Origin: Ensifer sp. LC163
GTDB lineage: Bacteria > Pseudomonadota > Alphaproteobacteria > Rhizobiales > Rhizobiaceae
DNA: 64,000 nucleotides
Assembly (NCBI RefSeq): GCF_001695855.1
Contig: NZ_MBSS01000012.1
Location: 310,001 to 374,000, forward strand
Direction of reading: 5' to 3'
Within the stretch, counting starts at the first letter, position 1, and every line of letters begins with the position of its first letter. The translations under genes and the position numbers were made by a program. This document shows, piece after piece, positions 1 to 64,000 of this stretch. The notes beneath the pieces are model-generated. The model ran no database searches. It worked only from the letters and a program-made list of their open reading frames with translations, and was not told where the DNA came from.

Positions 1-135
1 AAAAAACTCGCAAAATTTGTTCACGTATCGTTCTTGTTGTGGCCGCCGCCTATATATAAGGAGTGGCGTTAGGCGTAGGCGGACGCCGTTTCACGACATG
101 CGGCTTATTGAAACCTCGATCGAGGAAGAAAGCGC

Positions 136-570
136 ATGTCCGACAATAGCTACCTAGAATCATCAATCTGCATTCGCCTCGCGACCATCCATCAGCCCAC
201 GAAAAAAGGCTTTGCCGGAACGGGGCAATCGCGACGGCGGGAGAAATCGAGCGCCGCCGCGATCGCCAAGTCCATCGTGGCCGGGGTGCGCGTCAATCAT
301 CGCATTGAGCGTGCTGGTGTTTCCATCGACGATGCTGAGCTCATCAAGCTCTTGGCGACTGCGCTATGGAATGTGCCGGAAGGACTAGCGACGGACATGG
401 TCGGTATCGACGCCAACAAGAGAGAAGCTGCGCGGGAAGCAATTGCGCGAACCTTGTTCGTCGCTCTGACCGACAACTACACGTGCACCTTTTTCCAGCC
501 GGAACATCATGGCATGAAGGAATCGCTTGCGAACGTGCCAGGCTCCGCTTTCTATTCGCGCCGAAGCTGA
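136..570 (+). CDS. Hypothetical protein, 144 aa
   Basis: I do not recognise this family. The start is supported by a GAGGAAG ribosome-binding site about 7 nt upstream, and an AT-rich TATATATAAG run at 51-60 could be its -10 region. The product is basic and lysine/arginine-rich near the N-terminus (residues 20-50), has no evident signal peptide or membrane segment, and is predicted helical in the middle. It stands alone, upstream of an acyltransferase gene and in the same direction, about 400 bases away. Whether it belongs to the prophage or to the host is not clear. Confidence 0.5.
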   Translation: MSDNSYLESSICIRLATIHQPTKKGFAGTGQSRRREKSSAAAIAKSIVAGVRVNHRIERAGVSIDDAELIKLLATALWNVPEGLATDMVGIDANKREAAREAIARTLFVALTDNYTCTFFQPEHHGMKESLANVPGSAFYSRRS

Positions 571-976
571 GCAACGATGCAGAGATCGAGGACGTCAGCG
601 TGTCCGCCAGCTCGCGCAGACCCGTGAACGATGGATGTCGGAGCTTTCCGTCCTCCGTCCATGCGCGATATGCCGCCGCGCAAACACCGCGCCCTTTCGC
701 TTTAGCGACACTGCCGGCTGATCGGTCCTGATCTGATCGAGCAGCTTGACCGTTTCCTGATTGCTCCAGCCGCCCCGCAGCCATCGACGTAAACTAGCCC
801 TCGCCTTTGCGTGCTGCCAGCAGCAGACGACCGATTGCGCCAGGGATGGTCAATAATGTTGTCCAACAGAAGCCTGAGGCTCGATGGCCGCCCACGCCCA
901 TCATCTGCGTTTTCAGACAATCGTTGCCAACCAGATACAGACGCCTTGCGCAATTTGCGTTAGGCGGCGGGGAACA
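571..976. other. Gap without a convincing gene
   Basis: Several overlapping open frames exist on both strands, but none has a good ribosome-binding site or recognisable protein features. Reading frames that run into the acyltransferase from about 884 look like upstream extension rather than coding sequence. Confidence 0.4.
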
Positions 977-2962
977 ATGCAGTGTTGCAGGGGGCATATC
1001 GTGCACTATAGAGCTGAGGTTGATGGCCTGCGCGCATTGGCGGTCATCCCGGTGGTCTTGTTCCACGCGGGCATCGCTTCCTTTTCTGGCGGCTTCATAG
1101 GAGTAGACATCTTTTTTGTGATCAGCGGCTACCTGATCACCGCGAAGATCTATTCCGATCTCGAACGCGGGACGTTCGATCTCTGGGACTTCTACGAACG
1201 CCGAGCACGCCGAATTTTGCCGCTGTTGATCGTGGTTCTCGCGGTGTCGATACCGGTCTTCCACCTTATTCTTGTTCCCAGCGATTATTCCCGCTTCGTC
1301 AGAAGTGCCATCTCGTCACTGCAACTGACATCGGACATCTTTTTCCGGCAGTCCGGGGGGTACTTTGATGCCGTTGATCATCCCAGACCTCTGCTCCATA
1401 CGTGGAGCTTGTCGATCGAAGAAAAATACTACATCGCGTTTCCCCTGATTTTCGCGCTGGTCTTTCGGAAGCATCGCAGCCAGCTTGCTCGCACAATGCT
1501 GGCGGCCGCGGCCATTTTCTTCGCAGTCTCTATTTTCTTCACCGTCACGAAGCCGACGGGCGCCTACTACATGTTCTTCGCCCGCATCTGGGAGATACTG
1601 GCGGGCGCGGCTATTGTCGTTGTCGGGGCTGACGCTCGTTTTTCGGCGTCCTGCAGGATGCTGAAGGAACTCGCCGGGTGGATGTCCATCGCTGCGATAT
1701 CGGTGGCGTTTTGGGCTTACGACGAGCACCTTGTTTATCCTGGCATGTACGCGCTGGTGCCGGTTCTAGGAACCTGTGCGCTAATAGTTTCGGCGACGCC
1801 AGGCACATCGCTCCACGCACTATTCACCTGGCGTCCATTGGTGTTCATAGGGATGTTGAGCTACAGCATCTACATGTGGCACCAGCCTGTCATCGTGGCT
1901 GCCGAAGAGCGCGGCTTGTTCGATGGATGGGCCCAAATCGCTGTGCTTCTAGTGATTCTGGCCCTTTCAGTCGCGTCGTGGGCATTCGTTGAACAACCCT
2001 TCCGCCGAAAGTCATCGGTTGGAAGGAAGCCGTTTTTTGTCGCAAGCGTTTTCTCGCTGGTCGCTGTAGTTTCGGCGGCGAAGTACACAGGATCGCTTTC
2101 AGAAGAACGCGTCGCAGGACTGATGCCGCGCGAAACGACCGAACTTCAGATGGGCGATAAATGTTTTCTTTTGGACGCGAAAAACTCGGTATTCTCTGAG
2201 ACCTGTAGGCTCACAACCGACACCCGGCCGCGTGTCCTGCTCGTTGGGGACTCTCACTCAGCAAGCATCTTTCCGGCATTGAAATCGTATGCCGATAAGG
2301 CAGGTTTCGAACTAAAACTAATGTCTGCAGCATATTGCTTGCCGCTCGCGACAGCGTTTCCGGAGAATCGATCCGAGACAGCGACACCTAGATGCGCGGA
2401 GATCAATAGGCAGATCATCACAGAAATTGAGGCCAAGAAACCTGATTTGGTGGTGCTGGCGGCTTACATGTTCCAGTGGTCGGCGAAGGCTGGCGTTGCA
2501 CAAGTAGATGAGCGCTGGACGTACGAGGGCTACTATCACGATTTCCTCATGTCACTCGCCGATCTTGCACGGTCTACACCGGTCCTAGTCATCGGACAGT
2601 TGCCAATTTGGAAGAAGTCGCTTCCTGATCTGGTTGCACTCGATGCGGGTGTCCGAAACATACCACTCTCAGATCTAACTCAGTACGATAGCGCCGGTCT
2701 CGCTTCCGGGTTGCTCCCCTTCGACGCCACTTACCGGCGCGATGTCACCAATGGTGGAGCGCGATATGTTTCCGTTATCGATGGCATCTGCAGATCCGGT
2801 AAGTGTCCTCGCTACACCAAGGCGAGCGATGGGAAGCTCGAGCTAACCACATTCGACTACGGCCACCTTTCGGAAGCAGGCGGTGACCTGACTGTATCGG
2901 CGGTGATAGCGCCAGCAATACAAGAAACCTTCAACGTTAAACTCACCGCCTCCGAAGACTAG
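977..2962 (+). CDS. OafA/YrhL-type membrane O-acyltransferase with C-terminal SGNH domain
   Basis: The N-terminal ~360 residues are an acyltransferase-3 domain with about ten membrane helices. It opens with the typical HYRAEVDGLRALAV motif, carries GVDIFFVISGYLI, FYERRARRILP and an HTWSLSIEEKYY block, and ends in SWAFVEQPFRRK. A periplasmic SGNH hydrolase-like domain follows, with LLVGDSHSASIFPAL as block I and a distal FDYGHLSEAG block. Such proteins transfer acetyl groups to O-antigen or other surface polysaccharide. I chose the ATG at 977 (GGGGA upstream); a GTG at 1,001 preceded by GGGGG would give a start closer to family members. As prophage cargo it would act as a serotype-conversion gene that alters phage receptors; that role is inference. 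Confidence 0.85.
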   Translation: MQCCRGHIVHYRAEVDGLRALAVIPVVLFHAGIASFSGGFIGVDIFFVISGYLITAKIYSDLERGTFDLWDFYERRARRILPLLIVVLAVSIPVFHLILVPSDYSRFVRSAISSLQLTSDIFFRQSGGYFDAVDHPRPLLHTWSLSIEEKYYIAFPLIFALVFRKHRSQLARTMLAAAAIFFAVSIFFTVTKPTGAYYMFFARIWEILAGAAIVVVGADARFSASCRMLKELAGWMSIAAISVAFWAYDEHLVYPGMYALVPVLGTCALIVSATPGTSLHALFTWRPLVFIGMLSYSIYMWHQPVIVAAEERGLFDGWAQIAVLLVILALSVASWAFVEQPFRRKSSVGRKPFFVASVFSLVAVVSAAKYTGSLSEERVAGLMPRETTELQMGDKCFLLDAKNSVFSETCRLTTDTRPRVLLVGDSHSASIFPALKSYADKAGFELKLMSAAYCLPLATAFPENRSETATPRCAEINRQIITEIEAKKPDLVVLAAYMFQWSAKAGVAQVDERWTYEGYYHDFLMSLADLARSTPVLVIGQLPIWKKSLPDLVALDAGVRNIPLSDLTQYDSAGLASGLLPFDATYRRDVTNGGARYVSVIDGICRSGKCPRYTKASDGKLELTTFDYGHLSEAGGDLTVSAVIAPAIQETFNVKLTASED

Positions 2963-3026
2963 AATTTTGGGCCGTGCATCGAAAGCGCCAGCGAACACAT
3001 TTGCCCCAACCCAATGTCGCGTTACT

Positions 3027-3055
3027 CGGCCCCTTCTGCAGGGGCCGTTTCTTTT
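3027..3055 (+). terminator. Rho-independent terminator after the acyltransferase
   Basis: An 8-bp stem CGGCCCCT/AGGGGCCG with a 5-nt loop is followed by TTTCTTTT. It lies 65 bases past the acyltransferase stop and separates it from the convergent deaminase gene. Confidence 0.85.
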
Positions 3056-3073
3056 GGGTAGAACGAGATCGCG

Positions 3074-4609
3074 TCAATCAGTTACAGGCGTCACCTCGGT
3101 CGGGAATATCTCAGTTATCGATTTTGCCGCGGGCAGCTTCTCATTGAATATTTCAATGATTTCAGATTCTCGCCGTCCGTACCAAGGCGCCATAATTGAA
3201 ATGAATGGGCGAGCCTCGCCCTTGTGGTAAGGTTCAAATTCACCACCGCTCTTTCGCTTCTTGCGGTAGAAGAATTCGCGATAGCGGCGTGGTGTGATGC
3301 CAAAAAATGGAACAAACTCAACAGCAGGGTACGTGGAATATTTGCCGCGGGAGGTGCCCTCAATGCTTACAGCGTCAGAATGAAGATCCGATGTTAGGCT
3401 CTTGGGATAAGGCTCTAGGAAAACGAGCTTCCGCAGCCCACTCGCGACAATGTGTTTTGAACACATATGGCAGGGAAAAGTCGTGCAATACAAAGTCCCC
3501 CCCGCCACACTTATCCCCAATCTAGCGGCATCGCTTAGCGCTGACATCTCTGCATGCACTATTCTGCCGTACTCAAGCGCATCCATGAACTGACTGGCGT
3601 CTAGCTGCTTTTTCGTATCGGGCTTGAGCTCGAATTCTTTCCCTAAAACGATCTCAAGCACCTCATTCAACAGCTCCGTTTTTCGAGCGTCGTTACTGTC
3701 GCTTCCTAATTTGAACTCGCGGGCATCGAATGGATCGTCACACCAGTATGTACCGCCACCGGCTTTTGGAACTTCGTTTGCACCTAAGCTGGCGACTTCC
3801 CCGCTCGCACGAAAAATCGCGGCTCCAACCTGACGGGATAGGTCTAGACTTCGAAGCGCTGCAGAGTGAGCGAGGTACATGCCGTATTCTAGGCGGTTGG
3901 GCGAATACCCATTGTTCTGAAAGAGAAGCTCCACAAATCTCTCAACCTGCAGAGGCACGTTGTTCAGGTCATCAAAGATATCAGCATTGATGACTACGTC
4001 GGCAAGCTGGAATATTTTCCCGACTTTTTGACCGTGCTGAACTGCTAGCTCGTCCTCGTCGATAACGACGAGTTTCTCCGCCCTATCCCTGTAGGAGTTC
4101 TTGTCTCGTTTTTTTTCATCGCGTGCCATGACTTGCGATAAGTGATCGACCCGAATGTCCCGCGCGGAGTAAATAGACAGCTGCAGGAAGCAGGCACCGT
4201 AAACTTCGCGGAGCAGCTCAAGCTCATCCTCGGTCTTCAACTGGTCGACAATATATGCCTTCTGGGAAAATTGCTGATCGCCAGATTGACGGAAAAACGC
4301 AATCTCAGAAATGGCTAGCGCAGCCAGAAAAGCGTTTCCAAACGTTTTCCTAAGATAGTCACCGAAGCTGATGTATGTGCTCACTCGATCGAAACGAGAA
4401 GCAGATCTAAGGCCGGAATATTGGAGCCGTCGAGCGAGTTCCTGGAACCGATCTGAAATCTTTATATGGCAGACATCGTAGCCTTTTGCAGTCAGCTGGC
4501 CTTTCAGCTCTGCAATGGTTGCAGCAATATTTGTGCCCACCGGTGACACAATCCCAAAGACAATTTCTGGATATTTAATTTCAGTACGCGGAAACGAGTG
4601 GGTGGTCAT
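3074..4609 (-). CDS. avcD: AvcD-like anti-phage deoxycytidylate deaminase (P-loop-like plus CDA domains)
   Basis: The protein has 511 aa in two parts. Residues ~15-235 form a nucleotide-kinase-like domain that opens with GIVSPVGTNIA (19-29), the modified P-loop typical of AvcD/DcdV proteins. Residues ~245-420 are a zinc-dependent deaminase with HAE at 352-354 and PCHMC at 379-383. Known members deaminate dCMP/dCTP during infection, draining the dCTP pool and blocking phage replication; in Vibrio and E. coli an upstream RNA, AvcI, holds the enzyme inactive. The length and domain order fit the family. The gene is monocistronic, converges on the acyltransferase terminator and diverges from a small ORF at 4,682. 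The start is the first ATG; its ribosome-binding site is weak. It probably protects the lysogen from other phages. Confidence 0.85.
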   Translation of the reverse strand: MTTHSFPRTEIKYPEIVFGIVSPVGTNIAATIAELKGQLTAKGYDVCHIKISDRFQELARRLQYSGLRSASRFDRVSTYISFGDYLRKTFGNAFLAALAISEIAFFRQSGDQQFSQKAYIVDQLKTEDELELLREVYGACFLQLSIYSARDIRVDHLSQVMARDEKKRDKNSYRDRAEKLVVIDEDELAVQHGQKVGKIFQLADVVINADIFDDLNNVPLQVERFVELLFQNNGYSPNRLEYGMYLAHSAALRSLDLSRQVGAAIFRASGEVASLGANEVPKAGGGTYWCDDPFDAREFKLGSDSNDARKTELLNEVLEIVLGKEFELKPDTKKQLDASQFMDALEYGRIVHAEMSALSDAARLGISVAGGTLYCTTFPCHMCSKHIVASGLRKLVFLEPYPKSLTSDLHSDAVSIEGTSRGKYSTYPAVEFVPFFGITPRRYREFFYRKKRKSGGEFEPYHKGEARPFISIMAPWYGRRESEIIEIFNEKLPAAKSITEIFPTEVTPVTD

Positions 4610-4637
4610 ATCGTTATCGTTTTGTTAATGATTGGAG

Positions 4638-4656
4638 CGTGAGATACGGACTCACG
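4638..4656. promoter_or_regulatory. Palindrome between the deaminase gene and the divergent small ORF
   Basis: CGTGAG and CTCACG flank a 7-nt centre in the 72-base divergent intergenic region. It could be an operator or a hairpin in the 5' leader of either transcript. Confidence 0.35.
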
Positions 4657-4681
4657 ATGGCACCAAAAATCAGGGAAGACA

Positions 4682-4855
4682 ATGCAACCGAAGCCGGAGA
4701 AACAAGCTTCCGCCCAAGAAGTTCGTCAGGATAAGTCGTTGCTAGATCAGCTTGGCACGCTCGCGAAGCAGAACAAAGCAGCTTATGAGAACGCTTTGGA
4801 TGATTTTCGCAGTTCCTATGCGCTTCAGCATACGATCAGTTTTTCGGATAAATGA
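4682..4855 (+). CDS. Small hydrophilic protein, 57 aa, divergent from the deaminase
   Basis: This is an open frame from ATG (AGGGAAG just upstream) to TGA, followed 25 bases later by a strong terminator. The product begins MQPKPEKQ, is charged and helical in character, and lacks Cys or a signal peptide; I recognise no family. An overlapping 25-codon frame starts slightly upstream. Because it is divergent from the AvcD-like gene and has its own terminator, this transcript is a candidate partner or an unrelated phage gene. It does not sit on the same strand as the deaminase, unlike known AvcI RNAs. Confidence 0.5.
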   Translation: MQPKPEKQASAQEVRQDKSLLDQLGTLAKQNKAAYENALDDFRSSYALQHTISFSDK

Positions 4856-4880
4856 GTAAGGTCCGTCTGAGATACCAAAG

Positions 4881-4904
4881 AACCCCGCTTCGGCGGGGTT
4901 TTTA
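4881..4904 (+). terminator. Rho-independent terminator
   Basis: A 7-bp stem ACCCCGC/GCGGGGT with a stable TTCG tetraloop is followed by TTTTTAG. It ends the small rightward transcript and faces the end of the leftward lysis operon at 4,940. Confidence 0.9.
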
Positions 4905-4939
4905 GTTTGTGCAATTAATTGCAAGAATTGTCTGGCGAC

Positions 4940-5314
4940 TCATATTCTTCCGAGAAGCGCGAACCCGACGCGCCGGATCGCCTCGGCGAAGCTCACACCG
5001 AGTGCCGTTGCAGCAATGCCGGTCACCCCGAGCGCACCGATACCCATCAATTTCCAGCGCCTCACTTCCTCTGTCACTGGCTTCATTTCGACGACATCCG
5101 CAACGACGGCGGCAGTGGACGATTCGAGAAGACCGACCCGGCCCACAAGCTCGTCCATGCGGCGGTGAACAGTCGCACGACTTTCGGTCGCCCTGTCCTC
5201 CGCGCGGTCGGCGCCCTCCTCGATTCGGCGCATTGTGTCCTGCAAGGCGCGCATTCCTGCTGCCAATTCGCCTAGCTGGCGATGGACCGCCGCCGCTGTT
5301 TCAATAGCTGCCAT
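4940..5314 (-). CDS. Coiled-coil protein with C-terminal membrane helix (DUF1515-like), possible holin
   Basis: The protein has 124 aa. Residues ~1-95 are strongly helical and heptad-like; residues ~98-120 form one hydrophobic segment (GIGALGVTGIAATALGV). The start ATG overlaps the TAA of the upstream outer-spanin gene (TAATG). As the last gene of a lysis operon with endolysin and spanins, it may supply the missing holin or pinholin function, or anchor the lysis complex. The DUF1515 resemblance is by eye. Confidence 0.6.
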   Translation of the reverse strand: MAAIETAAAVHRQLGELAAGMRALQDTMRRIEEGADRAEDRATESRATVHRRMDELVGRVGLLESSTAAVVADVVEMKPVTEEVRRWKLMGIGALGVTGIAATALGVSFAEAIRRVGFALLGRI

Positions 5315-5559
5315 TATTGCCCCTCCCCGTGCCTCAGGCATTCCGCATTCGTCCAGACGCCGCCGGCGCAAAGGCCGACGACTGTCCGGTCTATTTTCCG
5401 CTGATCTGCCTGCGTCGCCCCTCGCGCGCCGACCAGGTCAGTGCCGACCACCCTCCGGAGCCCGTCGACACTTGCCGGCGCCGAACTTCCACACGCCGCC
5501 CCGAGCGATACATAGGTCATAACTAGAGCGAGCATCGCCCGCGGAATGTGCCGCCGCAT
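5314..5559 (-). CDS. Outer-membrane spanin (Rz1-like)
   Basis: The protein has 81 aa, with an N-terminal signal-like segment ending in LGAAC, a loose lipobox with the cysteine at about residue 23, then a short hydrophilic tail. The first ~120 bases overlap the inner-spanin gene in a different frame, the classical embedded Rz/Rz1 arrangement. It would span the periplasm with its partner and fuse inner and outer membranes in the last step of lysis. The lipobox is not perfect, so the lipoprotein assignment rests partly on gene order. Confidence 0.6.
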   Translation of the reverse strand: MRRHIPRAMLALVMTYVSLGAACGSSAPASVDGLRRVVGTDLVGARGATQADQRKIDRTVVGLCAGGVWTNAECLRHGEGQ

Positions 5560-5680
5560 TGTTCTGCCTTTCGATTGCGTTGGTTACCGAGCGGGCGCCG
5601 CCCGCCCGAAGTTCGAGGACGGTCCAGGTGACGGCGGCGAGCACGAGCGCGCCGCCGAGGATCTTCGGCCAGGCGATCAT
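5438..5680 (-). CDS. Inner-membrane spanin (Rz-like)
   Basis: The protein has 80 aa. One N-terminal transmembrane helix (residues ~5-25) is followed by a polar helical periplasmic region and two cysteines near the C-terminus. It starts on an ATGA overlap with the endolysin stop and overlaps the Rz1-like gene for ~120 bases. Size, topology and position fit an i-spanin. Confidence 0.65.
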   Translation of the reverse strand: MIAWPKILGGALVLAAVTWTVLELRAGGARSVTNAIERQNNAAAHSAGDARSSYDLCIARGGVWKFGAGKCRRAPEGGRH

Positions 5681-6330
5681 GCTGGATCGAGCCGATTGCG
5701 GATGAAGAGGAAGGCGCCGATGGCGAAGGCGACGACGAGGATCGCGGCCAGCGCCCACTGCAGCGGACCATTGCCGGTGAACGCGAAGGCGACCGTCGAG
5801 AGGATGCCCGCCGCCCAACTGACGTTTTCCTTCGTCACGACTTCCGGCGCCTTCGGTGTGGCCGGCTGCGTGTTGGTGGAAACGAACTCGCCCTGCGCCC
5901 AAAGGCCTGCCTCGGCCGATCGACGGTTGACGAGGCCCTTGATGCGCCTGCCGCCGGCATTGACCCACTTCATCAGTTCGGCCGGCACGGCGTCATAGTC
6001 GCCGGCGTTCAACTTTTTCAGCAGGGTCGACGAGTGTAGCTTGCCGGTGTTGAAATCAAAGGAGACAAGCACCGCGTGCTGGTTGTCCGTCAGCGGCACT
6101 TTGACCAGGCGCGAGACCCGCTCTTCGAACGTGGCAAGATCCGCCAGCAGGATCGGTTCGGCCTCTGCCTCGGTGATGACCATGTTCGGCTTTACGGTCG
6201 GCGCGCCTGCAGCACTGGTGTGGCCATAGCCGACGGTCCAGATGCCGCCGACATCCCTGTAGGCCTTCGTCTTAAAGCCTTCCCACTGCTTGACGAGCGC
6301 AAGCCCCGCCGCGTTGATGCGTCGATTCAT
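5677..6330 (-). CDS. Endolysin, GH24 lysozyme with C-terminal membrane segments
   Basis: The T4-lysozyme catalytic triad spacing is present: Glu17, Asp26 and Thr32 in WEGFKTKAYRD...GGIWTVGYGHT. The core ends near residue 150. The C-terminal ~60 residues add two hydrophobic segments (around SWAAGILSTVAFAF and ALAAILVVAFAIGAFLFI), so the enzyme is probably membrane-tethered or carries a fused holin-like tail. The ATG at 6,330 has AGGTGA upstream; a GTG three codons earlier is possible. It cleaves peptidoglycan at the end of the lytic cycle. Confidence 0.9.
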   Translation of the reverse strand: MNRRINAAGLALVKQWEGFKTKAYRDVGGIWTVGYGHTSAAGAPTVKPNMVITEAEAEPILLADLATFEERVSRLVKVPLTDNQHAVLVSFDFNTGKLHSSTLLKKLNAGDYDAVPAELMKWVNAGGRRIKGLVNRRSAEAGLWAQGEFVSTNTQPATPKAPEVVTKENVSWAAGILSTVAFAFTGNGPLQWALAAILVVAFAIGAFLFIRNRLDPA

Positions 6331-6357
6331 AATTGTCACCTAATTGTTTGATTGGAA

Positions 6358-6837
6358 TTAGAGATTGACCGCAGCGAGCCACATGGCGTCGATCTGGGTA
6401 TCATTCAGGCCGAGCGCGGCGCCAACGGTCGCGATCAGCGGGTGCATGCGATTGAAGGTCGTCGCATATTCCCATTCGATTTTGGCGGTCTCTTTCGCTG
6501 TACCATCGGGCATGGTGTCGATCGCCTGTGTCACCTGTGCTGGCGCGTATCCGCCGGCGACCAGGCCGAGGCGGAATTGCCTTGCCGTGAGCGACGGCAT
6601 GTGCTTACGAATTTCTTCGGGGGTTGGTGGGGTGTAAGGCCCGATAGGAAAGCTGGGGTTATCAGCCAACCACTGCCGAATGGTCGGGTTCAGTCCAAAA
6701 TCGTCGTCCGGCCGTGAGTAGTATTCACAGTCATACCTGTCGCCGTGCATATCAGTGATGTTGCAAGTCACCATGTAAACACCCTGCTCGGGTGTCGCGG
6801 TGACGCTGTGAATTTCATTGAGTGCAAGTGTCATCAT
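6358..6837 (-). CDS. Tail fibre assembly protein-like
   Basis: The protein has 159 aa and starts on an ATGA overlap with the tail-fibre stop. The C-terminal half (EEIRKHMPSLTARQFRLGL through the final DAMWLAA) resembles the C-terminal helical domain common in rhizobial phage proteins encoded beside fibres. The N-terminal half is probably beta-rich. By position it is a fibre chaperone or fibre-tip attachment protein. Confidence 0.6.
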   Translation of the reverse strand: MMTLALNEIHSVTATPEQGVYMVTCNITDMHGDRYDCEYYSRPDDDFGLNPTIRQWLADNPSFPIGPYTPPTPEEIRKHMPSLTARQFRLGLVAGGYAPAQVTQAIDTMPDGTAKETAKIEWEYATTFNRMHPLIATVGAALGLNDTQIDAMWLAAVNL

Positions 6838-8225
6838 GCTGTCCTCTGCATCAAGGCGTAGTTTCCACTTTCTGTGCCCCGTGTACGCCATGTGCCAGCC
6901 AAAGCAGCGCCACTAGCATAGTTCAGATATTGCCAGTTTGATCCACTATCGATCCATACACCCTGTGCGACGTTACGCGCACCCGCAGCGGCGTTCGACC
7001 ACGCCAACACAAGATGCCCGATCGGGAAGTTGGTCTCCGCCGCGTTGCTGCCGGTGTAGACCTGCGCGAATGCGCTGGCGTGATAACCATCAACCGTATC
7101 GGCGTTGCCCGCGCCAGTTGCGTAGTTCACGTTGAAGTTGGATGGGTTGTAGACGTACATATTGACGCCGTCGTTCCCGCCCCAGAGCCAAGACGGCTGA
7201 CCGCCTTGACCGGACCAGTTCATGTTGAGATCACCCCCGCCAACCCGACGCGGATACGCCCGCCCATCGGTAGTGATCTTGCTGTTGAGAACGTTACTGA
7301 GATAGTTCCCAGCCCAAGGCATGTAGACGTTGCCGTCACCTTGGTAGATGGCGCCGCCAGTGATGGTTAGATTGCCGCCGATACCGAGACCGGCCGCCGG
7401 CATGCTGTAATTGGCACCGTCGTAGTGTAGATACCGCGAGCCCCCTCCAAGGAAAATGACGCCCGTCCCGTTCCCACGGCTGGCGGTGACGTCTCCTGTT
7501 GTCAATCCTGTGCTTGCAATCGGGCCAGCGACATCAAGCAAGCCATCGCTTTCTCTGAAAGTCACCGCCCTGACGAACGCCCCGGAGGAATTGTAGAGAT
7601 TGAGCCTTAGGGAGTTGTCGGTCACCTCGTTGTAGAGGAGCGCTCTATTTGTGCCGGCGGCGTTTCTAAACCAGATGTGCTTGTTGGAGTTATTATTGAA
7701 GACCAATTCTTGTCCTGAAGTCACGTAGCTTCCAGAAAGCTCAATTCTAGTCCCGACAACGGTCCCCGTGAACGTCTTCGCCGTCTGCGTCGTTGGCAAG
7801 CGAGCGTCCGCGATCGTACCTGTTGTCAGGTTGGTCGCGTTGTTCGCTCCGAGCGTCGCACGTGCCGCTGCCGCGTCCACGTCATCCAGCAGCGTTCGAG
7901 CAAATGGCGTCAGTGCGGTTGTGGCGTACACGTCCAACGCGGTCGTGTAGATAATCTGGTCAGCGACGGTCACCAGACCGGCGATCGACTGCAGGCCAGC
8001 GTCGTAAGCCTGGACATTGGTACCGACTTCGACGCCGAGCGCGGTTCGGGCGCCACTCGCCGACGTCGCACCGGTACCACCTGCCGTGACAGGACGGGCC
8101 GCATTGGCATCGGCCGCCAGATCGTCGATCAGTGTGTTGTAAGGCACGCTCTGGATTGTCGTATTCGGCACGCCTTTCGTGCCGGCCGGAGGGGTGTAGA
8201 CACCGCCAGTTCTGGGCATGGGCAT
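6834..8225 (-). CDS. Tail fibre / receptor-binding protein
   Basis: The protein has 463 aa. Gly/Ala/Thr-rich fibre repeats (ARPVTAGGTGATSASGARTALG and similar) occupy residues ~40-150, beta-rich distal repeats follow, and the C-terminus is a tip domain (FPIGHLVLAWSNAAAGARN...TWRTRGTESGNYALMQRTA) like those of phage fibre tips. The first ATG has GGAGAA immediately upstream; an ATG two codons on has better spacing. A terminator precedes the gene, so it needs its own promoter or readthrough. It probably determines host range. Confidence 0.8.
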   Translation of the reverse strand: MPMPRTGGVYTPPAGTKGVPNTTIQSVPYNTLIDDLAADANAARPVTAGGTGATSASGARTALGVEVGTNVQAYDAGLQSIAGLVTVADQIIYTTALDVYATTALTPFARTLLDDVDAAAARATLGANNATNLTTGTIADARLPTTQTAKTFTGTVVGTRIELSGSYVTSGQELVFNNNSNKHIWFRNAAGTNRALLYNEVTDNSLRLNLYNSSGAFVRAVTFRESDGLLDVAGPIASTGLTTGDVTASRGNGTGVIFLGGGSRYLHYDGANYSMPAAGLGIGGNLTITGGAIYQGDGNVYMPWAGNYLSNVLNSKITTDGRAYPRRVGGGDLNMNWSGQGGQPSWLWGGNDGVNMYVYNPSNFNVNYATGAGNADTVDGYHASAFAQVYTGSNAAETNFPIGHLVLAWSNAAAGARNVAQGVWIDSGSNWQYLNYASGAALAGTWRTRGTESGNYALMQRTA

Positions 8226-8233
8226 TTCTCCAT

Positions 8234-8265
8234 AGAAAAAGGCCCGGGCGATGAGCCCAGGCCTT
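8234..8265 (-). terminator. Rho-independent terminator upstream of the tail fibre gene
   Basis: Leftward stem AAGGCCTGGGC/GCCCGGGCCTT (one mismatch pair) is followed by TTTTTC on the minus strand. It ends the cassette containing the Ntn hydrolase gene and uncouples it from the fibre gene. Confidence 0.8.
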
Positions 8266-8290
8266 GAAGATTTCCGATGATGGAAGTGGA

Positions 8291-8485
8291 TTAGGAGGCG
8301 CGAGAAAGCGCCCGCTCTATGTCCTTGTCACTCGCATGATTGATTGTTTGGATGAACTCACGATACCGAGCTCGGCTTTCGCGAATGATCAGATCCCGAT
8401 CAGCCTGTTCCGGACGTTGAGCAGCGGTGGTCTTAGCAGTCTCACCATCCTTTGCAGGCCGTGTTGCTGTAGTCTGCCAACTCAT
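8291..8485 (-). CDS. Small helical protein, 64 aa
   Basis: The ATG has GGGAGAG six bases upstream and lies 18 bases after the Ntn hydrolase stop, so the two are probably co-transcribed. The product is charged, with a polar N-terminus rich in Thr, Ala, Lys and Gln and a C-terminal helix (RARYREFIQTINHASDKDIERAL). I recognise no family. It could be a partner of the hydrolase. Confidence 0.55.
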   Translation of the reverse strand: MSWQTTATRPAKDGETAKTTAAQRPEQADRDLIIRESRARYREFIQTINHASDKDIERALSRAS

Positions 8486-8503
8486 TGCACTCTCCCAAGT
8501 CTG

Positions 8504-9769
8504 CTACGAATGCTTTGCTGCTTGGCGCAGCGTAAACCTTGAATTGATGTCTGAGTTGAAGAAATGCTTCCGTTTAACCCAGACCAAACCCTCGTGCTTG
8601 GTGATGATGGCCACATCCACCGGGCCGCCGACTGTGGCCGACGGCTTCGTCACCTTCTCTTTCAACGATTGAAGAGTGATTAAGGTTTCCGCCAACTCGG
8701 CCATTTCGTCTACCGGCAACACGCTCAAGACACTTCGGAGCGGCAAAGAATGCTCTTTCCACGCTTTGTCAAGCACCGCATCTCCGATATTACTCGTCGC
8801 AGCTTGCATCAGGCCTTCTAGATCGTCAATTGCGTCAATTTTTCCGCCGCTTTTGTCGGCCACTTGGTGAGCAAATTCCGCGAGGTTCTCCGTCACTGTT
8901 ACCATCAATTGACCATACATCGGAACACTGAGGCCGAGATTGAACGTGTCGGTCATCTCAGTTTGTGCGAAAGCTGACAGCCATGCTGGGTTGTCATGAT
9001 CCAGGCGCTTGTCCGTTTTGCGGAGATGCAGGTGCTTCCCTCCGACTACTCCGCAAGACACATACTCGACCATCGACGGGAATATCTCATGGTCACCAAA
9101 TCCCGTTATGACCAGCCCAGTCGTACCCAGATTATCCTCTGGATGCTTCAAAATCTGCAAGAACGCGGTTTCCACTGCATGGGCCAAGTCTGATGGGGGC
9201 TCACACTGCATATATTCAGCGAACTCAGCGATCGTCTGAAGAATCGCTTCGCGATAATCGGCGACAATCTTGTCGACCAATTCTTGCTTCAAGCAGGGCG
9301 CTAACGGCACATCAACTAGTTCTGCGCGCTGCGCTTCGATCAGCGCATCAAGCCGCTCGCGTTGCAGGCCGTCTTCATCGTCAGATTTCGAAGCTGCCAT
9401 CCAACCGAAAATTTGGGCGCGAACGGGCCGGAGCAATTGGTCGGCTTGCACGCTCTCCGGAAAAAACCGCGGGTTGTCATCCAGGAACGAAAACAATTCC
9501 TCGGCATACTCTTCCACCGTGTTGAACGGCTTTTTGTCGAGATGCGTGCGGAAGCATTTCACGACGGTTTCCCACGGCACCTGAAGGATGTCGGCTGAAT
9601 CGAAAATCATCAGGCCAACCGGATGATGGTCGGAAAGCTGGAAAATCTTATTGGCGCCCTTAAAGTACCGCTCTTCCTTCTTTCCATCGACCCAGCGCGA
9701 AACCGTAGTCGCTGAATCCGCTGCCAGCACCACGGCCAAGCGGTTCATCATGCACACTTCAGCCGTCAT
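8504..9769 (-). CDS. HslV/proteasome-like Ntn-hydrolase, uncharacterised, 421 aa
   Basis: The start is fixed by AGGGGGAG just upstream of the ATG at 9,769, which makes Thr the second codon. After Met removal Thr1 would be the nucleophile. Counting from it, Asp17 falls in VVLAADSATT and Lys40 in YFKGANKIF, matching the HslV pattern (Thr1, Asp17, Lys33 in KGNVKK). HPVGLMIFDSADILQVPWE follows where HslV has its glycine-rich strand, and a second core block (TGLVITGFGDHEIFPSM) lies near residues 220-240. The chain is more than twice as long as HslV, with a helical insertion at residues ~90-215 and a C-terminal helical extension. It has no signal peptide. It lies on the late strand but in an accessory cassette ended by its own terminator. 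The fold is inferred; the function is unknown. Confidence 0.7.
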   Translation of the reverse strand: MTAEVCMMNRLAVVLAADSATTVSRWVDGKKEERYFKGANKIFQLSDHHPVGLMIFDSADILQVPWETVVKCFRTHLDKKPFNTVEEYAEELFSFLDDNPRFFPESVQADQLLRPVRAQIFGWMAASKSDDEDGLQRERLDALIEAQRAELVDVPLAPCLKQELVDKIVADYREAILQTIAEFAEYMQCEPPSDLAHAVETAFLQILKHPEDNLGTTGLVITGFGDHEIFPSMVEYVSCGVVGGKHLHLRKTDKRLDHDNPAWLSAFAQTEMTDTFNLGLSVPMYGQLMVTVTENLAEFAHQVADKSGGKIDAIDDLEGLMQAATSNIGDAVLDKAWKEHSLPLRSVLSVLPVDEMAELAETLITLQSLKEKVTKPSATVGGPVDVAIITKHEGLVWVKRKHFFNSDINSRFTLRQAAKHS

Positions 9770-9898
9770 TTGCTCCCCCTTGCAATTACAAGATGAGAGC
9801 ATGATTCGCCTCGAACGCCCAGACCGCCCGCTATCCGGGAGCTTGCATGTTCACCGAGATTTCGCTTTCATGCACGCATTCAACGAGGGGTGGTTTCG

Positions 9899-10039
9899 GT
9901 GGAACTCGACGAAGAGATTGAGCGCGGCGTTCGGCGGTTCATGGCCGAATATGGCGTCAGCCGCGAGGAGGCAATCAAGCGCATCCTTCGCGACTGGCTG
10001 ATCGGCAACCGCTATCTGGCTTTTGTCGACGAGGATTGA
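9899..10039 (+). CDS. Ribbon-helix-helix-like small protein, 46 aa
   Basis: It has a GTG start with GAGGGG about 8 bases upstream (another in-frame GTG at 9,890). The sequence pattern VELDEEIERGVRRFMAEYG, then SREEAIKRILRDWL, fits a short beta strand plus two helices, as in Arc/MetJ/CopG DNA-binding proteins. It is transcribed away from the Ntn hydrolase gene and may control this cassette. Confidence 0.55.
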   Translation: MELDEEIERGVRRFMAEYGVSREEAIKRILRDWLIGNRYLAFVDED

Positions 10040-10069
10040 GCAAAACCCGTTCTCGTGTATGTTGCTGCG

Positions 10070-10312
10070 ATGCAGATTGATCACGACCCAGACGAGCCGA
10101 AGATTGACCGCGGGCCGGGCCCTTGGCGCTGGGTGTTTCCGATACTTGCAGTCGGCTGGGCGGGCTATCTGCACGCCTTCACCTTCGATTGGACGTCGAT
10201 AGCCCTAGGCGCGGGAACCGGCGCAGTTATTATGGCATGGGCGATCGAGATCACTGGCAACAAGGTGCCTGAATCATGGCGCACCAAACCGCCCGGCTCC
10301 GGCCGCCTCTGA
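10070..10312 (+). CDS. Small membrane protein, 80 aa
   Basis: The polar N-terminus is followed by two hydrophobic segments (WVFPILAVGWAGYLHAF and IALGAGTGAVIMAWAIEI) and a basic tail. An upstream in-frame GTG at 10,055 would add five residues. The last 39 bases overlap the end of the convergent ejection-protein gene. It follows the ribbon-helix-helix gene by 30 bases and is probably co-transcribed with it. Confidence 0.55.
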   Translation: MQIDHDPDEPKIDRGPGPWRWVFPILAVGWAGYLHAFTFDWTSIALGAGTGAVIMAWAIEITGNKVPESWRTKPPGSGRL

Positions 10313-12253
10313 ACTGATCATCGAAGCGATCAAGCGGGCTCGCATCTGGTCGGCCCGCGACAACCGGCTGAGACCGCCGCTCAGTAGCTGCCGCGCAACT
10401 TCCGGCCTCGTCTCCATCAGAACCTGAGAAACCTGCTCGATGACGCGCGGTGGCATGCCTTGCGCTTCGCCGAGCAACCGGCGTCCGCCTTCCATGATCG
10501 CCCCTGGGACATCGCCACGAAACAGCTTTGACATAAGGCCCGGGTCAAATTTCGACATCTCTGCCGCGTCCGCGAGGTTGTCGGCCGTTCGCGACCCCCC
10601 GAGTGCCTGATTGGCGGTTTCGAACATGCGCTGTTCCCGCATGATTCGAGCGGCGAGCTGATCTGCGCGCCCAGGCCCAGCGAAGGCCGGAAACTCCGCG
10701 CCTGTCTTTGGCGTGACCAAGCCGCGCGCCTTGTTCGTGGTCGGCGACATCGAGGCGTTTTCGACCCGGGCGATCAGCGGGTCGACATAGCCCGCCCGGA
10801 ATCCTGATTGTTCTTCACCGGACATGCGATTGAAGGCCGGCACCGTATCATCGGCGCGCATGCGGCCAGACGCGGCGTTGCGGCCGGCATCGACTGCGTC
10901 GATAGCGCGGCTCTGCTGACGGAAGGTGTCGTTCGCCGCCCGGTACCCGGAGGACGAGTTCTCAAGCGCTTGGTCGAGCGCATTGTAAACGCCGCGCATG
11001 TCGTTTGCGACCTGCGGGTTCCGCTGCATCTGTTGGAACAGATCCGACTTGATGTTTAGGACCCGGTCAAAATCGACGAGCTGCTCGCCATCACGCTGCA
11101 GCTGGTCTCGAAGAGCCTGCAGACGCGGCCCGAGCGGCCCAACGCTTAGCGCGGTGTCTCCGAGAATCGGGTCGCGGCCGAGCAGGTTGTCGATTTCGTC
11201 GATCGCACCGTTGAGGTTGACAGCCCCCGCACCCTCTCTGGCCGCCGTATAGTTGGTGTTTCCTGTGGCAGTCCGCTGCGCAGTGAGTAATGCTGCCCGC
11301 TGCGCGGCGGTATCCGGTGCATCGAAGCCGTGGGCGAGGAAGTTCGACAGTCGATCGCCTTGCCCCGCTTGGCGCGCCTGCAGGGTCTCAACGACGGCCT
11401 GTCGTTCGTTGTTCGGCGTGCGCGCGACCGTCGACAGCATGCGCTGACCTGAGTTGCCCATGGCGTCCGCAACAGCATACATGCCCTGATCGTCAGCCTG
11501 CGAGCGGCCGAGCGCCGCGGCGATATCATCGACCGTCATGCCCGATCTACGCACGCCTTCGCCGATGGCTCGCTCGGCATATCGCTCTGGGAAAACACGC
11601 GCCATGAGCGGCGCCGCGAAGGGGGAAGCGACGCGCGAAACACCAGCAACGGCGGCCGGCGTCAGAGCACCGAGCGCAAGGCCCGTCGCAAGCCCGGTAA
11701 CACCCGACTTTACCCGACCCTCTGCGCCCTCACCGCTTCCAACGCCATGCAGGCCGCCCAGTACAGCGCCCTCGCCCGCAGAGGCAAGCGATACCCGGCC
11801 AAGCCCCGCCCCGCTATTGATCGCGTTCGCCGTCGGCGAGAGGCCACCCCGCATAAGCCTTGACCCCATCCAGAGGGCACCCGTAAGGTTGCCGGCAAGG
11901 TTTGCGCCAGGATTTTCCGCCGCAACAGCTTTGTCCTCGCCCCGAACCTCTTTCAGCGCCTCATTATAGGTGACGTCCGACTGCCACGGCAGCAGTTTGC
12001 CGCCGAGCCAGCGAGCGCCGGCTCCGACTTCATCCGCGAAACCAAACGAGGCCGTGTTCGCGATACCACGGCCGTAGGCATCGACGGCCCCGGTGACGCC
12101 ACCGTAAGCCGGTGAAGACGCCGATTGTGTCAACTCAGAAAGAGCCTGCCGCCCGTCAATCGACTGCTGGCTCTCCGGCGTGTTGTTCGCTTCAGCTTCG
12201 CGACGACGACGCGCGCGTGCAATGGCAAGCGCTTTCTGCTGTTCTGGTGTCAT
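10274..12253 (-). CDS. Internal virion / DNA ejection protein, 659 aa
   Basis: It is a large, Ala/Gly/Arg-rich protein without Cys. It has a charged helical N-terminus (MTPEQQKALAIARARRRREAE), several weakly hydrophobic glycine-rich stretches at residues ~90-220 that could insert in membranes, and a helical C-terminal half. It starts four bases before the upstream lysozyme gene ends. Size, composition and position before the fibre fit the ejection proteins that form a conduit for DNA in short-tailed phages. Confidence 0.65.
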   Translation of the reverse strand: MTPEQQKALAIARARRRREAEANNTPESQQSIDGRQALSELTQSASSPAYGGVTGAVDAYGRGIANTASFGFADEVGAGARWLGGKLLPWQSDVTYNEALKEVRGEDKAVAAENPGANLAGNLTGALWMGSRLMRGGLSPTANAINSGAGLGRVSLASAGEGAVLGGLHGVGSGEGAEGRVKSGVTGLATGLALGALTPAAVAGVSRVASPFAAPLMARVFPERYAERAIGEGVRRSGMTVDDIAAALGRSQADDQGMYAVADAMGNSGQRMLSTVARTPNNERQAVVETLQARQAGQGDRLSNFLAHGFDAPDTAAQRAALLTAQRTATGNTNYTAAREGAGAVNLNGAIDEIDNLLGRDPILGDTALSVGPLGPRLQALRDQLQRDGEQLVDFDRVLNIKSDLFQQMQRNPQVANDMRGVYNALDQALENSSSGYRAANDTFRQQSRAIDAVDAGRNAASGRMRADDTVPAFNRMSGEEQSGFRAGYVDPLIARVENASMSPTTNKARGLVTPKTGAEFPAFAGPGRADQLAARIMREQRMFETANQALGGSRTADNLADAAEMSKFDPGLMSKLFRGDVPGAIMEGGRRLLGEAQGMPPRVIEQVSQVLMETRPEVARQLLSGGLSRLSRADQMRARLIASMISSEAAGAGRFGAP

Positions 12254-14310
12254 TGGAAGAGTTTCCTTTCTTCCGGCGTCATGTATTTCCAGTCTTCCGG
12301 ATCGACACCAGCGGGCGCCTGGTCTGAGGATCTTGCGGCCGCATTGGGGCTTGGTCGCTGGACGTCAGGCTGCCCCGCGCCCTTGCCGATCTGCGTGCCA
12401 AGAGCCTGAATATCGCGCTCCTTCTGCTGGATGAAGGCACGCAGCAGAGCGGATTTCTCGGTCGGAGATTTATCGGCGTCACCAAGGGTTCGCGCCAGGC
12501 GAAGTCCTTCTTCGTTCGTGAACTGAGCTCCGAACGTGTCGCGAAGCAGGGGTAGGATCTGGTTGTCCACGATGGCGGTGTATTCAGCCCGGGCCACCGC
12601 TGCATCCCGCGGTTCCATGCCAAGTTGCCCGATACCGTAGTCAAGGGCACGGCCCGCCATCGTGTAGGTCGCGCCCTCGGCAAGCTGAGAAAGCCGATCT
12701 ACGACGCTATAAAGTCCCGGCATCTTGCTCGTGATGCTGTCGTACTCGGCTTGCTTCTCCGCCTGTACCTTGCCTTCCCCCGAGCCGATCGCCTTGTCCC
12801 TCTCGGCCTCACGATTTTGCTTCGGCGTCCGAGAGATCACATTCCCGGCCTGGTCCATCAGGATGGTTTCGGTTCCAGTATCAACGGTCCTCGTCGGGGG
12901 CGCAAAACTCTGCCCCTCACCGAGTTTGATAGGGCGGAACGTGCCCTTGTTTCCGATCTGGCCGTAGGCGATGGAGCCGTCTTCGTTCTGCACGGCGACC
13001 GGGTTACCAAAGAAGTTCTCTCCGCCCGTTTCGGCCTCGCGGTTCAACTTCTCGATCTGAGCGCGCCGGTAATCCAGGTCCATCTGATAGTTTGGGTCGC
13101 TCTGCTTCAAGCGCTGCTCGTAATCCTGCCGCTGGCGCCACTGCCGCTCCTCAAGCATCATCTGGGCCGTGGCCTTCTGCTCCGGCGACGAAAACGGATG
13201 CGTCAGGATCTGATAGAGCGTTGCCGGGTCTGGCCCCTCATCAAGCGGGGGCTGCGCCTGGGCCACTTGCACCGGCCCGGGTTGAGCTTCGGGCTGATTG
13301 GCCTGCTCTTGGCCGGGGAAACGAGCGGCATACTCCGGCGTCCGTTCGTAGGCGGCCACTTCGTCGGAGAGAGATTGCGGCGCGAATGGGGATGCCGAGG
13401 CGATGGCACCGCTACCGGCGCCGGCCATCGTCTGCGAGTTGACTGGCTGCAGCGAGCCGCCCTGCCCCATCGCGGTAACAGCTCCGGCGGCCGTGTTCGG
13501 CATGCCGATCGACGGATCGAGGCTCGCGACCTCGCGCGGCTGCTGCTGCCCCTGAAAACTCGGCAGGTAGGCGTTCGCCGACGCCATGCGGTTCGCAGCC
13601 TCGCCGCCGGGGCGATTATAGCCGGCGAACTTCCAGGCATTATTCATTAACTGCTGGGCTTCCTCGACGGACTTCGCGTTGTTCAAGGCGGTGATGAGGG
13701 CCGGGTTTTCCTGAAGGAAGAATTCGGCCTGAGTCGTCGGGCTGATCGCGCCTTGCTTTTCGCCCTTCTTCCCAGCGAAGGAATAGAGGTTGTTGAGGCG
13801 ATCATCGCGCCACGACATGATGCCGCCGGCAGTGCCCGCCTTGCCGCTTTCGCTCGGGTCACTCCATGCACGGTTGGCGTTCTGGGGCGAAAACCGGCTT
13901 TCAGCGTTGGCGGTCGAGGCCACAGCGGCGAGGCCATAAGGGTTTGTAACCCCGCCGCGCACCGTGTCCATGAAGGGTGAATAGACGTCACCACTGGTCG
14001 TGACAGGACCAGCCGCAACCGAACCGCCACCACTGCCAGACGACGGGGGCGACCCCATGATCTTGCTCGCCAGTTGACCGCGCAAACCGCTGCTGAACAG
14101 CGAATCAGCGCTCGCGCGCCCTTCCCTCTCCGCCTTATCGGCGCGGCGGTTCATAAAGCCGGCGGTGATCCCGGCGCCGAGTGCCGTCAGGCCCTCGCCT
14201 ACCGTCTTAGGTGCGCCTTGCGCGCCCATGATCGCCATGGCGAGCTCGCGCTTGCGCTTCAACGTTTCAGGGGTCTCGCCGGTATTGCCACCGAACAGGT
14301 ATCCGACCAT
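12250..14310 (-). CDS. Virion protein with phage tail lysozyme domain, 686 aa
   Basis: Residues ~125-265 carry a lysozyme-like block: VTNPYGLAAVASTANAESRF with the probable catalytic Glu, GTAGGIMSWRDDRL, then QAEFFLQENPALITALNNAKS and NNAWKFAGYNRPGG, as in phage tail/tip lysozymes. The remaining ~400 residues are Gln/Pro-rich linkers and helices. It probably travels in the particle, is ejected first and opens the cell wall locally. It overlaps both neighbouring genes by 1-4 bases. Confidence 0.75.
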   Translation of the reverse strand: MVGYLFGGNTGETPETLKRKRELAMAIMGAQGAPKTVGEGLTALGAGITAGFMNRRADKAEREGRASADSLFSSGLRGQLASKIMGSPPSSGSGGGSVAAGPVTTSGDVYSPFMDTVRGGVTNPYGLAAVASTANAESRFSPQNANRAWSDPSESGKAGTAGGIMSWRDDRLNNLYSFAGKKGEKQGAISPTTQAEFFLQENPALITALNNAKSVEEAQQLMNNAWKFAGYNRPGGEAANRMASANAYLPSFQGQQQPREVASLDPSIGMPNTAAGAVTAMGQGGSLQPVNSQTMAGAGSGAIASASPFAPQSLSDEVAAYERTPEYAARFPGQEQANQPEAQPGPVQVAQAQPPLDEGPDPATLYQILTHPFSSPEQKATAQMMLEERQWRQRQDYEQRLKQSDPNYQMDLDYRRAQIEKLNREAETGGENFFGNPVAVQNEDGSIAYGQIGNKGTFRPIKLGEGQSFAPPTRTVDTGTETILMDQAGNVISRTPKQNREAERDKAIGSGEGKVQAEKQAEYDSITSKMPGLYSVVDRLSQLAEGATYTMAGRALDYGIGQLGMEPRDAAVARAEYTAIVDNQILPLLRDTFGAQFTNEEGLRLARTLGDADKSPTEKSALLRAFIQQKERDIQALGTQIGKGAGQPDVQRPSPNAAARSSDQAPAGVDPEDWKYMTPEERKLFQ

Positions 14311-14573
14311 CAGAAAAGACCTCCATTGCGGTTGCCGGTGAGGAAATTGGCGAGACCAGTGCCGAGAGACAGTTTCGCGCCGCCGGGGGCCGCCGGGAAA
14401 GCGGCGTTCCGATTGGTAAGCCCTGCCGCGATGCCGGCGCCGAGCATGCCCGCGCCGCCGCCGATCGTCTGAGGCAGTGGCTGGCCGAGGATTTGAGCCC
14501 GAAGACGCGCCGCAAGCTGTTCGCGCTGGTCGCCGCCCGCCTGGGCGCCCTGATAGCCGGTGTATCCGTTCAT
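14310..14573 (-). CDS. Small glycine-rich virion protein, 87 aa
   Basis: The sequence is Gly/Ala-rich with a weak hydrophobic stretch (GGGAGMLGAGIAAGLTN). It overlaps its neighbours by one to four bases at both ends within the ejection-protein cluster. It is probably a minor internal virion component; I recognise no family. Confidence 0.55.
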   Translation of the reverse strand: MNGYTGYQGAQAGGDQREQLAARLRAQILGQPLPQTIGGGAGMLGAGIAAGLTNRNAAFPAAPGGAKLSLGTGLANFLTGNRNGGLF

Positions 14574-16099
14574 TTCTTCCTCCCGGCCAGAAACAAGGCG
14601 CCGTAGTTGACCTGCCTCATGCCATCAGAGCGGCGAGAGACGGCATCAGGACGCTTTTTCTCAACGTCCTGGGCCATGACGCCGATATGGCGCTTCCCGT
14701 CGTCGTGCTTGCCTCGATAGGCGTACTCGTAGAGGCCGTGTCCCTTGAGTTCCCCGACCTTCTTAACGTCCTTTTTCGCGCGTTTGTCCGACAGGCTGGC
14801 GAGTTGGCCGCCGAAGCCGAGCAAGCCGCCAATTAGACCGCCCGATTGCGCCTGCTTCTGTTGGTATGCGCCCAACCGGTTCTGGTAGTCCTGATTGACC
14901 AAGCCGGCATAATCGACGGTCGGGATACTCTGCCCCTGCGTCGGCACGAAATTAGGATTGCTGACCTGCGCACCAGAAAGCAGGCTCGAAATCTCGTTGA
15001 TCGGCTGGTTTCGCAGCGCGTACTGCTCATTGAGATACTGCGACCGCGCCTGGTCCTGGGCCGCAAGCTGGGCCTGCTGCGCATTGAATGTCTGGTCTTT
15101 GAGCGCGTTGTTCGCCGCTGTCTGGGTCTGGTTGTTCTGGTGCATCTGCTGGTTGGCGGAGTTCCCGAACGTCGCCGAGGCCAGGCCCTGATCGAACTTC
15201 TGCTGCTGCGCGGTGTTGTTCGCCTGCAGCTGTGCCTGGTTCTGGCCAAACTGCTGCTGCTGCGCGGCATTTGAGAACTGACCGCTCGACAGCATCTGAT
15301 TGTAGGCCTGCTGCTGGGCGTTGTTCCGGAAACCAGCCTGATCACGAGCGAGGCCGGCGAGACGAGATTGCTCCTGTCCTGCATTCAGGATCGCACCGAA
15401 CCGGGCGTCATTCTCCTGCCGCGTCGCCGCATCTATCGCGCGATTATAGGCCTCCGACCCGGGCTGCAGGCCCTGGTTTGCCAACTGCGTTTCAAGCGCG
15501 GATCGGCTCTGGGCAAGCTGCGGGTTCATCCGCTCCATCAGCGCGTTTTCATAGCGTGAGGTGTCGGCGCTGTAGTCGTACGTCTTGGTGATGTCTCCCG
15601 CGTTCCCCAATGACGTCTGGATCTTTCCGGCGTCAGCAATCGTGCTCTGCACGTTACCGGCATTGCCGAGGCTGGTTTGCAGGTTCGGTCCCGGTCCGTA
15701 CTGCGAATATTGCGGCAGTCCGATTTTGGACGGGTCACCGGCTGCCGGCGCGCCGTCCAGATTGAACGGCTTGCCCAGCAGATCCTGCAACCGTCCCGAC
15801 TGCGAGTTCGCGAGCTTCGACAGATTGAGCTCTGCGGCATCATTTTCCGTTTTGATGGCCTGCTGCCCTGGGGAAAGTGTCTGTGTCGCCGTCCATGTCG
15901 GCAGATCGTAGACGGCTCCGCTCATCGGGTCGGTCCACTTGTTGGTGCCGGTCTGCGAATAGGTCAGGCTGCCGTCGGGCGTCACCTGGTTGACGTTGCC
16001 AAGATAGCCATTGGCAATTGCCGTGCCGATGTTCGTTGACGTCTGAGCCGCCGCCGTTTCGCGCGGATCGGGAGCCTTCGGTGCTTTGCTTTTGCCCAT
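14570..16099 (-). CDS. Gln-rich virion protein with C-terminal S74-type chaperone domain, 509 aa
   Basis: Residues ~230-370 are extremely Gln/Asn/Ala-rich and helical. The final ~70 residues, starting at LSDKRAKKDV and running through GLYEYAYRGK, HIGVMAQDVEKKRPDAV and VNYGALF, are an S74 intramolecular-chaperone-like domain. Such domains help trimeric phage proteins fold and may then be cleaved off. This one sits on a protein encoded in the ejection/nozzle block rather than on the fibre. The N-terminus (MGKSKAPKAPDPRETAAAQ) resembles those of internal virion proteins in related phages. Confidence 0.7.
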   Translation of the reverse strand: MGKSKAPKAPDPRETAAAQTSTNIGTAIANGYLGNVNQVTPDGSLTYSQTGTNKWTDPMSGAVYDLPTWTATQTLSPGQQAIKTENDAAELNLSKLANSQSGRLQDLLGKPFNLDGAPAAGDPSKIGLPQYSQYGPGPNLQTSLGNAGNVQSTIADAGKIQTSLGNAGDITKTYDYSADTSRYENALMERMNPQLAQSRSALETQLANQGLQPGSEAYNRAIDAATRQENDARFGAILNAGQEQSRLAGLARDQAGFRNNAQQQAYNQMLSSGQFSNAAQQQQFGQNQAQLQANNTAQQQKFDQGLASATFGNSANQQMHQNNQTQTAANNALKDQTFNAQQAQLAAQDQARSQYLNEQYALRNQPINEISSLLSGAQVSNPNFVPTQGQSIPTVDYAGLVNQDYQNRLGAYQQKQAQSGGLIGGLLGFGGQLASLSDKRAKKDVKKVGELKGHGLYEYAYRGKHDDGKRHIGVMAQDVEKKRPDAVSRRSDGMRQVNYGALFLAGRKK

Positions 16100-16102
16100 A
16101 GT

Positions 16103-16549
16103 TTACCTCCGATTGACGGGATGCGCCCGCCAGTCGTCATCTGTCAGAGTGAACAGGATTTCCGCCTCGTCGCGACCGCGCAGGCGAGGAATGCGATAGG
16201 ACTTGAAGCCGAAGCGCTCGGCGATTGCGATCATGCAGGTATTGCGCTCGGAGACCCGCAAAACGACCATCTGGCAACCGATCTGATCGAAGGGATAGCC
16301 GAACATGGCTTTGAGCATCGGCCGAGTCAGCCAGCGCCGGCAGATTGAAGCCGACGAAAGCTCGATGACGCCGGCCTCGGGCGCGTAATTGTGGAACACG
16401 ACACCGGCCACCAGGCGCTCATCATCGATGAGCCCCAGCGTCGTGAAATTCTCCCAACCGCGTTCACAGCCCGGAATTTGACTGGCGACGAACGAAGCGA
16501 CGGCTTGGTTGATCTCGGGAGCGTGCTCCCCTCCCCAGACCAACGTCAT
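16103..16549 (-). CDS. GNAT-family acetyltransferase
   Basis: The protein has 148 aa with a GNAT outline: LVAGVVFHNY on strand 4, IELSSASICRRWLTRPML in place of the acetyl-CoA pyrophosphate loop, and the late NTCMIAIAERFGFKSYRIPR block. It is co-directional and overlaps the nozzle gene. Phage late operons often carry such a gene at this spot; the target is unknown and may be a virion or host protein. Confidence 0.75.
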   Translation of the reverse strand: MTLVWGGEHAPEINQAVASFVASQIPGCERGWENFTTLGLIDDERLVAGVVFHNYAPEAGVIELSSASICRRWLTRPMLKAMFGYPFDQIGCQMVVLRVSERNTCMIAIAERFGFKSYRIPRLRGRDEAEILFTLTDDDWRAHPVNRR

Positions 16550-18162
16550 GCACTCGCCTCGCCGACAGAGACTTGCAGGGTGGCAAGATCGACCTCCACA
16601 TCAAGCCTAACCGGGCCACCGGAGGTGATGACGCAGCCGACGGCGAGCATGTCGCCGCTCGCCCTGACGTTCTGGCGGAAATCATACCTGTTCTGGTCGG
16701 ACACGCCGTCCCAGAGGGCAACGTCCCAGAGACCGGCGTCCCATTCCGACGAGGTCGTATCGCCCGACGTTACACCGCTGAAAGTGGGCGCGGTCCGGTC
16801 ATAATCTGCCTTGGCGAACAGCAGCACTTTCGGTTTCGTCTTCGCCCGGAAATACATGTGCGCCATCGTTCCCGTAGCGCGTTGCCCAAACTGGCCTGCA
16901 GGCGCGAATTGCGACAGGTAGGTCGCACCGAAGGTCATGCCATCGTCGGTACCGGTGATGTCGCCCTGCCAGCAATAACCGTCGAGCGCTCCGAAGAAGA
17001 GGCCGCCTTGCAGCGTCGCATAGCAGAGCGCTCGCCAGTTGCTGATCGTCGACCACCGGCCGGTGAGCACGTTCAAAACGAAGGTCGTATCGGCAACGAC
17101 GGAGTTTTCGGGAAAGGTCACGAAAACGAGGTTCTGCTCTGGCCACTGAGTCAGCGTCCAGCCGCCGCCGGTGGCGTTTGCTGCCTTGCGCCAATCGTCT
17201 TCGATCGGCCGGGAAACCGAGACGAGGCTCAATGCCTGCCTGTCACGTTGGAACACCTGCGAAATCGGCGTGAGGCCGTCGCTCGTGGCGACGAGGATAT
17301 CGCCCCCTGCCCTGATCCATGCGTTCTTTCCGAGCGGCTTGCCGATCTGATAGACGCCCTTCAGCCCGAAGTTGTTCGCGTCGCTCGGATCAGATCCCGC
17401 ATAAACCGCGACCTCCCCCTCGGTAGAGACGAACACGCACATGTCGGAGAGGCCGTCGCCGCTTTCGAGTGACCAGGAAAATCCGGTCATTAACGAACCG
17501 CCCTTCTTCATGACGCCGCCGAGCGGGAAGACAGCGGACGCGCCGCCCATCGCATTGACCGGCAAATAGTAGGCGTCGAGCGTTGCGTTCTTCAGAAAGA
17601 ACTGACGGTTCTTAAAGAGCCAACCGTAGTTAAGCTGCGACATCGTCGTCGAATCGGGAAACGTGATCGCTGGCGAGCTCCAGGTCGTGCCGTTGAACAG
17701 CCGGCGATCATCGGCACCGTTCAAACAGACGAGGTTGGAAACACCAGCGTTCGTATGCTGGAACGCGCACCAATTGCCACCCGAAAGCCCGCTGACCGAT
17801 GCGGCCGTCGTTGCCGGGGGCACCGCGGGCGACGTCATGTCGTAAATACCCGTCGCCGTCGCCATAAACAGCTTTTCGGTCGCGCCGTATTTGTACTTGA
17901 AAGCGCTTACCAGATCGCCGCCACCGGCCGCCAGGCCGCGCTTCGTCGATCCGCCGCGGATCCTGCAGCCCTTGATCGTCGGGAAGAAATTGCGCAGCAC
18001 CGTTGCCGAGCCCGGTTGTTGAGAAGCCATGTCCATCGTGGTCACAAGCCCATTTTTCGGGGCTGGAAACGTCAGTGGCTGCGATATCGTGGCGGTCTGT
18101 TCGCCCGACGGTCGGCCGCGATTGCTTTGCCCGATCCGCCCGGGCTGAACGGTCATCTTCAT
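16546..18162 (-). CDS. Tail nozzle / DNA-stabilisation-like protein, 538 aa
   Basis: It is a beta-rich protein with repeated short blades (LFMATATGIYDMTSP, ILVATSDGLTPISQ, WTLTQWPEQNLVFVTFP), suggesting a beta-propeller as in podoviral nozzle proteins. The N-terminus contains FPAPKNGLVTTMDMA, close to the opening of related rhizobial phage proteins. It follows two adaptor genes in the order expected for a short-tailed phage. The exact role is inferred from order and length. Confidence 0.6.
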   Translation of the reverse strand: MKMTVQPGRIGQSNRGRPSGEQTATISQPLTFPAPKNGLVTTMDMASQQPGSATVLRNFFPTIKGCRIRGGSTKRGLAAGGGDLVSAFKYKYGATEKLFMATATGIYDMTSPAVPPATTAASVSGLSGGNWCAFQHTNAGVSNLVCLNGADDRRLFNGTTWSSPAITFPDSTTMSQLNYGWLFKNRQFFLKNATLDAYYLPVNAMGGASAVFPLGGVMKKGGSLMTGFSWSLESGDGLSDMCVFVSTEGEVAVYAGSDPSDANNFGLKGVYQIGKPLGKNAWIRAGGDILVATSDGLTPISQVFQRDRQALSLVSVSRPIEDDWRKAANATGGGWTLTQWPEQNLVFVTFPENSVVADTTFVLNVLTGRWSTISNWRALCYATLQGGLFFGALDGYCWQGDITGTDDGMTFGATYLSQFAPAGQFGQRATGTMAHMYFRAKTKPKVLLFAKADYDRTAPTFSGVTSGDTTSSEWDAGLWDVALWDGVSDQNRYDFRQNVRASGDMLAVGCVITSGGPVRLDVEVDLATLQVSVGEASA

Positions 18163-18761
18163 GAGGCGCCTCGGTCTGCGTTGAGCTCCTGCCCGAGGTC
18201 AGCCTCGAACTCGGCGACGTTGTCGTCGAACGGCAAACCTTTCTGACGCTTCCACCGCCACAGGATGCCCTTTACGAGAAGACGCTCAGGAAACAGCGTC
18301 TGGTCGTCATCAGCCGACAGTACGGCGGCAGGGCCTTCCGGATCGCGCAGCACCCAGTTTTTCGACACGTAGTCGACGATGGCGCCAGTGCCGGCCGATG
18401 GCGGCGAAAACAGCACCTGGTTACCCTTGACGAAGAAATACGGCTGCGCGGACGGAATGCCGACGATGACGGCCCATTGACCGCTGTTCGTGATCGGGCG
18501 CGCGAACGTACCCGCCGAGGTCCGGACGGAGCCGCCAGGCGTCAATCGCTCGAAATCCGATGGCAGGTTGAGAGGCGATGCGACGGCCGTTGCCTGCAAC
18601 AGCATCTGCTGCCAATCACCGCGACGCGCGATTTCGTCGCCGGCCTCCTGGGCAAGCGCAACCATGGTTTGGGCATTCGGGTTCACCGATCCATAGACGC
18701 TGTCGAACCGATCGAGCGAAACGACGTCGCAAACCTCGTTGATGGATGACAGCAGCGTCAT
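18159..18761 (-). CDS. Head-tail adaptor-like protein, 200 aa
   Basis: The protein has helical N- and C-terminal parts and a central beta region (LPSDFERLTPGGSVRTSAG...PYFFVKGNQVLFSPPSAG), a layout shared by podoviral adaptor/gatekeeper proteins. It overlaps its neighbours by four bases on each side. Confidence 0.6.
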   Translation of the reverse strand: MTLLSSINEVCDVVSLDRFDSVYGSVNPNAQTMVALAQEAGDEIARRGDWQQMLLQATAVASPLNLPSDFERLTPGGSVRTSAGTFARPITNSGQWAVIVGIPSAQPYFFVKGNQVLFSPPSAGTGAIVDYVSKNWVLRDPEGPAAVLSADDDQTLFPERLLVKGILWRWKRQKGLPFDDNVAEFEADLGQELNADRGAS

Positions 18762-19360
18762 GGCGTTGGGCCTCCGACAACGACTTGAGCGTTGCCCCAG
18801 CGGGCGCGCTCATCTCCGATCTTGATGCCAGAGAGAGCCAACATCTTCAGTTGCACGGCGGCGCCCGCCTTCGTGACGTCGCTTCCCCAGATCGCGATTT
18901 CTTCGACGAGCGCGTAAAGGTAGGCGTCGTACGCCTTTTCAAGCAGCCAGTTCGTGGGGTTGGCGGGAGTGAGCGGCGGGAGCTTCCCGTAATAGGTGAT
19001 GGTCAGGTTGCCGTCGCCGACTGGGCGAACATTGATCGTGTCCCCGACGATGGCGTAGCCGGTCGGGATGCCCGATCGGCCCATATAGCTTTCCGACAAC
19101 TGCTGCAGTGCTACAGCGCGGATAGGCAGGCCATTGGCGTTTTTCACTTCGCGCGCCTCGAGAAAATCCGGCGGCACGGTCCCGGCACCGTTCGTGACCG
19201 CAACGGTGCTTGTTACCTCCATGTCCGCCACGCGCAGGAATCGGTTGAGCTTCAACTCTGCGAGGCCGAGGAAACGCGGGAAAAGGTGCGCGATATCGTT
19301 GCGGCCGCTGTACTCGCCGGCATCGACGAGCAGCGTGGCATAATCGGAGATAGGGCTCAC
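18758..19360 (-). CDS. SU10-type adaptor protein, 200 aa
   Basis: It opens SDYATLLVDAGEYSGRND, has FLRVADME early, VPPDFLEAREV in the middle, and ends with helices (NWLLEKAYDAYLYALVEEIAIW), matching the SU10-type adaptor pattern. The GTG start overlaps the upstream TGA (GTGA). It would connect portal and nozzle. Confidence 0.65.
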   Translation of the reverse strand: MSPISDYATLLVDAGEYSGRNDIAHLFPRFLGLAELKLNRFLRVADMEVTSTVAVTNGAGTVPPDFLEAREVKNANGLPIRAVALQQLSESYMGRSGIPTGYAIVGDTINVRPVGDGNLTITYYGKLPPLTPANPTNWLLEKAYDAYLYALVEEIAIWGSDVTKAGAAVQLKMLALSGIKIGDERARWGNAQVVVGGPTP

Positions 19361-19530
19361 AGGGGAACCTTCCGTGCACGCTCGGCGTCGGCATGCATGC
19401 GGGACCGATCGATGAGGCGGGAAATGCGCTCGTTCGCTTCCTTGTGGCCCTCCGGGTCCTGCTCGGCGCTGGGCCGGCTCGCCTCGATGGCCTTCACCTG
19501 CGATTTGATGCGCTTAAACTCGACACTCAT
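19357..19530 (-). CDS. Small charged helical protein, 57 aa
   Basis: It starts ATG on an ATGA overlap and ends on a GTGA overlap, so it is embedded in the translational chain of the late operon. The sequence (MSVEFKRIKSQVKAIEA...) is highly charged and helical. It is probably a minor head-completion factor; I recognise no family. Confidence 0.65.
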   Translation of the reverse strand: MSVEFKRIKSQVKAIEASRPSAEQDPEGHKEANERISRLIDRSRMHADAERARKVPL

Positions 19531-19850
19531 AGGTGCCCTTCCTTCGTCCGCCAGGCGCGGTTGTCGGAACTATTAAGGAACCGCTTCACAAAGCGATCGT
19601 CGCCCTCGCTGTGGGCCTGCACCAGGCCGCTATCGTGGGCGATGTTCAGCGGGATCGAAGCGACCCGGTGCCAGTCGCCGCGCCAAGCCTTTTCGGCACT
19701 GTTGCGGACTTCCAGATTTTCGCTGATGAGATTGTCGACGGGGTAGTCGACGCGAAAAACGTCTTTCTCCCCATCGAACAGATGCCAGACCGATCGGCCC
19801 GTCACCGCGTCGTGATCGTAGAGCGTCCAAGCTCCATCACGAATGATCAT
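19527..19850 (-). CDS. Late-operon hypothetical protein, 107 aa
   Basis: The N-terminal half is beta-rich (MIIRDGAWTLYDHDAVTG), followed by VRNSAEKAWRGDWHRVASIPLN. It lies between the capsid-proximal genes and the adaptors, with four-base overlaps on both sides. Similar proteins occur at this spot in related phages as unnamed structural factors. Confidence 0.6.
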   Translation of the reverse strand: MIIRDGAWTLYDHDAVTGRSVWHLFDGEKDVFRVDYPVDNLISENLEVRNSAEKAWRGDWHRVASIPLNIAHDSGLVQAHSEGDDRFVKRFLNSSDNRAWRTKEGHL

Positions 19851-20071
19851 GCGAAATCACCCGGGAGCGGGTCGGCGCGCTCGGCTTTGCCGGCCTCGAT
19901 CAGATCCTTGGCGATTTTGACCGGGACCAAAAGCTCGGTTCCCGCCGGCACTCGCTGTTCGTCCTCTGCCCAGACATCGTAGAGCAGGCGAATGGGAACA
20001 CCGCTCGTTTCGGGCCTGTCTGTATCCGGCGAGGTCGGCGAGGTCGTTGCGGGCTTGTTGGGGTCTGCCAT
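19847..20071 (-). CDS. Late-operon hypothetical protein, 74 aa
   Basis: The N-terminus is Pro/Thr-rich; a compact core follows (IRLLYDVWAEDEQRVPAGTE, then LVPVKIAKDLIEAGKAERAD) that resembles small capsid-associated proteins encoded after SU10-type capsids. GGAGAAAC precedes the ATG. Confidence 0.6.
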   Translation of the reverse strand: MADPNKPATTSPTSPDTDRPETSGVPIRLLYDVWAEDEQRVPAGTELLVPVKIAKDLIEAGKAERADPLPGDFA

Positions 20072-20144
20072 TTCCGTTTCTCCTAAAAAGGAAAAGGCGA
20101 GCCGAAGCCCGCCCTTTCAATGAACGCTGTTGAAACCGTCGCGA

Positions 20145-21140
20145 TTAGCTCGCGGCGGTCAGGCCGAAGAGGTCGGCGGCGACGCCGAGGCCCTTCTCGT
20201 TGTGGACCTTCAGCGTGCCCTCACCGATGATGACACCCTTGTCGGCGTCGCCCGTCTTCGCGACCGCCTTGTCTTCCTGGATCTTGCGGAGCCAGAGGAA
20301 GGACAACATTTCGGGGTCGATGAAGAAGGCATTCCGGGCCTGCTGGGCACCGGTCGCTTGCACACGGTTCGGATGGATCATCACCGTGCCGAACGGGCCT
20401 TCGTAGTAGTCGGCCGTGGCAACGATGGTGTTGCGCTCGCCGCCCTTGGAGACGGCATAGCGGAACGGAGCAACGTTGCTGTCCGACATGAAGGTGACGA
20501 ACACGCTCTTGACGTAGGGCGACACCGAAACGTGACGGAAATTCGCCCCGTTCTGGTAGCCCTGCTGCATGACGCTGTCCAAGATGGGCTTGGTGAACGC
20601 ACGCTGGGTGCCGTCGGTCGGCGCGACCGTGAGGCCGGTACCGGAGTTGAAGCCGCCGTTGGCGCCGGTGGCACCGCGGGAGACGTTCGAGGTGATCCAG
20701 GTGTTGAGAGAGCCGAACTCGCGGGTAGCGCCACCAACTGATGCGTTGGTGTCGACGATGGCGAATTCGACGTCCTTTCGGATCTCGACGCCCTTCTTCA
20801 GCTTCTGGTACTTCCGCTTTTCGGCGTTGCCCGCGTTTTCGACGGCCTCCTGGGTTGCCGAGATGATCCAGTCCTTGCGCAGGATCTGGGTGTAGTTGCC
20901 GAGGCGAGCCGGCGGGTTGATGGCGCCGAATGTGTATTCGTCACCTTCAGGCTTGATGTTCGCGGCCGGAGCGGCGAGCTCGTCAGTTTCCCACTCGGGA
21001 TGCACACCCTTGGTGGTGCCTTTCTCGATCAGGGAGTAGATCGGGGTATCTTCCGGCGTGATGCGCGACACCACGTCGGAAAGCTGCTCACGATTGCCCG
21101 TGGCGTTCGTGGTCTGGAAGGTGTTAGCCAGTGCGGCCAT
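20145..21140 (-). CDS. Major capsid protein, SU10 type
   Basis: The protein has 331 aa. It opens with NTFQTTNATGNREQLSDVVSRI, continues with TPIYSLIEKGTTKG, and contains NYTQILRKDWIISATQEAV and VMIHPNRVQATG, a pattern I associate with SU10-type major head proteins (HK97 fold). It follows the scaffold gene by 24 bases with a separate ribosome-binding site (GAAGGAACA). This is the shell subunit. Confidence 0.85.
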   Translation of the reverse strand: MAALANTFQTTNATGNREQLSDVVSRITPEDTPIYSLIEKGTTKGVHPEWETDELAAPAANIKPEGDEYTFGAINPPARLGNYTQILRKDWIISATQEAVENAGNAEKRKYQKLKKGVEIRKDVEFAIVDTNASVGGATREFGSLNTWITSNVSRGATGANGGFNSGTGLTVAPTDGTQRAFTKPILDSVMQQGYQNGANFRHVSVSPYVKSVFVTFMSDSNVAPFRYAVSKGGERNTIVATADYYEGPFGTVMIHPNRVQATGAQQARNAFFIDPEMLSFLWLRKIQEDKAVAKTGDADKGVIIGEGTLKVHNEKGLGVAADLFGLTAAS

Positions 21141-21164
21141 GTTCGTGTTCCTTCGAAGCTGGGG

Positions 21165-22136
21165 TTAATCGAAGTCGATGGACATCGCGTCCTTCATCGA
21201 CCCGGTTTTCGACAACCGCTGCATCGCGTCCTTGCTCTGCCGAACCTGCTGGTTGGCGACACCGTTCGGACGAGGGTTCGGCGTGGCCGGAGGGGCCGCC
21301 GTGACCTTAGTCAGCGCCTTGTTCTTCGCCTGTTCGGCGGCGAGGCCGATCCGGGCGTAGTGGGCGAGCTTGAACATCCGGTGATCGGTGATGCCGGCCA
21401 TCTCCTCATTGGAGAAACCGAGTTGGCGGGCGGTGTCGAAGGCTTCATTGAAGAACTTCGTTCGTCCGTCATCGGTTTTCGTCTGGGGGAAGGCCTCGGC
21501 AAGCAGCGTGCTTTCCGTCGACAACAGCTCATCGCTGGCGCCGGCTGAAAGCTCCTCTGCAACCTTCTTCGGTTCGGCTGCCATGTCGATCAGGCGGTTA
21601 ACCTGACTGAGCGCGGCGTCGTAAACGGCCTTCTGGCGCGTGAACTCTGCCGGGTTGTTGACAGCCAACTGATACGTGGGTTCCTGGGGGAGCTGCTGGA
21701 AAAGGAAGTCTGCGACAGCGTTCACGGTGTTCGCGACGCGGGTTGTCATAGCCTCAAGAGTTCGGCCTTTATTGGCGGTCTCCTGAGTTTTGTAACGGTA
21801 ATCGCGCTCCCGCATGTAACCGAGCTTCAGCTCGGAAAACGGTACCTGCTCGCCGCCCTTCAGGGTGATGAGATGGTTGTCGGCTACGTTGGCTGCCTGG
21901 CCATTCTCGGCACCGGCTGGCTCGTCGCCTTCGGCGTTCTCTGCGGTCTCGCCGGCCTCTTGACCTTCAATGGTTTCAGCCGTCTCGCCTTCGATCCCTG
22001 CCGTTCCTTGTTCCGAGTTGGCCGGCTTCTCTTCGTCGCCTGGCTCCCAGAAGTTCAGATTGTCCGGGTTGTCGATGTCGGTCGAGGGTGTAACGGTTTC
22101 GTTCCCGGCGGTTGCCAGGTTGACGCTCTCGTTCAT
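21165..22136 (-). CDS. Scaffolding protein, 323 aa
   Basis: The first ~85 residues are very acidic and disordered (Glu, Ala, Gly repeats). They are followed by ITLKGGEQVPFSELKLGYMRERDYRYKTQE, then long helices and a basic C-terminus. Position between portal and capsid and this composition fit a scaffold that directs capsid assembly and is then released. Confidence 0.75.
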   Translation of the reverse strand: MNESVNLATAGNETVTPSTDIDNPDNLNFWEPGDEEKPANSEQGTAGIEGETAETIEGQEAGETAENAEGDEPAGAENGQAANVADNHLITLKGGEQVPFSELKLGYMRERDYRYKTQETANKGRTLEAMTTRVANTVNAVADFLFQQLPQEPTYQLAVNNPAEFTRQKAVYDAALSQVNRLIDMAAEPKKVAEELSAGASDELLSTESTLLAEAFPQTKTDDGRTKFFNEAFDTARQLGFSNEEMAGITDHRMFKLAHYARIGLAAEQAKNKALTKVTAAPPATPNPRPNGVANQQVRQSKDAMQRLSKTGSMKDAMSIDFD

Positions 22137-22167
22137 GGTGTGGTGCCTCTAAGGTTTGGCCCGGGCC

Positions 22168-22407
22168 CTATGCCGGGGCGTCCTTCCCGTCAGCATTGGC
22201 TTGCCCCTCGGCGAGGAACTTGAGCTTACTGCGGAAATTTCGGACAGCCCGCGCTTCGGCCGCATAGGCGGCGCGGGCTTCGTCGTCTTTCAGAGGGGCG
22301 GCGATGCAGCCGTTGATGGCTGATGCTTCCAGATCGTCCATGACGAGGTGAAAGAGCGGATTGTCGAGCATCGCCCGGGCGGCGGCGCGTTTCTCGTCCG
22401 GCTTCAT
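22168..22407 (-). CDS. Small helical late protein, 79 aa
   Basis: It starts on a four-base overlap with the portal stop. The sequence is Ala-rich and helical (RAAARAMLDNPLFHLVMDDLEASAINGC). Proteins of this type are found between portal and scaffold in related phages; the role is unknown. Confidence 0.65.
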   Translation of the reverse strand: MKPDEKRAAARAMLDNPLFHLVMDDLEASAINGCIAAPLKDDEARAAYAAEARAVRNFRSKLKFLAEGQANADGKDAPA

Positions 22408-24461
22408 CCTGGCACTCCACCGATCTGGGTTTGCGGGATGCGCTGCCCGACCATGGCTTGCGCCATGGCCTGGTCACGCTTGAGAGCGATTTCCTGGTCG
22501 ATCTGATGGCGCTTCAAGGCGGCATCGCTTTCGATCTTCGCCATGTCGACCTTGGTTTGCTCGGCGAGCTTCTCGCGATCCAGTTGGCTTTGAAGCTTCG
22601 CCTTCTCCATGTCGGCTTGCGCCTGCATCTGGATCTTCTGCATTTCCGGATCCGGCTTCTCGGCGTCGGCCGCCATGCGCTTCTTAAGCTCCTCGGCGTC
22701 GGGCTTGGTGAAATACAGGTCCGGTGACTTCAGGCCCGCCGCCTCAACCGTCTTGGCGATCGAGTTATAGAGGTTGTCGGGCGTCACGTACGGGTTTTTG
22801 ACCGGACCGAGTGACGCGAGCAACTTCTCCTGCAACTGCTGGATCATCTGCACCATCATCATGTCGCGCTCACGCGTACCCGCGCCGAGGCCGGTGTTCA
22901 CGGTGGCATCCATGCCTGCATTCCAGTGCCGGGGATCGAAGGTCACCCACTCTCCCCGCAACCGGACAGCGCGCGGCTTGTCCTGGTGCTTGATCGTGAG
23001 CCGCAACAACCCCTGAAACACCCGCTTCAGGCCCTGCGCAAACGTGCGAACCATCAGTTCGGTTTGGCCGATGCCCGCGGCCTCGATCATCGCCGAGGCC
23101 TTCGCCGTCATGTTCTGCAACGCGTCCGGTGCCATGCCGCTCGATGCGTCGGAAATGCCGGTGCGGTCAGTCGCCTCCTGGTCGAGATAGGAAAGCATCG
23201 CATAGGACTTGTCCGCGACCATCGGAACAACGTTGTAACCGACGGCGGCGCGGACGTCCGTTCCTTGGCTCACCCGGATCGGCTGACCGAACTTCGGGTT
23301 CAAGACGGCTTCCGGGTTCTCGATCGTGCCTTCTTGAACGATGGGCTGCTGGTTGTTCTGCCAATAGAGGTTGTCGAGCGTCTGGCGAAGCAGCACCGTC
23401 TTGATGCGCTGGATTTCCGCCATGTCGTCGGTGATCGAATTGCCTTCGCGCTGGTGCGGCCGGCGCTCGGTGATCAAGTCGGCGAAAGGCACCTCGTCCC
23501 ATTCCTCATTTTCGAGGAGGTTTTTCTCCGCGGTCCCGCCGGCAAAGACCATGCGGCGCAACTCGGCGATTCCGTCGTCGTCAGCGTCGATCCGGACATA
23601 CAGCTCATAGTAATCGACCTCCTGCGAAGCCTTGTCGGCCTGGTCGTCTGCATTGACGACATCACGGCGACGGGCGAACTCCTCCGTTTCCGCCTCGTCG
23701 TCATTGGTCGTGGTTGGCAGGCTGTCAATCACGGCCCGGTCATAGCCCATCGCGACGAGGTCGGACCGGCGCATCTTCATGCCGATGCCGGTGCAAAGGC
23801 TGTCGTCGATCGACATCGCATCGGGATGGATGAGGAACTCCTCAAGCGGCACCGCGGCAAGCCTGGTGCAGCCCTTCTCGATCACACGCCGAATCTTCAG
23901 ATCGTAGACGGGGACCTGCTGCGGACCCTGTTCGGTCTCGACCATTTCGACCGACTGCGCCTGCTCAAGCACCTCGACGTTGTCATCGGCGACGAGCTGC
24001 ACCATGGCAGCCTCATCAAGGCCAGTGTGGCGCGAGGTCTCGACGACCCGCTTCTTGTCGTACCACCAGCGAATGACGCCGTTGCGCAGCTTCAGCGCGT
24101 CGTGCGCGGCATCCTGCACCGCGTCGTATCCATCGCTTTCCGGGAACACGATGTAGTTGATGTAGTCGGTTGCCTGCTCGGCGCCGGCCTCGTCGCCTTG
24201 GTTCACCGGCTCGTATTCGACGACCTTGTCGTTGCCGAGGATCGTCCGGATGATCGAGGGCAGAACCTTCTTGATCGCAGCGCGAACGTCGCGCGAAACC
24301 ACTTTGGAGCGGTTCGGGTCGGCCGGCACGTCCTTCATGGTGCCATCGTAATACTCCATGGCCTTGATGCGGTCGGCCGAAAGCTGGTCGCGGAAGCTCT
24401 CGCAGTCCTTCACCAGTTGCGTCACCTGCGACGCGACCTGTCCATTCGTCAGTGCTGACAT
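22404..24461 (-). CDS. Portal protein, P22/SU10-like
   Basis: The protein has 685 aa. VVSRDVRAAIKKVLPSIIRTI and NVVPMVADKSYAMLSYLDQE match the clip and wing regions of large podoviral portals. The C-terminus is a long charged Gln/Lys/Glu-rich helix, the probable barrel. Translation starts at ATG overlapping the terminase TGA (TGATG). It forms the dodecameric DNA channel at one capsid vertex. Confidence 0.85.
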   Translation of the reverse strand: MSALTNGQVASQVTQLVKDCESFRDQLSADRIKAMEYYDGTMKDVPADPNRSKVVSRDVRAAIKKVLPSIIRTILGNDKVVEYEPVNQGDEAGAEQATDYINYIVFPESDGYDAVQDAAHDALKLRNGVIRWWYDKKRVVETSRHTGLDEAAMVQLVADDNVEVLEQAQSVEMVETEQGPQQVPVYDLKIRRVIEKGCTRLAAVPLEEFLIHPDAMSIDDSLCTGIGMKMRRSDLVAMGYDRAVIDSLPTTTNDDEAETEEFARRRDVVNADDQADKASQEVDYYELYVRIDADDDGIAELRRMVFAGGTAEKNLLENEEWDEVPFADLITERRPHQREGNSITDDMAEIQRIKTVLLRQTLDNLYWQNNQQPIVQEGTIENPEAVLNPKFGQPIRVSQGTDVRAAVGYNVVPMVADKSYAMLSYLDQEATDRTGISDASSGMAPDALQNMTAKASAMIEAAGIGQTELMVRTFAQGLKRVFQGLLRLTIKHQDKPRAVRLRGEWVTFDPRHWNAGMDATVNTGLGAGTRERDMMMVQMIQQLQEKLLASLGPVKNPYVTPDNLYNSIAKTVEAAGLKSPDLYFTKPDAEELKKRMAADAEKPDPEMQKIQMQAQADMEKAKLQSQLDREKLAEQTKVDMAKIESDAALKRHQIDQEIALKRDQAMAQAMVGQRIPQTQIGGVPG

Positions 24462-25879
24462 CAAACAACCTTCCGATCAGTGAACGCCCATGCGGTGTTG
24501 GATGGCTTCACTTTGGCAAAGCGCTTCATCATCAGCGCGTAGCGAGACGCTGAAATCACGTCGTCGCGCTCTTTCACGATTTTCCCGTCTTTCCGGTGAT
24601 AGAGCCGGAACTCTTCGAAGAACTCGCGGCAGGTCGAAAAGACCTTGAACCGGCCCGTCTGCATCCGCTGCAGCATGTCCGAGATACCGGCCTCAACACC
24701 GTTGGTGCCATCATCAAACGTCGCCCGCTCCGGCAGCATGTTCAGGCCCTGGCCTCGATACTGCGCGGCAAGCTGTTCGCCGCTGCCCTTGTCGTGCTGC
24801 AAACCGTCATGCGGCCACGACCACGGCAGCCAGGCGCCCCAAGGCTTCAGCGCGGCCGAATGAATAATCGGCGTCGCTTCGCGCTCCCGATAGACCTTCG
24901 TCACATAGAAGGTGTCGCTGTCACGGTCCCAGGCGCAACCAGCGGCGCCGAACGGATGATCCCAGCCGAAGTCGAGACCGCCGACCTGGACCCAGTGTTT
25001 CGGGATCTCGAACGGGGCGACCGTGATGCTCGCTTCCGAGACGGGGAAGATGCGTCCGGAGCCGAGCGACGGGATACCCTTCGTTCGAGCCTCGCGTTCG
25101 TGCGCCGGATAGCTGGCGATGATGCGAGCTCGCTCCTCTGGGCTATAGTGCTCGGCATCGTCGATCGTCATCGTGATGACGGTGCGGTATTTGGCACCCT
25201 CGTCGTCACCCGGCATGATGAACCTCGCAACGACCGTGCTCATGCCCTTCAAGGGGGTGAACGTGACGGCCACAGAGCCGCCGGTCGCGTTGGTGCGGGT
25301 GATACCCTCTAGATAAACGTCCTCGGGCGGTTCCTCATCGAACCAGACGAAATCAACCGTGTTCGCCTGCCACTTGCTGCGGCCCTGGTCATAACCTTTG
25401 AGCAAGACCGTCGATGCGCCGCCTGATGCATGCCGAACTGTGACCGTATCGAGCGCGCCAGAGACACCGCCGCGGCGCGTGGTGCCCAAAATTGCGGCTT
25501 TCGGAATATAACCAGTGCCCCAATCCTCTTCGCTCATCGGCGGCCCGATCAAGAGTCGCTGCACGCCGTCGCGCGTCAGTTCGTAGGATTCAGAGCCGGC
25601 CAGCATCGTAATAGGCCGATCCCAGCGCCGGCCTGGCCACCAATCCGGATACTCCCCCGTCAGGTGCATCGCTGCTTCGGCAGCACCAGACAGCGTTTTG
25701 CCGAGCTGGTTACCCGCCATGAATAGACGTTCGCGATAGGCCGCACCCGCCTTATGAAATTCGATCTGCTTTTTGTACGGCCTATACGTCGCCAACCGGT
25801 TCTGACGGTTCCTGCGATCCTGTTCCGCCAGCAGCGCCGCCAACTCCTGCTTTTCCGAGTAGCTGAGCGATTCGAGCAT
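24461..25879 (-). CDS. terL: Terminase large subunit
   Basis: The protein has 472 aa. The ATPase Walker A is GNQLGKT at 56-62 and Walker B is FVWFDEE with its acidic residues at 181-183. The C-terminal RNase-H-like nuclease begins at GGLDFGWDHP with Asp303. The type resembles Sf6/P22 large terminases, suggesting headful packaging. The gene overlaps the small-subunit gene by 98 bases. Confidence 0.9.
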   Translation of the reverse strand: MLESLSYSEKQELAALLAEQDRRNRQNRLATYRPYKKQIEFHKAGAAYRERLFMAGNQLGKTLSGAAEAAMHLTGEYPDWWPGRRWDRPITMLAGSESYELTRDGVQRLLIGPPMSEEDWGTGYIPKAAILGTTRRGGVSGALDTVTVRHASGGASTVLLKGYDQGRSKWQANTVDFVWFDEEPPEDVYLEGITRTNATGGSVAVTFTPLKGMSTVVARFIMPGDDEGAKYRTVITMTIDDAEHYSPEERARIIASYPAHEREARTKGIPSLGSGRIFPVSEASITVAPFEIPKHWVQVGGLDFGWDHPFGAAGCAWDRDSDTFYVTKVYREREATPIIHSAALKPWGAWLPWSWPHDGLQHDKGSGEQLAAQYRGQGLNMLPERATFDDGTNGVEAGISDMLQRMQTGRFKVFSTCREFFEEFRLYHRKDGKIVKERDDVISASRYALMMKRFAKVKPSNTAWAFTDRKVV

Positions 25880-26333
25880 TCAAACGCTCCTCGGGCATCG
25901 TTTCGAGGCTGCCGGACACGTTGAGGTCGAGCTTTTCGCCGTACTTCTTCGGCCGGAGCTTGCCCGCCATCCATTTCCGCGCTTCGACGCGAAGCTGTGA
26001 GCGCCTGACGGCCTCGCCGTTCTCGCGCCAGCCAATGCTTTCGCCTTCGGCGCTGACCTTCTCCATCCAGTCATTGCGGCCATCGTCGGCGATCGAAAGG
26101 ATTTCATCAAACAGCGCATCAGCCTGAGCTTCGCGTGCGCGGGCGTATCTCTCCGAAAAGTCCGGCTTCTCACTCAACCACTTGAAGACGGTGGACTGCG
26201 CCGGCATGTCGTCGGCTTCGCAAATCGCTTTGAGGCTTGCGCCGGTCGCGATCCGCTCGCAGATCGTGTCAACCAGTTCGTCCGAGAAGCTACTAGGCCT
26301 CCCCATGATCTCTGGCTTCTTATCTTCGCTCAT
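25782..26333 (-). CDS. terS: Terminase small subunit
   Basis: The N-terminal DNA-binding region is MGRPSSFSDELVDTICERI followed by TVFKWLSEKPDFSERYARAREAQ, the Sf6-like small terminase pattern. The C-terminal residues are Gly/Glu-rich. I chose the ATG at 26,333, although no clear ribosome-binding site precedes it; an upstream TTG at 26,375 would add 14 residues. It recognises the packaging site and is the first gene of the late operon. Confidence 0.8.
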   Translation of the reverse strand: MSEDKKPEIMGRPSSFSDELVDTICERIATGASLKAICEADDMPAQSTVFKWLSEKPDFSERYARAREAQADALFDEILSIADDGRNDWMEKVSAEGESIGWRENGEAVRRSQLRVEARKWMAGKLRPKKYGEKLDLNVSGSLETMPEERLNARIAQLLGKAGVGGAAGGTGSQEPSEPVGDV

Positions 26334-26470
26334 TGAGGTCAACCAATCAGAGGCGTTAGGTTGTGGGCGCGTCAATTCACCACTTGCCTCTGTATCCTTC
26401 CTCTGCTGATCATCCGAGGGTTCGCCTGCTTAGTAAGCGGGGAACTCAATAACAGAAGAGGAATGACGGA

Positions 26471-26638
26471 ATGAAACCAGGCAGCATAGTGAAATTGAAA
26501 TCCGGCGGACCGAGCATGACGGTCAGGTGGATCGATGATGGTGACGCTTATTGCGAGTGGTTCAGCGAAGTTAAGGGAGCTCACGAAAACAAAGGGGCTT
26601 CATTTCCGCTTACGTCATTGGAAGTGCTACAGGCCTGA
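26471..26638 (+). CDS. YodC/DUF2158-like small protein, 55 aa
   Basis: It starts MKPGSIVKLKSGGPSMTV, contains a CEWFS block and ends SFPLTSLEVL, the small DUF2158 fold seen in E. coli YodC. GAAGAGG lies upstream. It is divergent from the terminase and followed by a terminator. The function of the family is not established. Confidence 0.75.
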   Translation: MKPGSIVKLKSGGPSMTVRWIDDGDAYCEWFSEVKGAHENKGASFPLTSLEVLQA

Positions 26639-26659
26639 TCGTTACATCAGAAAATGAAA

Positions 26660-26693
26660 AGCCGCCCGGTGACAAATCGGGCGGCTATTTTTT
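26660..26693 (+). terminator. Rho-independent terminator
   Basis: A 9-bp stem AGCCGCCCG/CGGGCGGCT with a 9-nt loop is followed by ATTTTTTTCC. It ends the DUF2158-like transcript. Confidence 0.9.
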
Positions 26694-26744
26694 CCACGGT
26701 TTCCGTGGTTTTTGCTTGCGTTACCACGGAAACCGTGGGATAAC
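26694..26744 (+). promoter_or_regulatory. Promoter with twin palindromic operators
   Basis: Two 15-bp palindromes, CCACGGTTTCCGTGG (26,694-26,708) and its complement form CCACGGAAACCGTGG (26,724-26,738), have centres exactly 30 bp apart. The second fills the 17-bp spacer between a -35 TTGCGT (26,716) and a -10 GATAAC (26,739). A bound repressor would block polymerase directly. The likely ligand is the XRE-type protein encoded at 26,928. Confidence 0.75.
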
Positions 26745-26789
26745 AATCTTACCGAAGCAATCCCGCTTCGGCAGGACTAGGAGCCTACC

Positions 26790-26858
26790 ATGAGCCTCAA
26801 GCTCAGCTTCCAAGTCCGGATCGGCAAGTGGAGACTGACTATCTCCATTAGCCGGTAA
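26790..26858 (+). CDS. 22-aa leader peptide / microprotein
   Basis: ATG with AGGAG six bases upstream opens a 22-codon frame starting MSLKLSFQVRIG, basic and amphipathic with alternating hydrophobic residues. A GC-rich hairpin follows directly. It is the first translated unit of the operator-controlled transcript and may act as a leader peptide or as a small membrane-active protein. Confidence 0.5.
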   Translation: MSLKLSFQVRIGKWRLTISISR

Positions 26859-26860
26859 CC

Positions 26861-26898
26861 GGGGGCCGGAGGGGTCTAGCCACCTCTCCGGTTCCCCC
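26861..26898 (+). promoter_or_regulatory. GC-rich hairpin between the microprotein and the XRE gene
   Basis: GGGGG plus CCGGAG pair with CTCCGG and CCCCC across a short loop. No T-run follows, so it looks like an mRNA-processing or attenuating stem rather than a full terminator. Confidence 0.55.
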
Positions 26899-26927
26899 AA
26901 ATGTAGCAAACCGTAGGAGAACCTACA

Positions 26928-27200
26928 ATGACGACAACTGTCGCAGGCGAAAACATCTTGAAATATTGGCGTACCGGAGCGGGACTAACTCAGGCAGCCT
27001 TTGCAGCGGCGATGGGTGTCCCCTTGCGGACATACGAAGATCTGGAAAGCGGCAAGTCGGCTATCCGACCTGTCCATATCAATGCTGCAGGCTGGGCCAT
27101 GATAACGCTGGCATCGGAGAGCCCTTTGAAAATGGGTTTCTTGCCGCTCGAATTGGCCGCCGTTGTGCAAAAGTTTGTGCCCAGCCCACAAGGGCTGTAG
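26928..27200 (+). CDS. XRE-family helix-turn-helix regulator, 90 aa
   Basis: Residues ~8-55 form an XRE HTH (ILKYWRTGAGLTQAAFAAAMG, recognition helix PLRTYEDLESGKS). The C-terminal ~35 residues are hydrophobic. AGGAGA lies about 9 bases upstream. It is expressed from the twin-operator promoter and probably autoregulates. It sits between the terminase and the end of the leftward early operon and could gate late expression. Confidence 0.75.
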   Translation: MTTTVAGENILKYWRTGAGLTQAAFAAAMGVPLRTYEDLESGKSAIRPVHINAAGWAMITLASESPLKMGFLPLELAAVVQKFVPSPQGL

Positions 27201-27305
27201 CCTGCATCGATACAAAACTGGTTGCGGGGGACGGAACGTCGCATTCGGCGCAATTCACGACTATATTTTTCCTATAGCATTCTCGTGTCCCGAGGGAAAT
27301 AGCAA

Positions 27306-27866
27306 TCAAGCCGTTCTGCGCAATTTTCCGGTGTTTTCGTAGCCGAAATGCACGGCCAACGCCGTCAGACCTTGCTTTAGGATTTCTATATAGGCCCGCT
27401 GAAGGTTCTTGCTCTGCGTCATGTCCGAAATAGGCCGCCCCTCGCCGGCAATCTTGACCATGACGTCATAGCCGATACCGAGAATCCGGCGGCAATCGGC
27501 GAGATCGATGCCGGCCTGTATCTGGCTATCGGACAGCGCCGAGCGCGGACCACCGCCGTCGACCGGCTCGCGGCTGTAGTCGAACGAACCGGCGCCGGAG
27601 CCGCCGAGTGCCTCCCAGATGCGGCGGAACTTTTCGCCGGCCTTGACCTGGGCGTCATTGATCAGCCGGCGCTGTTCGAGCACGACAAGCGCACTCTCCT
27701 TCACGTTGACGGCGACAAGGATCTTCTTTGGGTTCCATGTCTCGCCGTCGTGGGCGGCGTTGTGCAGTGGGTTGTCTACCTGCTTCAATTCGGCGTGCGC
27801 CTGGGCCGAACCGATCGTCGGCAGAGAAATCGGGCTCGATTTTGCCTTGCGGCCTCGCTTTGCCAT
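27306..27866 (-). CDS. DUF6456-like protein, possible late-gene regulator
   Basis: The protein has 186 aa with a basic N-terminus. Residues ~75-180 (AGEKFRRIWEAL ... IDLADCRRILGIGYDVMVKIAGEG ... AYIEILKQGLTALAVHFGY) match a helical domain found in alphaproteobacterial phage regulators. It is the last gene of the leftward early operon, the place where phages often encode an antiterminator or late activator. No activity can be read from the sequence. Confidence 0.6.
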   Translation of the reverse strand: MAKRGRKAKSSPISLPTIGSAQAHAELKQVDNPLHNAAHDGETWNPKKILVAVNVKESALVVLEQRRLINDAQVKAGEKFRRIWEALGGSGAGSFDYSREPVDGGGPRSALSDSQIQAGIDLADCRRILGIGYDVMVKIAGEGRPISDMTQSKNLQRAYIEILKQGLTALAVHFGYENTGKLRRTA

Positions 27867-28316
27867 TTAGCGCTTGGCCTCCGTTTTATGGACTGCGTGC
27901 AGGATGGTGGTGTGGTCTCGCCGGAAGACGCGGCCGAGCATCGGAAGTGAAAGGTCTTTCCGCTCTTCGTAAACTGCGGCCATGCAACGATGACGAGGTT
28001 CAATCAGTCGCTTTTCGCGGCGAACGCTGGTGATGTCTTCCCATGTGACACCGGGATACAAAACCAGCACTTCCTGGACGATGTCGCGCACTGGCCGGCG
28101 AACGCCTACACCTTCTGACGAATCTGCGTGTTGACACAGCGTCTTCGCCTGTTCGAGGATACGCGCCTGCGCATCCGCCAGCGCTAATTGGAGCGACAGT
28201 ATCAGCTTGGATTGTTCATCGTTCTGGCTGGCCAAACGCTTCGCCCGCCGTTCGAGGAGGAGGATTCGATCGGCCTGTTCGAGTGTGCCAGGCGGCAGTT
28301 TTGGTTGCGGGTTCAT
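27867..28316 (-). CDS. DnaA domain IV-like DNA-binding protein
   Basis: The protein has 149 aa. Residues ~1-65 are a coiled coil, and the C-terminal ~75 residues carry a DnaA C-terminal HTH: VQEVLVLYPGVTWEDITSVRRE, then HRCMAAVYEERKDLSLPMLGRVF and RRDHTTILHAVHK, the DnaA signature. No AAA+ domain is present. It starts on ATGA with the gene upstream. It may direct the host or phage replisome to a phage origin. Confidence 0.8.
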   Translation of the reverse strand: MNPQPKLPPGTLEQADRILLLERRAKRLASQNDEQSKLILSLQLALADAQARILEQAKTLCQHADSSEGVGVRRPVRDIVQEVLVLYPGVTWEDITSVRREKRLIEPRHRCMAAVYEERKDLSLPMLGRVFRRDHTTILHAVHKTEAKR

Positions 28317-29068
28317 TGGAAGCTCCTTTCGGATCGGCGCCGCTCGGCGGCGAGGTATTCCTCCCGGGTCTGCCCGGGCTTCGCTGCGGACGAGAACGAC
28401 GGCGGCGAGCGGGAGCTCGGGCCGCTCGTCCGAGCATTGCGGATCCAGTTGCGCCAGGTCGCCGGCCAATCGAGCTTGACGGCGTCCTTCCCCGCTTTGG
28501 CGGTCCAGTAATCCCGAAACTTGTCGAACTCGATCAGGGCTCGGGAATGGTCAACGCCGATCGAGGCCGCGAATTCCAAGTCGGGTTTGAAATCTGCTGA
28601 AAGCCTTGACCCGCGTTTTTTGGAAGAGCCGACAGGTTCTTCTTTTTCTATTCTGGCATCTGGCTTCTGGTTAGCATTGCCTTCGCTATGCACTCGTAAT
28701 GCGTCCGCATCGTTTCCAACGTCGTTTTCATTACCCTTTTTACCCCAACGTGCGCGGGCTGCTTTCGATCCTACCTCTGACTTTTCCGAGAGGTAGACTT
28801 GCTCTTTTTCGACACGATCGTTCCAGAGACCACCGTCGACACGATTGATTTTCCCCTCGTCGACCAGAGTTTCGAGCGCCTTTTTGAACGCCGAATTTGA
28901 TGCTCCGCAGAGCCGCGCCAGGCGCGCATGATCTTCCGGAATTGGCTCGCCGCGTTCGTACATGGTAGAGATGAGGGTGATATAGATACCGGTCTCAACC
29001 GCGCTCATGCCGCGCGTGCCTGCGAGCCAGTCAGAGGGGAAGAACCGTATCCATGGCATCTTGCTCAT
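28313..29068 (-). CDS. DUF1376-type replication initiator-like protein
   Basis: The protein has 251 aa. The N-terminus MPWIRFFPSDWLAGTRGMSAVETGIYITLI is a DUF1376 (YdaU-type) winged-helix domain. A charged linker follows, then DKFRDYWTAKAGKDAVKLDWPATWRNWIRNA, the conserved C-terminal block of phage replication proteins. GGAG lies before an ATGA-coupled start. It probably binds the phage origin and recruits helicase. Confidence 0.75.
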   Translation of the reverse strand: MSKMPWIRFFPSDWLAGTRGMSAVETGIYITLISTMYERGEPIPEDHARLARLCGASNSAFKKALETLVDEGKINRVDGGLWNDRVEKEQVYLSEKSEVGSKAARARWGKKGNENDVGNDADALRVHSEGNANQKPDARIEKEEPVGSSKKRGSRLSADFKPDLEFAASIGVDHSRALIEFDKFRDYWTAKAGKDAVKLDWPATWRNWIRNARTSGPSSRSPPSFSSAAKPGQTREEYLAAERRRSERSFQ

Positions 29069-29559
29069 ACGCCGCTCCATTCGGAAATGAGCCGTGCGCC
29101 CTTGCTGAGATTGCAATCGCGACATGCCACTGTGAGGTTTTCCGGGTCATTGCTGCCGCCCAGAGCGACAGGAAGGATGTGGTCGACGTGAAACGGGCCT
29201 TCGGTCGTGCCGCAATAGCGGCATCTCTCGCCGTCACGCTCGAAGATGGCGGCTTTCGCGCTCTGCGACATCGAGATGCGTGACGTAAGGCCATACCCTC
29301 GCCGGTCGATCTTCCCATGGGTGATTTCATCGGCCGCGACGTCGAAGAAGGCCAGCAGATCATCCTTGATCGCAAGCCACTTCTTGACGCTCATCCGCAC
29401 CACGCGGGCCAGCTTCGCATCATCGTTCGGCAGCCTGCCCCCGGCATTCCACATAGCCATCAGCAGCAGCATGTAAGCCCCGATCTGCTCGGTGCTCAAA
29501 TGCAGGGTGTCGCCGATGAAATCGGAGACGTACAGCTGCATGAAGGGGCGTTCGCTCAC
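29065..29559 (-). CDS. DUF1376 domain fused to HNH endonuclease
   Basis: The protein has 164 aa. Residues ~1-90 repeat the DUF1376 fold (FMQLYVSDFIGDTLHLSTEQIGAYMLLLMAMW). The C-terminus is an HNH nuclease: CRYCG, HVDHILPVALGGSNDPENL, CRDCN, with paired zinc cysteines. The GTG start overlaps the upstream TGA. The two adjacent DUF1376 genes look like a duplication with one copy acquiring a nuclease. Confidence 0.8.
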   Translation of the reverse strand: MSERPFMQLYVSDFIGDTLHLSTEQIGAYMLLLMAMWNAGGRLPNDDAKLARVVRMSVKKWLAIKDDLLAFFDVAADEITHGKIDRRGYGLTSRISMSQSAKAAIFERDGERCRYCGTTEGPFHVDHILPVALGGSNDPENLTVACRDCNLSKGARLISEWSGV

Positions 29560-30389
29560 TCTGCCGCCTCCGCTGCGCAAAGAAGGCCGCATTCGGCGTC
29601 ATGTTCCTCTTCGAACACCGGGTCGAAAAGATCTGGCGCCCGCCTAATTTCACCGACCAGGTCAGCGATCATGTCGCGCCGATCGAAGGAACCGCCGGTC
29701 AAATCCTCCTGTTCAGCCCACCAGTTAGCGCGGGCGGGGTTTTGCCGAATGATGCGCTTGCGAATGCCTCTGCCTTTCATGAAACAGAGGTCACAGTTCC
29801 CTTCCCATGGCTGCAGCTTCAGGTCGAAGGGCTGCCGCGACCAGAAAGTCATGATGTCGGCCTTGCATACTTTCGCCCTGGCGAGAGGATAGACGACACG
29901 ACGCCCCGTCTTTTCCGCATCCTCAAGCCCGCGGAAAATTCTCATGCCTTCGTCATCGCGCAGTCCGATGATCTCGCTGTATTGTCCAGGAGCAAAGCCG
30001 AGATGCTCGGCGAGAGCTTGCAAGGGTGTCACTTTGAGATACTGGCTGCACCAGCGCTCTTGCCAGTTTGGGAGACGCTTCTTTTTCCTGATCAAAGCCG
30101 AGAATGGCTCACCCTTTCGAGCGGCGCTGTTATAGCCGACGCGCTCGAACCCTTCCGCCGCGTCACGGAACTCCACCCAATATATTGGGACATCCCAGCG
30201 GGACTCGCACTCGTGAACGAAGCGCAATGTCTCTTCGCGCTCCCTGCCGGTGTTGGCAAACGCCACAACGACATCGGCTGGAAGCGCGCCATTGTGCGCT
30301 TCAAGGATCTTGTGAAGCATGTAGGCCGAGGTACGACCGCCCGAGAAGGAAATCAGCGCTGGGCCGATGATGAAGTATGAACTGGTCAC
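29556..30389 (-). CDS. PP-loop ATPase of the PAPS-reductase/adenylyltransferase superfamily
   Basis: The protein has 277 aa from GTG (GTGA overlap). The PP-loop is ISFSGGRTSAYM near residues 14-25, followed by VVVAFANTGREREETLRFVHECESRW. A later GNCDLCFMKGR block holds two cysteines. Such phage proteins are annotated as phosphoadenosine phosphosulfate reductases. Their substrate is usually unknown, and thiolation or nucleotide modification is possible. It sits among replication genes. Confidence 0.75.
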   Translation of the reverse strand: MTSSYFIIGPALISFSGGRTSAYMLHKILEAHNGALPADVVVAFANTGREREETLRFVHECESRWDVPIYWVEFRDAAEGFERVGYNSAARKGEPFSALIRKKKRLPNWQERWCSQYLKVTPLQALAEHLGFAPGQYSEIIGLRDDEGMRIFRGLEDAEKTGRRVVYPLARAKVCKADIMTFWSRQPFDLKLQPWEGNCDLCFMKGRGIRKRIIRQNPARANWWAEQEDLTGGSFDRRDMIADLVGEIRRAPDLFDPVFEEEHDAECGLLCAAEAAE

Positions 30390-30571
30390 GCGTCGCCTCC
30401 CCGGGCGCGCTTGGCGTCTGCCTCGGCTGATCTCTGATAGTCCTCTCGGATGTCGCGCAGCATCTTGAGTTTGGCGCGCTGGACAGAGTTGCCACAATCG
30501 CCGATGCGGGTGCGCAGGCCTTTGATTTCACCATCGAGAAACGCGATCTTCTGTGGGATCATAGCGACCAT
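30386..30571 (-). CDS. Small basic helical protein, 61 aa
   Basis: The sequence is helical and Lys/Arg-rich (KIAFLDGEIKGLRTRIGDCGN, then KLKMLRDIREDYQ). It ends on GTGA with the PP-loop gene. A second ATG at codon 4 is possible. No known family. Confidence 0.6.
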   Translation of the reverse strand: MVAMIPQKIAFLDGEIKGLRTRIGDCGNSVQRAKLKMLRDIREDYQRSAEADAKRARGGDA

Positions 30572-30575
30572 CGGC

Positions 30576-30938
30576 TCACCCTTCCTTCGTCACCGAAATC
30601 GGGATTTCCACTGCCTCGAACAGCCGGCAGGCCTTTGCGGAATGAGGGATGAGGCGGTTGGCTTTGTTCAAGATCGGGCGATTGCAGAAAGCCTTTTTCA
30701 GTTCGCAGGGCGCTTTCTTGTGACGCTTGCCGTAATAGCCAGGGTCTGCCGGCACCTTCTCGATACTTCCGCCTGCCACCTTCCGCGACTTCCAGATGTG
30801 CCAGAATATGCACTCGCGGCAGGTTTTACCCTCAGGCCCCGTTCCGGCGATGTGTGCCTGGCCGAGATACGTTTCCGCGATCGGTCTATGGACTTCCTTC
30901 GCGGTAAGATGCTCGCTGAAAAGAAGGTGCTCGGCCAT
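30576..30938 (-). CDS. Cys-rich phage protein, 120 aa
   Basis: The start ATG lies three bases after the stop of the winged-helix gene. CRECIFW with PCELKKAFCNRP gives four cysteines likely to bind zinc, followed by HSAKACRLFEAV. Similar proteins are common in rhizobial prophages without a function. A longer upstream frame overlaps the winged-helix gene and is not credible. Confidence 0.65.
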   Translation of the reverse strand: MAEHLLFSEHLTAKEVHRPIAETYLGQAHIAGTGPEGKTCRECIFWHIWKSRKVAGGSIEKVPADPGYYGKRHKKAPCELKKAFCNRPILNKANRLIPHSAKACRLFEAVEIPISVTKEG

Positions 30939-30940
30939 CG

Positions 30941-31321
30941 CTATGCCTCCAACGATTGAACGTTGGCGAGCGGGTCCGCTACCATTCGCAGAAACTTCTG
31001 CCGGTTCTCGATGCGATACCCGGTGCCCCAAATGGTGCGAATGGCGATGCCGCGCTGGCTCAGTTTCTTCCGAAGCTTGTGCACCCAGACCTGAGGGGTG
31101 GCCTCGCAACTGTCCTCATGCCACCCGCGGGCGGCCAGAATGATTGCATCCTTCGACACGATGTCACGAGAGGCCAGGCAACGAAGAACGCGCTGCTCGG
31201 TCGGGGTCAGCATCCAATCAAGCGGAAACCGCAGCTTCGGAGGCATCAACTCTTTTTCGAGTTGGCGAATGCGCTCCTTAAGAACCTCGTTTTCCTCACT
31301 GACGGCTATCATGGCATTCAT
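30941..31321 (-). CDS. OmpR/PhoB-type winged-helix regulator without receiver
   Basis: The protein has 126 aa. Residues 1-27 form a short coiled coil (ENEVLKERIRQLEKEL). Residues ~37-105 are a trans_reg_C winged helix: MLTPTEQRVLRCLA, SKDAIILAARGW, VWVHKLRKKLSQRGI, IRTIWGTGYRIE. GGAGG is six bases from the ATG. There is no phospho-acceptor domain, so control must come through dimerisation or expression. It may regulate phage or host cell-cycle-type promoters. Confidence 0.8.
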   Translation of the reverse strand: MNAMIAVSEENEVLKERIRQLEKELMPPKLRFPLDWMLTPTEQRVLRCLASRDIVSKDAIILAARGWHEDSCEATPQVWVHKLRKKLSQRGIAIRTIWGTGYRIENRQKFLRMVADPLANVQSLEA

Positions 31322-31372
31322 TCGGCATCCTCCGGCTGGGTTTCGCGCTTCGTCCCCACTTCGTCGCGGAGT

Positions 31373-31717
31373 TCAGGCGCTATGGCGAAAGCCAAGGACC
31401 GAGCGAACCGCAGCAACGATCGAGCGAACGAGATGCGCATCCTCGCCGCCCAGGAGAGCGGTGGCCTCGGCAATTGCGTCTTCATTTTTCTGCACCTCCT
31501 GGCGTGCCTCATAGACAAGCCCGCTCAGGTCCTCGACGCGGCGGAGCTCATGTCCTCTGATGGAAATTCTGGGGTCCGCGTACCAAGCGTCACGGGTTCG
31601 GGTGTACGACCAACCGAGGTGCCTCGCTGCGGTCGCAATTCGTATCTGCACGCTGCCGACGTTCTTCGGCGCGATTTTGGTCTGTAGTGCCTTCTGACAA
31701 AACGTGGCCGTAGTCAT
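31373..31717 (-). CDS. Hypothetical DNA-binding-like protein, 114 aa
   Basis: Residues ~18-60 (VQIRIATAARHLGWSYTRTRDAWYADPRISIRGHEL) look like a helix-turn-helix related to excisionase or terminase-type HTHs. A helical tail follows. GGAGAAA precedes the chosen ATG; an upstream ATG at 31,756 would add a low-complexity Ser/Glu/Met/Lys stretch encoded by short direct repeats. Confidence 0.6.
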   Translation of the reverse strand: MTTATFCQKALQTKIAPKNVGSVQIRIATAARHLGWSYTRTRDAWYADPRISIRGHELRRVEDLSGLVYEARQEVQKNEDAIAEATALLGGEDAHLVRSIVAAVRSVLGFRHSA

Positions 31718-31794
31718 TTCTGATTTCTCCGACGACTTTTCGGACATTTCCGACAACTCCTGTGCGATCTCTGATCTCGTTGAAGGAGACGTTG

Positions 31795-32052
31795 ATGCGC
31801 ACAGGCATTACTTCCGAAGGAGAGGACGGCGCCGCGCCAACGGCTGCCGGTCCCTTCCAGGTCATTCCATTCCGCAGAGCCGCCGCCGCACACGAAGGCT
31901 CTGCTGCCGGTGACGATCCGCTGTCGTCACCGGCCATTCCCTTGGGAGCCGCAGTTCAAGCCGTGGTTTTGAAGCTGGCGAACAAGCGGATCCGGTTGAG
32001 GGTTGCTCGCGCCGACCGAGAGGAGGAGGAGGAGAGCCGGCGCGAGCGATGA
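31795..32052 (+). CDS. Hypothetical protein, 85 aa, antisense to the leftward operon
   Basis: AAGGAG six bases before the ATG is a strong ribosome-binding site. The product is Ala/Gly-rich with a compact middle (AVQAVVLKLANKRIRLRVARADRE) and an acidic/basic tail. It fills a 360-base stretch where I see no convincing leftward gene. It is either a real rightward gene or chance; there is no family match. Confidence 0.4.
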   Translation: MRTGITSEGEDGAAPTAAGPFQVIPFRRAAAAHEGSAAGDDPLSSPAIPLGAAVQAVVLKLANKRIRLRVARADREEEEESRRER

Positions 32053-32078
32053 TCGCGGGGGAAGAGGGAAAACCGCGA

Positions 32079-32192
32079 TCAATCCTTGGGCTTGAAGCCG
32101 TTCCAGCGAAATTCGAGCTCGGAAAAGAGCGCGACACCGCCGAGGAGCATTGCCGTGACGATGGTTCCGGCGAGCGCAGCGGCGATGAACAT
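32079..32192 (-). CDS. Small single-pass membrane protein, 37 aa
   Basis: The ATG overlaps the upstream TGA (TGATG). Residues 2-23 are a hydrophobic helix (MFIAAALAGTIVTAMLLGG), and the tail is polar. Translationally coupled in the Cro operon; the role is unknown. Confidence 0.6.
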   Translation of the reverse strand: MFIAAALAGTIVTAMLLGGVALFSELEFRWNGFKPKD

Positions 32193-32320
32193 CAGGCCGC
32201 CCTCTTCTCTTCCGGCTTCGCCAGGGTCGTGAACCTGTTCGGAGCCGTGCGAACGTCTTTGACTTCGCCTTCAATGAAGCGCTGAACCATTGCGTCGAGG
32301 CCGGATGAAATCTTCTTCAT
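32192..32320 (-). CDS. Small protein, 42 aa
   Basis: ATGA overlap with the GapR-like gene and a good GGGAG site. The sequence (MKKISSGLDAMVQRFIEG) is amphipathic and basic. No family is recognised; it is probably a phage accessory factor. Confidence 0.6.
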   Translation of the reverse strand: MKKISSGLDAMVQRFIEGEVKDVRTAPNRFTTLAKPEEKRAA

Positions 32321-32964
32321 GCCAACTCCCTTTCCTTAGCTCGCAGGCACGTGCCGCAGTGAGTTCGGCCATAGCCGCCGCAGTTCTCTGGACGCTGGCA
32401 ATTCGGGCGCAGCGGAGAAGGCAGCTTGGCTGGGAATGTGGTTGCCCGTTCAGCCTCCGGGCCAGAGGGTTCGAGGTCGGGGCTACCCCCTTCGGCCTGG
32501 TCATCCTCTTGGTTGGCGCCTCCATCGTTGGTTTCGGGAATAGCCTGATCGGACGGCGACGGATCAACGCCAGCGGCGTTCGCCAGTCGGGTATCTCCCT
32601 TCACTGCAGCGATTGCGCCGCCGTCCGAACCCGGAAATTCATCAATGTTTTCTCGTGTACGCGCAGGTGCACGTGCGCGGGACTTGCTCAGGATCGAAAC
32701 GTAGTCGTCGACCCGGTCGCCCTTCTCTTCCCGCTTCACCTTCTTCTCCTCGTCGAGACGCATCTCGGCGATGGCACCCTTCAGCGCTGCGACTTCCTTG
32801 GAGACGTTCTGACCAACCCAACCGAGAGCTTTGAGCTCTTCGCGCAGGTCGCCATAGATCGTCTTGAGGTCGTCAGCCGCCTGCTCGCGCATGTTCTCGG
32901 CCTCATTGATGAGGCGCGCCGTGCGCTGGGCAATCTCGTCGGGGATGGTAAGGGCTTCGGTCAC
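32317..32964 (-). CDS. GapR/DUF2312-like domain with Cys-rich tail
   Basis: The protein has 215 aa from GTG (GTGA overlap). Residues ~8-95 resemble GapR (RTARLINEAENMREQAADDL, KTIYGDLREELKALGW, EVAALKGAIAEMRLDEEKK), an alphaproteobacterial DNA-clamp protein that senses overtwisted DNA. A disordered linker of ~90 residues follows, then four cysteines (CQRPENCGGYGRTHCGTC). The extension is absent from host GapR. It may compete with host GapR or protect phage DNA during replication. Confidence 0.7.
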   Translation of the reverse strand: MTEALTIPDEIAQRTARLINEAENMREQAADDLKTIYGDLREELKALGWVGQNVSKEVAALKGAIAEMRLDEEKKVKREEKGDRVDDYVSILSKSRARAPARTRENIDEFPGSDGGAIAAVKGDTRLANAAGVDPSPSDQAIPETNDGGANQEDDQAEGGSPDLEPSGPEAERATTFPAKLPSPLRPNCQRPENCGGYGRTHCGTCLRAKERELA

Positions 32965-33209
32965 TGGACCAACTCCCTTTCAGGTCTCGTAACCGTCGCG
33001 GGCCAGTCGGCACCCGCCGGCCAGTTGACCGAGAACCAGGCGACCACCTCATCGTATTTCTTCGCCGTGAAGGTCTTTCCCTGCCGTATCCGGGAGAAGA
33101 ACCGACCGTCTGCGGCGCACTGCTTGCCAACGGTTGATTCCGTGAGTTTGCGCGCCGCGCTGTACCGCTCGGCCAAAGTGAATAGATTTGAGGTGAGTTC
33201 GTTTTCCAT
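32961..33209 (-). CDS. Cro-like regulator, 82 aa
   Basis: It is the first gene of the leftward early operon, divergent from the CI-like gene. It is a short helical protein with a putative HTH (AARKLTESTVGKQCAADGRFFSRIRQGK). The ATG at 33,209 is only seven bases after the predicted -10, so the mRNA may be leaderless; a GTG at 33,266 lies inside the operator and is unlikely. The role is inferred from position. Confidence 0.7.
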   Translation of the reverse strand: MENELTSNLFTLAERYSAARKLTESTVGKQCAADGRFFSRIRQGKTFTAKKYDEVVAWFSVNWPAGADWPATVTRPERELVQ

Positions 33210-33216
33210 GTCCCAA

Positions 33217-33261
33217 TGGATAGTTGAAAATCTCCCACTCTGCAAGGGGATATTTTCAACT
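33217..33261 (-). promoter_or_regulatory. Leftward early promoter with two operator sites
   Basis: On the minus strand, -35 TTGCAG (33,245-33,240), a 17-bp spacer and -10 TATCCA (33,222-33,217). The operator AGTGGGAGATTTTCAACT covers spacer and first -10 base. A second related site, AGTTGAAAATATCCCCTT, lies upstream at 33,261-33,244. The half-site AGTTGRA is shared with the rightward promoter at 34,462. Confidence 0.7.
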
Positions 33262-33284
33262 CGCACATTGAAGAGGTTTTTTCC

Positions 33285-33290
33285 TACAAT
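33285..33290 (+). promoter_or_regulatory. -10 box of the repressor gene (leaderless mRNA likely)
   Basis: TACAAT ends six bases before the repressor ATG, placing the transcription start at or next to the start codon. No good -35 is visible, so activation by bound repressor at the adjacent operator is plausible, as for lambda PRM. Confidence 0.55.
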
Positions 33291-33296
33291 CAGGCC

Positions 33297-33992
33297 ATGA
33301 CAGATCTAAAAACCATCGTCGAAAAGCGACTTGAGGAATTGAACCTCAGCCCGATCGAGGCCGCGACCCGCGCCGGCCTGGAACGCACTTTCTTGCGCGA
33401 CATCATTGTCGGCCGGAAGAAGTCAGTTCGCGCCGACAAGATGGGGGAGCTTGCCAAAGCCTTGAGGCTTGACCCCGGCGCGCTTGCTCGCAATGAAATG
33501 GTCCCTGTGGATATCGTCGGGCAGCCGGCGCGCCCTACCCCCAACGCAACTTTCCCACCGCGGTGGCAAGCCTTCCCCGCGGACGTCCGAATTCCACTTC
33601 GGGGACACATCGCCGCTGGCGCCAATGGTCGCTTCATCCTGAATGGGCAAGATATCGCACACGTATTCTGCCCTCCCGGCCTTGAAGGCGTCGAAGGAGC
33701 TTATGCTGTCCAGATTGAAGGGACGTCGGGAGAGCCGCGCTTTTACCACGGCGAAACGGCGTGGGTGAACCCTCACACAAAGGTTCGACAGGGCGATGAT
33801 GTAATCGTGCAGGTCCTTGGCGAAGGCGATGACGACGAGGTTTCAAGCTACCTGAAGCGCTTTGTTTCGCGCTCTGGGGACGTCCTTCGCCTCTACCAGT
33901 ACAATCCTGGCAAGGGCGAAGAACACGAGCTTGAATTCCCCGCTGACAAGGTATTCAGCGTTCACAAGGTCGTTTTTCACGCCATGCTTTGA
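33297..33992 (+). CDS. CI-like repressor with S24/LexA-type domain
   Basis: The protein has 231 aa. An N-terminal HTH spans residues ~5-60 (IEAATRAGLERTFLRDIIVGR). The S24 peptidase-like domain has the probable nucleophile Ser144 in GTSGEP and Lys187 in SYLKRF. A likely self-cleavage Ala-Gly lies at 107-108 (HIAAGANG). It should repress both early promoters and be inactivated by RecA after DNA damage, inducing the prophage. Gly replaces the usual Met after the Ser. Confidence 0.85.
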   Translation: MTDLKTIVEKRLEELNLSPIEAATRAGLERTFLRDIIVGRKKSVRADKMGELAKALRLDPGALARNEMVPVDIVGQPARPTPNATFPPRWQAFPADVRIPLRGHIAAGANGRFILNGQDIAHVFCPPGLEGVEGAYAVQIEGTSGEPRFYHGETAWVNPHTKVRQGDDVIVQVLGEGDDDEVSSYLKRFVSRSGDVLRLYQYNPGKGEEHELEFPADKVFSVHKVVFHAML

Positions 33993-34246
33993 AGCAGATC
34001 AGCGCCCCGCCATGAGGGCCTGATGGTCAAGTTGCGGAACGCTGTCGGCATCTTGGGGCATTCACTGCACCGGATCTTCCTGCAAAGCTGCATGTAGTTG
34101 TGCACGCCCAGGTCGGCGGCCTTCTGAAGGTTCGCCAGGTGGAGCACACGCGAGTGCCCACAATCATCACAAGCCACATAAACGCTTTCGAGCTCGACGA
34201 CCAAACGAAGGGCGTCGGGATGATCGACGGGAGCACTACGCGACAT
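33977..34246 (-). CDS. Zinc-ribbon-like protein, 89 aa
   Basis: AGGAGAG precedes the ATG. Two Cys pairs (CDDCGHSR and CRKIRCSEC) about 30 residues apart suggest one zinc site. The 3' end overlaps the convergent repressor gene by 16 bases. The gene sits between the repressor and the rightward promoter; its role is unknown. Confidence 0.65.
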   Translation of the reverse strand: MSRSAPVDHPDALRLVVELESVYVACDDCGHSRVLHLANLQKAADLGVHNYMQLCRKIRCSECPKMPTAFRNLTIRPSWRGADLLQSMA

Positions 34247-34461
34247 TCTTCTCTCCTGTGTTCCTATTTTGTTCTCATCAAAACAGCAGGAATGAAACCG
34301 AAAGTCGAGTCGACTTTCTGAAATAATTCGCTCGCCACAACCCTTAGTCACGCCCGCGCCGTCAGCCGCGAAGTCTGGCGCTTGGCGGCATCCGTGACCA
34401 TGACCGATTCTCTCCGTTCAACGCCCCTTCCCACAAAAGTAGGAAACTTTCTATTTTCTGA

Positions 34462-34490
34462 TTGCAAAGTTGGAAATCTCCAACTATCTT
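34462..34490 (+). promoter_or_regulatory. Rightward early promoter with palindromic operator
   Basis: -35 TTGCAA (34,462-34,467), 17-bp spacer, -10 TATCTT (34,485-34,490). The spacer plus first -10 base is the palindrome AGTTGGAAATCTCCAACT. TTCAACTTCAAC directly downstream adds two more half-sites. It mirrors the leftward promoter at 33,217-33,245. Confidence 0.8.
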
Positions 34491-34529
34491 CAACTTCAAC
34501 AGCAAGGCGCTGATGAAGAGGACAGAACG

Positions 34530-34862
34530 ATGAGCATCAAGGGCATCACACAAGACATCGTAATGAACGCAAAGGGCTTGGCGTTCGCCATGTCGTGCGA
34601 CCCGTCCGACGCCACCGCGCAAGCCGCCCTCATGGAATTTCTTCAAAAGACCTATTGCGACCTCGCATCGCTCGCTTGGCAACTCGGCGCCGACGGCGAT
34701 GTCTTTCAGCGCGAAGCGGTCCCGGCATCCGAACTCGCCGGTGAAGCCTATTTCGAGCTCAACCGCGAGAGGGAATTCGAGGCGCCGGCTCGCCGCCAGA
34801 CGTATTCGACGCTGAACCACCGCCAGCAGTTCGGCTCGCCAGTCGTGGGAGCAACACTCTGA
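34530..34862 (+). CDS. First gene of rightward early operon, 110 aa
   Basis: GAAGAGGAC lies upstream of the ATG. The protein is helical (GITQDIVMNAKGLAFAMSCD ... QAALMEFLQKTYCDLASLAWQLG) with a polar C-terminus. It ends on TGATG with the next gene. No family recognised. Confidence 0.65.
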   Translation: MSIKGITQDIVMNAKGLAFAMSCDPSDATAQAALMEFLQKTYCDLASLAWQLGADGDVFQREAVPASELAGEAYFELNREREFEAPARRQTYSTLNHRQQFGSPVVGATL

Positions 34863-35107
34863 TGGGCAAGGTCAACACTCAACTCCCGGTCATGTGCGGC
34901 GCTTGCAAGAACTTCTTCGCGAATGAAAAGGCCGCCACCGACCACATTAACGCGAAGCATCAGGGCCGGCGCGTCGGTGTCTATAGCCGAACCAAATTTG
35001 TCGACCTTCGCGAAGATGACGAGCCGTCCATGGCAGACCGGCAGATCGCCGCGATGCTGGCCGTCTCCATGGGCGAATACACCGACGACGAATGGCTGCT
35101 GCCATGA
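34862..35107 (+). CDS. C2H2-type zinc-finger protein, 81 aa
   Basis: VMCGACKNFFANEKAATDHINAKH gives a Cys2-His2 arrangement at residues ~12-33. The remainder is acidic. The start overlaps the upstream stop by one base. It is probably a small nucleic-acid-binding early protein. Confidence 0.65.
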   Translation: MGKVNTQLPVMCGACKNFFANEKAATDHINAKHQGRRVGVYSRTKFVDLREDDEPSMADRQIAAMLAVSMGEYTDDEWLLP

Positions 35108-35340
35108 CCCGCCCCGTTTCCTACGCCTGCGACCCGTCGCAGCGGCACTGCGAGTGCGGCCACTGCGCCCTACCGCCGGCACGCAACATCGATCTGGACG
35201 CGGTGACCGACTTCAACCGCGCCGCCTATTCCACCGCCATGTTCCTGATCCTGCTTTCCGCCGTCCTCGCCTTAGTGGCGATCGGCACTTGGAACACGGA
35301 ACAGGCCCACCGTGAAATCGTAGAAGCCAGGAGCGTCTGA
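35104..35340 (+). CDS. Small Cys-rich membrane protein, 78 aa
   Basis: The ATGA-coupled ATG at 35,104 is preferred over one at 35,092. Four cysteines lie in the N-terminal part (YACDPSQRHCECGHC), then one transmembrane helix (AMFLILLSAVLALVAIGTW) and a short tail. Role unknown. Confidence 0.6.
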   Translation: MTRPVSYACDPSQRHCECGHCALPPARNIDLDAVTDFNRAAYSTAMFLILLSAVLALVAIGTWNTEQAHREIVEARSV

Positions 35341-35870
35341 TGGCCGCCACCGATGTCGAACACAAGATGCGCCGCCAGACTGAAGCGGCAAAGTCGTTGC
35401 TGTTGAGTTTGCGCGAACAAGGCGTCGACGATGACGCCGAACTGGTCGCCGACACGATCGAGGGCGAAACCAACCTGCTTGAGGCGATCGGCGCCGCCCT
35501 TGCCCAGATCGACGAATGCGACGTGCAGACCATTGGCCTCAGCGCGAAGATCGAAGCATTCGAGGGCCGGAAGAAGACGAGCGAGGCCCGGGCCGAGCGC
35601 CTACGGGCGTTGATCGAGCAGGCTATGCTGGCGACCGACCAGGACAAGCTCAAACTGCCGACGGCAACGCTGTCGCTCACCAAGCGCGCGCCTGGGCTCG
35701 TCGTCGTCAACGAGGCAGATATCCCGGTCAAGTTCTGGATCGAGCAGGAACGGCCAGCGCCGAAGCTCGACAAGAAAGCCCTCACCGCCGCTCTGCGCGA
35801 GGAGAACGCCAGCATTCCCGGCGCGACGCTCGACAACGGTTCGTTTTCGCTCTCGGTCCGGAGGAAGTGA
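35340..35870 (+). CDS. Siphovirus Gp157-family protein
   Basis: The protein has 176 aa. The N-terminal two-thirds is a long coiled coil ending in KIEAFEGRKKTSEARAERLRALI. The conserved block KLKLPTATLSLTKRAPG, then DIPVKFWIEQ and LREENASIPGATL, identifies the Gp157 family. It is normally encoded beside phage single-strand annealing proteins, as here. Confidence 0.85.
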   Translation: MAATDVEHKMRRQTEAAKSLLLSLREQGVDDDAELVADTIEGETNLLEAIGAALAQIDECDVQTIGLSAKIEAFEGRKKTSEARAERLRALIEQAMLATDQDKLKLPTATLSLTKRAPGLVVVNEADIPVKFWIEQERPAPKLDKKALTAALREENASIPGATLDNGSFSLSVRRK

Positions 35871-35872
35871 CC

Positions 35873-36832
35873 ATGAACGCCATCACAGTTTTCGACATGA
35901 CCCCGCGCCAGGTTGCGCTGGTCAAGCACACGATTGCCAAGGACTGCAACGACGACGAGTTCAACCTCTACATGGAAGTCGCGAAAGCGAAGCGCCTGGA
36001 CCCGTTCCTGAAGCAGATCATCCCTATGGTCTTCTCCAAGAGCAGCGCCACCAAGCGCAACATGACGATCATCATCAGCCGCGACGGCCAGCGTGTCATT
36101 GCGCAGCGATGCGGTGACTACCGGCCGGCAAGCAAGCCCCCGCTCTACGAGTTTGACCCGGCGCTGAAAGGCCCGCTGAACCCCCTTGGCATCGTGTCCG
36201 CAACCGTTTTCCTTTGGAAGCAGGACCCAAAGTCGGGCGAATGGTACGAGGTCGCCGGCCAGTCATTCTGGGATGAGTTCGCGCCGATCAAAGACGTGTG
36301 GGCGGAGAACGAGCAGACCGGGAAGAGCTACAAGACCGGCAAGCAGACGCTCGACGACAGCGGCAATTGGTGCCGGATGCCGCGACTGATGATCGCAAAA
36401 TGTGCTGAAATGCAGGCACTGCGCGCCGGCTGGCCGGAACAGTTCACCGGCCTTTATGACGAGGCCGAAATGGACCGCGCCAAGGTTCTCGATCTGACCG
36501 CTTCTGAGATCGTTCTGAAGGAGCGCGAAGACAACCGCTTGCGGGCCGTTGGCGCTGACAATTCGATCACCGTCACTTGGGGTGACAATTGGGCGCTGCA
36601 AAACGTACCCATCGGCAAGTTCTTCGACGAGGTGGTCAAGTTCATCACCGAGGCGACGCCCGAAACCGTTGCTAGATGGCAGGACGCCAACCGGGAACCG
36701 CTGCAGCGTTATTGGGCCCAGCAGCCGGGTGACGCACTGGAACTGCGCAAGCGCATCGAAGCCGCGATCGCTCGCAAACCATCTCGGCCGGCGAACGACG
36801 AACGTCTCGGCCACCCCCTGATGGCGGGCTGA
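35873..36832 (+). CDS. bet: RecT/Bet-family recombinase
   Basis: The protein has 319 aa. ALVKHTIAKDCNDDEFNLYMEVAKAKRLDPF opens the family domain; KQIIPMVFSK, ISRDGQRVIAQRCGDY and PRLMIAKCAEMQALRAGWPEQFTGLYDEAEM are diagnostic. It anneals single strands during phage recombination. The ATG at 35,873 starts two bases after the Gp157 stop. A partner exonuclease is not evident in the operon. Confidence 0.9.
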   Translation: MNAITVFDMTPRQVALVKHTIAKDCNDDEFNLYMEVAKAKRLDPFLKQIIPMVFSKSSATKRNMTIIISRDGQRVIAQRCGDYRPASKPPLYEFDPALKGPLNPLGIVSATVFLWKQDPKSGEWYEVAGQSFWDEFAPIKDVWAENEQTGKSYKTGKQTLDDSGNWCRMPRLMIAKCAEMQALRAGWPEQFTGLYDEAEMDRAKVLDLTASEIVLKEREDNRLRAVGADNSITVTWGDNWALQNVPIGKFFDEVVKFITEATPETVARWQDANREPLQRYWAQQPGDALELRKRIEAAIARKPSRPANDERLGHPLMAG

Positions 36833-36834
36833 CC

Positions 36835-37260
36835 ATGGCGAAGAAGGAAAAGCCCCCGCACATCGAAGCCGTGATGACGCCCCGCGGTCTTCGCGCGCAC
36901 ACGGCCGACGACGCCGAGAAGATGGCCGGCATTCCACAAGGGAAGGTTTTTGAACTCGTGCCGGTGTCGCAGCGCTCGAACAAGCAGTTGCGCACCTACT
37001 GGAAAGCCCTTGGCCTGGTGGTCAAGGTCACCGGCAAGTGGCCTTCTCCTGAAAACCTTCACCGGGACGTCAAAATGACGCTCGGTTACCGGGAGCAGAC
37101 CATCAATCTCCGGACCGGCGAAATCACTCTCGTTCCCGACAGCATCGCCCTCGACAAGATGGATCACGACGAGTTCTGCGCCTTCATGAACCAGGCGATG
37201 GAGCTACTTGCCGATCATGTCGGGTTCGATCCGCTCGCGTTCCTGCAGGAGGCAGCATGA
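36835..37260 (+). CDS. NinB/DUF1367-like recombination accessory protein
   Basis: The protein has 141 aa. RSNKQLRTYWKALGLVVKVTG early, then PDSIALDKMDHDEFCAFMNQAMELLA, follow the pattern of NinB/DUF1367-type phage proteins that bind single-stranded DNA. It lies immediately after bet. The assignment is by eye. Confidence 0.5.
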   Translation: MAKKEKPPHIEAVMTPRGLRAHTADDAEKMAGIPQGKVFELVPVSQRSNKQLRTYWKALGLVVKVTGKWPSPENLHRDVKMTLGYREQTINLRTGEITLVPDSIALDKMDHDEFCAFMNQAMELLADHVGFDPLAFLQEAA

Positions 37261-37448
37261 TGGACACGGAAACCAAGCTCAATAAAGCCGGCGAAGCAAT
37301 CGCGTATCTGCTCAACCGGTCCCGCCGCGACGACAAGCTCTACTACCAGATCGGCTTTGGCACCGAGGCTTTCCGCCTGCTCACCGAAGCGCACGCTGCG
37401 CTTACCGGCGAGGACGTTGCGGCCGTAGAGAAGAGGTATGGAGCATGA
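37257..37448 (+). CDS. Small early protein, 63 aa
   Basis: ATGA overlaps at both ends. Helical sequence (GEAIAYLLNRSRRDDKLYYQIG), no known family. Confidence 0.6.
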   Translation: MMDTETKLNKAGEAIAYLLNRSRRDDKLYYQIGFGTEAFRLLTEAHAALTGEDVAAVEKRYGA

Positions 37449-37759
37449 CCGATCTACCAAACAAAGCAGATTTCATCGCTGACGAGCGCCCCGGCGAGTA
37501 TGAGGCGACATTCGAGGTGCGCGGCACGATCCGAGTAACGATCAAAGCGGAAAGTTTGCAGGAAGCCGAAGCGAAGGCCGAGGTCATGGCCGAAGACGAC
37601 GAATTCGGCTTGGAGCTCGATGAGGCAGATGAGGTTTCTGTCAATTGGGTTAGCAGACCGCTCCCGATGTTCCTGGTGACCCGCGACGGGCGGAAGATGA
37701 AGGTTAGCCGCCTTCAGCCTGGGGACGTTCCTCGTCAACCTGATGAGCGGGGGTTCTGA
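37445..37759 (+). CDS. Early acidic protein, 104 aa
   Basis: Residues ~18-65 (YEATFEVRGTIRVTIKAES, then EAEAKAEVMAEDDEFGLELDEAD) suggest a small beta-alpha fold with an acidic surface. The C-terminus is basic. Translationally coupled to its neighbours; no function known. Confidence 0.55.
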   Translation: MTDLPNKADFIADERPGEYEATFEVRGTIRVTIKAESLQEAEAKAEVMAEDDEFGLELDEADEVSVNWVSRPLPMFLVTRDGRKMKVSRLQPGDVPRQPDERGF

Positions 37760-37760
37760 C

Positions 37761-38453
37761 ATGACAGATCGCCCTATCCTCTTCTCCGGGCCGATGGTCC
37801 GCGCATTGCTCGACGGTCGGAAGACCCAGACCCGCCGCCTGGTCAACTTCCCCGGCGCAGACAAGGTTATGGATTTCGTGAAGGTCGCGACCGACAAGGA
37901 GGGTCGTTTCGTCTACGAGATGAAGAACGGCGCTGGCAATTTTCTGTCTCGCCCCGCCGGCAAGGATCTCGTCGACTATAATTTTTCGCCCCGCATCGGG
38001 GTTGGCTACCGGCTCTGGGTTCGGGAAACGTGGCAGGGGCTGACGTTCGGCGATTACCAGCCTACGAAAAGCAGCCAGTGCGAAGTGCGGTACGCCGCCA
38101 CCGATGCCCTTGCCGACTTGTCTAGCGAAGATCGTGGATACCCCTGGCGCCCCTCGATCTTCATGCCCCGCTGGGCGTCGCGCATGACGCTGATCGTCAC
38201 CGACGTTCGCGTCGAGAGGTTGCAGGATATCAGTGAGGCCTATGCCATCGCCGAGGGCGCCGCACAGTATTCGAGCTCGACGAAGCTTTCGCGCGCTTTC
38301 AACCCTGATTGGAAGGGCGTCTATCGGGAAGGCTACGCCGAGCTTTGGAACGAGATCAACGGCGCCGGCTCCTGGGAGGCGAACCCGTGGGTTGCCGCCT
38401 ACACCTTCCGCGTCATCAAGGAGAACATCGATCAGATCAAGGAGGCTGCGTAG
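37761..38453 (+). CDS. ASCH-like phage protein, 230 aa
   Basis: It starts MTDRPILFSGPMVRALLDG then RKTQTRRLV, the hallmark of a widespread phage family. RLWVRETWQGL and IFMPRWASRMTLIVTDVRVERLQDIS are the other conserved blocks. The fold is probably ASCH/PUA-like and may bind RNA. The gene lies in the early operon; the role is not established. Confidence 0.75.
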   Translation: MTDRPILFSGPMVRALLDGRKTQTRRLVNFPGADKVMDFVKVATDKEGRFVYEMKNGAGNFLSRPAGKDLVDYNFSPRIGVGYRLWVRETWQGLTFGDYQPTKSSQCEVRYAATDALADLSSEDRGYPWRPSIFMPRWASRMTLIVTDVRVERLQDISEAYAIAEGAAQYSSSTKLSRAFNPDWKGVYREGYAELWNEINGAGSWEANPWVAAYTFRVIKENIDQIKEAA

Positions 38454-38872
38454 TGGCATCCCGCATCGCAAATTTCATCCGCCCCGACCCGACGCCGAAG
38501 CGCAAGCCGACGAAGAGCAAAGACTATCTCGCGTTCATCCACGAGCTGCCTTGCTGCGTGACCGGCCGGTATGGCGTCGAGGCTGCGCATCTATCGTTCG
38601 CCTCCCCGCGCTACGGTCACTATGGCCGCGGCAAGGGCAGCAAGGTTTCCGACCGCTGGGTGTTGCCGCTCCATCCTGGCGAGCACCGCCGCCAGCACGG
38701 TATGAGCGAGGAGCGCTTCTGGTCGGCGATCGGGATCGACCCGCACCTTCTGGCGCTCGTCATCCACGGCATCTGGTCCGACCTCGGCGAAGACGCCGTG
38801 CCGTTTGCGACCGCCATCATCAACCAGACGCTGGCCGACGCCGGCGCGCTCCGTTCGAGGGACGAGGCATGA
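38453..38872 (+). CDS. HNH/Ref-like nuclease domain protein, 139 aa
   Basis: The GTG start overlaps the upstream TAG. LPCCVTGRYGVEAAHLSFAS, then DRWVLPLHPGEHRRQHGMSEERFW, follow the Cys-Cys...His...His-His pattern of Ref (RecA-dependent nuclease) and DUF968 proteins. It could help recombination or DNA processing with the Bet-family protein. The basic N-terminus probably binds DNA. Confidence 0.7.
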   Translation: MASRIANFIRPDPTPKRKPTKSKDYLAFIHELPCCVTGRYGVEAAHLSFASPRYGHYGRGKGSKVSDRWVLPLHPGEHRRQHGMSEERFWSAIGIDPHLLALVIHGIWSDLGEDAVPFATAIINQTLADAGALRSRDEA

Positions 38873-39174
38873 GCGCCCGCCACAGTTCAATACGCCGCGA
38901 CCACATCGAATACAGCTTCTGGCTCGTTTTCACAGACGACGGCGGCATGCGTTTTGCTCGGGCTGAGCCAACGACAAGCAGAGGCGAGCGCGCCATGAAA
39001 TGCGGCGCCACTCTGCCGATCGCGCTTTTCCGGACCCCAGAGCTCAGAGCCACCATTGCAATTAGCGAGGGCGTGCCGGCTTCATATCAGATCGATGTCG
39101 AAGCTGCCGGCGAAGCCCTGCGCCATGCGCTCGGCGTGGATATCGACCTGCAAGTGAAAGGCGGTGACGCGTGA
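38869..39174 (+). CDS. Hypothetical early protein, 101 aa
   Basis: ATGA overlap upstream and GTGA downstream. The sequence is mixed alpha/beta (HIEYSFWLVFTDDGGMRFAR ... IALFRTPELRATIAI). No family recognised. A longer frame that starts inside the ASCH-like gene is not real. Confidence 0.55.
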   Translation: MSARHSSIRRDHIEYSFWLVFTDDGGMRFARAEPTTSRGERAMKCGATLPIALFRTPELRATIAISEGVPASYQIDVEAAGEALRHALGVDIDLQVKGGDA

Positions 39175-39704
39175 CCGGGATCGATCTGTTCTCGAAAGAG
39201 CCGACGTCTTCGGCAATCATTTCAAGTTGCGGGGAATATCGCTACCGCCTTGAGCGTCGATGGGATGCGGACAAACCGAAAGTCGCATTCCTCATGCTCA
39301 ACCCGTCTACGGCTGATGCTGATCATGACGACCCGACTATTCGTCGATGCGTTGCATTCGCGAAGTCGTGGGGCTTTGGCTGCCTGATCGTTGGGAACCT
39401 ATTCGCCCTGCGCTCCACCGATCCGAAAGCACTTTACAGCCATCCTAGCCCGATCGGGCCCGACAACGACCGGCACTTGTTCGCGATAGCACAGAGCGCC
39501 CGCAAAATCATTTGCGCATGGGGCACACATGGGGCGCTCCATGATCGGGGTCGGAGAGTCGCCGAGCAGTTCGAATTCTTCCCGCTCGCTGCGCTCAAGG
39601 TGACGGCAGACGGCCATCCCGGCCACCCCCTCTATGTCGCCGCCAGCACGCAGCCGCAGGAGTATTTCGCCCGCCAGGCTCGCGGAGAAGGCGAGGACAG
39701 ATGA
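39171..39704 (+). CDS. DUF1643-family protein, 177 aa
   Basis: YRYRLERRWDADKPKVAFLM, LNPSTADADHDDPTIRRCVAFAK and LIVGNLFALRSTDPKAL are the DUF1643 signature. Its biochemical role is not established; it occurs in phages and genomic islands. GTG start on a GTGA overlap. Confidence 0.85.
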   Translation: MTGIDLFSKEPTSSAIISSCGEYRYRLERRWDADKPKVAFLMLNPSTADADHDDPTIRRCVAFAKSWGFGCLIVGNLFALRSTDPKALYSHPSPIGPDNDRHLFAIAQSARKIICAWGTHGALHDRGRRVAEQFEFFPLAALKVTADGHPGHPLYVAASTQPQEYFARQARGEGEDR

Positions 39705-40120
39705 ACGTCACCCCCATCCCCCTCGATCAAGCCGCCGCCATGCTCGGCATTACCGAGCAGGACGTCGGCAACCCTGTACGCCTCGTGCGCGAGTTAATCC
39801 GCCGTCACGAGATACCCTTTGTGCGCTGCGGACGATCGGTTAAGCTTCGGCTCGATCAGGTGCGGCTTCTTGCTGAGAAGATGGTTCAATGCCCCTCAAG
39901 ATCTCCCGACACGACAACGGAGTTTACTATGTCTCCGGTACCGTCACTGTCTGGCGAGATGGAAAACCTCATCCAATTGAGGTCCGCCGCTCCACAAAGT
40001 CGCGAGACGCTGAACAAGCGGACGCTATCAAGCGGCAAATCGAAAACGAGGTCGCGGAGCGCAATATCACCGGTAAAGAACCCGCTGTCACGTTCCGCCA
40101 GGCCGCAAAAAGATACGTAG
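39701..40120 (+). CDS. Xis-like HTH protein overlapping the integrase gene
   Basis: Residues ~5-63 form a MerR/HTH_17-type excisionase fold (LDQAAAMLGITEQDVGNP, RLVRELIRRHEIPFVRCGRSVKLRL). The frame continues 77 codons into the integrase gene, a 232-base overlap in another frame. The tail is Ser/Arg/Lys-rich and without a clear fold. ATG is on a four-base overlap with the DUF1643 gene. Confidence 0.7.
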   Translation: MNVTPIPLDQAAAMLGITEQDVGNPVRLVRELIRRHEIPFVRCGRSVKLRLDQVRLLAEKMVQCPSRSPDTTTEFTMSPVPSLSGEMENLIQLRSAAPQSRETLNKRTLSSGKSKTRSRSAISPVKNPLSRSARPQKDT

Positions 40121-40989
40121 ACCATGGCGGCGAGGCCCGTTTCCTTCAGGCCTCGAAAGATGGAATGTTCGAGCTGCATTCTCGTTTCAACAGGTTCGCA
40201 AAGAAGCCGGTCGACGAGATCACCCAAGAGTTGATCGACGACGAGGGGCTGAAAGCCTACCCGAACCCCGCCACGCGCCGCCGGCAGTTCCACGCTCCGG
40301 TTATCGCCGTGCTTCGCAAAAGCGGCGTGAAACAGCAGTTCGAGCGCCCGGAAGACAGCCAGAAGCGAACGGACTTCCTTCGGCCAGTACAAGCGGTCCA
40401 GATCCTCGGCCGAATCATGGACGCTCGCTATCCTAATCCCTGGGCGCCGGCCTTCGTGACTTTCTTGTTCGGCCAGGGCTCGCGCGTCAGCGAAACCCTC
40501 TCGATCGATGGCCGCGACGACATCAGCCTCGAACATCGCTATGCGATCCTACGCGACACGAAGAGCGGCAAGGAACGGCTGGTCAATCTCTGCCCGCGCG
40601 TCATCGCCGCGTGCTCGACCTTGCCGAACATAGGCGAGCCCGGGCCCCTCTTCCTGCGCTACGACGGGCGCCCCTACACGAAGAAAAAGGATACTGGCTA
40701 TCGGTTCGGATTTTGGAGCCGAGCCGTGACAGAATCGGGCCTCGACCCCGAAACCTACACTCCGCACACCGCGCGGCATTCATGGGCCACCTGGTTCTAT
40801 AGCCAGACCAAAGACGTCGTCCGTCTGAAGGCTGAAGGCGGTTGGGATTCGTCTGAGTGGGAGCGATACGTGAAGCTCGCGGCGCCGAGCCTTGGGGCAG
40901 AAGCCATCAAACACAGCTTCGATTTTCGCCACTTTCAGGAAAGCGATGGGCGGAACAAAAAATCCGCAAACAGGCGTTTTCAGCGCTGA
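39889..40989 (+). CDS. int: Tyrosine-recombinase phage integrase
   Basis: The protein has 366 aa. N-terminal arm-binding residues ~1-65, SAM-like core-binding region ~65-155, catalytic domain after ~165. Catalytic Arg199 (GSRVSETL), His293 and Arg296 (HTARHSW), and Tyr327 (WERYVKL) are visible. The usual LGH is replaced by GWD near 318-320. It ends 64 bases from the tRNA-Ser fragment, its likely attachment site. Confidence 0.92.
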   Translation: MPLKISRHDNGVYYVSGTVTVWRDGKPHPIEVRRSTKSRDAEQADAIKRQIENEVAERNITGKEPAVTFRQAAKRYVDHGGEARFLQASKDGMFELHSRFNRFAKKPVDEITQELIDDEGLKAYPNPATRRRQFHAPVIAVLRKSGVKQQFERPEDSQKRTDFLRPVQAVQILGRIMDARYPNPWAPAFVTFLFGQGSRVSETLSIDGRDDISLEHRYAILRDTKSGKERLVNLCPRVIAACSTLPNIGEPGPLFLRYDGRPYTKKKDTGYRFGFWSRAVTESGLDPETYTPHTARHSWATWFYSQTKDVVRLKAEGGWDSSEWERYVKLAAPSLGAEAIKHSFDFRHFQESDGRNKKSANRRFQR

Positions 40990-41053
40990 TCACGAAGCAT
41001 CATAAACAATTGATTTTAAAATGAAAAACACGCTTGCAGCGATATCGAAGTGT

Positions 41054-41097
41054 TTCCCTTAGCAGGGGAGCGCCTTCGACCACTCGGCCACCTCTCC
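41054..41097 (-). pseudogene. 5' half of tRNA-Ser(GCU), prophage attachment site
   Basis: Read on the minus strand, GGAGAGGTGGCCGAGTGGTC is followed by GAAGGCGCTCCC, the anticodon loop CTGCTAA (anticodon GCT) and GGGAA. Acceptor 5' strand, D arm and anticodon arm are present. The variable arm, T arm and 3' acceptor are missing: phage sequence (GATATC palindrome, then an A/T-rich tract) takes their place. The break point in the anticodon arm marks the recombination core. Confidence 0.85.
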
Positions 41098-41106
41098 GTT
41101 AGCGCC

Positions 41107-41135
41107 TGACTAGTGTCAGACCGCAGGCAATGCAA
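41107..41135 (-). promoter_or_regulatory. Promoter of the tRNA-Ser gene
   Basis: On the minus strand, -35 TTGCAT, 17-bp spacer, -10 TAGTCA, ending ten bases before the tRNA 5' end. Its presence argues that this is the original host locus rather than a phage-carried copy. Confidence 0.65.
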
Positions 41136-41300
41136 GATTTTTTTGTCGGTTTCCAGCAAATCGGCGCATTTTCATGTGGGCGCCGGAGCAACCGAGCCTG
41201 TCATGCCGCTGAAGACCTGCAGGAAGCAGCAGTTCGACTTGGTGTAGAGCGGCGAGAACGCGAGGCAAACAGGACCGGATCTGGTTGTCGCCTGCCCGCT

Positions 41301-43520
41301 CTATGACTTTCGCGAGAGCCTATCGATCGCATCGAGCGTCGCGGCGCCAAAATCTCCATCGACCGGACCACTATAAAAGCCGCGATCCTTCAGCAGCACC
41401 TGCATCTCCTTGCGGAAGGCCGGCGTAAAGTTGCTCGGCTGGGTCTTGAGTTCCTGAAGCTTGGCCGGGTCACCACCCTCGACGCTGGCTGCCGCCCAGC
41501 GCACAGCCTCCTTCGCATCCGCCTTGGTGCCGAGGCCATAGTCATAAAGACGGCTCAGATTTCCCATGGCGTAGGCGCTGCCGGCATTTGCCGCCATCTC
41601 GTACCAGGTGCGGGCCTGGGCATAGTCCTGGGCGACGCCGGTGCCGACATCGTAGAACCAGCCGAGCAATGCCATGGAATAGGAATCGCCGACATTGGCC
41701 GCCTTTTCGTACCAGGTCTTGGCTTCGGCATAGTTCTGCTCGGTGCCAAGCCCGTTCTGGTAGGCCCAGCCGAGAGACGACATGGCGTTGACGTCGCCTC
41801 CTTCGGCCGCCTTCTTGTACCACGACAGCGACTGCGCCAGGTCCTTGGGCAGGCCAAGCCCCTCTCGATAGAACCAGCCCACGGTGGCCATGGCGTTGGC
41901 ATAACCCTGACCGGCGGCCAGCTGATACCACCTGGCGGCTTCATCATAGTCCTGGGCGATGCCGCCATAACCTTCGCGATAGAGCCAGCCGAGCGATGCC
42001 TGACCATAGGCATTGCCGGCCTTGGCCGCCTGCTCGAACATGCGCTTGCCCTGGTCGACATCGACGGCACCATCGGTGCCGTAGACGGAGAACCAGGCCA
42101 GATTCGTCAACGCGTACATATTGCCGCCGTCGGCTGCCTTTTGATAATTGTGGCGCGCCTCGACATAGTCGCGTCCGGCATCCTGTGCCCGGCCCAGCAT
42201 ATTGACGAGCATCATGTCGTCGGGGTTCTCGTTGACCGCCTGGGCGCAGGCCGTCAGCGCCCGGGCGGAATCAAGCTTCAGGAAGTTGACGCCGACGAAG
42301 CCGGGCATGGACTGCGGCTCGCCTGCCAGCAGATAGCAATCGCGCGAAGCCTGGGTGTCCTTGCCGGTCTGCGAGATGTTGAGACCCTTCTGCGGTTCGA
42401 GCGCGGCAATCTGCTGCTCCGCCTCCGCCTTGTGCTTGCTGTCGGGATAACGCTCGAGGAACCGCGTGAGCGCGGCGGCGTCGGTCGACTGCTTCAGGGC
42501 GTCCCAGGCAAGCTCGTCGGGCGTCGCGCTCGACGTCTGCTCAGCCTCGGCCAGAAGCTTCAGCTTCTTTTCCGCCAGCATCTTATAGACAGGATCGGAT
42601 CCATGCTTGGCGAGGAAGGCAGCGATCAGATCCTTGTCGGCGAGATCGCGGATGTTCTGCCAATCGGCAGCAGCGGCCGATTGGCTGTTTGGCGAGAGCT
42701 GCTCACCGTTGTTGGTGATGTTGATGTTCACTTCCTTTATGTTCAGGAAGATCTGGGCGCCACCGAGCGATCCATAGACAAAGGGCTCCTGGCCGCGGTT
42801 TGTAACCGAAACCACCTCGTCACGCACCTTGCCCAGGGCGATGCGCACGTCGACGCCCGGCTCAGTGAGGTACTTCGCAAGTGCTGTGGCAAAAGGGCTG
42901 TTCCTGCCCTCGCCATCGAGCGCAACGGTTCCGGCCTTGGACGCGAAGGCGACCAGCAGGTCGGCCGATTCGGGCTCAACACGCGCGAGCCCGCGGGAGA
43001 CGGCGCGCGTCGAGATCGACCGCGTCATGCTCTGCTCAAACGGATTGTTGCGGCAGGCGTCGAGAATCACCAGCTTGAGCTTGGTTGCGCCTTCGAGCGA
43101 CCGCTGAACCCGGTCAAGGCCGATCGCCTCGTCCTCGATATCCTTGTCCGTCTTTAATTGCACATCGGTCGGCAAAAGGAAGTTCTGGCCGTTCATTTCC
43201 ATGCCGTGGCCGGAGTAATAGACAATCGCCACCTCGGCGCCGGTTGCCAGATCTTCAAAATCGCGCAGCGCCTTCACCATGTCCTGGCGCCCGACGTCAT
43301 GAACCGTGGTGACGGAATCGAAGCCCGCATCCTCGAACGAGGCCTTCATCAGTTCGACGTCATTGGCGGGATTGTTGAGTTGAGAGGTCGCCTCGTACTT
43401 CTCGTTGCCGATCAAAAGGGCGACACGCTTCGCGGCCAAGACATCGGCTGGCGCAAACGCCAGCACCGCCACGAAAAGAATGACGAACGGCCGCCAACGC
43501 GACGAATGCCCCGTAAACAT
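41301..43520 (-). CDS. Secreted caspase-Sel1-peptidoglycan-binding protein
   Basis: The protein has 739 aa. It begins with a signal peptide or N-terminal anchor (residues 10-30, VILFVAVLAFAPADVLAA). The caspase/metacaspase p20 domain at ~31-270 has His105 in YYSGHG and Cys156 in ILDACRNNPF. A linker follows, then at least six Sel1 repeats at ~480-690 (ASLGWLYREGYG, ATVGWFYREGLG, SSLGWAYQNGLG). The C-terminus is a peptidoglycan-binding domain (LLKDRGFYSGPVDGDFG). ATG at 43,520 has AAGGAAG upstream. It probably acts in the periplasm; targets are unknown. Confidence 0.88.
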   Translation of the reverse strand: MFTGHSSRWRPFVILFVAVLAFAPADVLAAKRVALLIGNEKYEATSQLNNPANDVELMKASFEDAGFDSVTTVHDVGRQDMVKALRDFEDLATGAEVAIVYYSGHGMEMNGQNFLLPTDVQLKTDKDIEDEAIGLDRVQRSLEGATKLKLVILDACRNNPFEQSMTRSISTRAVSRGLARVEPESADLLVAFASKAGTVALDGEGRNSPFATALAKYLTEPGVDVRIALGKVRDEVVSVTNRGQEPFVYGSLGGAQIFLNIKEVNINITNNGEQLSPNSQSAAAADWQNIRDLADKDLIAAFLAKHGSDPVYKMLAEKKLKLLAEAEQTSSATPDELAWDALKQSTDAAALTRFLERYPDSKHKAEAEQQIAALEPQKGLNISQTGKDTQASRDCYLLAGEPQSMPGFVGVNFLKLDSARALTACAQAVNENPDDMMLVNMLGRAQDAGRDYVEARHNYQKAADGGNMYALTNLAWFSVYGTDGAVDVDQGKRMFEQAAKAGNAYGQASLGWLYREGYGGIAQDYDEAARWYQLAAGQGYANAMATVGWFYREGLGLPKDLAQSLSWYKKAAEGGDVNAMSSLGWAYQNGLGTEQNYAEAKTWYEKAANVGDSYSMALLGWFYDVGTGVAQDYAQARTWYEMAANAGSAYAMGNLSRLYDYGLGTKADAKEAVRWAAASVEGGDPAKLQELKTQPSNFTPAFRKEMQVLLKDRGFYSGPVDGDFGAATLDAIDRLSRKS

Positions 43521-43842
43521 GCTCTTCCTTCCGGCGCCACCCCTTATCCCCTGGCTCACCGGGAGCAGGAGACGGGAGGCGCTCAACCCCATGAACGGCA
43601 CTTCGGGACGATGCCACCGCCCCAAAACCATGCCCTGATGAAACTATTACGTATGAGCCAGGGGCTTTCAATGTCTCGGTTCGCCATATTTTTTTGAGGC
43701 AGTTCGTCTTCAGCGCTCCCGCAAGGTCGAAGCAAGTCGGCGATCTTAACTCAGACGCCGCATCGCTCGGGCCGGGGTGATTCCGCCAGGTCCCGATGCG
43801 CCTCCTGCGCCAATGAAAGGCCATGCGTTCTCGGAGCTTGCC

Positions 43843-44199
43843 ATGTCGATGAAAATGCACGTCGCGGAAGCGAAGCCAGGGCAACTGGCAACGACGTATC
43901 AACATTACTTCATTGAGCGTCCCTGCCGGTTACTGATCATCGGCCAGCACCTCAAGGCAAAGACCAAATACCAGTGCCTGCTGCGTCACATCTCGATCGC
44001 CGGCGCCATGCTCGACTTCAATGCCGCACTCATGGTGCCGAAACACTTCTTTCTGGAGATCGACGGATTCAAGGAAGAGATCGGCTGCTCTCAAGTTCAT
44101 CGCAGCGGCGCGGAGCTCGGCGTGCGCTTCAACATGCTGCTCGCTCCCGACTTCGTCAGCCGGCTCATCCGCATGCAATTTTCAAGCGGTGGCTTTTGA
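43843..44199 (+). CDS. PilZ-domain protein, 118 aa
   Basis: The sequence RPCRLLIIGQHLKAKTKYQCL then RHISIAGAMLDFN and VPKHFFLEIDGFKEEIGCSQVHRSGAELGVRF fits a PilZ beta-barrel, although the c-di-GMP RxxxR motif is not obvious. ATG at 43,843 has GGAG six bases upstream; earlier ATGs lack one. A second PilZ gene follows downstream. Confidence 0.7.
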   Translation: MSMKMHVAEAKPGQLATTYQHYFIERPCRLLIIGQHLKAKTKYQCLLRHISIAGAMLDFNAALMVPKHFFLEIDGFKEEIGCSQVHRSGAELGVRFNMLLAPDFVSRLIRMQFSSGGF

Positions 44200-44402
44200 C
44201 CGCGGCCGGGTTCCGCCTAGGGAAAATGACCGATGTTAGATTTTTATCGATCTCCTTCAGCGGATTGCAAACTTCTGCACCGAGACTGCACTCAACTTGC
44301 CTCGGCATTCACGCGAGGATTAAGCGTGGGCGAATGAATTGCCCACGGGCCGAGCTTGGCAAAGATCGCATTTCGCGATCCGGCGTTGACGGAGAATGAC
44401 AG

Positions 44403-44777
44403 ATGCAGCAGACGATGTATTCCTGCGTGCCCTCGCCGTTCTACGAACGTCGCTACGAGCGCTTTTCCATCGGCCATGCCGCCACCCTGACGACCGTACA
44501 GCCGGGGCTTGGCAGCGTATCGGTCAGAACCTGTCGGATGATCGACATCTCCCGCGGTGGCGCCAGCTTTGCCGTGCAGACCACCATCGGCCTGCCTCAG
44601 CATTATTATCTTCATATCATCGGCACTTCGCTTCGCATCGGTTGCGCCGAGGTCTATCGCAATGGCGATCGCATCGGGGTGCAGTTCATCAAGCCGATCG
44701 AGCAGACCCTACTGCGCGAGATCATCCGGCAGGAGTTCTTCACCGGCCAGGACGCCAAGGCGCCCAAGCGCCGCTAA
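44403..44777 (+). CDS. PilZ-domain protein, 124 aa
   Basis: It contains ERRYERFSIGHAATLT, CRMIDISRGGASFAV, HYYLHIIGTSLRIGCAEVYR and RIGVQFI, a full PilZ pattern with an RRxxR-like N-terminal motif and D-S-x-G-G, so it may bind c-di-GMP. GGAG is about 9 bases upstream. It resembles the preceding gene, suggesting local duplication. Confidence 0.8.
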   Translation: MQQTMYSCVPSPFYERRYERFSIGHAATLTTVQPGLGSVSVRTCRMIDISRGGASFAVQTTIGLPQHYYLHIIGTSLRIGCAEVYRNGDRIGVQFIKPIEQTLLREIIRQEFFTGQDAKAPKRR

Positions 44778-44868
44778 TGCCCATGCGGCCTGTGCAACAG
44801 GCCGTCAAAACCCAACAACTCGCGACGGCTTTTTCTCATCAAGGCGATTCCGCATTGCCAAAGCATGC

Positions 44869-44973
44869 GTTACAGCGCCGCGCGTCTGTTTAGACGCGCA
44901 AAGGTCGCTGTAACACTCTGAGTTGCTGCATAATTTTGCCCTTAAATCGATTCCGATTTAAGGAATTATGCAG
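44869..44973. repeat. Palindromic intergenic mosaic repeat, copy 1
   Basis: Two hairpins lie side by side. The first is GTTACAGCG...CGCTGTAAC around an inner CGCGTCT/AGACGCG stem (44,869-44,914). The second is CTGCATAATT...AATTATGCAG around CCTTAAATCG/CGATTTAAGG (44,926-44,973). A related copy in reversed order lies at 48,636. This type of element is typical of Sinorhizobium/Ensifer intergenic regions. Confidence 0.8.
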
Positions 44974-45015
44974 TAAGTTCCGCGAACTTTGTTCGAACGG
45001 GGCCTTATATAAAGC

Positions 45016-46140
45016 ATGTCCGCATTCTCTCGCTTCACGCCGCTCATCCAATCCCTGCCCTCCACGATCCCCTTCGTTGGACCCGAGGCCATCGAGCGCC
45101 AGCGTGGGCGCGCCATTGCTGCCCGCATCGGCGCTAACGAAAGCGGGTTTGGGCCTGCTGAAAGCGTCGTGCAAGCGATGCGAGAGGCGGCAACGGGAAC
45201 GTGGAAATATGCGGACCCGGAAAACCATGATCTGAAGCAGGCGCTGGCGGCCCGGCTCGGCGTCTCTGCCGCCAACATTGCGATCGGCGAAGGCATCGAC
45301 GGACTGCTGGGGCAGATCGTGCGGATGGTGATCGAGCCCGGCATGCCGGTCGTCACTTCGCTCGGCGCATATCCGACGTTCAACTATCACGTCGTCGGCC
45401 ACGGCGGCCGGCTGGTGACGGTGCCCTATGTCGGCGATCACGAAGATCTCGACGGGTTGCTAGCAGCAGTCAAGCAAGAGAATGCCCCGCTCGTCTATTT
45501 CGCCAATCCCGACAACCCGATGGGAAGCTGGTGGAACGCCGAACGCGTTGTCGAATTCGCCAAGGCCCTGCCCGAAACCACGCTCTTCATCCTCGACGAA
45601 GCCTATTGCGAAACCGCTCCGGCAGGGGCCTTGCCCGCGATCGCCGCGTTGATAGGCATGCCCAATGTCGTCAGGACGCGGACTTTCTCCAAGGCCTATG
45701 GCCTTGCCGGCTCGCGGGTCGGTTATGTCATCACCACGCCCGGGACCGCCCAGGCGTTCGACAAGATCCGCAATCATTTCGGTATGAATCGGATCGGCGT
45801 GGCGGCGGCAGTCGCAGCGCTTGCGGATCAGGACTATCTAGGTTCGGTAACGGCAAAAATTGCGCATTCGCGCGAGCGGATTGCTGAGATCGCCAAAAGC
45901 AATGGCTTGTCGCCGCTCGAATCGGCGACCAATTTCGTCGCGATCGATTGTGGAAAGGACGCGGTCTATGCGCGCGCGATCGTCGATACGCTGATGAGCG
46001 ACCACGGCATCTTCATCCGCATGCCCGGCGTCGCCCCGCTCAACCGCTGCATTCGCGTCAGCACCGGGCCAGAGGCGGAGATGGACCTGCTTGAAGCCGC
46101 CCTGCCGAAGGTTCTGGAGAAACTGGCAGGCGGCCAATAG
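45016..46140 (+). CDS. PLP-dependent aminotransferase, HisC-like
   Basis: The protein has 374 aa, class-I/II aminotransferase fold. IGANESGFGP near the start, FANPDNPMGSWW for cofactor stacking, FILDEAYCE and TRTFSKAYGLAGSRVGY with the PLP-binding Lys. C-terminal RVSTGPEAEMDLL contributes the carboxylate-binding Arg. It resembles histidinol-phosphate aminotransferase paralogues; the substrate is not certain. No histidine genes are adjacent. Confidence 0.85.
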   Translation: MSAFSRFTPLIQSLPSTIPFVGPEAIERQRGRAIAARIGANESGFGPAESVVQAMREAATGTWKYADPENHDLKQALAARLGVSAANIAIGEGIDGLLGQIVRMVIEPGMPVVTSLGAYPTFNYHVVGHGGRLVTVPYVGDHEDLDGLLAAVKQENAPLVYFANPDNPMGSWWNAERVVEFAKALPETTLFILDEAYCETAPAGALPAIAALIGMPNVVRTRTFSKAYGLAGSRVGYVITTPGTAQAFDKIRNHFGMNRIGVAAAVAALADQDYLGSVTAKIAHSRERIAEIAKSNGLSPLESATNFVAIDCGKDAVYARAIVDTLMSDHGIFIRMPGVAPLNRCIRVSTGPEAEMDLLEAALPKVLEKLAGGQ

Positions 46141-46207
46141 GCCCTCATATCCGGCGCCTGCTCGCTGGCGGGCGCCGCCGGACGGGAGCTTACTCCCGCC
46201 TTGGCGT

Positions 46208-46474
46208 TCAGTGAACGGTCATCCATTCGCGGGCCGCGCGAAGCGCTGCTGCAAGGTCGGCCTTGCTCATCGTCATCGAAAGGTCGGCGCGCAGATCGAC
46301 GGCGCGGTCGCAACCCTTGATCGCGGCAATGTTCAGCCATTTATGGGCGGCTACCAGGTCGACCGGACGACCACGGCCCGTCGCATAGGCCAGACCCATT
46401 TCGCAAAAGACGTCCGCCTGGCTTTCACCACCCATCGCGGTATTCGAAGCAACCTGCATATCAAAGCGTGCCAT
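46208..46474 (-). CDS. Small Sel1-repeat protein, 88 aa
   Basis: One Sel1-like repeat: QADVFCEMGLAYATGRGRP, DLVAAHKWLNIAAIKG. No signal peptide. AGGGA precedes the ATG. Such short proteins are common in rhizobia and probably serve as adaptors; the role is unknown. Confidence 0.75.
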   Translation of the reverse strand: MARFDMQVASNTAMGGESQADVFCEMGLAYATGRGRPVDLVAAHKWLNIAAIKGCDRAVDLRADLSMTMSKADLAAALRAAREWMTVH

Positions 46475-47068
46475 TGTCTTGTCCCTGTTTTGCCTGGTTG
46501 GTTTTCCGAAGCGGCCCGCCCTTTAGAGGCGGACCATGCTCCAGATCAGCATTTGTTTTTTGGTCCCTGTTCGACCGTGCCTCTTTGTGGGCCTTTCCGA
46601 ACCGCGCCATCTTTGCAGCGTCGTCTTCGGTCATTTGGCGGGGTGAATTTCTCCGCTCGTCTTATGGGTCTTACTATGCAGCACGGCCTTCAATACGCGC
46701 TTAAAATGCATGATTAATTTGAGACAAACAAAGTTCAAACACTTGGTAAACTTGAGTTTTTGTTAAACATCGAAAGGCCGGAAATCTGGCGCATTCGCAT
46801 AAAAATTTACGAAATATTCAACCGCCGACCTCAACCAAACGGTAACCACGAAAAGGGTGTCCGACCTGCCAGTCCTGGATTTCCTCGATTTTTCTCGGCC
46901 GAAAACCGGCAGATAAAAAGCACAAACAGGCGCACTCGAACCAGTTTACCTTTACGTGCGCGTAAGCTACCTTGCCGGCGGCGGTGAGGAGACTGCCTTT
47001 CAAACGAGGATATCTGAAGAGGTGCCGGCGAAGCGGACCGCGCCGGCGGCTTTTATCTGGAGGAATGA
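46475..47068. other. Intergenic region of ~590 bases
   Basis: It is AT-richer than its surroundings (46,700-46,830). Only weak frames without ribosome-binding sites are present. A GC-rich inverted repeat around 47,020-47,052 (GCCGGCG/CGCCGGC) lies in the leader of the next gene. No RNA gene recognised. Confidence 0.5.
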
Positions 47069-47410
47069 ATGATTCGTACCCTGTTCATGACCGCGGCTCT
47101 CGCTTTTGGCGTCGCCGGAACGGCCGTTGCCGCCGAACCGATCGTCGGCAACTGGAAGACCGCAACCGGCGCGACGGCCGAGATTGCACCTTGCGGCGGC
47201 GCCTTCTGCGTGACGCTGAAGACCGGCAAACACGCCGGCAAGCGGATCGGCAATCTGTCCGGCACGGATGGCAGCTATTCCGGGGAAATCACCGATCCCG
47301 AAACCGACAAGACCTATAGCGGTTCGGGCGCGGTCAACGGCAACTCGCTGAAGATGAAGGGCTGCGTGCTCAAGATTCTCTGCAAATCACAAACCTGGTC
47401 GCGCCTCTAG
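47069..47410 (+). CDS. Secreted DUF2147-like protein
   Basis: The protein has 113 aa. Signal peptide ending near AVAAEP at residue ~22. GNWKTATGATAEIAPCGGAFCVTL, GKRIGN and LKMKGCVLKILCKSQTWSR are the DUF2147 pattern, with paired cysteines. GGAGG is six bases upstream. It is a periplasmic small beta-barrel of unknown role. Confidence 0.85.
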   Translation: MIRTLFMTAALAFGVAGTAVAAEPIVGNWKTATGATAEIAPCGGAFCVTLKTGKHAGKRIGNLSGTDGSYSGEITDPETDKTYSGSGAVNGNSLKMKGCVLKILCKSQTWSRL

Positions 47411-47429
47411 GATCAATCGCGTACAAAAA

Positions 47430-47456
47430 GGGCGGCCCTCGGGTCGCCCATTTTTT
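47430..47456 (+). terminator. Rho-independent terminator
   Basis: GGGCG pairs with CGCCC around a short CCC/GGG inner stem, followed by ATTTTTT. It ends the DUF2147-like transcript. Confidence 0.75.
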
Positions 47457-47499
47457 GCGCCTGATAGGCGCGTTCTTCCTTATCGACTTCGACGGCCTT

Positions 47500-47702
47500 C
47501 TTGACTGCGGGCCGCCTCCGATGATCGCTGGCATGCGGTTATTCGGCACGAACTGCTCGCCTGCCGATGTCGAGGTGTCTACCTCATAGGGAGCACCCAG
47601 TTCCTCCAGCATGACGGTGACTTCCAGCCGTTCACCGCACGCCAGTAACAAAGCACGATCTGTGCAGTCACTATTCTCTCCTGATGCATTGGGATCAAAC
47701 AC
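47500..47702 (-). pseudogene. Glutathione S-transferase remnant
   Basis: A short frame reads LEVTVMLEELGAPYEVDTS then GEQFVPNNRMPAIIGGG, matching the start of GST N-terminal domains. About ten residues are missing between GEQF and PNNRMPAI, and the sequence then loses similarity. No complete gene is present. Inferred to be a decayed GST. Confidence 0.5.
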
Positions 47703-47849
47703 CTAGGCACACCTCTGCCCGCGAGAACGGCAGCGACATCAATCACAAGATGAACGCCAGATGAACGGCCATATCAGCAAGAGTTCAGTTTGGTTATGCG
47801 AAAACACACTCAATCGATTTGAACCGCCTCCAGACCAACGGACAGAACC

Positions 47850-48023
47850 ATGGACATTCTTGCTCGGCGCCTCACCATTATCAGCCTTCTGATGGTTGTT
47901 TTTGCGATGACCCTTGCTGCCGCAGTCAGCGCAGATACCGAACGTCGCCGCAGCAACACCTATCTCGGCTCGCTGACGGATTGCACCGCGCACACGGCGC
48001 AATACTGCCAAGCCAAGCTCTAA
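47850..48023 (+). CDS. Small secreted protein, 57 aa
   Basis: N-terminal signal-like helix (LTIISLLMVVFAMTLAAAVSA), then a short mature part with two cysteines (LGSLTDCTAHTAQYCQAKL). Located just upstream of another small secreted/membrane protein. No family recognised. Confidence 0.55.
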   Translation: MDILARRLTIISLLMVVFAMTLAAAVSADTERRRSNTYLGSLTDCTAHTAQYCQAKL

Positions 48024-48036
48024 CGGAGAGACTGAT

Positions 48037-48213
48037 ATGCTGGCCGCCCTTTCCACATCCGCCTTTCTCTCGCTGCGTGTCCTTGCACTTGCCAGCCTGC
48101 TGATGGCGCCGGTTGGGGCGCTTGCCTATAGCAAGGCCAATGGCCTGAGCATCGGCAAGCAGGGGGCCGGCCTCGTTCTCTTCGTGACGCTGCAGCGTCA
48201 ATCGATGAGCTGA
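48037..48213 (+). CDS. Small secreted or membrane protein, 58 aa
   Basis: GGAGAG precedes the ATG. It has two hydrophobic segments (SLRVLALASLLMAPVGALA and GAGLVLFVTL). It follows the preceding small gene by 13 bases and precedes a terminator, so the two form one transcript. Confidence 0.5.
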   Translation: MLAALSTSAFLSLRVLALASLLMAPVGALAYSKANGLSIGKQGAGLVLFVTLQRQSMS

Positions 48214-48216
48214 CCG

Positions 48217-48243
48217 AAGGCGCCATCGGCGCCTTTAATTTTT
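48217..48243 (+). terminator. Rho-independent terminator
   Basis: AAGGCGCC and GGCGCCTT form an 8-bp stem with a 3-nt loop, followed by TAATTTTT. Confidence 0.85.
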
Positions 48244-48305
48244 CAGTCTCTCTTGCATCGCTGCGCGCCTTACTGTCCTTTCACCGTTGAAAGGACCCGC
48301 CACTG

Positions 48306-48626
48306 ATGCCAGCCTATGCCGTCTATTCCCTTGCCGCCCTTGCCGAGATCGCCGGATGCTTCGCCTTCTGGGCGTGGCTGAAACTTGACAGGCCGATCTG
48401 GTGGCTGATCCCGGGCATGGCGTCGCTGGCACTGTTTGCCTGGCTGCTGACCTTGATTGACAGCGCGGCGGCCGGCCGCGCCTATGCAGCCTATGGCGGG
48501 GTCTATATCGCCGCCTCGCTCATCTGGCTGTGGCTTGCCGAAGGCGTGCGGCCTGACCGTTGGGATCTGACCGGAATGGCCGTCGCCCTCGTCGGCAGCG
48601 CCATCATCCTCGCTGGACCGCGCTAG
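48306..48626 (+). CDS. ynfA: YnfA/UPF0060 family membrane protein
   Basis: The protein has 106 aa and four membrane helices. [40 protein letters not shown] and [23 protein letters not shown] are typical of the family. It is related to small multidrug resistance-type proteins; transport substrate uncertain. Confidence 0.92.
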
Positions 48627-48635
48627 GGGCAGCTA

Positions 48636-48739
48636 CTGCATAATCCCTTAAATCGAAAACGATTTATGGCGAAAATTATTCAGAAAATTCAAAGCATTAC
48701 AGCGTCAGTTGCGCGACATACCTGACGCGCGGCGCTGCA
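48636..48739. repeat. Palindromic intergenic mosaic repeat, copy 2
   Basis: The same two modules as the element at 44,869 in reverse order: CTGCATAAT...AATTATTCAG with CCTTAAATCG/CGATTTA, then ACAGCGTCA...TGACGCGCGGCGCTG. It has more mismatches than copy 1. Confidence 0.75.
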
Positions 48740-48784
48740 AAGCTGTGCTGACCGACGTGGTTGTGCATGCCCGCATCTTGTCGT

Positions 48785-48812
48785 TTGCTTGTCAGAAGCC
48801 TCAGCCTATAAT
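48785..48812 (+). promoter_or_regulatory. amn promoter, leaderless
   Basis: -35 TTGCTT, 16-bp spacer, perfect -10 TATAAT at 48,807-48,812. The amn ATG follows five bases later with no ribosome-binding site, indicating a leaderless mRNA. Confidence 0.65.
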
Positions 48813-48817
48813 GCGAC

Positions 48818-50320
48818 ATGAACAAGCGAATCTCTTCACACTCCGTCCTTTCCGTCTCCACGCCCGAGCCGTTCGAGCCGCAGTTCTTCGAAGATCCGGC
48901 GGCCGCAGTCGATTGCCTGGAGGCGCTTTACGATCGCAATACCCGGTTCCTCACAGAGGCTTTCGAGGGGCTGGGCAAGAATGGCGTTCTGCTCACGCGC
49001 TACCGCGCCTGCTATCCGCAGGTCAGCATCGAGACCAGCAGCTTCGGCCATGTCGATTCCCGCCTGTCCTTCGGTTATGTCAGTGCGCCAGGCGTCTACA
49101 CCACGACGATCACGCGGCCGAAACTGTTCCGGCATTATCTGAAGGAACAGCTGGGGCACCTGATGCGCAATCACGGCCTCGGCGTCACCGTCTCCGAATC
49201 CTCGACCCCGATCCCGCTGCATTTCGCCTTCGGGGAAGGCGCCCATGTCGAAGCATCGGCCGGCGATTCCATCGATATTCCGCTGCGCGACCTGTTCGAT
49301 GCACCCGATCTGACGACGACCGACGACGAGATCGCCAACGGTTCCTATGAGCCGGGCCCGGGCGAGCCCTCGCCGCTGGCGCCGTTTACCGCCCAGCGCA
49401 TCGACTATTCACTTGCCCGTCTCAGCCACTACACGGCCACGAGTGCGAACCATTTCCAGAACTTCGTGCTGTTCACCAACTACCAGTTCTACATGGACGA
49501 GTTCTGCGCCTGGGCGCGCCAGCAGATGGCGGAAGGCGGCAACGGCTACACGGCCTTCGTCGAGCCCGGCAACATCGTCACCCCGGCCGGCGCCGACAAG
49601 CCGGAAACCGACTATACGCTCGCCCGCCTGCCGCAGATGCCGGCCTACCACCTGAAGAAGAAGGGCCACGGCGGCATCACTATGGTCAATATCGGCGTCG
49701 GCCCGTCCAACGCCAAGACGATCACCGACCATATCGCCGTGCTGCGCCCGCATGTCTGGCTGATGCTCGGGCACTGCGCCGGGCTCAGGAACAGCCAACG
49801 GCTTGGCGACTATGTGCTCGCCCATGCCTATATGCGCGAGGATCATGTGCTGGACGACGACCTGCCTGTCTGGATCCCCCTGCCCGCGCTTGCCGAAGTG
49901 CAGGTGGCGTTGCAGGACGCCGTCGCCGAGGTCACCGGCTATCGCGACTACGATCTCAAGCAGATCATGCGCACCGGCACCGTCGCCACCATCGACAACC
50001 GCAACTGGGAACTGCGCGACCAGCGCGGGCCGGTCAAGCGCCTGTCGCAGGCGCGCGCCATCGCGCTCGACATGGAATCGGCAACGATCGCCGCCAACGG
50101 CTTCCGCTTCCGGGTGCCCTACGGCACGCTGCTTTGCGTTTCCGACAAGCCGCTTCACGGCGAGCTGAAGCTTCCAGGCATGGCCACTGCCTTCTATCGG
50201 ACGCAGGTCAGCCAGCATCTGAAGATCGGCATTCTCGCCCTTCAGAAACTCGCGGCGATGCCTCCGGAGAAGCTGCATTCCCGCAAGCTCAGAAGCTTCT
50301 ACGAGACGTCGTTCCAGTAG
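48818..50320 (+). CDS. amn: AMP nucleosidase
   Basis: The protein has 500 aa. The N-terminal regulatory domain covers ~1-190; the C-terminal phosphorylase-like catalytic domain has MVNIGVGPSNAKTITDHIAV, LMLGHCAGLRNSQRLGDYVLA, and ALDMESATIAANGFRFRVPYG with the nucleoside-binding Met-Glu-Ser. It hydrolyses AMP to adenine and ribose 5-phosphate. Monocistronic. Confidence 0.95.
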   Translation: MNKRISSHSVLSVSTPEPFEPQFFEDPAAAVDCLEALYDRNTRFLTEAFEGLGKNGVLLTRYRACYPQVSIETSSFGHVDSRLSFGYVSAPGVYTTTITRPKLFRHYLKEQLGHLMRNHGLGVTVSESSTPIPLHFAFGEGAHVEASAGDSIDIPLRDLFDAPDLTTTDDEIANGSYEPGPGEPSPLAPFTAQRIDYSLARLSHYTATSANHFQNFVLFTNYQFYMDEFCAWARQQMAEGGNGYTAFVEPGNIVTPAGADKPETDYTLARLPQMPAYHLKKKGHGGITMVNIGVGPSNAKTITDHIAVLRPHVWLMLGHCAGLRNSQRLGDYVLAHAYMREDHVLDDDLPVWIPLPALAEVQVALQDAVAEVTGYRDYDLKQIMRTGTVATIDNRNWELRDQRGPVKRLSQARAIALDMESATIAANGFRFRVPYGTLLCVSDKPLHGELKLPGMATAFYRTQVSQHLKIGILALQKLAAMPPEKLHSRKLRSFYETSFQ

Positions 50321-50341
50321 CCCCTCGGCCGGCAGCGAAGC

Positions 50342-50666
50342 TCAAGGCTTTCTCTGCAGAAGCATCGACAGCGTCGTGCCCGCGGCAACGGACACGATGA
50401 TCAGCAGATGGGCGTTGACACCGGCCCCGGCCAACTGCTCCAGCGCCGCGCGGCCCGCCCCTGCTCCGACAGAAACGGCACCGGCGGCGATCGCCGCCGG
50501 TGCCGACGCCCGCAGGCGCATGCATCGGCAGCACCGAGGAGAACTCGCCACCGAGCGCCCCGCCGAAACAGGCAGCAAGCGGCGCAATACCCGTGAACGC
50601 CAGCACCCAGGCGAGAACAGCGACCTTGACCGCCCAATTCGTCTCTCCGGCGCGAAAAGGCAGCAT
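50342..50666 (-). pseudogene. Frameshifted small membrane protein
   Basis: The N-terminal frame starts MLPFRAGETNWAVKVAVLAW and continues hydrophobically to about 50,505. The similar hydrophobic continuation (VNAHLLIIVSVAAGTTLSMLL) is in another frame ending at 50,342. One indel near 50,500 would join them into ~108 aa with two or three membrane helices. It may be a sequencing error. Confidence 0.45.
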
Positions 50667-50726
50667 GACATTCAGGAGGTTACCGTTACGCCTTCGGCTA
50701 CCTCTGGGTCATGGACTGACCCGGGG

Positions 50727-51638
50727 TCACGAACTAGCCCGGTCAGCGCCGACGAGCAGCTTGAGCTCACCGGGATGGATCCGCAACGCGACGTCGCGGC
50801 CCATCGGTAGAAGTTCGCCGTCGATCACGCAGTTGATCTTCCGGTCGACCTTGGGGAAATGCAGATCCAGCGCATGGCCGCTCATCTCGGTAATAACCGG
50901 ATTGTCGCGGAACTTGCCGCGCAGCACGTCGAGCGCAAGCTTGGCAACGCCGGGCGGGCTCAAGGGGGGCGCCGTGTAGAAGCCGAGATGGCCGGCGGTC
51001 ACATCGTCCGCATACATCAGCGTATCGCGTCCGAACGGGTTGTTCGACACGGACACGGCCGAGACGTGGCGACTTTCGTGGTGACCATCCACGTCGAATT
51101 CGATCTCGAAATCCGGCGGATTGAGGATGACCCCGACGGCGGCCCGGGTGCTCGCCGTGATCTTGCCCAGCCGCGACCGGAAACTGAACGATTCGCGGTA
51201 GCGCACCATGCGAGCGTGCAGGCCCATCGAGAACTGGTGCACGAAGGCTCGGCCATCGGCACTGCCGATATCACCGTCGATGATCGTGCCCTGCGCCAGA
51301 ACCTCCGGCGCCTTCCAGATGTCGAGCGGTAATTTCAGCGTGCGCGCAAAAAGGTTCATCGTCCCGGCGGGCACGACGCCAAGCGGCATACCGGTCTTCC
51401 AGGCAACGCCGGCGGCTGCCGAAATCGTACCGTCGCCACCGCCAGCCACGATCGCATCGAGATCTTGGCGCCGGCAGGTCTTTTCCAGGGTCTCCTGCAT
51501 CTCAGCGCCTGAGACGGTCGCGATCTCGATCTGATGACCGGCGTCGCGAAAGATCGCCTCAACCCTGGTGCCATAGGCCGTCATATCCGTCGTTCGGAAG
51601 GTCCCACCGTCCCGATTGAAGATAGCTTTGATTTTCAT
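50727..51638 (-). CDS. Diacylglycerol kinase-family lipid kinase
   Basis: The protein has 303 aa. It begins MKIKAIFNRDGGTFR. GGGDGT at 66-71 is the ATP-binding motif, followed by PLGVVPAGTMNLFARTL and VHQFSMGLHARMVRYRES. The C-terminal lobe contains NPPDFEIEFDVDG. It probably phosphorylates a lipid such as diacylglycerol or a sphingoid base. ATG at 51,638 is chosen over an upstream start. Confidence 0.85.
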   Translation of the reverse strand: MKIKAIFNRDGGTFRTTDMTAYGTRVEAIFRDAGHQIEIATVSGAEMQETLEKTCRRQDLDAIVAGGGDGTISAAAGVAWKTGMPLGVVPAGTMNLFARTLKLPLDIWKAPEVLAQGTIIDGDIGSADGRAFVHQFSMGLHARMVRYRESFSFRSRLGKITASTRAAVGVILNPPDFEIEFDVDGHHESRHVSAVSVSNNPFGRDTLMYADDVTAGHLGFYTAPPLSPPGVAKLALDVLRGKFRDNPVITEMSGHALDLHFPKVDRKINCVIDGELLPMGRDVALRIHPGELKLLVGADRASS

Positions 51639-51822
51639 GAAAGGCTTACTGGCTCCATTGCCGTGGCAAAGTGCGTCCACTGCGATGAGATAATCGCAAT
51701 CGGCGCCGTTTCCAGAGCCTTACAAAAACTTAACGTTGATCCCATGCCGGACGAGCGCTCGGCTTCATCGCCGCTGCGTGCCCCTGTTTGCGGCGCGGCA
51801 GCACCACCAACGTGCCTGGGCG

Positions 51823-52290
51823 TCACTCCGGCAGCTTGAGGGGACCACCCGTCTTGATCGAGCGGATGGCGAAGTTGGAGCGGATGTCGGTCACCCCAGG
51901 CATGGCCAGCAACGTCTCCGTCAGCAGCGTCTCATAGGCCGAGAGGTCTTCGACCACGACCTCGGCGAGAAAATCGGCGTTGCCGGAGATCAGGAAGCAG
52001 GAGACAACCTCGGGAATGGCAAGCAGGGCCTCTTGCTGACGCTGGGCATTCTCGCGGCTGTGCTGGCCGACCTTGATTTCCACGAAGACGGTCAATCCGA
52101 GCCCGACCTCCTTGCGGTCGATATCGGCCCGATAGCCGCGCAGGATCCCCGATTTCTCCAGATTGCGGATACGTCGCAGGCATGGCGATGGCGACAGATT
52201 GACACGTTCGGCAATCTCCACATTCGTTGCCCGCGCGTCCTCCTGTAGGATCTTGAGAATCGCGAGATCGAATTTATCCAGATTTGGCAT
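51823..52290 (-). CDS. Lrp/AsnC-family regulator
   Basis: The protein has 155 aa. HTH at ~5-50 (DLAILKILQEDARATNVEIAE, VNLSPSPCLRRIRNLE). RAM effector domain after residue 65 (FVEIKVGQHSRENAQ, VVSCFLISGNADFLAEVVVEDL). It diverges from the DMT transporter gene and probably controls it. Confidence 0.92.
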   Translation of the reverse strand: MPNLDKFDLAILKILQEDARATNVEIAERVNLSPSPCLRRIRNLEKSGILRGYRADIDRKEVGLGLTVFVEIKVGQHSRENAQRQQEALLAIPEVVSCFLISGNADFLAEVVVEDLSAYETLLTETLLAMPGVTDIRSNFAIRSIKTGGPLKLPE

Positions 52291-52441
52291 AATTGATAAT
52301 CCACTGAGGCGGTATTGGCACATGATTGCGCATCATAGGCCATTGTAAGCACAAATCGCAAGGACATGCCCTGCCCGTTGGCAGTAATCTTCTTCCCAGG
52401 CCCAAACAATTGCGGGCATTCAAATCGGGAAGGAAAATCAG

Positions 52442-53353
52442 ATGGTTGCGCTCACACTCGGTCGCGGCAGCGCCGCACCGGTCGCCACCGGCTATGCCGG
52501 TGCCCTGGTCACCGTGCTGATCTGGGCCGGGTGGATTCTTGCTACACGACACACTGCCGGCACCGCGCTCGGCACGATCGACCTTGGCCTCATCCGCTAC
52601 GGCATCCCGGCGCTGGTCCTCGCGCCGGTCTGGCTGAGGACCGGGCTTCTGCCGCGCAAGCTGCCGATCCACTTGCTTCTCCCGATGGTCGCGGGCTCCG
52701 GCGCGCTGTTCTTCCAGGTCGCAGCCTTTGCCATTCACGCCACGCCCGCCTCCTCGGTCGGCGTGCTGCTCGGCGGCTCCATGCCGCTGGCAACCGCCCT
52801 GATTGGCATCACCATCTTCGGCGAGCGGCCCGACCGCATGCGTGTTGCCGGTTTTGCCGCCATCGTTGCCGGCGTCGCCCTACTGCTCGCGCGCAGCCTT
52901 GCCGGCACCACGGGCACCGGCTGGACCGGTTACGCCCTTCTTCCGGCAGCGGCCACACTCTGGGCGATCTATACTCACGCCTTCCGGCGCTCCGGCCTCA
53001 GCCCGCTCGAAGGCAGTGCGCTGATCGCCATCTGGTCGTTCCTCATCCACCTGCTGCTTGCCGGCATCTTCGGCAGCACGCTTGCCAGCGTGCCCCTCAA
53101 GGAGATCGCCTTGCAGATCACCAGCCAGGGTCTTCTCTCGGGCCTCGTGGCAATGGTCGCCTATGGCGTGGCAGTCCGCAGCCTCGGCGGAACCCAGGCC
53201 GCCGCCTTCACCGCGCTCACCCCCGTGCTTGCAATGGTCGGCGGCGCGATGCTTCTCGGCGAGCGGATCGGCCCGTTCGAGATTGTCGCCGCGGTCATCA
53301 CCGCTGCTGGCGTAGCGCTCTCGACCGGCATCCTTTCACCGCGCAGGGCGTGA
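52442..53353 (+). CDS. EamA/DMT-family exporter
   Basis: The protein has 303 aa and ten membrane helices in two EamA repeats (LVTVLIWAGWILATRHTAG ... VAFAIHATPASSVGVLLGGSMPL; then FTALTPVLAMVGGAMLLGERI). GGAAGG is eight bases upstream. Divergent from the Lrp-type regulator, a common arrangement for amino-acid exporters. Confidence 0.88.
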   Translation: MVALTLGRGSAAPVATGYAGALVTVLIWAGWILATRHTAGTALGTIDLGLIRYGIPALVLAPVWLRTGLLPRKLPIHLLLPMVAGSGALFFQVAAFAIHATPASSVGVLLGGSMPLATALIGITIFGERPDRMRVAGFAAIVAGVALLLARSLAGTTGTGWTGYALLPAAATLWAIYTHAFRRSGLSPLEGSALIAIWSFLIHLLLAGIFGSTLASVPLKEIALQITSQGLLSGLVAMVAYGVAVRSLGGTQAAAFTALTPVLAMVGGAMLLGERIGPFEIVAAVITAAGVALSTGILSPRRA

Positions 53354-53368
53354 AGGGCAAGAACAAAA

Positions 53369-53400
53369 AATGGCCCGGAAACGACAGTTTCCGGGCCATT
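53369..53400. terminator. Bidirectional terminator between convergent genes
   Basis: A 14-bp perfect stem AATGGCCCGGAAAC/GTTTCCGGGCCATT with a 4-nt loop; T-rich on both sides (AAAAAA before, TTTCG after). It serves the DMT gene and the convergent ABC permease gene. Confidence 0.9.
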
Positions 53401-53412
53401 TCGCTTGTGGGC

Positions 53413-54300
53413 TCAGCCGTGGATGATCTCGCGATGTTTCTGCAGCCGGTGGCCATAGGCCTGGCTGACGCGATCGAAGATGATCGCGATGCCGACGATC
53501 GCAAGACCGTTGAAGATGCCGAGCGTGAAATACTGATTGGCGATCGCCTTCAGCACCGGCTGTCCCAATCCCTGAACCCCGATCATCGAGGCAATAACCA
53601 CCATGGCCAGCGCCATCATGATCGTCTGGTTGATGCCGGCCATGATCGTCGGCAATGCCAAAGGCATTTGCACGTTCTTGAGCTTCTGCCAGCCCGACGA
53701 GCCGAACGCGTCGGCCGCCTCCAGCACATCCTTGTCGACCAGGCGGATGCCGAGATTGGTGAGGCGGATCATCGGCGGGATCGCATAGATCACCACTGCT
53801 ATCAGCCCCGGCACCTTGCCGATGCCGAGCAGCATCACCACCGGGATCAGATAGACGAAGCTCGGCATGGTCTGCATCACGTCGAGAATCGGATTGACGA
53901 CATTCTGGAACCGGTCCGAACGCGACATGACGATGCCGATCGGTATGCCGATGGCGATCGACAGCACGGTACAGACGAAGATCATCGAGATCGTCTTCAT
54001 CGTGTCGTCCCACATGTCGAAATAGCCGATGAGGAGCAACGTGCCGACGCAGCCAGCGACGATCTTCCAGTTCCGGCTCGCAAACCAGGCGAGAACCGCA
54101 ATCAGCAGGATGATGATCGGCCAGGGTGTGCGCGTCATGAAGCGCTCCGACTGGATCAGAAAGAACTGCAACGGTTCGAAAAACGCTTCGATGCCGTCGC
54201 CATAGGCGCGCGTGAAGGTACGGAAGCCTTCGTCAATCGCCTTCTTCAACGCCCGCAGGCGATCATCATCCATATGCGGAAACTGGGTCAGCCATTCCAT
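53413..54300 (-). CDS. Glycine betaine/choline-type ABC permease
   Basis: The protein has 295 aa. N-terminal polar segment, then six or more helices. EFG-like loop: ADAFGSSGWQKLKNVQMPLALPTIMAGINQTIMMAL, the ProW/ChoW permease signature. GGGGAA lies upstream. It pairs with the binding protein encoded just upstream. No ATPase gene is present in this cluster. Confidence 0.9.
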   Translation of the reverse strand: MEWLTQFPHMDDDRLRALKKAIDEGFRTFTRAYGDGIEAFFEPLQFFLIQSERFMTRTPWPIIILLIAVLAWFASRNWKIVAGCVGTLLLIGYFDMWDDTMKTISMIFVCTVLSIAIGIPIGIVMSRSDRFQNVVNPILDVMQTMPSFVYLIPVVMLLGIGKVPGLIAVVIYAIPPMIRLTNLGIRLVDKDVLEAADAFGSSGWQKLKNVQMPLALPTIMAGINQTIMMALAMVVIASMIGVQGLGQPVLKAIANQYFTLGIFNGLAIVGIAIIFDRVSQAYGHRLQKHREIIHG

Positions 54301-54419
54301 TCCATTTCCCCTTCACTATTCCCCGGCGGCGACCTTGTTCTTGTTTTGCGTCCGCCAACCATCAACCAATGGGCGGCGCACGGAACAGTGCGCCGCTCAA
54401 TTTCGTCAGTCGATGGCAA

Positions 54420-55418
54420 TCAAAGCGCGGCCTTGACCTTTTCGGCAACGTCCGGCGAGACCCAGGTGGTCCAGATATCAGGGTTTTCCTGGAGGAAGTG
54501 TTTCGCACCTTCCTCGCCGCTTGCCTGGTTGTCGGTCATCCAGGCCATCAGCTTGTTGACGGTGTCGTTGGTCCAGGCGCGCTTGTTCAAGTAATCCATG
54601 GCCGGACCGGCGCGATCGGCAAACGTCTTGGTCACCAGCGTCTGCACCTTATCCTTCGGCCAGTCGTTCTTCTTCGGGTCCGCGCAATCGGCAACCGTGT
54701 TGCAGCGCTTCCATTCCGCAGCATCCGCCTCGACGCCATGGCCGAGCTTTACCATCTCGTACTTGCCGAGCAGTGCCGTCGGCGCCCAGTAGTAGCCGAC
54801 CCAGCCCTGCTTGCGCTCGTAAGCCTTGGCAATCGAGCCATCGAGACCGGCCGCCGAGCCGGTATCGACCAGCGTGAAGCCGGCTGCCTCGCCGCCATAG
54901 GCCTTGTAGAGCTGAGTCGTGACAACAGTGCCGCCCCAGCCCTGCGGGCCGTTGAAGACGGCGCCCTTGCTCGCGTCCTCCGGATCCGGGAACAGTTCCT
55001 TGTGCTTCAGCACATCGTCGATCGTCTTGATGTCGGGGTTGGCATCTACGATGTATTTCGGCACCCACCAGCCCTGGACGGCGCCATCGGAAAGCGCGAC
55101 GGCGGCACCGACCAGCTTGCCCTCTTCAAGGCCGCGGTTGACGACATCGGGCAGAAGATCCACCCAGCCTTCCGGCGCGATATCGGGCTGGCCCTTCTCG
55201 ATCATCGAGGTGATCGTCGGCACGGTATCGCCGACGACGAGCTCGGCGTTGCAGCCATAGCCTTCCGTCAGAATGATCTTGTCGACACTCGCCAGAACCT
55301 CGGCGCTCTGCCAGTTCATGTTGGCGATCGTCACGTCGCCGCATTCGGCTGCCGAGGCCGTGCCGGCAAGGCCAAGAAGGCCGGCGGCCAGGCAAGTCGT
55401 TGCAAGAAGCTTGTTCAT
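54420..55418 (-). CDS. Glycine betaine/choline-type binding protein
   Basis: The protein has 332 aa. Signal peptide with cleavage after TASAA near 23. OpuAC-like fold: VTIANMNWQSAEVLASVDKII, PDIAPEGWVDLLPD, KQGWVGYYWAPTALLGKYEM with aromatic residues suited to a quaternary amine. Four cysteines probably form disulfides. First gene of a two-gene operon with the permease. Confidence 0.88.
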   Translation of the reverse strand: MNKLLATTCLAAGLLGLAGTASAAECGDVTIANMNWQSAEVLASVDKIILTEGYGCNAELVVGDTVPTITSMIEKGQPDIAPEGWVDLLPDVVNRGLEEGKLVGAAVALSDGAVQGWWVPKYIVDANPDIKTIDDVLKHKELFPDPEDASKGAVFNGPQGWGGTVVTTQLYKAYGGEAAGFTLVDTGSAAGLDGSIAKAYERKQGWVGYYWAPTALLGKYEMVKLGHGVEADAAEWKRCNTVADCADPKKNDWPKDKVQTLVTKTFADRAGPAMDYLNKRAWTNDTVNKLMAWMTDNQASGEEGAKHFLQENPDIWTTWVSPDVAEKVKAAL

Positions 55419-55744
55419 TTCTGTTCCCTCTGTTCTGGCGGTACGTCCCGTCGGACGACCGATCTCACCGCAGTGATCAGTCGCGTGTCAACAGGCTCGG
55501 GCCCTACTCAAGAACAACAGGGACCGAACGGCCTGCAGATCCGCCGGAGCGCTTCACGAACCGACGGCACCCTCAAAGCTATAGGGTCTTTCCGGCAAGG
55601 ACTTTCCCATTTGCGTCAACGATTGCCTTTCCTAATGTTCAGGCACCTGCCGACGCGCGGGAGAGGCAGGCTCATTGCTGATCAGGGTGAGTCGTTGCGC
55701 CGGTGGTATCGCGCGGCACACGGATCCGGTCGCCTGCTTGAAAT
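55419..55744. other. Intergenic region upstream of the ABC operon
   Basis: It holds the promoter region of the binding-protein gene. I see no convincing gene or RNA. Confidence 0.5.
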
Positions 55745-55776
55745 GAAAGAGGCGCCGAGCAAGGGCTCGGCGCCTC
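55745..55776 (-). terminator. Terminator of the ETF-QO transcript
   Basis: A perfect 12-bp stem GAGGCGCCGAGC/GCTCGGCGCCTC with a 4-nt loop; on the minus strand it is followed by TTTCATTTC. Confidence 0.8.
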
Positions 55777-55813
55777 CAAATGTTCCCTATTGCGCAGATC
55801 ACGCAAAGGCCAG

Positions 55814-55846
55814 TCACATGTTGGGATAGACCGGTCCCTCACCGGC
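55814..55846 (-). repeat. Partial duplication of the ETF-QO 3' end
   Basis: After the ETF-QO stop a second, diverged copy of the last codons appears, again encoding GEGPVYPNM plus a stop (compare 55,885-55,917). Third-position differences show it is not a recent copy. Confidence 0.65.
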
Positions 55847-55884
55847 CTTATCCACGGAGGTCCGTGCGGCCAGACCCCCGAACA

Positions 55885-57549
55885 TTACATGTTCGGATAG
55901 ACCGGGCCTTCGCCGCCCTGTGGCGGCACCCAGTTGATGTTCTGGTTCGGGTCCTTGATGTCGCAGGTCTTGCAGTGCACGCAGTTCTGGGCGTTGATGA
56001 CGAAGACCGGCTTGCCGTCCTTCTCCACCCATTCATAGACCCCGGCGGGACAGTAGCGCGTCGACGGGCCGGCAAAGACGTCCAGTTCCGAGGTGCGCTG
56101 CAGCTCCGGGTCCTTCACCTGCAGGTGGATCGGCTGGTCTTCCTCGTGGTTGGTGTTCGACAGGAACACCGACGACAGCCGATCGAAGGTCAAAACCCCG
56201 TCGGGTTTCGGGTAGTCGATCTTCTTATGCTTGGCCGCCGGCTCCAGCGACTGTGCGTCGGTCTTGCCGTGTTTCAGCGTGCCGAAGAAGGAGAAGCCGA
56301 ACAGCTGGTTGGTCCACATGTCGAGGCCGCCGAGCGCCACGCCGATCGCGGTGCCGAACTTCGACCACAGCGGCTTGACGTTCCTCACCCGCTTCAGGTC
56401 GCGGCCGATATCGGTCTGGCGCCATTCGTTCTCGATCTCGACCGGCTCGTCATTGGCGCGGCCCGAGGCGATCGCCTCGGCCAGCTTGTCGGCGGCGAGC
56501 ATGCCCGACAGCACCGCATTGTGACTGCCCTTGATGCGCGGCACGTTGACGAACCCGGCCGAACAGCCGATCAGCGCGCCGCCAGGGAACGACAGTTTCG
56601 GCACCGACTGGTAACCGCCCTCGGTGATCGCGCGGGCGCCGTAGGACAGCCGCTTGCCGCCCTCGAAGGTGCCGCGAATGGCCGGATGGGTCTTGAAGCG
56701 CTGGAACTCCTCGAACGGGAAGAGATAGGGGTTCTTGTAGTTGAGGTGCACGACGAAGCCGACGGCGACCAGGTTGTCTTCGAGATGGTAGAGGAACGAA
56801 CCGCCGCCGGTCTTCATGCCGAGCGGCCAGCCGAACGAGTGCTGCACCAGGCCCGGCCTGTGGTTCTCCGGCTTGACCTGCCACAGCTCCTTCAGGCCGA
56901 TGCCGAATTTTTGGACGTCGCGGTCCTTCGAGAGATCGAATTTTGCAATCAGTTGTTTGGCCAGCGAGCCGCGCACGCCCTCGCCGATCAGCGTGTACTT
57001 GCCCAAGAGCGCCATGCCGCGGGCGAAATTCGGGCCCGGCTCGCCGTTGCGCTCGATGCCCATGTCGCCGGTGGCGACACCGATGACGGCACCGGCGTCG
57101 TTGTAGAGCACTTCGGTGGCGGCAAAACCCGGATAGATCTCGACGCCGAGCGCTTCGGCATGGCTTGCCAGCCAGCGACAGACAAGCCCAAGCGAGACGA
57201 TGTAGTTGCCGTGATTGTTCATCAGCGGCGGCATGGCGAAGTTCGGCAGGCGGATCGAGCCGGCCGGGCCGAGGAACAGGAACTGGTCGTCGGTGACCTC
57301 GGTCTTGAACGGATGATCGACCTCGTCGCGCCAGCCCGGCAGCAGCCGGTCGATGCCGATGGGATCGACGACGGCGCCCGACAGGATATGCGCGCCGACT
57401 TCGGCACCCTTTTCCAGCACCACGACGGAGAGCTCGGCATTGATCTGCTTCAGCCGGATCGCCGCCGCCAGACCCGCAGGTCCCGCGCCGACGATCACCA
57501 CGTCGAACTCCATGCTCTCGCGCTCGGGCAGCTCTTGTCGCTCGCTCAT
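55885..57549 (-). CDS. etfD: Electron transfer flavoprotein-ubiquinone oxidoreductase
   Basis: The protein has 554 aa. FAD-binding VVIVGAGPAGLAAAIRLKQ at ~18-36, membrane/ubiquinone region in the middle, and a C-terminal 4Fe-4S domain with CPAGVYEW and NCVHCKTCDIKDPNQNINW. It passes electrons from fatty-acid and amino-acid dehydrogenases via ETF to ubiquinone at the inner membrane. A LiuR-like box lies upstream. Confidence 0.95.
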   Translation of the reverse strand: MSERQELPERESMEFDVVIVGAGPAGLAAAIRLKQINAELSVVVLEKGAEVGAHILSGAVVDPIGIDRLLPGWRDEVDHPFKTEVTDDQFLFLGPAGSIRLPNFAMPPLMNNHGNYIVSLGLVCRWLASHAEALGVEIYPGFAATEVLYNDAGAVIGVATGDMGIERNGEPGPNFARGMALLGKYTLIGEGVRGSLAKQLIAKFDLSKDRDVQKFGIGLKELWQVKPENHRPGLVQHSFGWPLGMKTGGGSFLYHLEDNLVAVGFVVHLNYKNPYLFPFEEFQRFKTHPAIRGTFEGGKRLSYGARAITEGGYQSVPKLSFPGGALIGCSAGFVNVPRIKGSHNAVLSGMLAADKLAEAIASGRANDEPVEIENEWRQTDIGRDLKRVRNVKPLWSKFGTAIGVALGGLDMWTNQLFGFSFFGTLKHGKTDAQSLEPAAKHKKIDYPKPDGVLTFDRLSSVFLSNTNHEEDQPIHLQVKDPELQRTSELDVFAGPSTRYCPAGVYEWVEKDGKPVFVINAQNCVHCKTCDIKDPNQNINWVPPQGGEGPVYPNM

Positions 57550-58029
57550 ACCGTCTCTCCAGTCTCGCCGGTCTTCTGCCAGCTCAGTTCCCAGGCCATA
57601 TCATGTCGTCATGGCAAATGCCGTTTGGCTTGTCGAGCCGGGATGCGACAGACGATGCCCGCTTTTGCGCATGAGGTCATGAGTTTAGCACAAATGTCTA
57701 TATGACGTGAACGTAAACGTAAATACGTGATTTCTCCAATGTCATGTGGGCCGTCCGCCTTCCAGCCTTGCTTTTGCCGAATAGCCATGTCAGGAGGCCG
57801 GGCATTCGACTTTCCGGCGGAAGACGCCGGCAATCCCATCCGCAACCGGCATTTCGGCAAGGCGCCCCACGGCGCCGGAACGGCATGTCTTTCGCTTCAT
57901 TCCGGGCATCGCCGACCTCCCCGGCGCCAGCCCGGAAAGCGGCGCGCGGAACAGAGCCGTGACGCCTTGCGAAGCCCGGAAGGGCGCGTGGCGCAGCGAC
58001 ACCAAAACACAGACGTCAGGAGACATCAC
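57550..58029. other. Divergent intergenic region
   Basis: About 480 bases between ETF-QO and the Hsp70-like gene. Contains the LiuR-like box; overlapping short frames on both strands have no supporting signals. Confidence 0.5.
57703..57716. promoter_or_regulatory. LiuR-like operator upstream of ETF-QO
   Basis: TGACGTGAACGTAA is close to the inverted repeat TGACGT-NN-ACGTCA described for the MerR-family regulator LiuR. Two more ACGT units follow at the same period. LiuR commonly controls branched-chain amino-acid degradation and ETF genes in proteobacteria. Confidence 0.5.
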
Positions 58030-59328
58030 ATGGCCAGAGCACTGGGCTTCGACTTCGGCACCACCAACTCGGTCCTCGCGGTTTCGGCAGGCGACACCAC
58101 CCACTCGATGAACTTCGACAGCCTGGCCGGCACCACCGATGCGATGCGCACGGCACTCTCCTTCATGAAGGATCCGAACCTCGGCGCGTCCGCCCTGAAG
58201 GTGGAAGCCGGACAGGCGGCAATCCGCTCGTTCATCGACAACCCCGGCGACTGTCGCTTCCTGCAGTCGATCAAGACCTTCGCCGCAAGCCCGCTGTTCC
58301 AGGGCACCCAGATCTATGCCAAGCGCCATAGTTTCGAAGACCTGATGCGGGTGTTCCTGACGAAGCTGCGGGAATATGCCGGTGACGATTGGGCGAGCCA
58401 GTATAGCCGCATCGTCGTCGGGAGACCCGTTCGCTTCGCCGGTTCCAGCCCCGACCCGGCATTGGCGCTCGATCGCTACAGTGCAGCCCTTTCGGAATTC
58501 GGCTTTCCCGAGATCCACTATGTCTACGAGCCGGTGGCGGCCGCATTCTACTTTGCCCAAAACCTCAAGCGCGACGCCACGGTGCTGGTTGCCGATTTCG
58601 GCGGCGGCACCACCGACTATTCGCTGATCCGTTTCGAAACCAAGGCGGGACGCCTGACGGCGACGCCGATCGGGCATTCAGGCGTGGGCATTGCCGGTGA
58701 CCATTTCGACTTCCGCATCATCGACAACGTTATCTCGCCGCTCATCGGAAAGGGGAGTCTGTTCAAGAGCTTCGACAAGCTGCTTGAAGTGCCGTCGAAT
58801 TACTACGCGAATTTTGGCCGCTGGAATCAGCTTTCCATCTTCAAGACATTGAAAGACTTCACGGACCTGAAGAAATTGGTGCGCCAGAGCCTGGAGCCGG
58901 AAAAGCTCGAGGCCTTCGTCGACCTGATCGAGCACGACGAGGGTTATCCGCTCTATCAGGCGATCTCCGCGACGAAGATGCGGCTGTCGCAGGAGGAGGA
59001 GACCGAGTTTTACTTCTCCCCGCTCGGCGAGATGTCGCGCCGCACCGTGCGCCGCGCCGACTTCGAAAGCTGGATTGCACCGGAACTTGCGCGCATCGAA
59101 GAGGCGCTCGACGAGGTGCTGCACACGACGGAAACGCCGCCGACAAGCATCGACAAGGTCTTCCTCACCGGCGGCACTTCCTTCGTGCCCGCTGTGCGCA
59201 ATCTGTTCGAGCGTCGCTTCGAAAAGGACCGGATCGAAAGCGGCGGCGAACTGCTGTCGATCGCGCATGGTCTGGCGCTGATCGGCGAACATGAGGATAT
59301 CGGCCACTGGACGGCGAATGCCGCATGA
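58030..59328 (+). CDS. Hsp70-family protein, YegD-like
   Basis: The protein has 432 aa. Actin-like ATPase motifs: GFDFGTTNSVLAV, VYEPVAAAFYFAQ, VLVADFGGGTTDYS and VFLTGGTSFVPAV. It lacks the substrate-binding domain of DnaK. GGAGA lies before ATG at 58,030; the upstream in-frame extension is not coding-like. Confidence 0.9.
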   Translation: MARALGFDFGTTNSVLAVSAGDTTHSMNFDSLAGTTDAMRTALSFMKDPNLGASALKVEAGQAAIRSFIDNPGDCRFLQSIKTFAASPLFQGTQIYAKRHSFEDLMRVFLTKLREYAGDDWASQYSRIVVGRPVRFAGSSPDPALALDRYSAALSEFGFPEIHYVYEPVAAAFYFAQNLKRDATVLVADFGGGTTDYSLIRFETKAGRLTATPIGHSGVGIAGDHFDFRIIDNVISPLIGKGSLFKSFDKLLEVPSNYYANFGRWNQLSIFKTLKDFTDLKKLVRQSLEPEKLEAFVDLIEHDEGYPLYQAISATKMRLSQEEETEFYFSPLGEMSRRTVRRADFESWIAPELARIEEALDEVLHTTETPPTSIDKVFLTGGTSFVPAVRNLFERRFEKDRIESGGELLSIAHGLALIGEHEDIGHWTANAA

Positions 59329-59369
59329 AGCCATTGGACCGCATTTTCTGACGTGCTAGGTTGGCGCCC

Positions 59370-60272
59370 ATGATTTCTGCCGACAACCTCTCCCCCGGCC
59401 AACTCGCCGCCCTGCTCGCATTCCATGCGGATGCGGGTGTCGAGTGGCTGATGGAGGAGGAGCCGGTCGATCGCTTCGCCGAGTTCGAGGCGATGAAGGC
59501 GGCACGTTCCGACTTGCGGCAACAGGCCGATTCGCGCCAACAGGCGAGCGCAAGCCAGCCGGCAGGCCGCTCGGAGGCCTCGCCCGCAACGCGGCAGCCG
59601 GCCAGCCCGGCCGCTGGCCAAGCCCGCGCGCCAGCACCCGTTGCAAACGCGCCGGCGGTGGCCATCCCCGACGCCCAAGCCGTCAAGGAGGCGCAGTTTG
59701 CCGCCGATTCGGCGCGATCGCTCGCCGAGTTACGATTGGCAATGGAAGGCTTCGTCGGCTGCAACCTCAGAAACAGCGCCCGCAATCTCGTCTTTGCCGA
59801 AGGCGATCCGTCCAACGGCATCATGATCGTCGGCCCCATGCCCTATGCCGATGACGATCGTGACGGCCAGCCCTTCTCGGGCAGGCTGGGCGACATGCTC
59901 AACCGCATGCTCGCCGGCATCGGCCTGTCGCGCGAGGGTGTCCTGCTCAGCAACGTCGTACCATGGCGTCCGCCGGGCAACCGCGTGCCGACCGCCCGAG
60001 AAGCCGATATCTGCCGCCCCTTCATCGAGCGCCAGGTTGCCCTGGCCGAGCCCAAGCACCTGTTGCTGCTCGGCAATTTTACGGCCCGCTTCTTCTTCGG
60101 CGGCAGCGACACCATCCACCAGCTGCGCGGCGAATGGCGTGATCTTCAAATCGGCGGACACACGGTTCAGACCCTTGCAACCCTGCACCCGCAAGACCTG
60201 GTGACGGCGCCGATCAGCAAGCGCTTCGCCTGGCAGGATATGCTTGCCTTCAAGGCCCGCATCAGCGGCTGA
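59370..60272 (+). CDS. Family-4-like uracil-DNA glycosylase without cluster cysteines
   Basis: The protein has 300 aa. Residues ~40-110 are a disordered Ala/Gln/Pro-rich linker. The glycosylase fold starts at FVGCNLRNSARNLVFAEGD, has IMIVGPMPYADDDRDGQPFSGRLGDMLNRML and VLLSNVVPWRPPGNR, and a late ATLHPQDL. Only two Cys are present, so the usual four-cysteine Fe-S site is missing. Uracil removal is likely but unproven. Confidence 0.8.
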   Translation: MISADNLSPGQLAALLAFHADAGVEWLMEEEPVDRFAEFEAMKAARSDLRQQADSRQQASASQPAGRSEASPATRQPASPAAGQARAPAPVANAPAVAIPDAQAVKEAQFAADSARSLAELRLAMEGFVGCNLRNSARNLVFAEGDPSNGIMIVGPMPYADDDRDGQPFSGRLGDMLNRMLAGIGLSREGVLLSNVVPWRPPGNRVPTAREADICRPFIERQVALAEPKHLLLLGNFTARFFFGGSDTIHQLRGEWRDLQIGGHTVQTLATLHPQDLVTAPISKRFAWQDMLAFKARISG

Positions 60273-60414
60273 AAGCCGGCTGCCCGGTTCATGAACAAAG
60301 TGTGAAAAAAGCCATGCGGTTTGCGCATATCTGCGCAGCGTTCTAATGCATTGCAAAATCTATGTTGCAGCGCAATATATCGACACGGGAGGAATGGAAT
60401 AAGGAACAAGAACC

Positions 60415-60591
60415 ATGACTGCCCGCTTTCGCCCGATCCACAGCAGCTTTGAGACGCTCCGTCACACCGACGCTGCCCGGCGGACGCCGTTCAACCGCTT
60501 CGGCACGGCAGCCAACGAGCAGATGACTGCAATCGGCCTTGCCCGGACCACCCGTCCGTCGCAGCTCTTCGCCGACTTCATCCAGCGCTGA
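60415..60591 (+). CDS. Small basic protein, 58 aa
   Basis: AAGGAACAAGA precedes the ATG. The sequence (MTARFRPIHSSFETLRHTD) is Arg/Thr-rich without Cys. It shares its leader and size with the next gene; no family recognised. Confidence 0.5.
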   Translation: MTARFRPIHSSFETLRHTDAARRTPFNRFGTAANEQMTAIGLARTTRPSQLFADFIQR

Positions 60592-60656
60592 TCCCCACGC
60601 GGTGCGCCGAAGGGCGCGTCGCGCGAATGAGACGACATAAGACAAGGAACAAGATC

Positions 60657-60812
60657 ATGACCAAGCCCATCGCAAGCCTCAAGGTCCTGTTCGATTCGAT
60701 CGCCGATATCGGCACTGCCGTCCGGGCCTCGCGCGAATACACCGCGCTCAGCACCACCAAGGACGCCCGCCGCGCCCATCGCTCGGCGATCAGCCCGCTG
60801 CTGCCGAACTGA
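60657..60812 (+). CDS. Small basic protein, 51 aa
   Basis: It has the same AAGGAACAAGA leader. The product (MTKPIASLKVLFDSIADIGT) has a helical N-terminus and an Arg/Ser-rich tail. Probably co-expressed with the preceding gene. Confidence 0.5.
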   Translation: MTKPIASLKVLFDSIADIGTAVRASREYTALSTTKDARRAHRSAISPLLPN

Positions 60813-61023
60813 TCGCCCCTCGCGACAGACCGTTACCGTCTTTTTGTTATCGGCTGTCGCAATCGACAGCGCTTTTGAAACTGGATAGAGCCACAGTCGT
60901 TTTCGACTTCGAAGCGACAGGTCTATCCGGCATCTTCGCCTGACTGCCCTCGCTCCGCATCGCGCCTTCGTTGCCAGCCACCCGGCTGGTCGACACGGCA
61001 CGCATTTGTTTTCAGGAGCGCCG

Positions 61024-62316
61024 ATGCTGGCCAGTCTCGCTTCCGTCCTCAGCCTGATGCTGTCCACTCTTTTGATGATGGTGGCCTTCGGCCTTCAGAG
61101 CTACGTGATCCCGGTTCGGTCCGTCGCCGAGAACTGGTCGACGATGACGGTGTCGGTCATCGCCACCGGCTACACGGTCGGCTTCACGCTTTCCTGCATC
61201 GTGACGCCGAAATTCGTGCTGCGGGTCGGCCACGTCCGCGTCTTCACGGCACTCATCACCCTGCTTTCGATCGCCATCCTGCTTTGCGGGCTTATCGTCG
61301 ACTGGCGCGCCTGGATCGCTTTTCGCGCCATATCCGGCTTCGCGATCTCCGGCAGCTATCTCGTCATCGAAAGCTGGCTGAACGAACGGGTGACCAACGA
61401 CAACCGCGGCATGCTGTTTTCGCTTTATCTGATCACCACGATGGTCGGCACCATCGGCGGGCAATACATGGTGCCGCTTGGAGACCCGACCAACACATCG
61501 CTCTTCATCCTCTGCGGCGTCCTGTTCTCGCTGGCGCTGCTGCCGACGGCACTCTCTTCGTCGCCGATGCCGGCGCCGCCGGCGCAGGCGCGATTCGACA
61601 TTCCCGGGCTGTTTCGCCGCTCTCCCGTTGCCGTGGTCGGCGGCTTTCTCGCCGGCGCGCTGTCGGGCGCCTGGTTGAACCTTGGCGGCGTGTTCACGCA
61701 GAAGATCGGCCTTTCGACCGGCGAAGGCGCAACATTGCTTGCCTCGCTCCTGACCGGCAGCGCCATCTCGCAGATCCCGATCGGTCGCGCCTCCGATCGC
61801 ACCGATCGGCGCATCATCATGGCCGGCTGCGGTATTGTCGGCGTGATCTCCTGCCTGGTCATGTCCGCGTCGATCGGCAGCAGCCCGACGGTGCTCTACG
61901 CGATCGCCGCCTGTGTCGGCTCGGTCCTGTTTCCGATCTATGCGCTGAACGTCGCCCACGCCAACGACCTCGCCAAACCCGACGAATATGTCGAAATCTC
62001 CTCGGGCCTGATGATCACTTACGGCCTTGGCACGATCTCCGGCCCGCTGATGGTCGGTCCTGTCATGGATCGGTTCGGGCCGGCGGCGCTGTTCCTCGTG
62101 CTTGCCGTCTATTTCGCGCTCTACGGCGGTTATGCGGCCTGGCGCATCCTGAGACGCGATCAACACCAGGGCCTGGTCGCCAAGACCGACTTCCAGGCGA
62201 CGACGGTGCTGCCCACACCAGGGCCCGACGTCACCAGCCCGATGGCACTGCAGGCGGCCCAAGATGGATTGATCGAGGACGACACGGTGCCTGCCTGGGA
62301 AAGGCAACCGGACTAG
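61024..62316 (+). CDS. MFS transporter
   Basis: The protein has 430 aa and twelve predicted helices. VIESWLNERVTNDNRGMLFS is a conserved motif of this MFS subgroup; GRASDRTDRRIIMAGC matches the loop 8-9 motif. AGGAG precedes ATG at 61,024. Substrate unknown. Confidence 0.88.
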   Translation: MLASLASVLSLMLSTLLMMVAFGLQSYVIPVRSVAENWSTMTVSVIATGYTVGFTLSCIVTPKFVLRVGHVRVFTALITLLSIAILLCGLIVDWRAWIAFRAISGFAISGSYLVIESWLNERVTNDNRGMLFSLYLITTMVGTIGGQYMVPLGDPTNTSLFILCGVLFSLALLPTALSSSPMPAPPAQARFDIPGLFRRSPVAVVGGFLAGALSGAWLNLGGVFTQKIGLSTGEGATLLASLLTGSAISQIPIGRASDRTDRRIIMAGCGIVGVISCLVMSASIGSSPTVLYAIAACVGSVLFPIYALNVAHANDLAKPDEYVEISSGLMITYGLGTISGPLMVGPVMDRFGPAALFLVLAVYFALYGGYAAWRILRRDQHQGLVAKTDFQATTVLPTPGPDVTSPMALQAAQDGLIEDDTVPAWERQPD

Positions 62317-62325
62317 AACCGGACG

Positions 62326-63264
62326 TCAGCCCTGCGGCGTGACGTGCTTGCGCGCGCCTTTACGTTCCAGGCCAAGCCGATGTTCGCGAAAGATGATGAA
62401 GATGCCGGCACCGACGACAATGGCGGTCCCGATCAGCATCGTAGCCGTCGGGACGTCATCAAACAGAAAATAGCCGATGATCAGGCCGAGCACGATCGAC
62501 GTGTATTCGAACGGCGCAATCGTCGACATGTCCGCGTGGCGGTAACTTTCGGTCAAGAGGATCTGCGCCACACCGCCGCAGAAGCCGGCCACCATCAGCA
62601 GCAGGAAGGCTTCGCGCGAAATGCTCGGCCAGCCGAACGGCAAGGTGGCAAGCGAAAAGACCGAGGCCGAGAGGGAGAAATAGAGCACAATCGTGTGCGT
62701 GCGCTCGGCCTTGACCAGCTTGCGCACCAGCACCATGGCGATCGCGCCGAGGGCCGCCGACAACAAAACCGCCGCCGCCCCGAGTGCCTCGGACGAGCCG
62801 AGACCGCCTTCGCGGAACAGTGTCAGCCGCGGCCAGGTGATGATCATGACGCCGACCAGACCGATGACCACGGCCGACCAGCGGTAGAGCCGGACGGTCT
62901 CGCCGAGAAAGATTGCTGCAAAGGCAACGGCGATCAGCGGCATCGCATAACCGATGGCGATGGCTTCGGGGAGCGGCAAATGCACGAGACCGTAGAAGCC
63001 GAAGCTCATCGCCAGGATGCCGACGAAGCCGCGTGCGATGTGGCCACCGAGATCCTTCGTCTTGAAAGCATCGCGCATTTGCCCGCGAAGGGCGAGGTAG
63101 CCGAGGATTGGCACCATGGCGAAGGCGGACCGGTAGAAGGTGATCTGGCCGGTGGCGATCTCACTTCCCGCCGCTTTGATCAAGGTCGACATGCACACGA
63201 AAATGACCACCGAAAGGACCTTGAGCAGGATCCCCTTCATCGGGTTTTCGACTTCGGCATCCAT
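62326..63264 (-). CDS. EamA/DMT-family transporter
   Basis: The protein has 312 aa and ten helices. GQITFYRSAFAMVPILGYLA and PLPEAIAIGYAMPLIAVAFAAIFLGE in the first repeat; STIAPFEYTSIVLGLIIGYF in the second. The pattern resembles RhaT/RarD-type DMT proteins. ATG at 63,264 is chosen; a GTG three codons earlier and an ATG eight codons later are alternatives. Convergent with the MFS gene. Confidence 0.85.
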   Translation of the reverse strand: MDAEVENPMKGILLKVLSVVIFVCMSTLIKAAGSEIATGQITFYRSAFAMVPILGYLALRGQMRDAFKTKDLGGHIARGFVGILAMSFGFYGLVHLPLPEAIAIGYAMPLIAVAFAAIFLGETVRLYRWSAVVIGLVGVMIITWPRLTLFREGGLGSSEALGAAAVLLSAALGAIAMVLVRKLVKAERTHTIVLYFSLSASVFSLATLPFGWPSISREAFLLLMVAGFCGGVAQILLTESYRHADMSTIAPFEYTSIVLGLIIGYFLFDDVPTATMLIGTAIVVGAGIFIIFREHRLGLERKGARKHVTPQG

Positions 63265-63684
63265 GGAAAGCACTTTTCGGACCTGAGCGGATAAGAACCG
63301 CAGCGGCGACAGCTTGGGAGATTTGGGCGAGAGGCTCGCCGGAGAACCATGTCACTCTAGCTGCGCCGCCTGCGAAAGTCGGATCAAACTTCTTGATGGC
63401 TTGTGTTTTTTCTTGATGAGTTCATCGAAGCAAAGGCAATCGCCATAATTCTTTAGCGAGGTCGAAAAAAACCTTTCCGATTTATTTCTTGTTAGTGCCA
63501 CTTCGATACACGTCAAAACGATAAGGGAGCGGGAAGAATACCGGACGCCATGTCTTTTCTGCCGGAAGCGCGGTCGCCGGCATCACAATCGTGTGGCATA
63601 TCCGGCTTTTCGCCCTTTGGCCTTTTCACCATCACAAGCGCCCTCTACAAATCCACCAGTAGCAAGGCGCGAGCGGGACTGACC
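63265..63684. other. Divergent intergenic region upstream of pepN
   Basis: About 420 bases with promoters for the EamA and pepN genes. An in-frame ATG at 63,550 could extend pepN by 45 residues, but the extension is not typical of the family. Confidence 0.5.
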
Positions 63685-64000
63685 ATGCGGACAAATACTG
63701 GCCAGATCATTCATCTGGAAGACTACCGGCCGACCGACTTCGTTCTTGAAAGAGTGGATCTGACCTTCGAGCTTGACCCGAAGGAAACCAAGGTCGAAGC
63801 GCGGCTGATCCTGCATCGGCGGGAAGGCGTGGACGCATCGGCGCCTCTGGTGCTTGACGGCGACGAGCTCGTCATGACCGGCCTGCTCCTCGACCAGGAA
63901 GAGCTTGCAGCCTCACTCTACGACGCTGCCGACGACACGCTGACGATCCGCGGTCTGCCCGAGGCCGCACCGTTCGAAGTCACCATCACCACGATGCTCT
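63685..64000 (+). CDS. pepN: Aminopeptidase N, 5' part (cut by window end)
   Basis: Translation gives MRTNTGQIIHLEDYRPTDF, LERVDLTFELDPKETKVEARL and EAAPFEVTITTML, the N-terminal beta-sandwich of M1-family aminopeptidase N. The zinc-binding HExxH lies beyond the window. No ribosome-binding site stands out; the start is chosen by family resemblance. Confidence 0.85.
   Translation, partial: MRTNTGQIIHLEDYRPTDFVLERVDLTFELDPKETKVEARLILHRREGVDASAPLVLDGDELVMTGLLLDQEELAASLYDAADDTLTIRGLPEAAPFEVTITTML

Follow-up and report, generated by a model that had tools for sequence, protein, structure and literature searches.

The locus and its genes

We analysed a stretch of 64,000 nucleotides from Ensifer sp. 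LC163 (the window), in which a prophage with head, scaffold, portal, terminase and integrase genes carries a hydrolase gene and a small partner gene beside its tail fibre gene. By computation, the hydrolase has a predicted proteasome-like fold and a conserved Thr-Asp-Lys set, and the co-encoded partner forms with it a discrete two-gene operon that is an accessory insertion in the prophage. The features of the locus are as follows.

8504..9769, minus: gene for a proteasome-like Ntn hydrolase of 421 aa that fits the PMI-4 type (from phrog_5990, predicted fold and conservation)
9773..9779, minus: ribosome-binding site GGGGGAG of the hydrolase gene (from sequence)
9764..9766, minus: codon of Thr2, Thr1 of the mature protein and predicted nucleophile (from sequence and relatives)
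9716..9718, minus: codon of Asp18, the Asp17 equivalent, 108/108 (from alignment)
9647..9649, minus: codon of Lys41, the Lys33 equivalent, 108/108 (from alignment)
8615..8617, minus: codon of Asp385 in the VGGPxDVAxI strand, 107/108, a possible and weakly supported Asp166 equivalent (from alignment)
8291..8485, minus: partner gene, 64 aa, about the first 23 residues predicted disordered and the remainder helical (from the open reading frame and relatives)
8490..8496, minus: ribosome-binding site GGGAGAG of the partner gene (from sequence)
8239..8265, minus: intrinsic-terminator-like hairpin with T-run, 3' of the partner gene (from hairpin search and family survey)
10274..12253, minus: backbone gene flanking the insertion, phrog_5880 (function unknown), an ejection protein by position only
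6834..8225, minus: tail fibre gene on the other flank, its N-terminal part matching phrog_24210
9899..10039, plus: 46-aa open reading frame divergent from the operon, which by eye we take to be ribbon-helix-helix-like; among the loci examined, only in copies of the same phage
10055..10312, plus: backbone gene whose 85-aa product has a hydrophobic segment; related phages that lack the pair have this gene too

The hydrolase frame opens with an ATG preceded by GGGGGAG, has Thr as residue 2 and Asp as residue 18 (the 17th from that Thr) and contains KGANK as residues 37-41; the ribosome-binding site and ATG directly before a Thr codon, to which the first-pass annotation of this sequence had drawn attention, are thus confirmed. 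On paper, an in-frame ATG upstream at 9802 would give an alternative 432-aa frame. We prefer the inner ATG (9769) because the relatives begin at Met-Thr, as seen in 154 of 159 hydrolase relatives extracted; the other five comprise two cut by a contig end, one apparently frameshifted and two (apparently one copy twice) without an N-terminus. Removal of Met1, which would expose Thr2, is expected from this start, and since the Thr directly follows Met1 such ordinary removal would be enough, so that the protein need not be called self-processing as it had been.

The protein matches phrog_5990 (function unknown) over its full length (E 5.8e-83). Pfam, NCBIfam and PADLOC named neither the hydrolase nor the partner and returned nothing convincing for the hydrolase, the PADLOC 2023 anti-phage models gave zero matches for either, and a PDB sequence search with the single hydrolase yielded a chance match only.

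Predicted fold and active site

The AlphaFold model of the hydrolase (pLDDT 93.6, pTM 0.89) is predicted to contain the alpha-beta-beta-alpha Ntn core. When it was compared with the PDB by Foldseek, every one of the 22 matches at E<=1e-3 was a 20S proteasome chain or Anbu (probability 0.99-1.00), with Anbu 5nyg among the top matches from rank 9, in line with the proteasome-like Ntn hydrolase originally proposed. TM scores normalised by target were 0.40-0.52 and the rmsd was large, which in the model may be put down to helical insertions. Among viral models, the best match (E 5.6e-5) was a siphovirus protein with the name proteasome beta type-2; BFVD A0A8S5LJV3 and A0A142KAQ6 are further phage proteins with a proteasome-like predicted fold, one of them uncharacterised and from a Gordonia phage. 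Reading the secondary structure of the model by eye, we located two insertions: a long one after H1/H2, made up of helices 105-213 and bounded by H85-97 and the strand at 217, and one between H3 and H4, where helices 282-307 and 317-350 separate H271-278 from H353-374.

For conservation we used an alignment (A2) of 108 rows drawn from the 154 relatives with Thr2, so that its counts for Met1 and Thr2 are true by construction, which does not apply to those for Asp18, Ser19, Lys41 and Asp385. Asp18, Ser19 and Lys41 are each present in 108/108 rows, and Asp385 in 107/108. The Asp at position 17 from the Thr, noted in the first reading, is therefore invariant in this set. The KGANK lysine had likewise been equated with Lys33, and this holds for the last Lys, K41, which aligns with Lys33 of archaeal beta, and fails for the first, K37, found in 26/108 rows. 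The GFGDHEIFPS stretch, singled out earlier as a core block, is also conserved, with G223, G225 and P231 each in 108/108.

Profile-profile comparison of the hydrolase with archaeal proteasome beta (12 rows, one perhaps an alpha subunit) gave p=6.3e-5 and placed Thr2, Asp18 and Lys41 on positions 1, 17 and 33. The corresponding hhalign values were p=0.011 for Anbu over 37 columns (5 rows), p=0.024 for alpha (10 rows) and p=0.11 for HslV (22 rows). Single-profile searches of PDB and Pfam lay at the edge of detection, with helical families above the proteasome: the 108-row profile found cullin chains best in the PDB (E 0.0035), over the helical insertion, followed by T. acidophilum beta (E 0.008) over 17 residues only, and when members were run against Pfam, DUF445 (8 members, best E 0.00025) and others outscored Proteasome (6/108, best E 0.005). 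The cullin and DUF445 matches were discounted as matches of helical composition. Two outcomes had been named beforehand as counting against the annotation, a non-Ntn fold and a lack of conservation of Thr2, Asp17 and the KGANK Lys; AlphaFold and Foldseek instead give a proteasome-like fold, and the residues are conserved (Thr2 154/159; Asp18 and K41 108/108).

Canonical beta subunits also have Ser129 and Asp166. The C-terminal parts alone gave weak alignments with archaeal beta (E 0.01-0.04), in which the PFAQ motif of the hydrolase family aligns weakly with the PFA after GSGS (E 0.04); on this alignment Ser129 would not be kept, and before PFAQ the 108-row alignment has no conserved Ser that would match it. 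Asp385 falls, weakly (p=0.011), in the Asp166 region of archaeal beta, where the reference row has His. In five Bacillaceae chromosomal copies (L040, L041, L053, L063 and L081), SVGPPIDV replaces TVGGPIDV and resembles the Anbu stretch SVGPPLDL.

Assignment to PMI-4

Fuchs, Alva and Lupas (2021; PMC8665760) described 22 new proteasome homologues, including PMI-4 (Proteasome homolog with Multiple Insertions 4). According to the available text of that paper, only PMI-3 and PMI-4 have a long insertion after H1/H2 plus an H3/H4 insertion, and PMI-4, the larger family (501 vs 28 sequences), is marked for phages while PMI-3 is not. Because our model has both insertions, and of these two families only PMI-4 is marked for phages, the hydrolase fits PMI-4, by architecture and distribution and not by direct comparison with the reference HDY66466.1. 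Its occurrence in bacteria, archaea and phages matches that given for PMI-4 (bacteria, Euryarchaeota and phages; Table 1 of PMC8665760). The earlier view that no such system had been described is thus superseded as regards the enzyme, whose family was published in 2021. The available text gives the function of PMI-4 as unknown and reports no genomic context or co-occurrence suggestive of function (PMC8665760). The family is hence already known by name and the two-gene operon is new here; among the open-access papers listed by our searches, we found no description of a two-gene PMI-4 operon.

The partner gene and the operon

In the window, 18 bases separate the hydrolase from its partner. Under relaxed criteria (an open reading frame of 35-95 aa starting within -40 to +74 bases of the hydrolase stop), a small frame lies downstream of the hydrolase in 114/114 non-redundant loci with enough sequence (39-89 aa, median 61), six of 120 loci having been omitted because a contig end was too near. 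Since 335/744 other frames of >=150 aa in the same loci also pass this test, the strict one (Shine-Dalgarno 4-mer, ATG or GTG start, 40-90 aa) is more telling, with a partner in 90/114 loci vs 45/744 controls. With redundant loci counted, the partner is present in 152/153. The sole miss, phage copy L115, is a true exception, with no small frame and a longer one that starts just before the hydrolase stop; it is not counted in the non-redundant set because that set includes L114 instead, a near twin located at a contig end. Among phage and plasmid copies with enough sequence, 10/11 have a candidate partner (one of 35 aa) and plasmid copy L013 has none, while the partner of L264, an E. coli copy, has 34 aa and so falls short of the lower size limit of our counts.

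Pooled over 23 close pairs, several of them nearly identical, the partner has pS 0.351 and pN 0.080 and the hydrolase pS 0.334 and pN 0.045, the partner values being inflated by one pair (L043/L058) that used a wrongly chosen frame. As pS is well above pN, the partner is a real gene under purifying selection that evolves faster than the hydrolase. The partners split into many sequence groups (39, 12, 10, 9 and smaller). A reciprocal search seeded with one enterobacterial partner group found PMI-4 just upstream in 15/15 loci, 8 on contigs already found via the hydrolase and 7 on new ones; PMI-4 is cut by a contig end in one of these and lies in two pieces in two. In the phage collection, neither the window's own partner type nor one enterobacterial type (the latter query being one codon off) had a match.

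A small cassette comprising the 64-aa partner and its own terminator had been proposed, and both elements are present. Taken alone, the window has hairpins at chance level (2 vs a shuffle mean of 2.4). In the family as a whole, by contrast, a terminator follows the partner much more often than expected by chance, in 51/114 loci (32/45 viral), with 0/114 at the hydrolase stop and 9/570 in random stretches. No sigma-70-like promoter for the pair was found in the window.

The motif [FY][FN]..P occurs in 41/114 partners vs a mean of 2.6 and a maximum of 8 in shuffles, the pattern having been chosen after looking; partners that are otherwise dissimilar (L040, L053, L081, L117, L121, L047 and others) have it in common, and neither the partner encoded in the window nor the alphaproteobacterial partners closely related to it have the motif. 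Judged by eye, no C-terminal residues are common to all partner types. A read-through fusion model of hydrolase and partner, whose output lacked both coordinates and pair errors, showed no indication of docking, the first 23 partner residues having a pLDDT of about 40 or less; in a trial alignment for the two proteins, the small-only rows landed on the hydrolase and were dropped.

Insertion slot and positions of other copies

Fifteen viral contigs are related to the prophage in a neighbouring gene: one is the same phage, and in the other 14, several of which end early, no copy was found. In four related phages (L246-L249), the backbone gene is followed, as in the window, by the 85-aa gene and then the tail fibre, but without the pair, and the distance from backbone gene to fibre is 619-834 bases vs 2,052 in the window. 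The pair is therefore an accessory insertion in a variable slot, which agrees with the accessory position first suggested for it. Elsewhere in the same prophage, beyond the endolysin, a 511-aa protein (3074-4609, minus) matches the PADLOC model dCTPase (anti-phage dCTP deaminase; E 5.8e-153), and a further match in the window is to the PADLOC model SspD (29556-30497, minus; E 2e-11, 42 bits).

Other copies take different places. On eight enterobacterial viral contigs and in E. coli H3, the pair adjoins Q on the opposite strand, Q being named from the E. coli annotation and, in the other contigs, by position and length. The pair of E. coli COL60J is found in the immunity region, immediately after an HTH repressor, which is where lambda has its rex genes. 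The same-strand upstream genes match HTH_3 in 5/26 cases and a CI repressor domain in 2/26 (26 scanned of the 31 found in 56 loci, five doubtful ones omitted). The copy is the last gene of one streptococcal prophage, next to last, before the partner, in two satellites, and mid-element in a third satellite.

Around chromosomal copies, no recurrent neighbour family emerged: among the matches listed (the 25 commonest families of 144 Pfam, 122 PADLOC and 83 PHROG), the commonest Pfam family was found in 2/112 neighbours and the commonest PADLOC family in 3/112, the 112 remaining from 128 extracted (>900 aa excluded) after 16 short or doubtful frames had been dropped. Some of these neighbours match defence models, again among the matches listed and in a survey without control loci, and some chromosomal copies adjoin housekeeping genes. 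The rhizobial plasmid copies L013, L014 and L015 have multiubiquitin-domain and ThiF-family genes, which form a bacterial ubiquitin-like conjugation cluster, no more than a few kb away.

Spread of the family

The distribution of the family is patchy. By tblastn, relatives of the hydrolase were found on 10 plasmids and in 13 phage records (nine Streptococcus phages or satellites, two Stenotrophomonas, one Providencia and one Porphyromonas). A scan of species genomes confirmed at least 499 relatives among 589 candidate stretches, of which the best 80 were kept (15 archaeal by title), and IMG/VR gave 176 among 190 candidates, the best 80 again being kept; because only the best matches were retained, these sets are biased towards the query. 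Among 151 relatives of the host, host included, four had a match, two full-length and two C-terminal only; in the host relatives L261 and L262, frames of 286 and 294 aa match the C-terminal GGPxDVA part only and perhaps represent another proteasome-like homologue. Complete E. coli genomes had a DNA match in 22/5,426 with one query (over part of its length) and in nine with another.

Discussion

The conserved residues suggest how the enzyme may work. Once Met1 was removed, the exposed Thr1 would attack a peptide bond with the help of Asp18 and Lys41; this is how proteasomes work, with an exposed Thr1, Asp17 and Lys33, so that hydrolysis or transfer of peptide bonds would be expected. The helical insertions (about 100-213 and 282-350) would make stacked rings of the proteasome or HslV type unlikely, and the enzyme therefore probably works on chosen substrates as a monomer or in a small assembly, be it as a peptidase or as a connectase-like ligase. 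For PMI-4, the available text of Fuchs, Alva and Lupas states that ring assembly should or could be blocked by the insertions, of which the first might instead point outwards (PMC8665760). The small fast-evolving protein, part disordered and part helical, would bind the enzyme as a dedicated inhibitor, activator or substrate; that it is encoded nearly every time would most simply make it a dedicated regulator or substrate. On balance, we favour the reading that a mobile operon, consisting of a PMI-4-type homologue and a near-obligate small partner, forms accessory cargo of the prophage beside its tail fibre gene; the enzyme would be a threonine peptidase or ligase selective for its substrates, and the small protein its dedicated regulator or substrate. 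The observation made in the first-pass annotation is confirmed, and its interpretation, which we regard as largely right, is partly supported.

In prophages and satellites, the pair would serve lysogenic conversion, its target being the host or competing phages. An anti-phage role is plausible because of the dCTP deaminase in the same prophage and the lysogen-type positions in some other phages, and we put it forward tentatively, since in the window the pair has the orientation of the late genes. With similar caution, PMI-4 and its partner might more generally constitute a two-component threonine-peptidase or ligase module that archaea, bacteria, phages and satellites have in common; the small protein would co-evolve with the proteasome-like enzyme and hold, guide or feed it, and in mobile elements the module would be an undescribed anti-phage or inter-element conflict system.

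The same near-obligate, small and fast-evolving partner, the discrete operon and the patchy occurrence in prophages, satellites and plasmids would also suit addiction or abortive infection of the toxin-antitoxin kind, where a free threonine protease would be harmful, the partner would restrain it, and loss or modification of the partner upon infection or curing would set it free. We nevertheless think this unlikely, as the partner is the second gene and some chromosomal copies stand beside housekeeping genes. There is about as little to be said for the partner as the substrate itself, cleaved or ligated by a connectase-like enzyme to yield a peptide or protein tag: one small, partly disordered protein per enzyme would be in keeping with it, as would insertions suited to selective substrates and the [FY][FN]..P pattern (41/114, chosen after looking), yet the window's partner lacks this motif, as do the alphaproteobacterial partners closely related to it, and the partner types share no C-terminal residues by eye.

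A part in host proteostasis, as an unfoldase-free peptidase that clears unstructured proteins, recalls the role proposed for uncapped 20S or BPH in the available text of PMC8665760. The spread over bacteria and archaea is compatible with it, and 12/12 genomes checked also hold PF00227 proteins above the cut-off, so that PMI-4 adds to other proteasome-like proteins and does not replace them. Within the host's phylum, which we take to be Pseudomonadota, however, just 10/398 genomes have a match, in two of these to the N-terminal part only, and a dedicated partner and phage cargo positions would be unexpected of a housekeeping enzyme, which leaves this role quite improbable. In the window, the pair forms part of the late region and is encoded on the same strand as the virion genes, which also suits late lytic expression and could point to virion maturation or another late lytic function; against this, four related phages do without the pair and several of the copies found elsewhere run antisense to late genes or are not in phages, and we give the idea very little credence. 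A catalytically dead scaffold, in keeping with the unconserved Ser129 equivalent, is scarcely credible when Thr2, Asp18 and Lys41 are kept across archaeal, bacterial and phage copies.

Should the favoured reading of a partnered, substrate-selective enzyme be correct, a regulated proteasome-like enzyme would join the few characterised beyond the canonical proteasome. PMI-4 was one of 22 new homologues in 2021 and, in the available text, came without a genomic clue (PMC8665760); the near-obligate partner offers a direct handle on its function. Moreover, prophage copies, including those of E. coli, make phage-challenge tests simple in lab strains.

Comparison with known systems

The hydrolase was judged to be neither HslV nor Anbu, and the profile values (p=0.11 and p=0.011) together with the differing sizes agree. 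With HslV it shares the Thr1-Asp17-Lys33 pattern; membership was rejected on length (421 aa vs about 175), the hhalign p=0.11 and the lack of an HslV model among the NCBIfam matches. The host carries a separate HslV-like gene elsewhere. Anbu is a top-ranking PDB match (5nyg), and its SVGPPLDL resembles the VGGPxDVA strand of the hydrolase. It differs in being a split ring of about 240 aa (PMC8665760, available text) and in its weak profile similarity, and membership was rejected on 421 aa vs about 240 and p=0.011 on 37 columns. Membership of the canonical proteasome beta subunits was also examined, and the hydrolase falls outside them: it shares with archaeal beta the fold and active-site positions 1, 17 and 33, but the latter has about 200 aa and forms stacked rings with alpha subunits, whereas the hydrolase has about 420 aa, two large helical insertions and no conserved Ser129 equivalent.

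Connectase is, like the hydrolase, a proteasome-like protein with helical insertions and works outside rings; it has no H1/H2 and carries its insertion between S3 and S4 (PMC8665760, available text), whereas the hydrolase keeps H1/H2. The closest likeness in kind is to PMI-4 itself, in the proteasome-like core, Thr1/Asp17/Lys33, the lack of a propeptide, both insertions and the occurrence in bacteria, Euryarchaeota and phages (PMC8665760, available text). To these features, the present analysis adds the small partner gene, the terminator and the cargo positions, which are absent from the available text of that paper.
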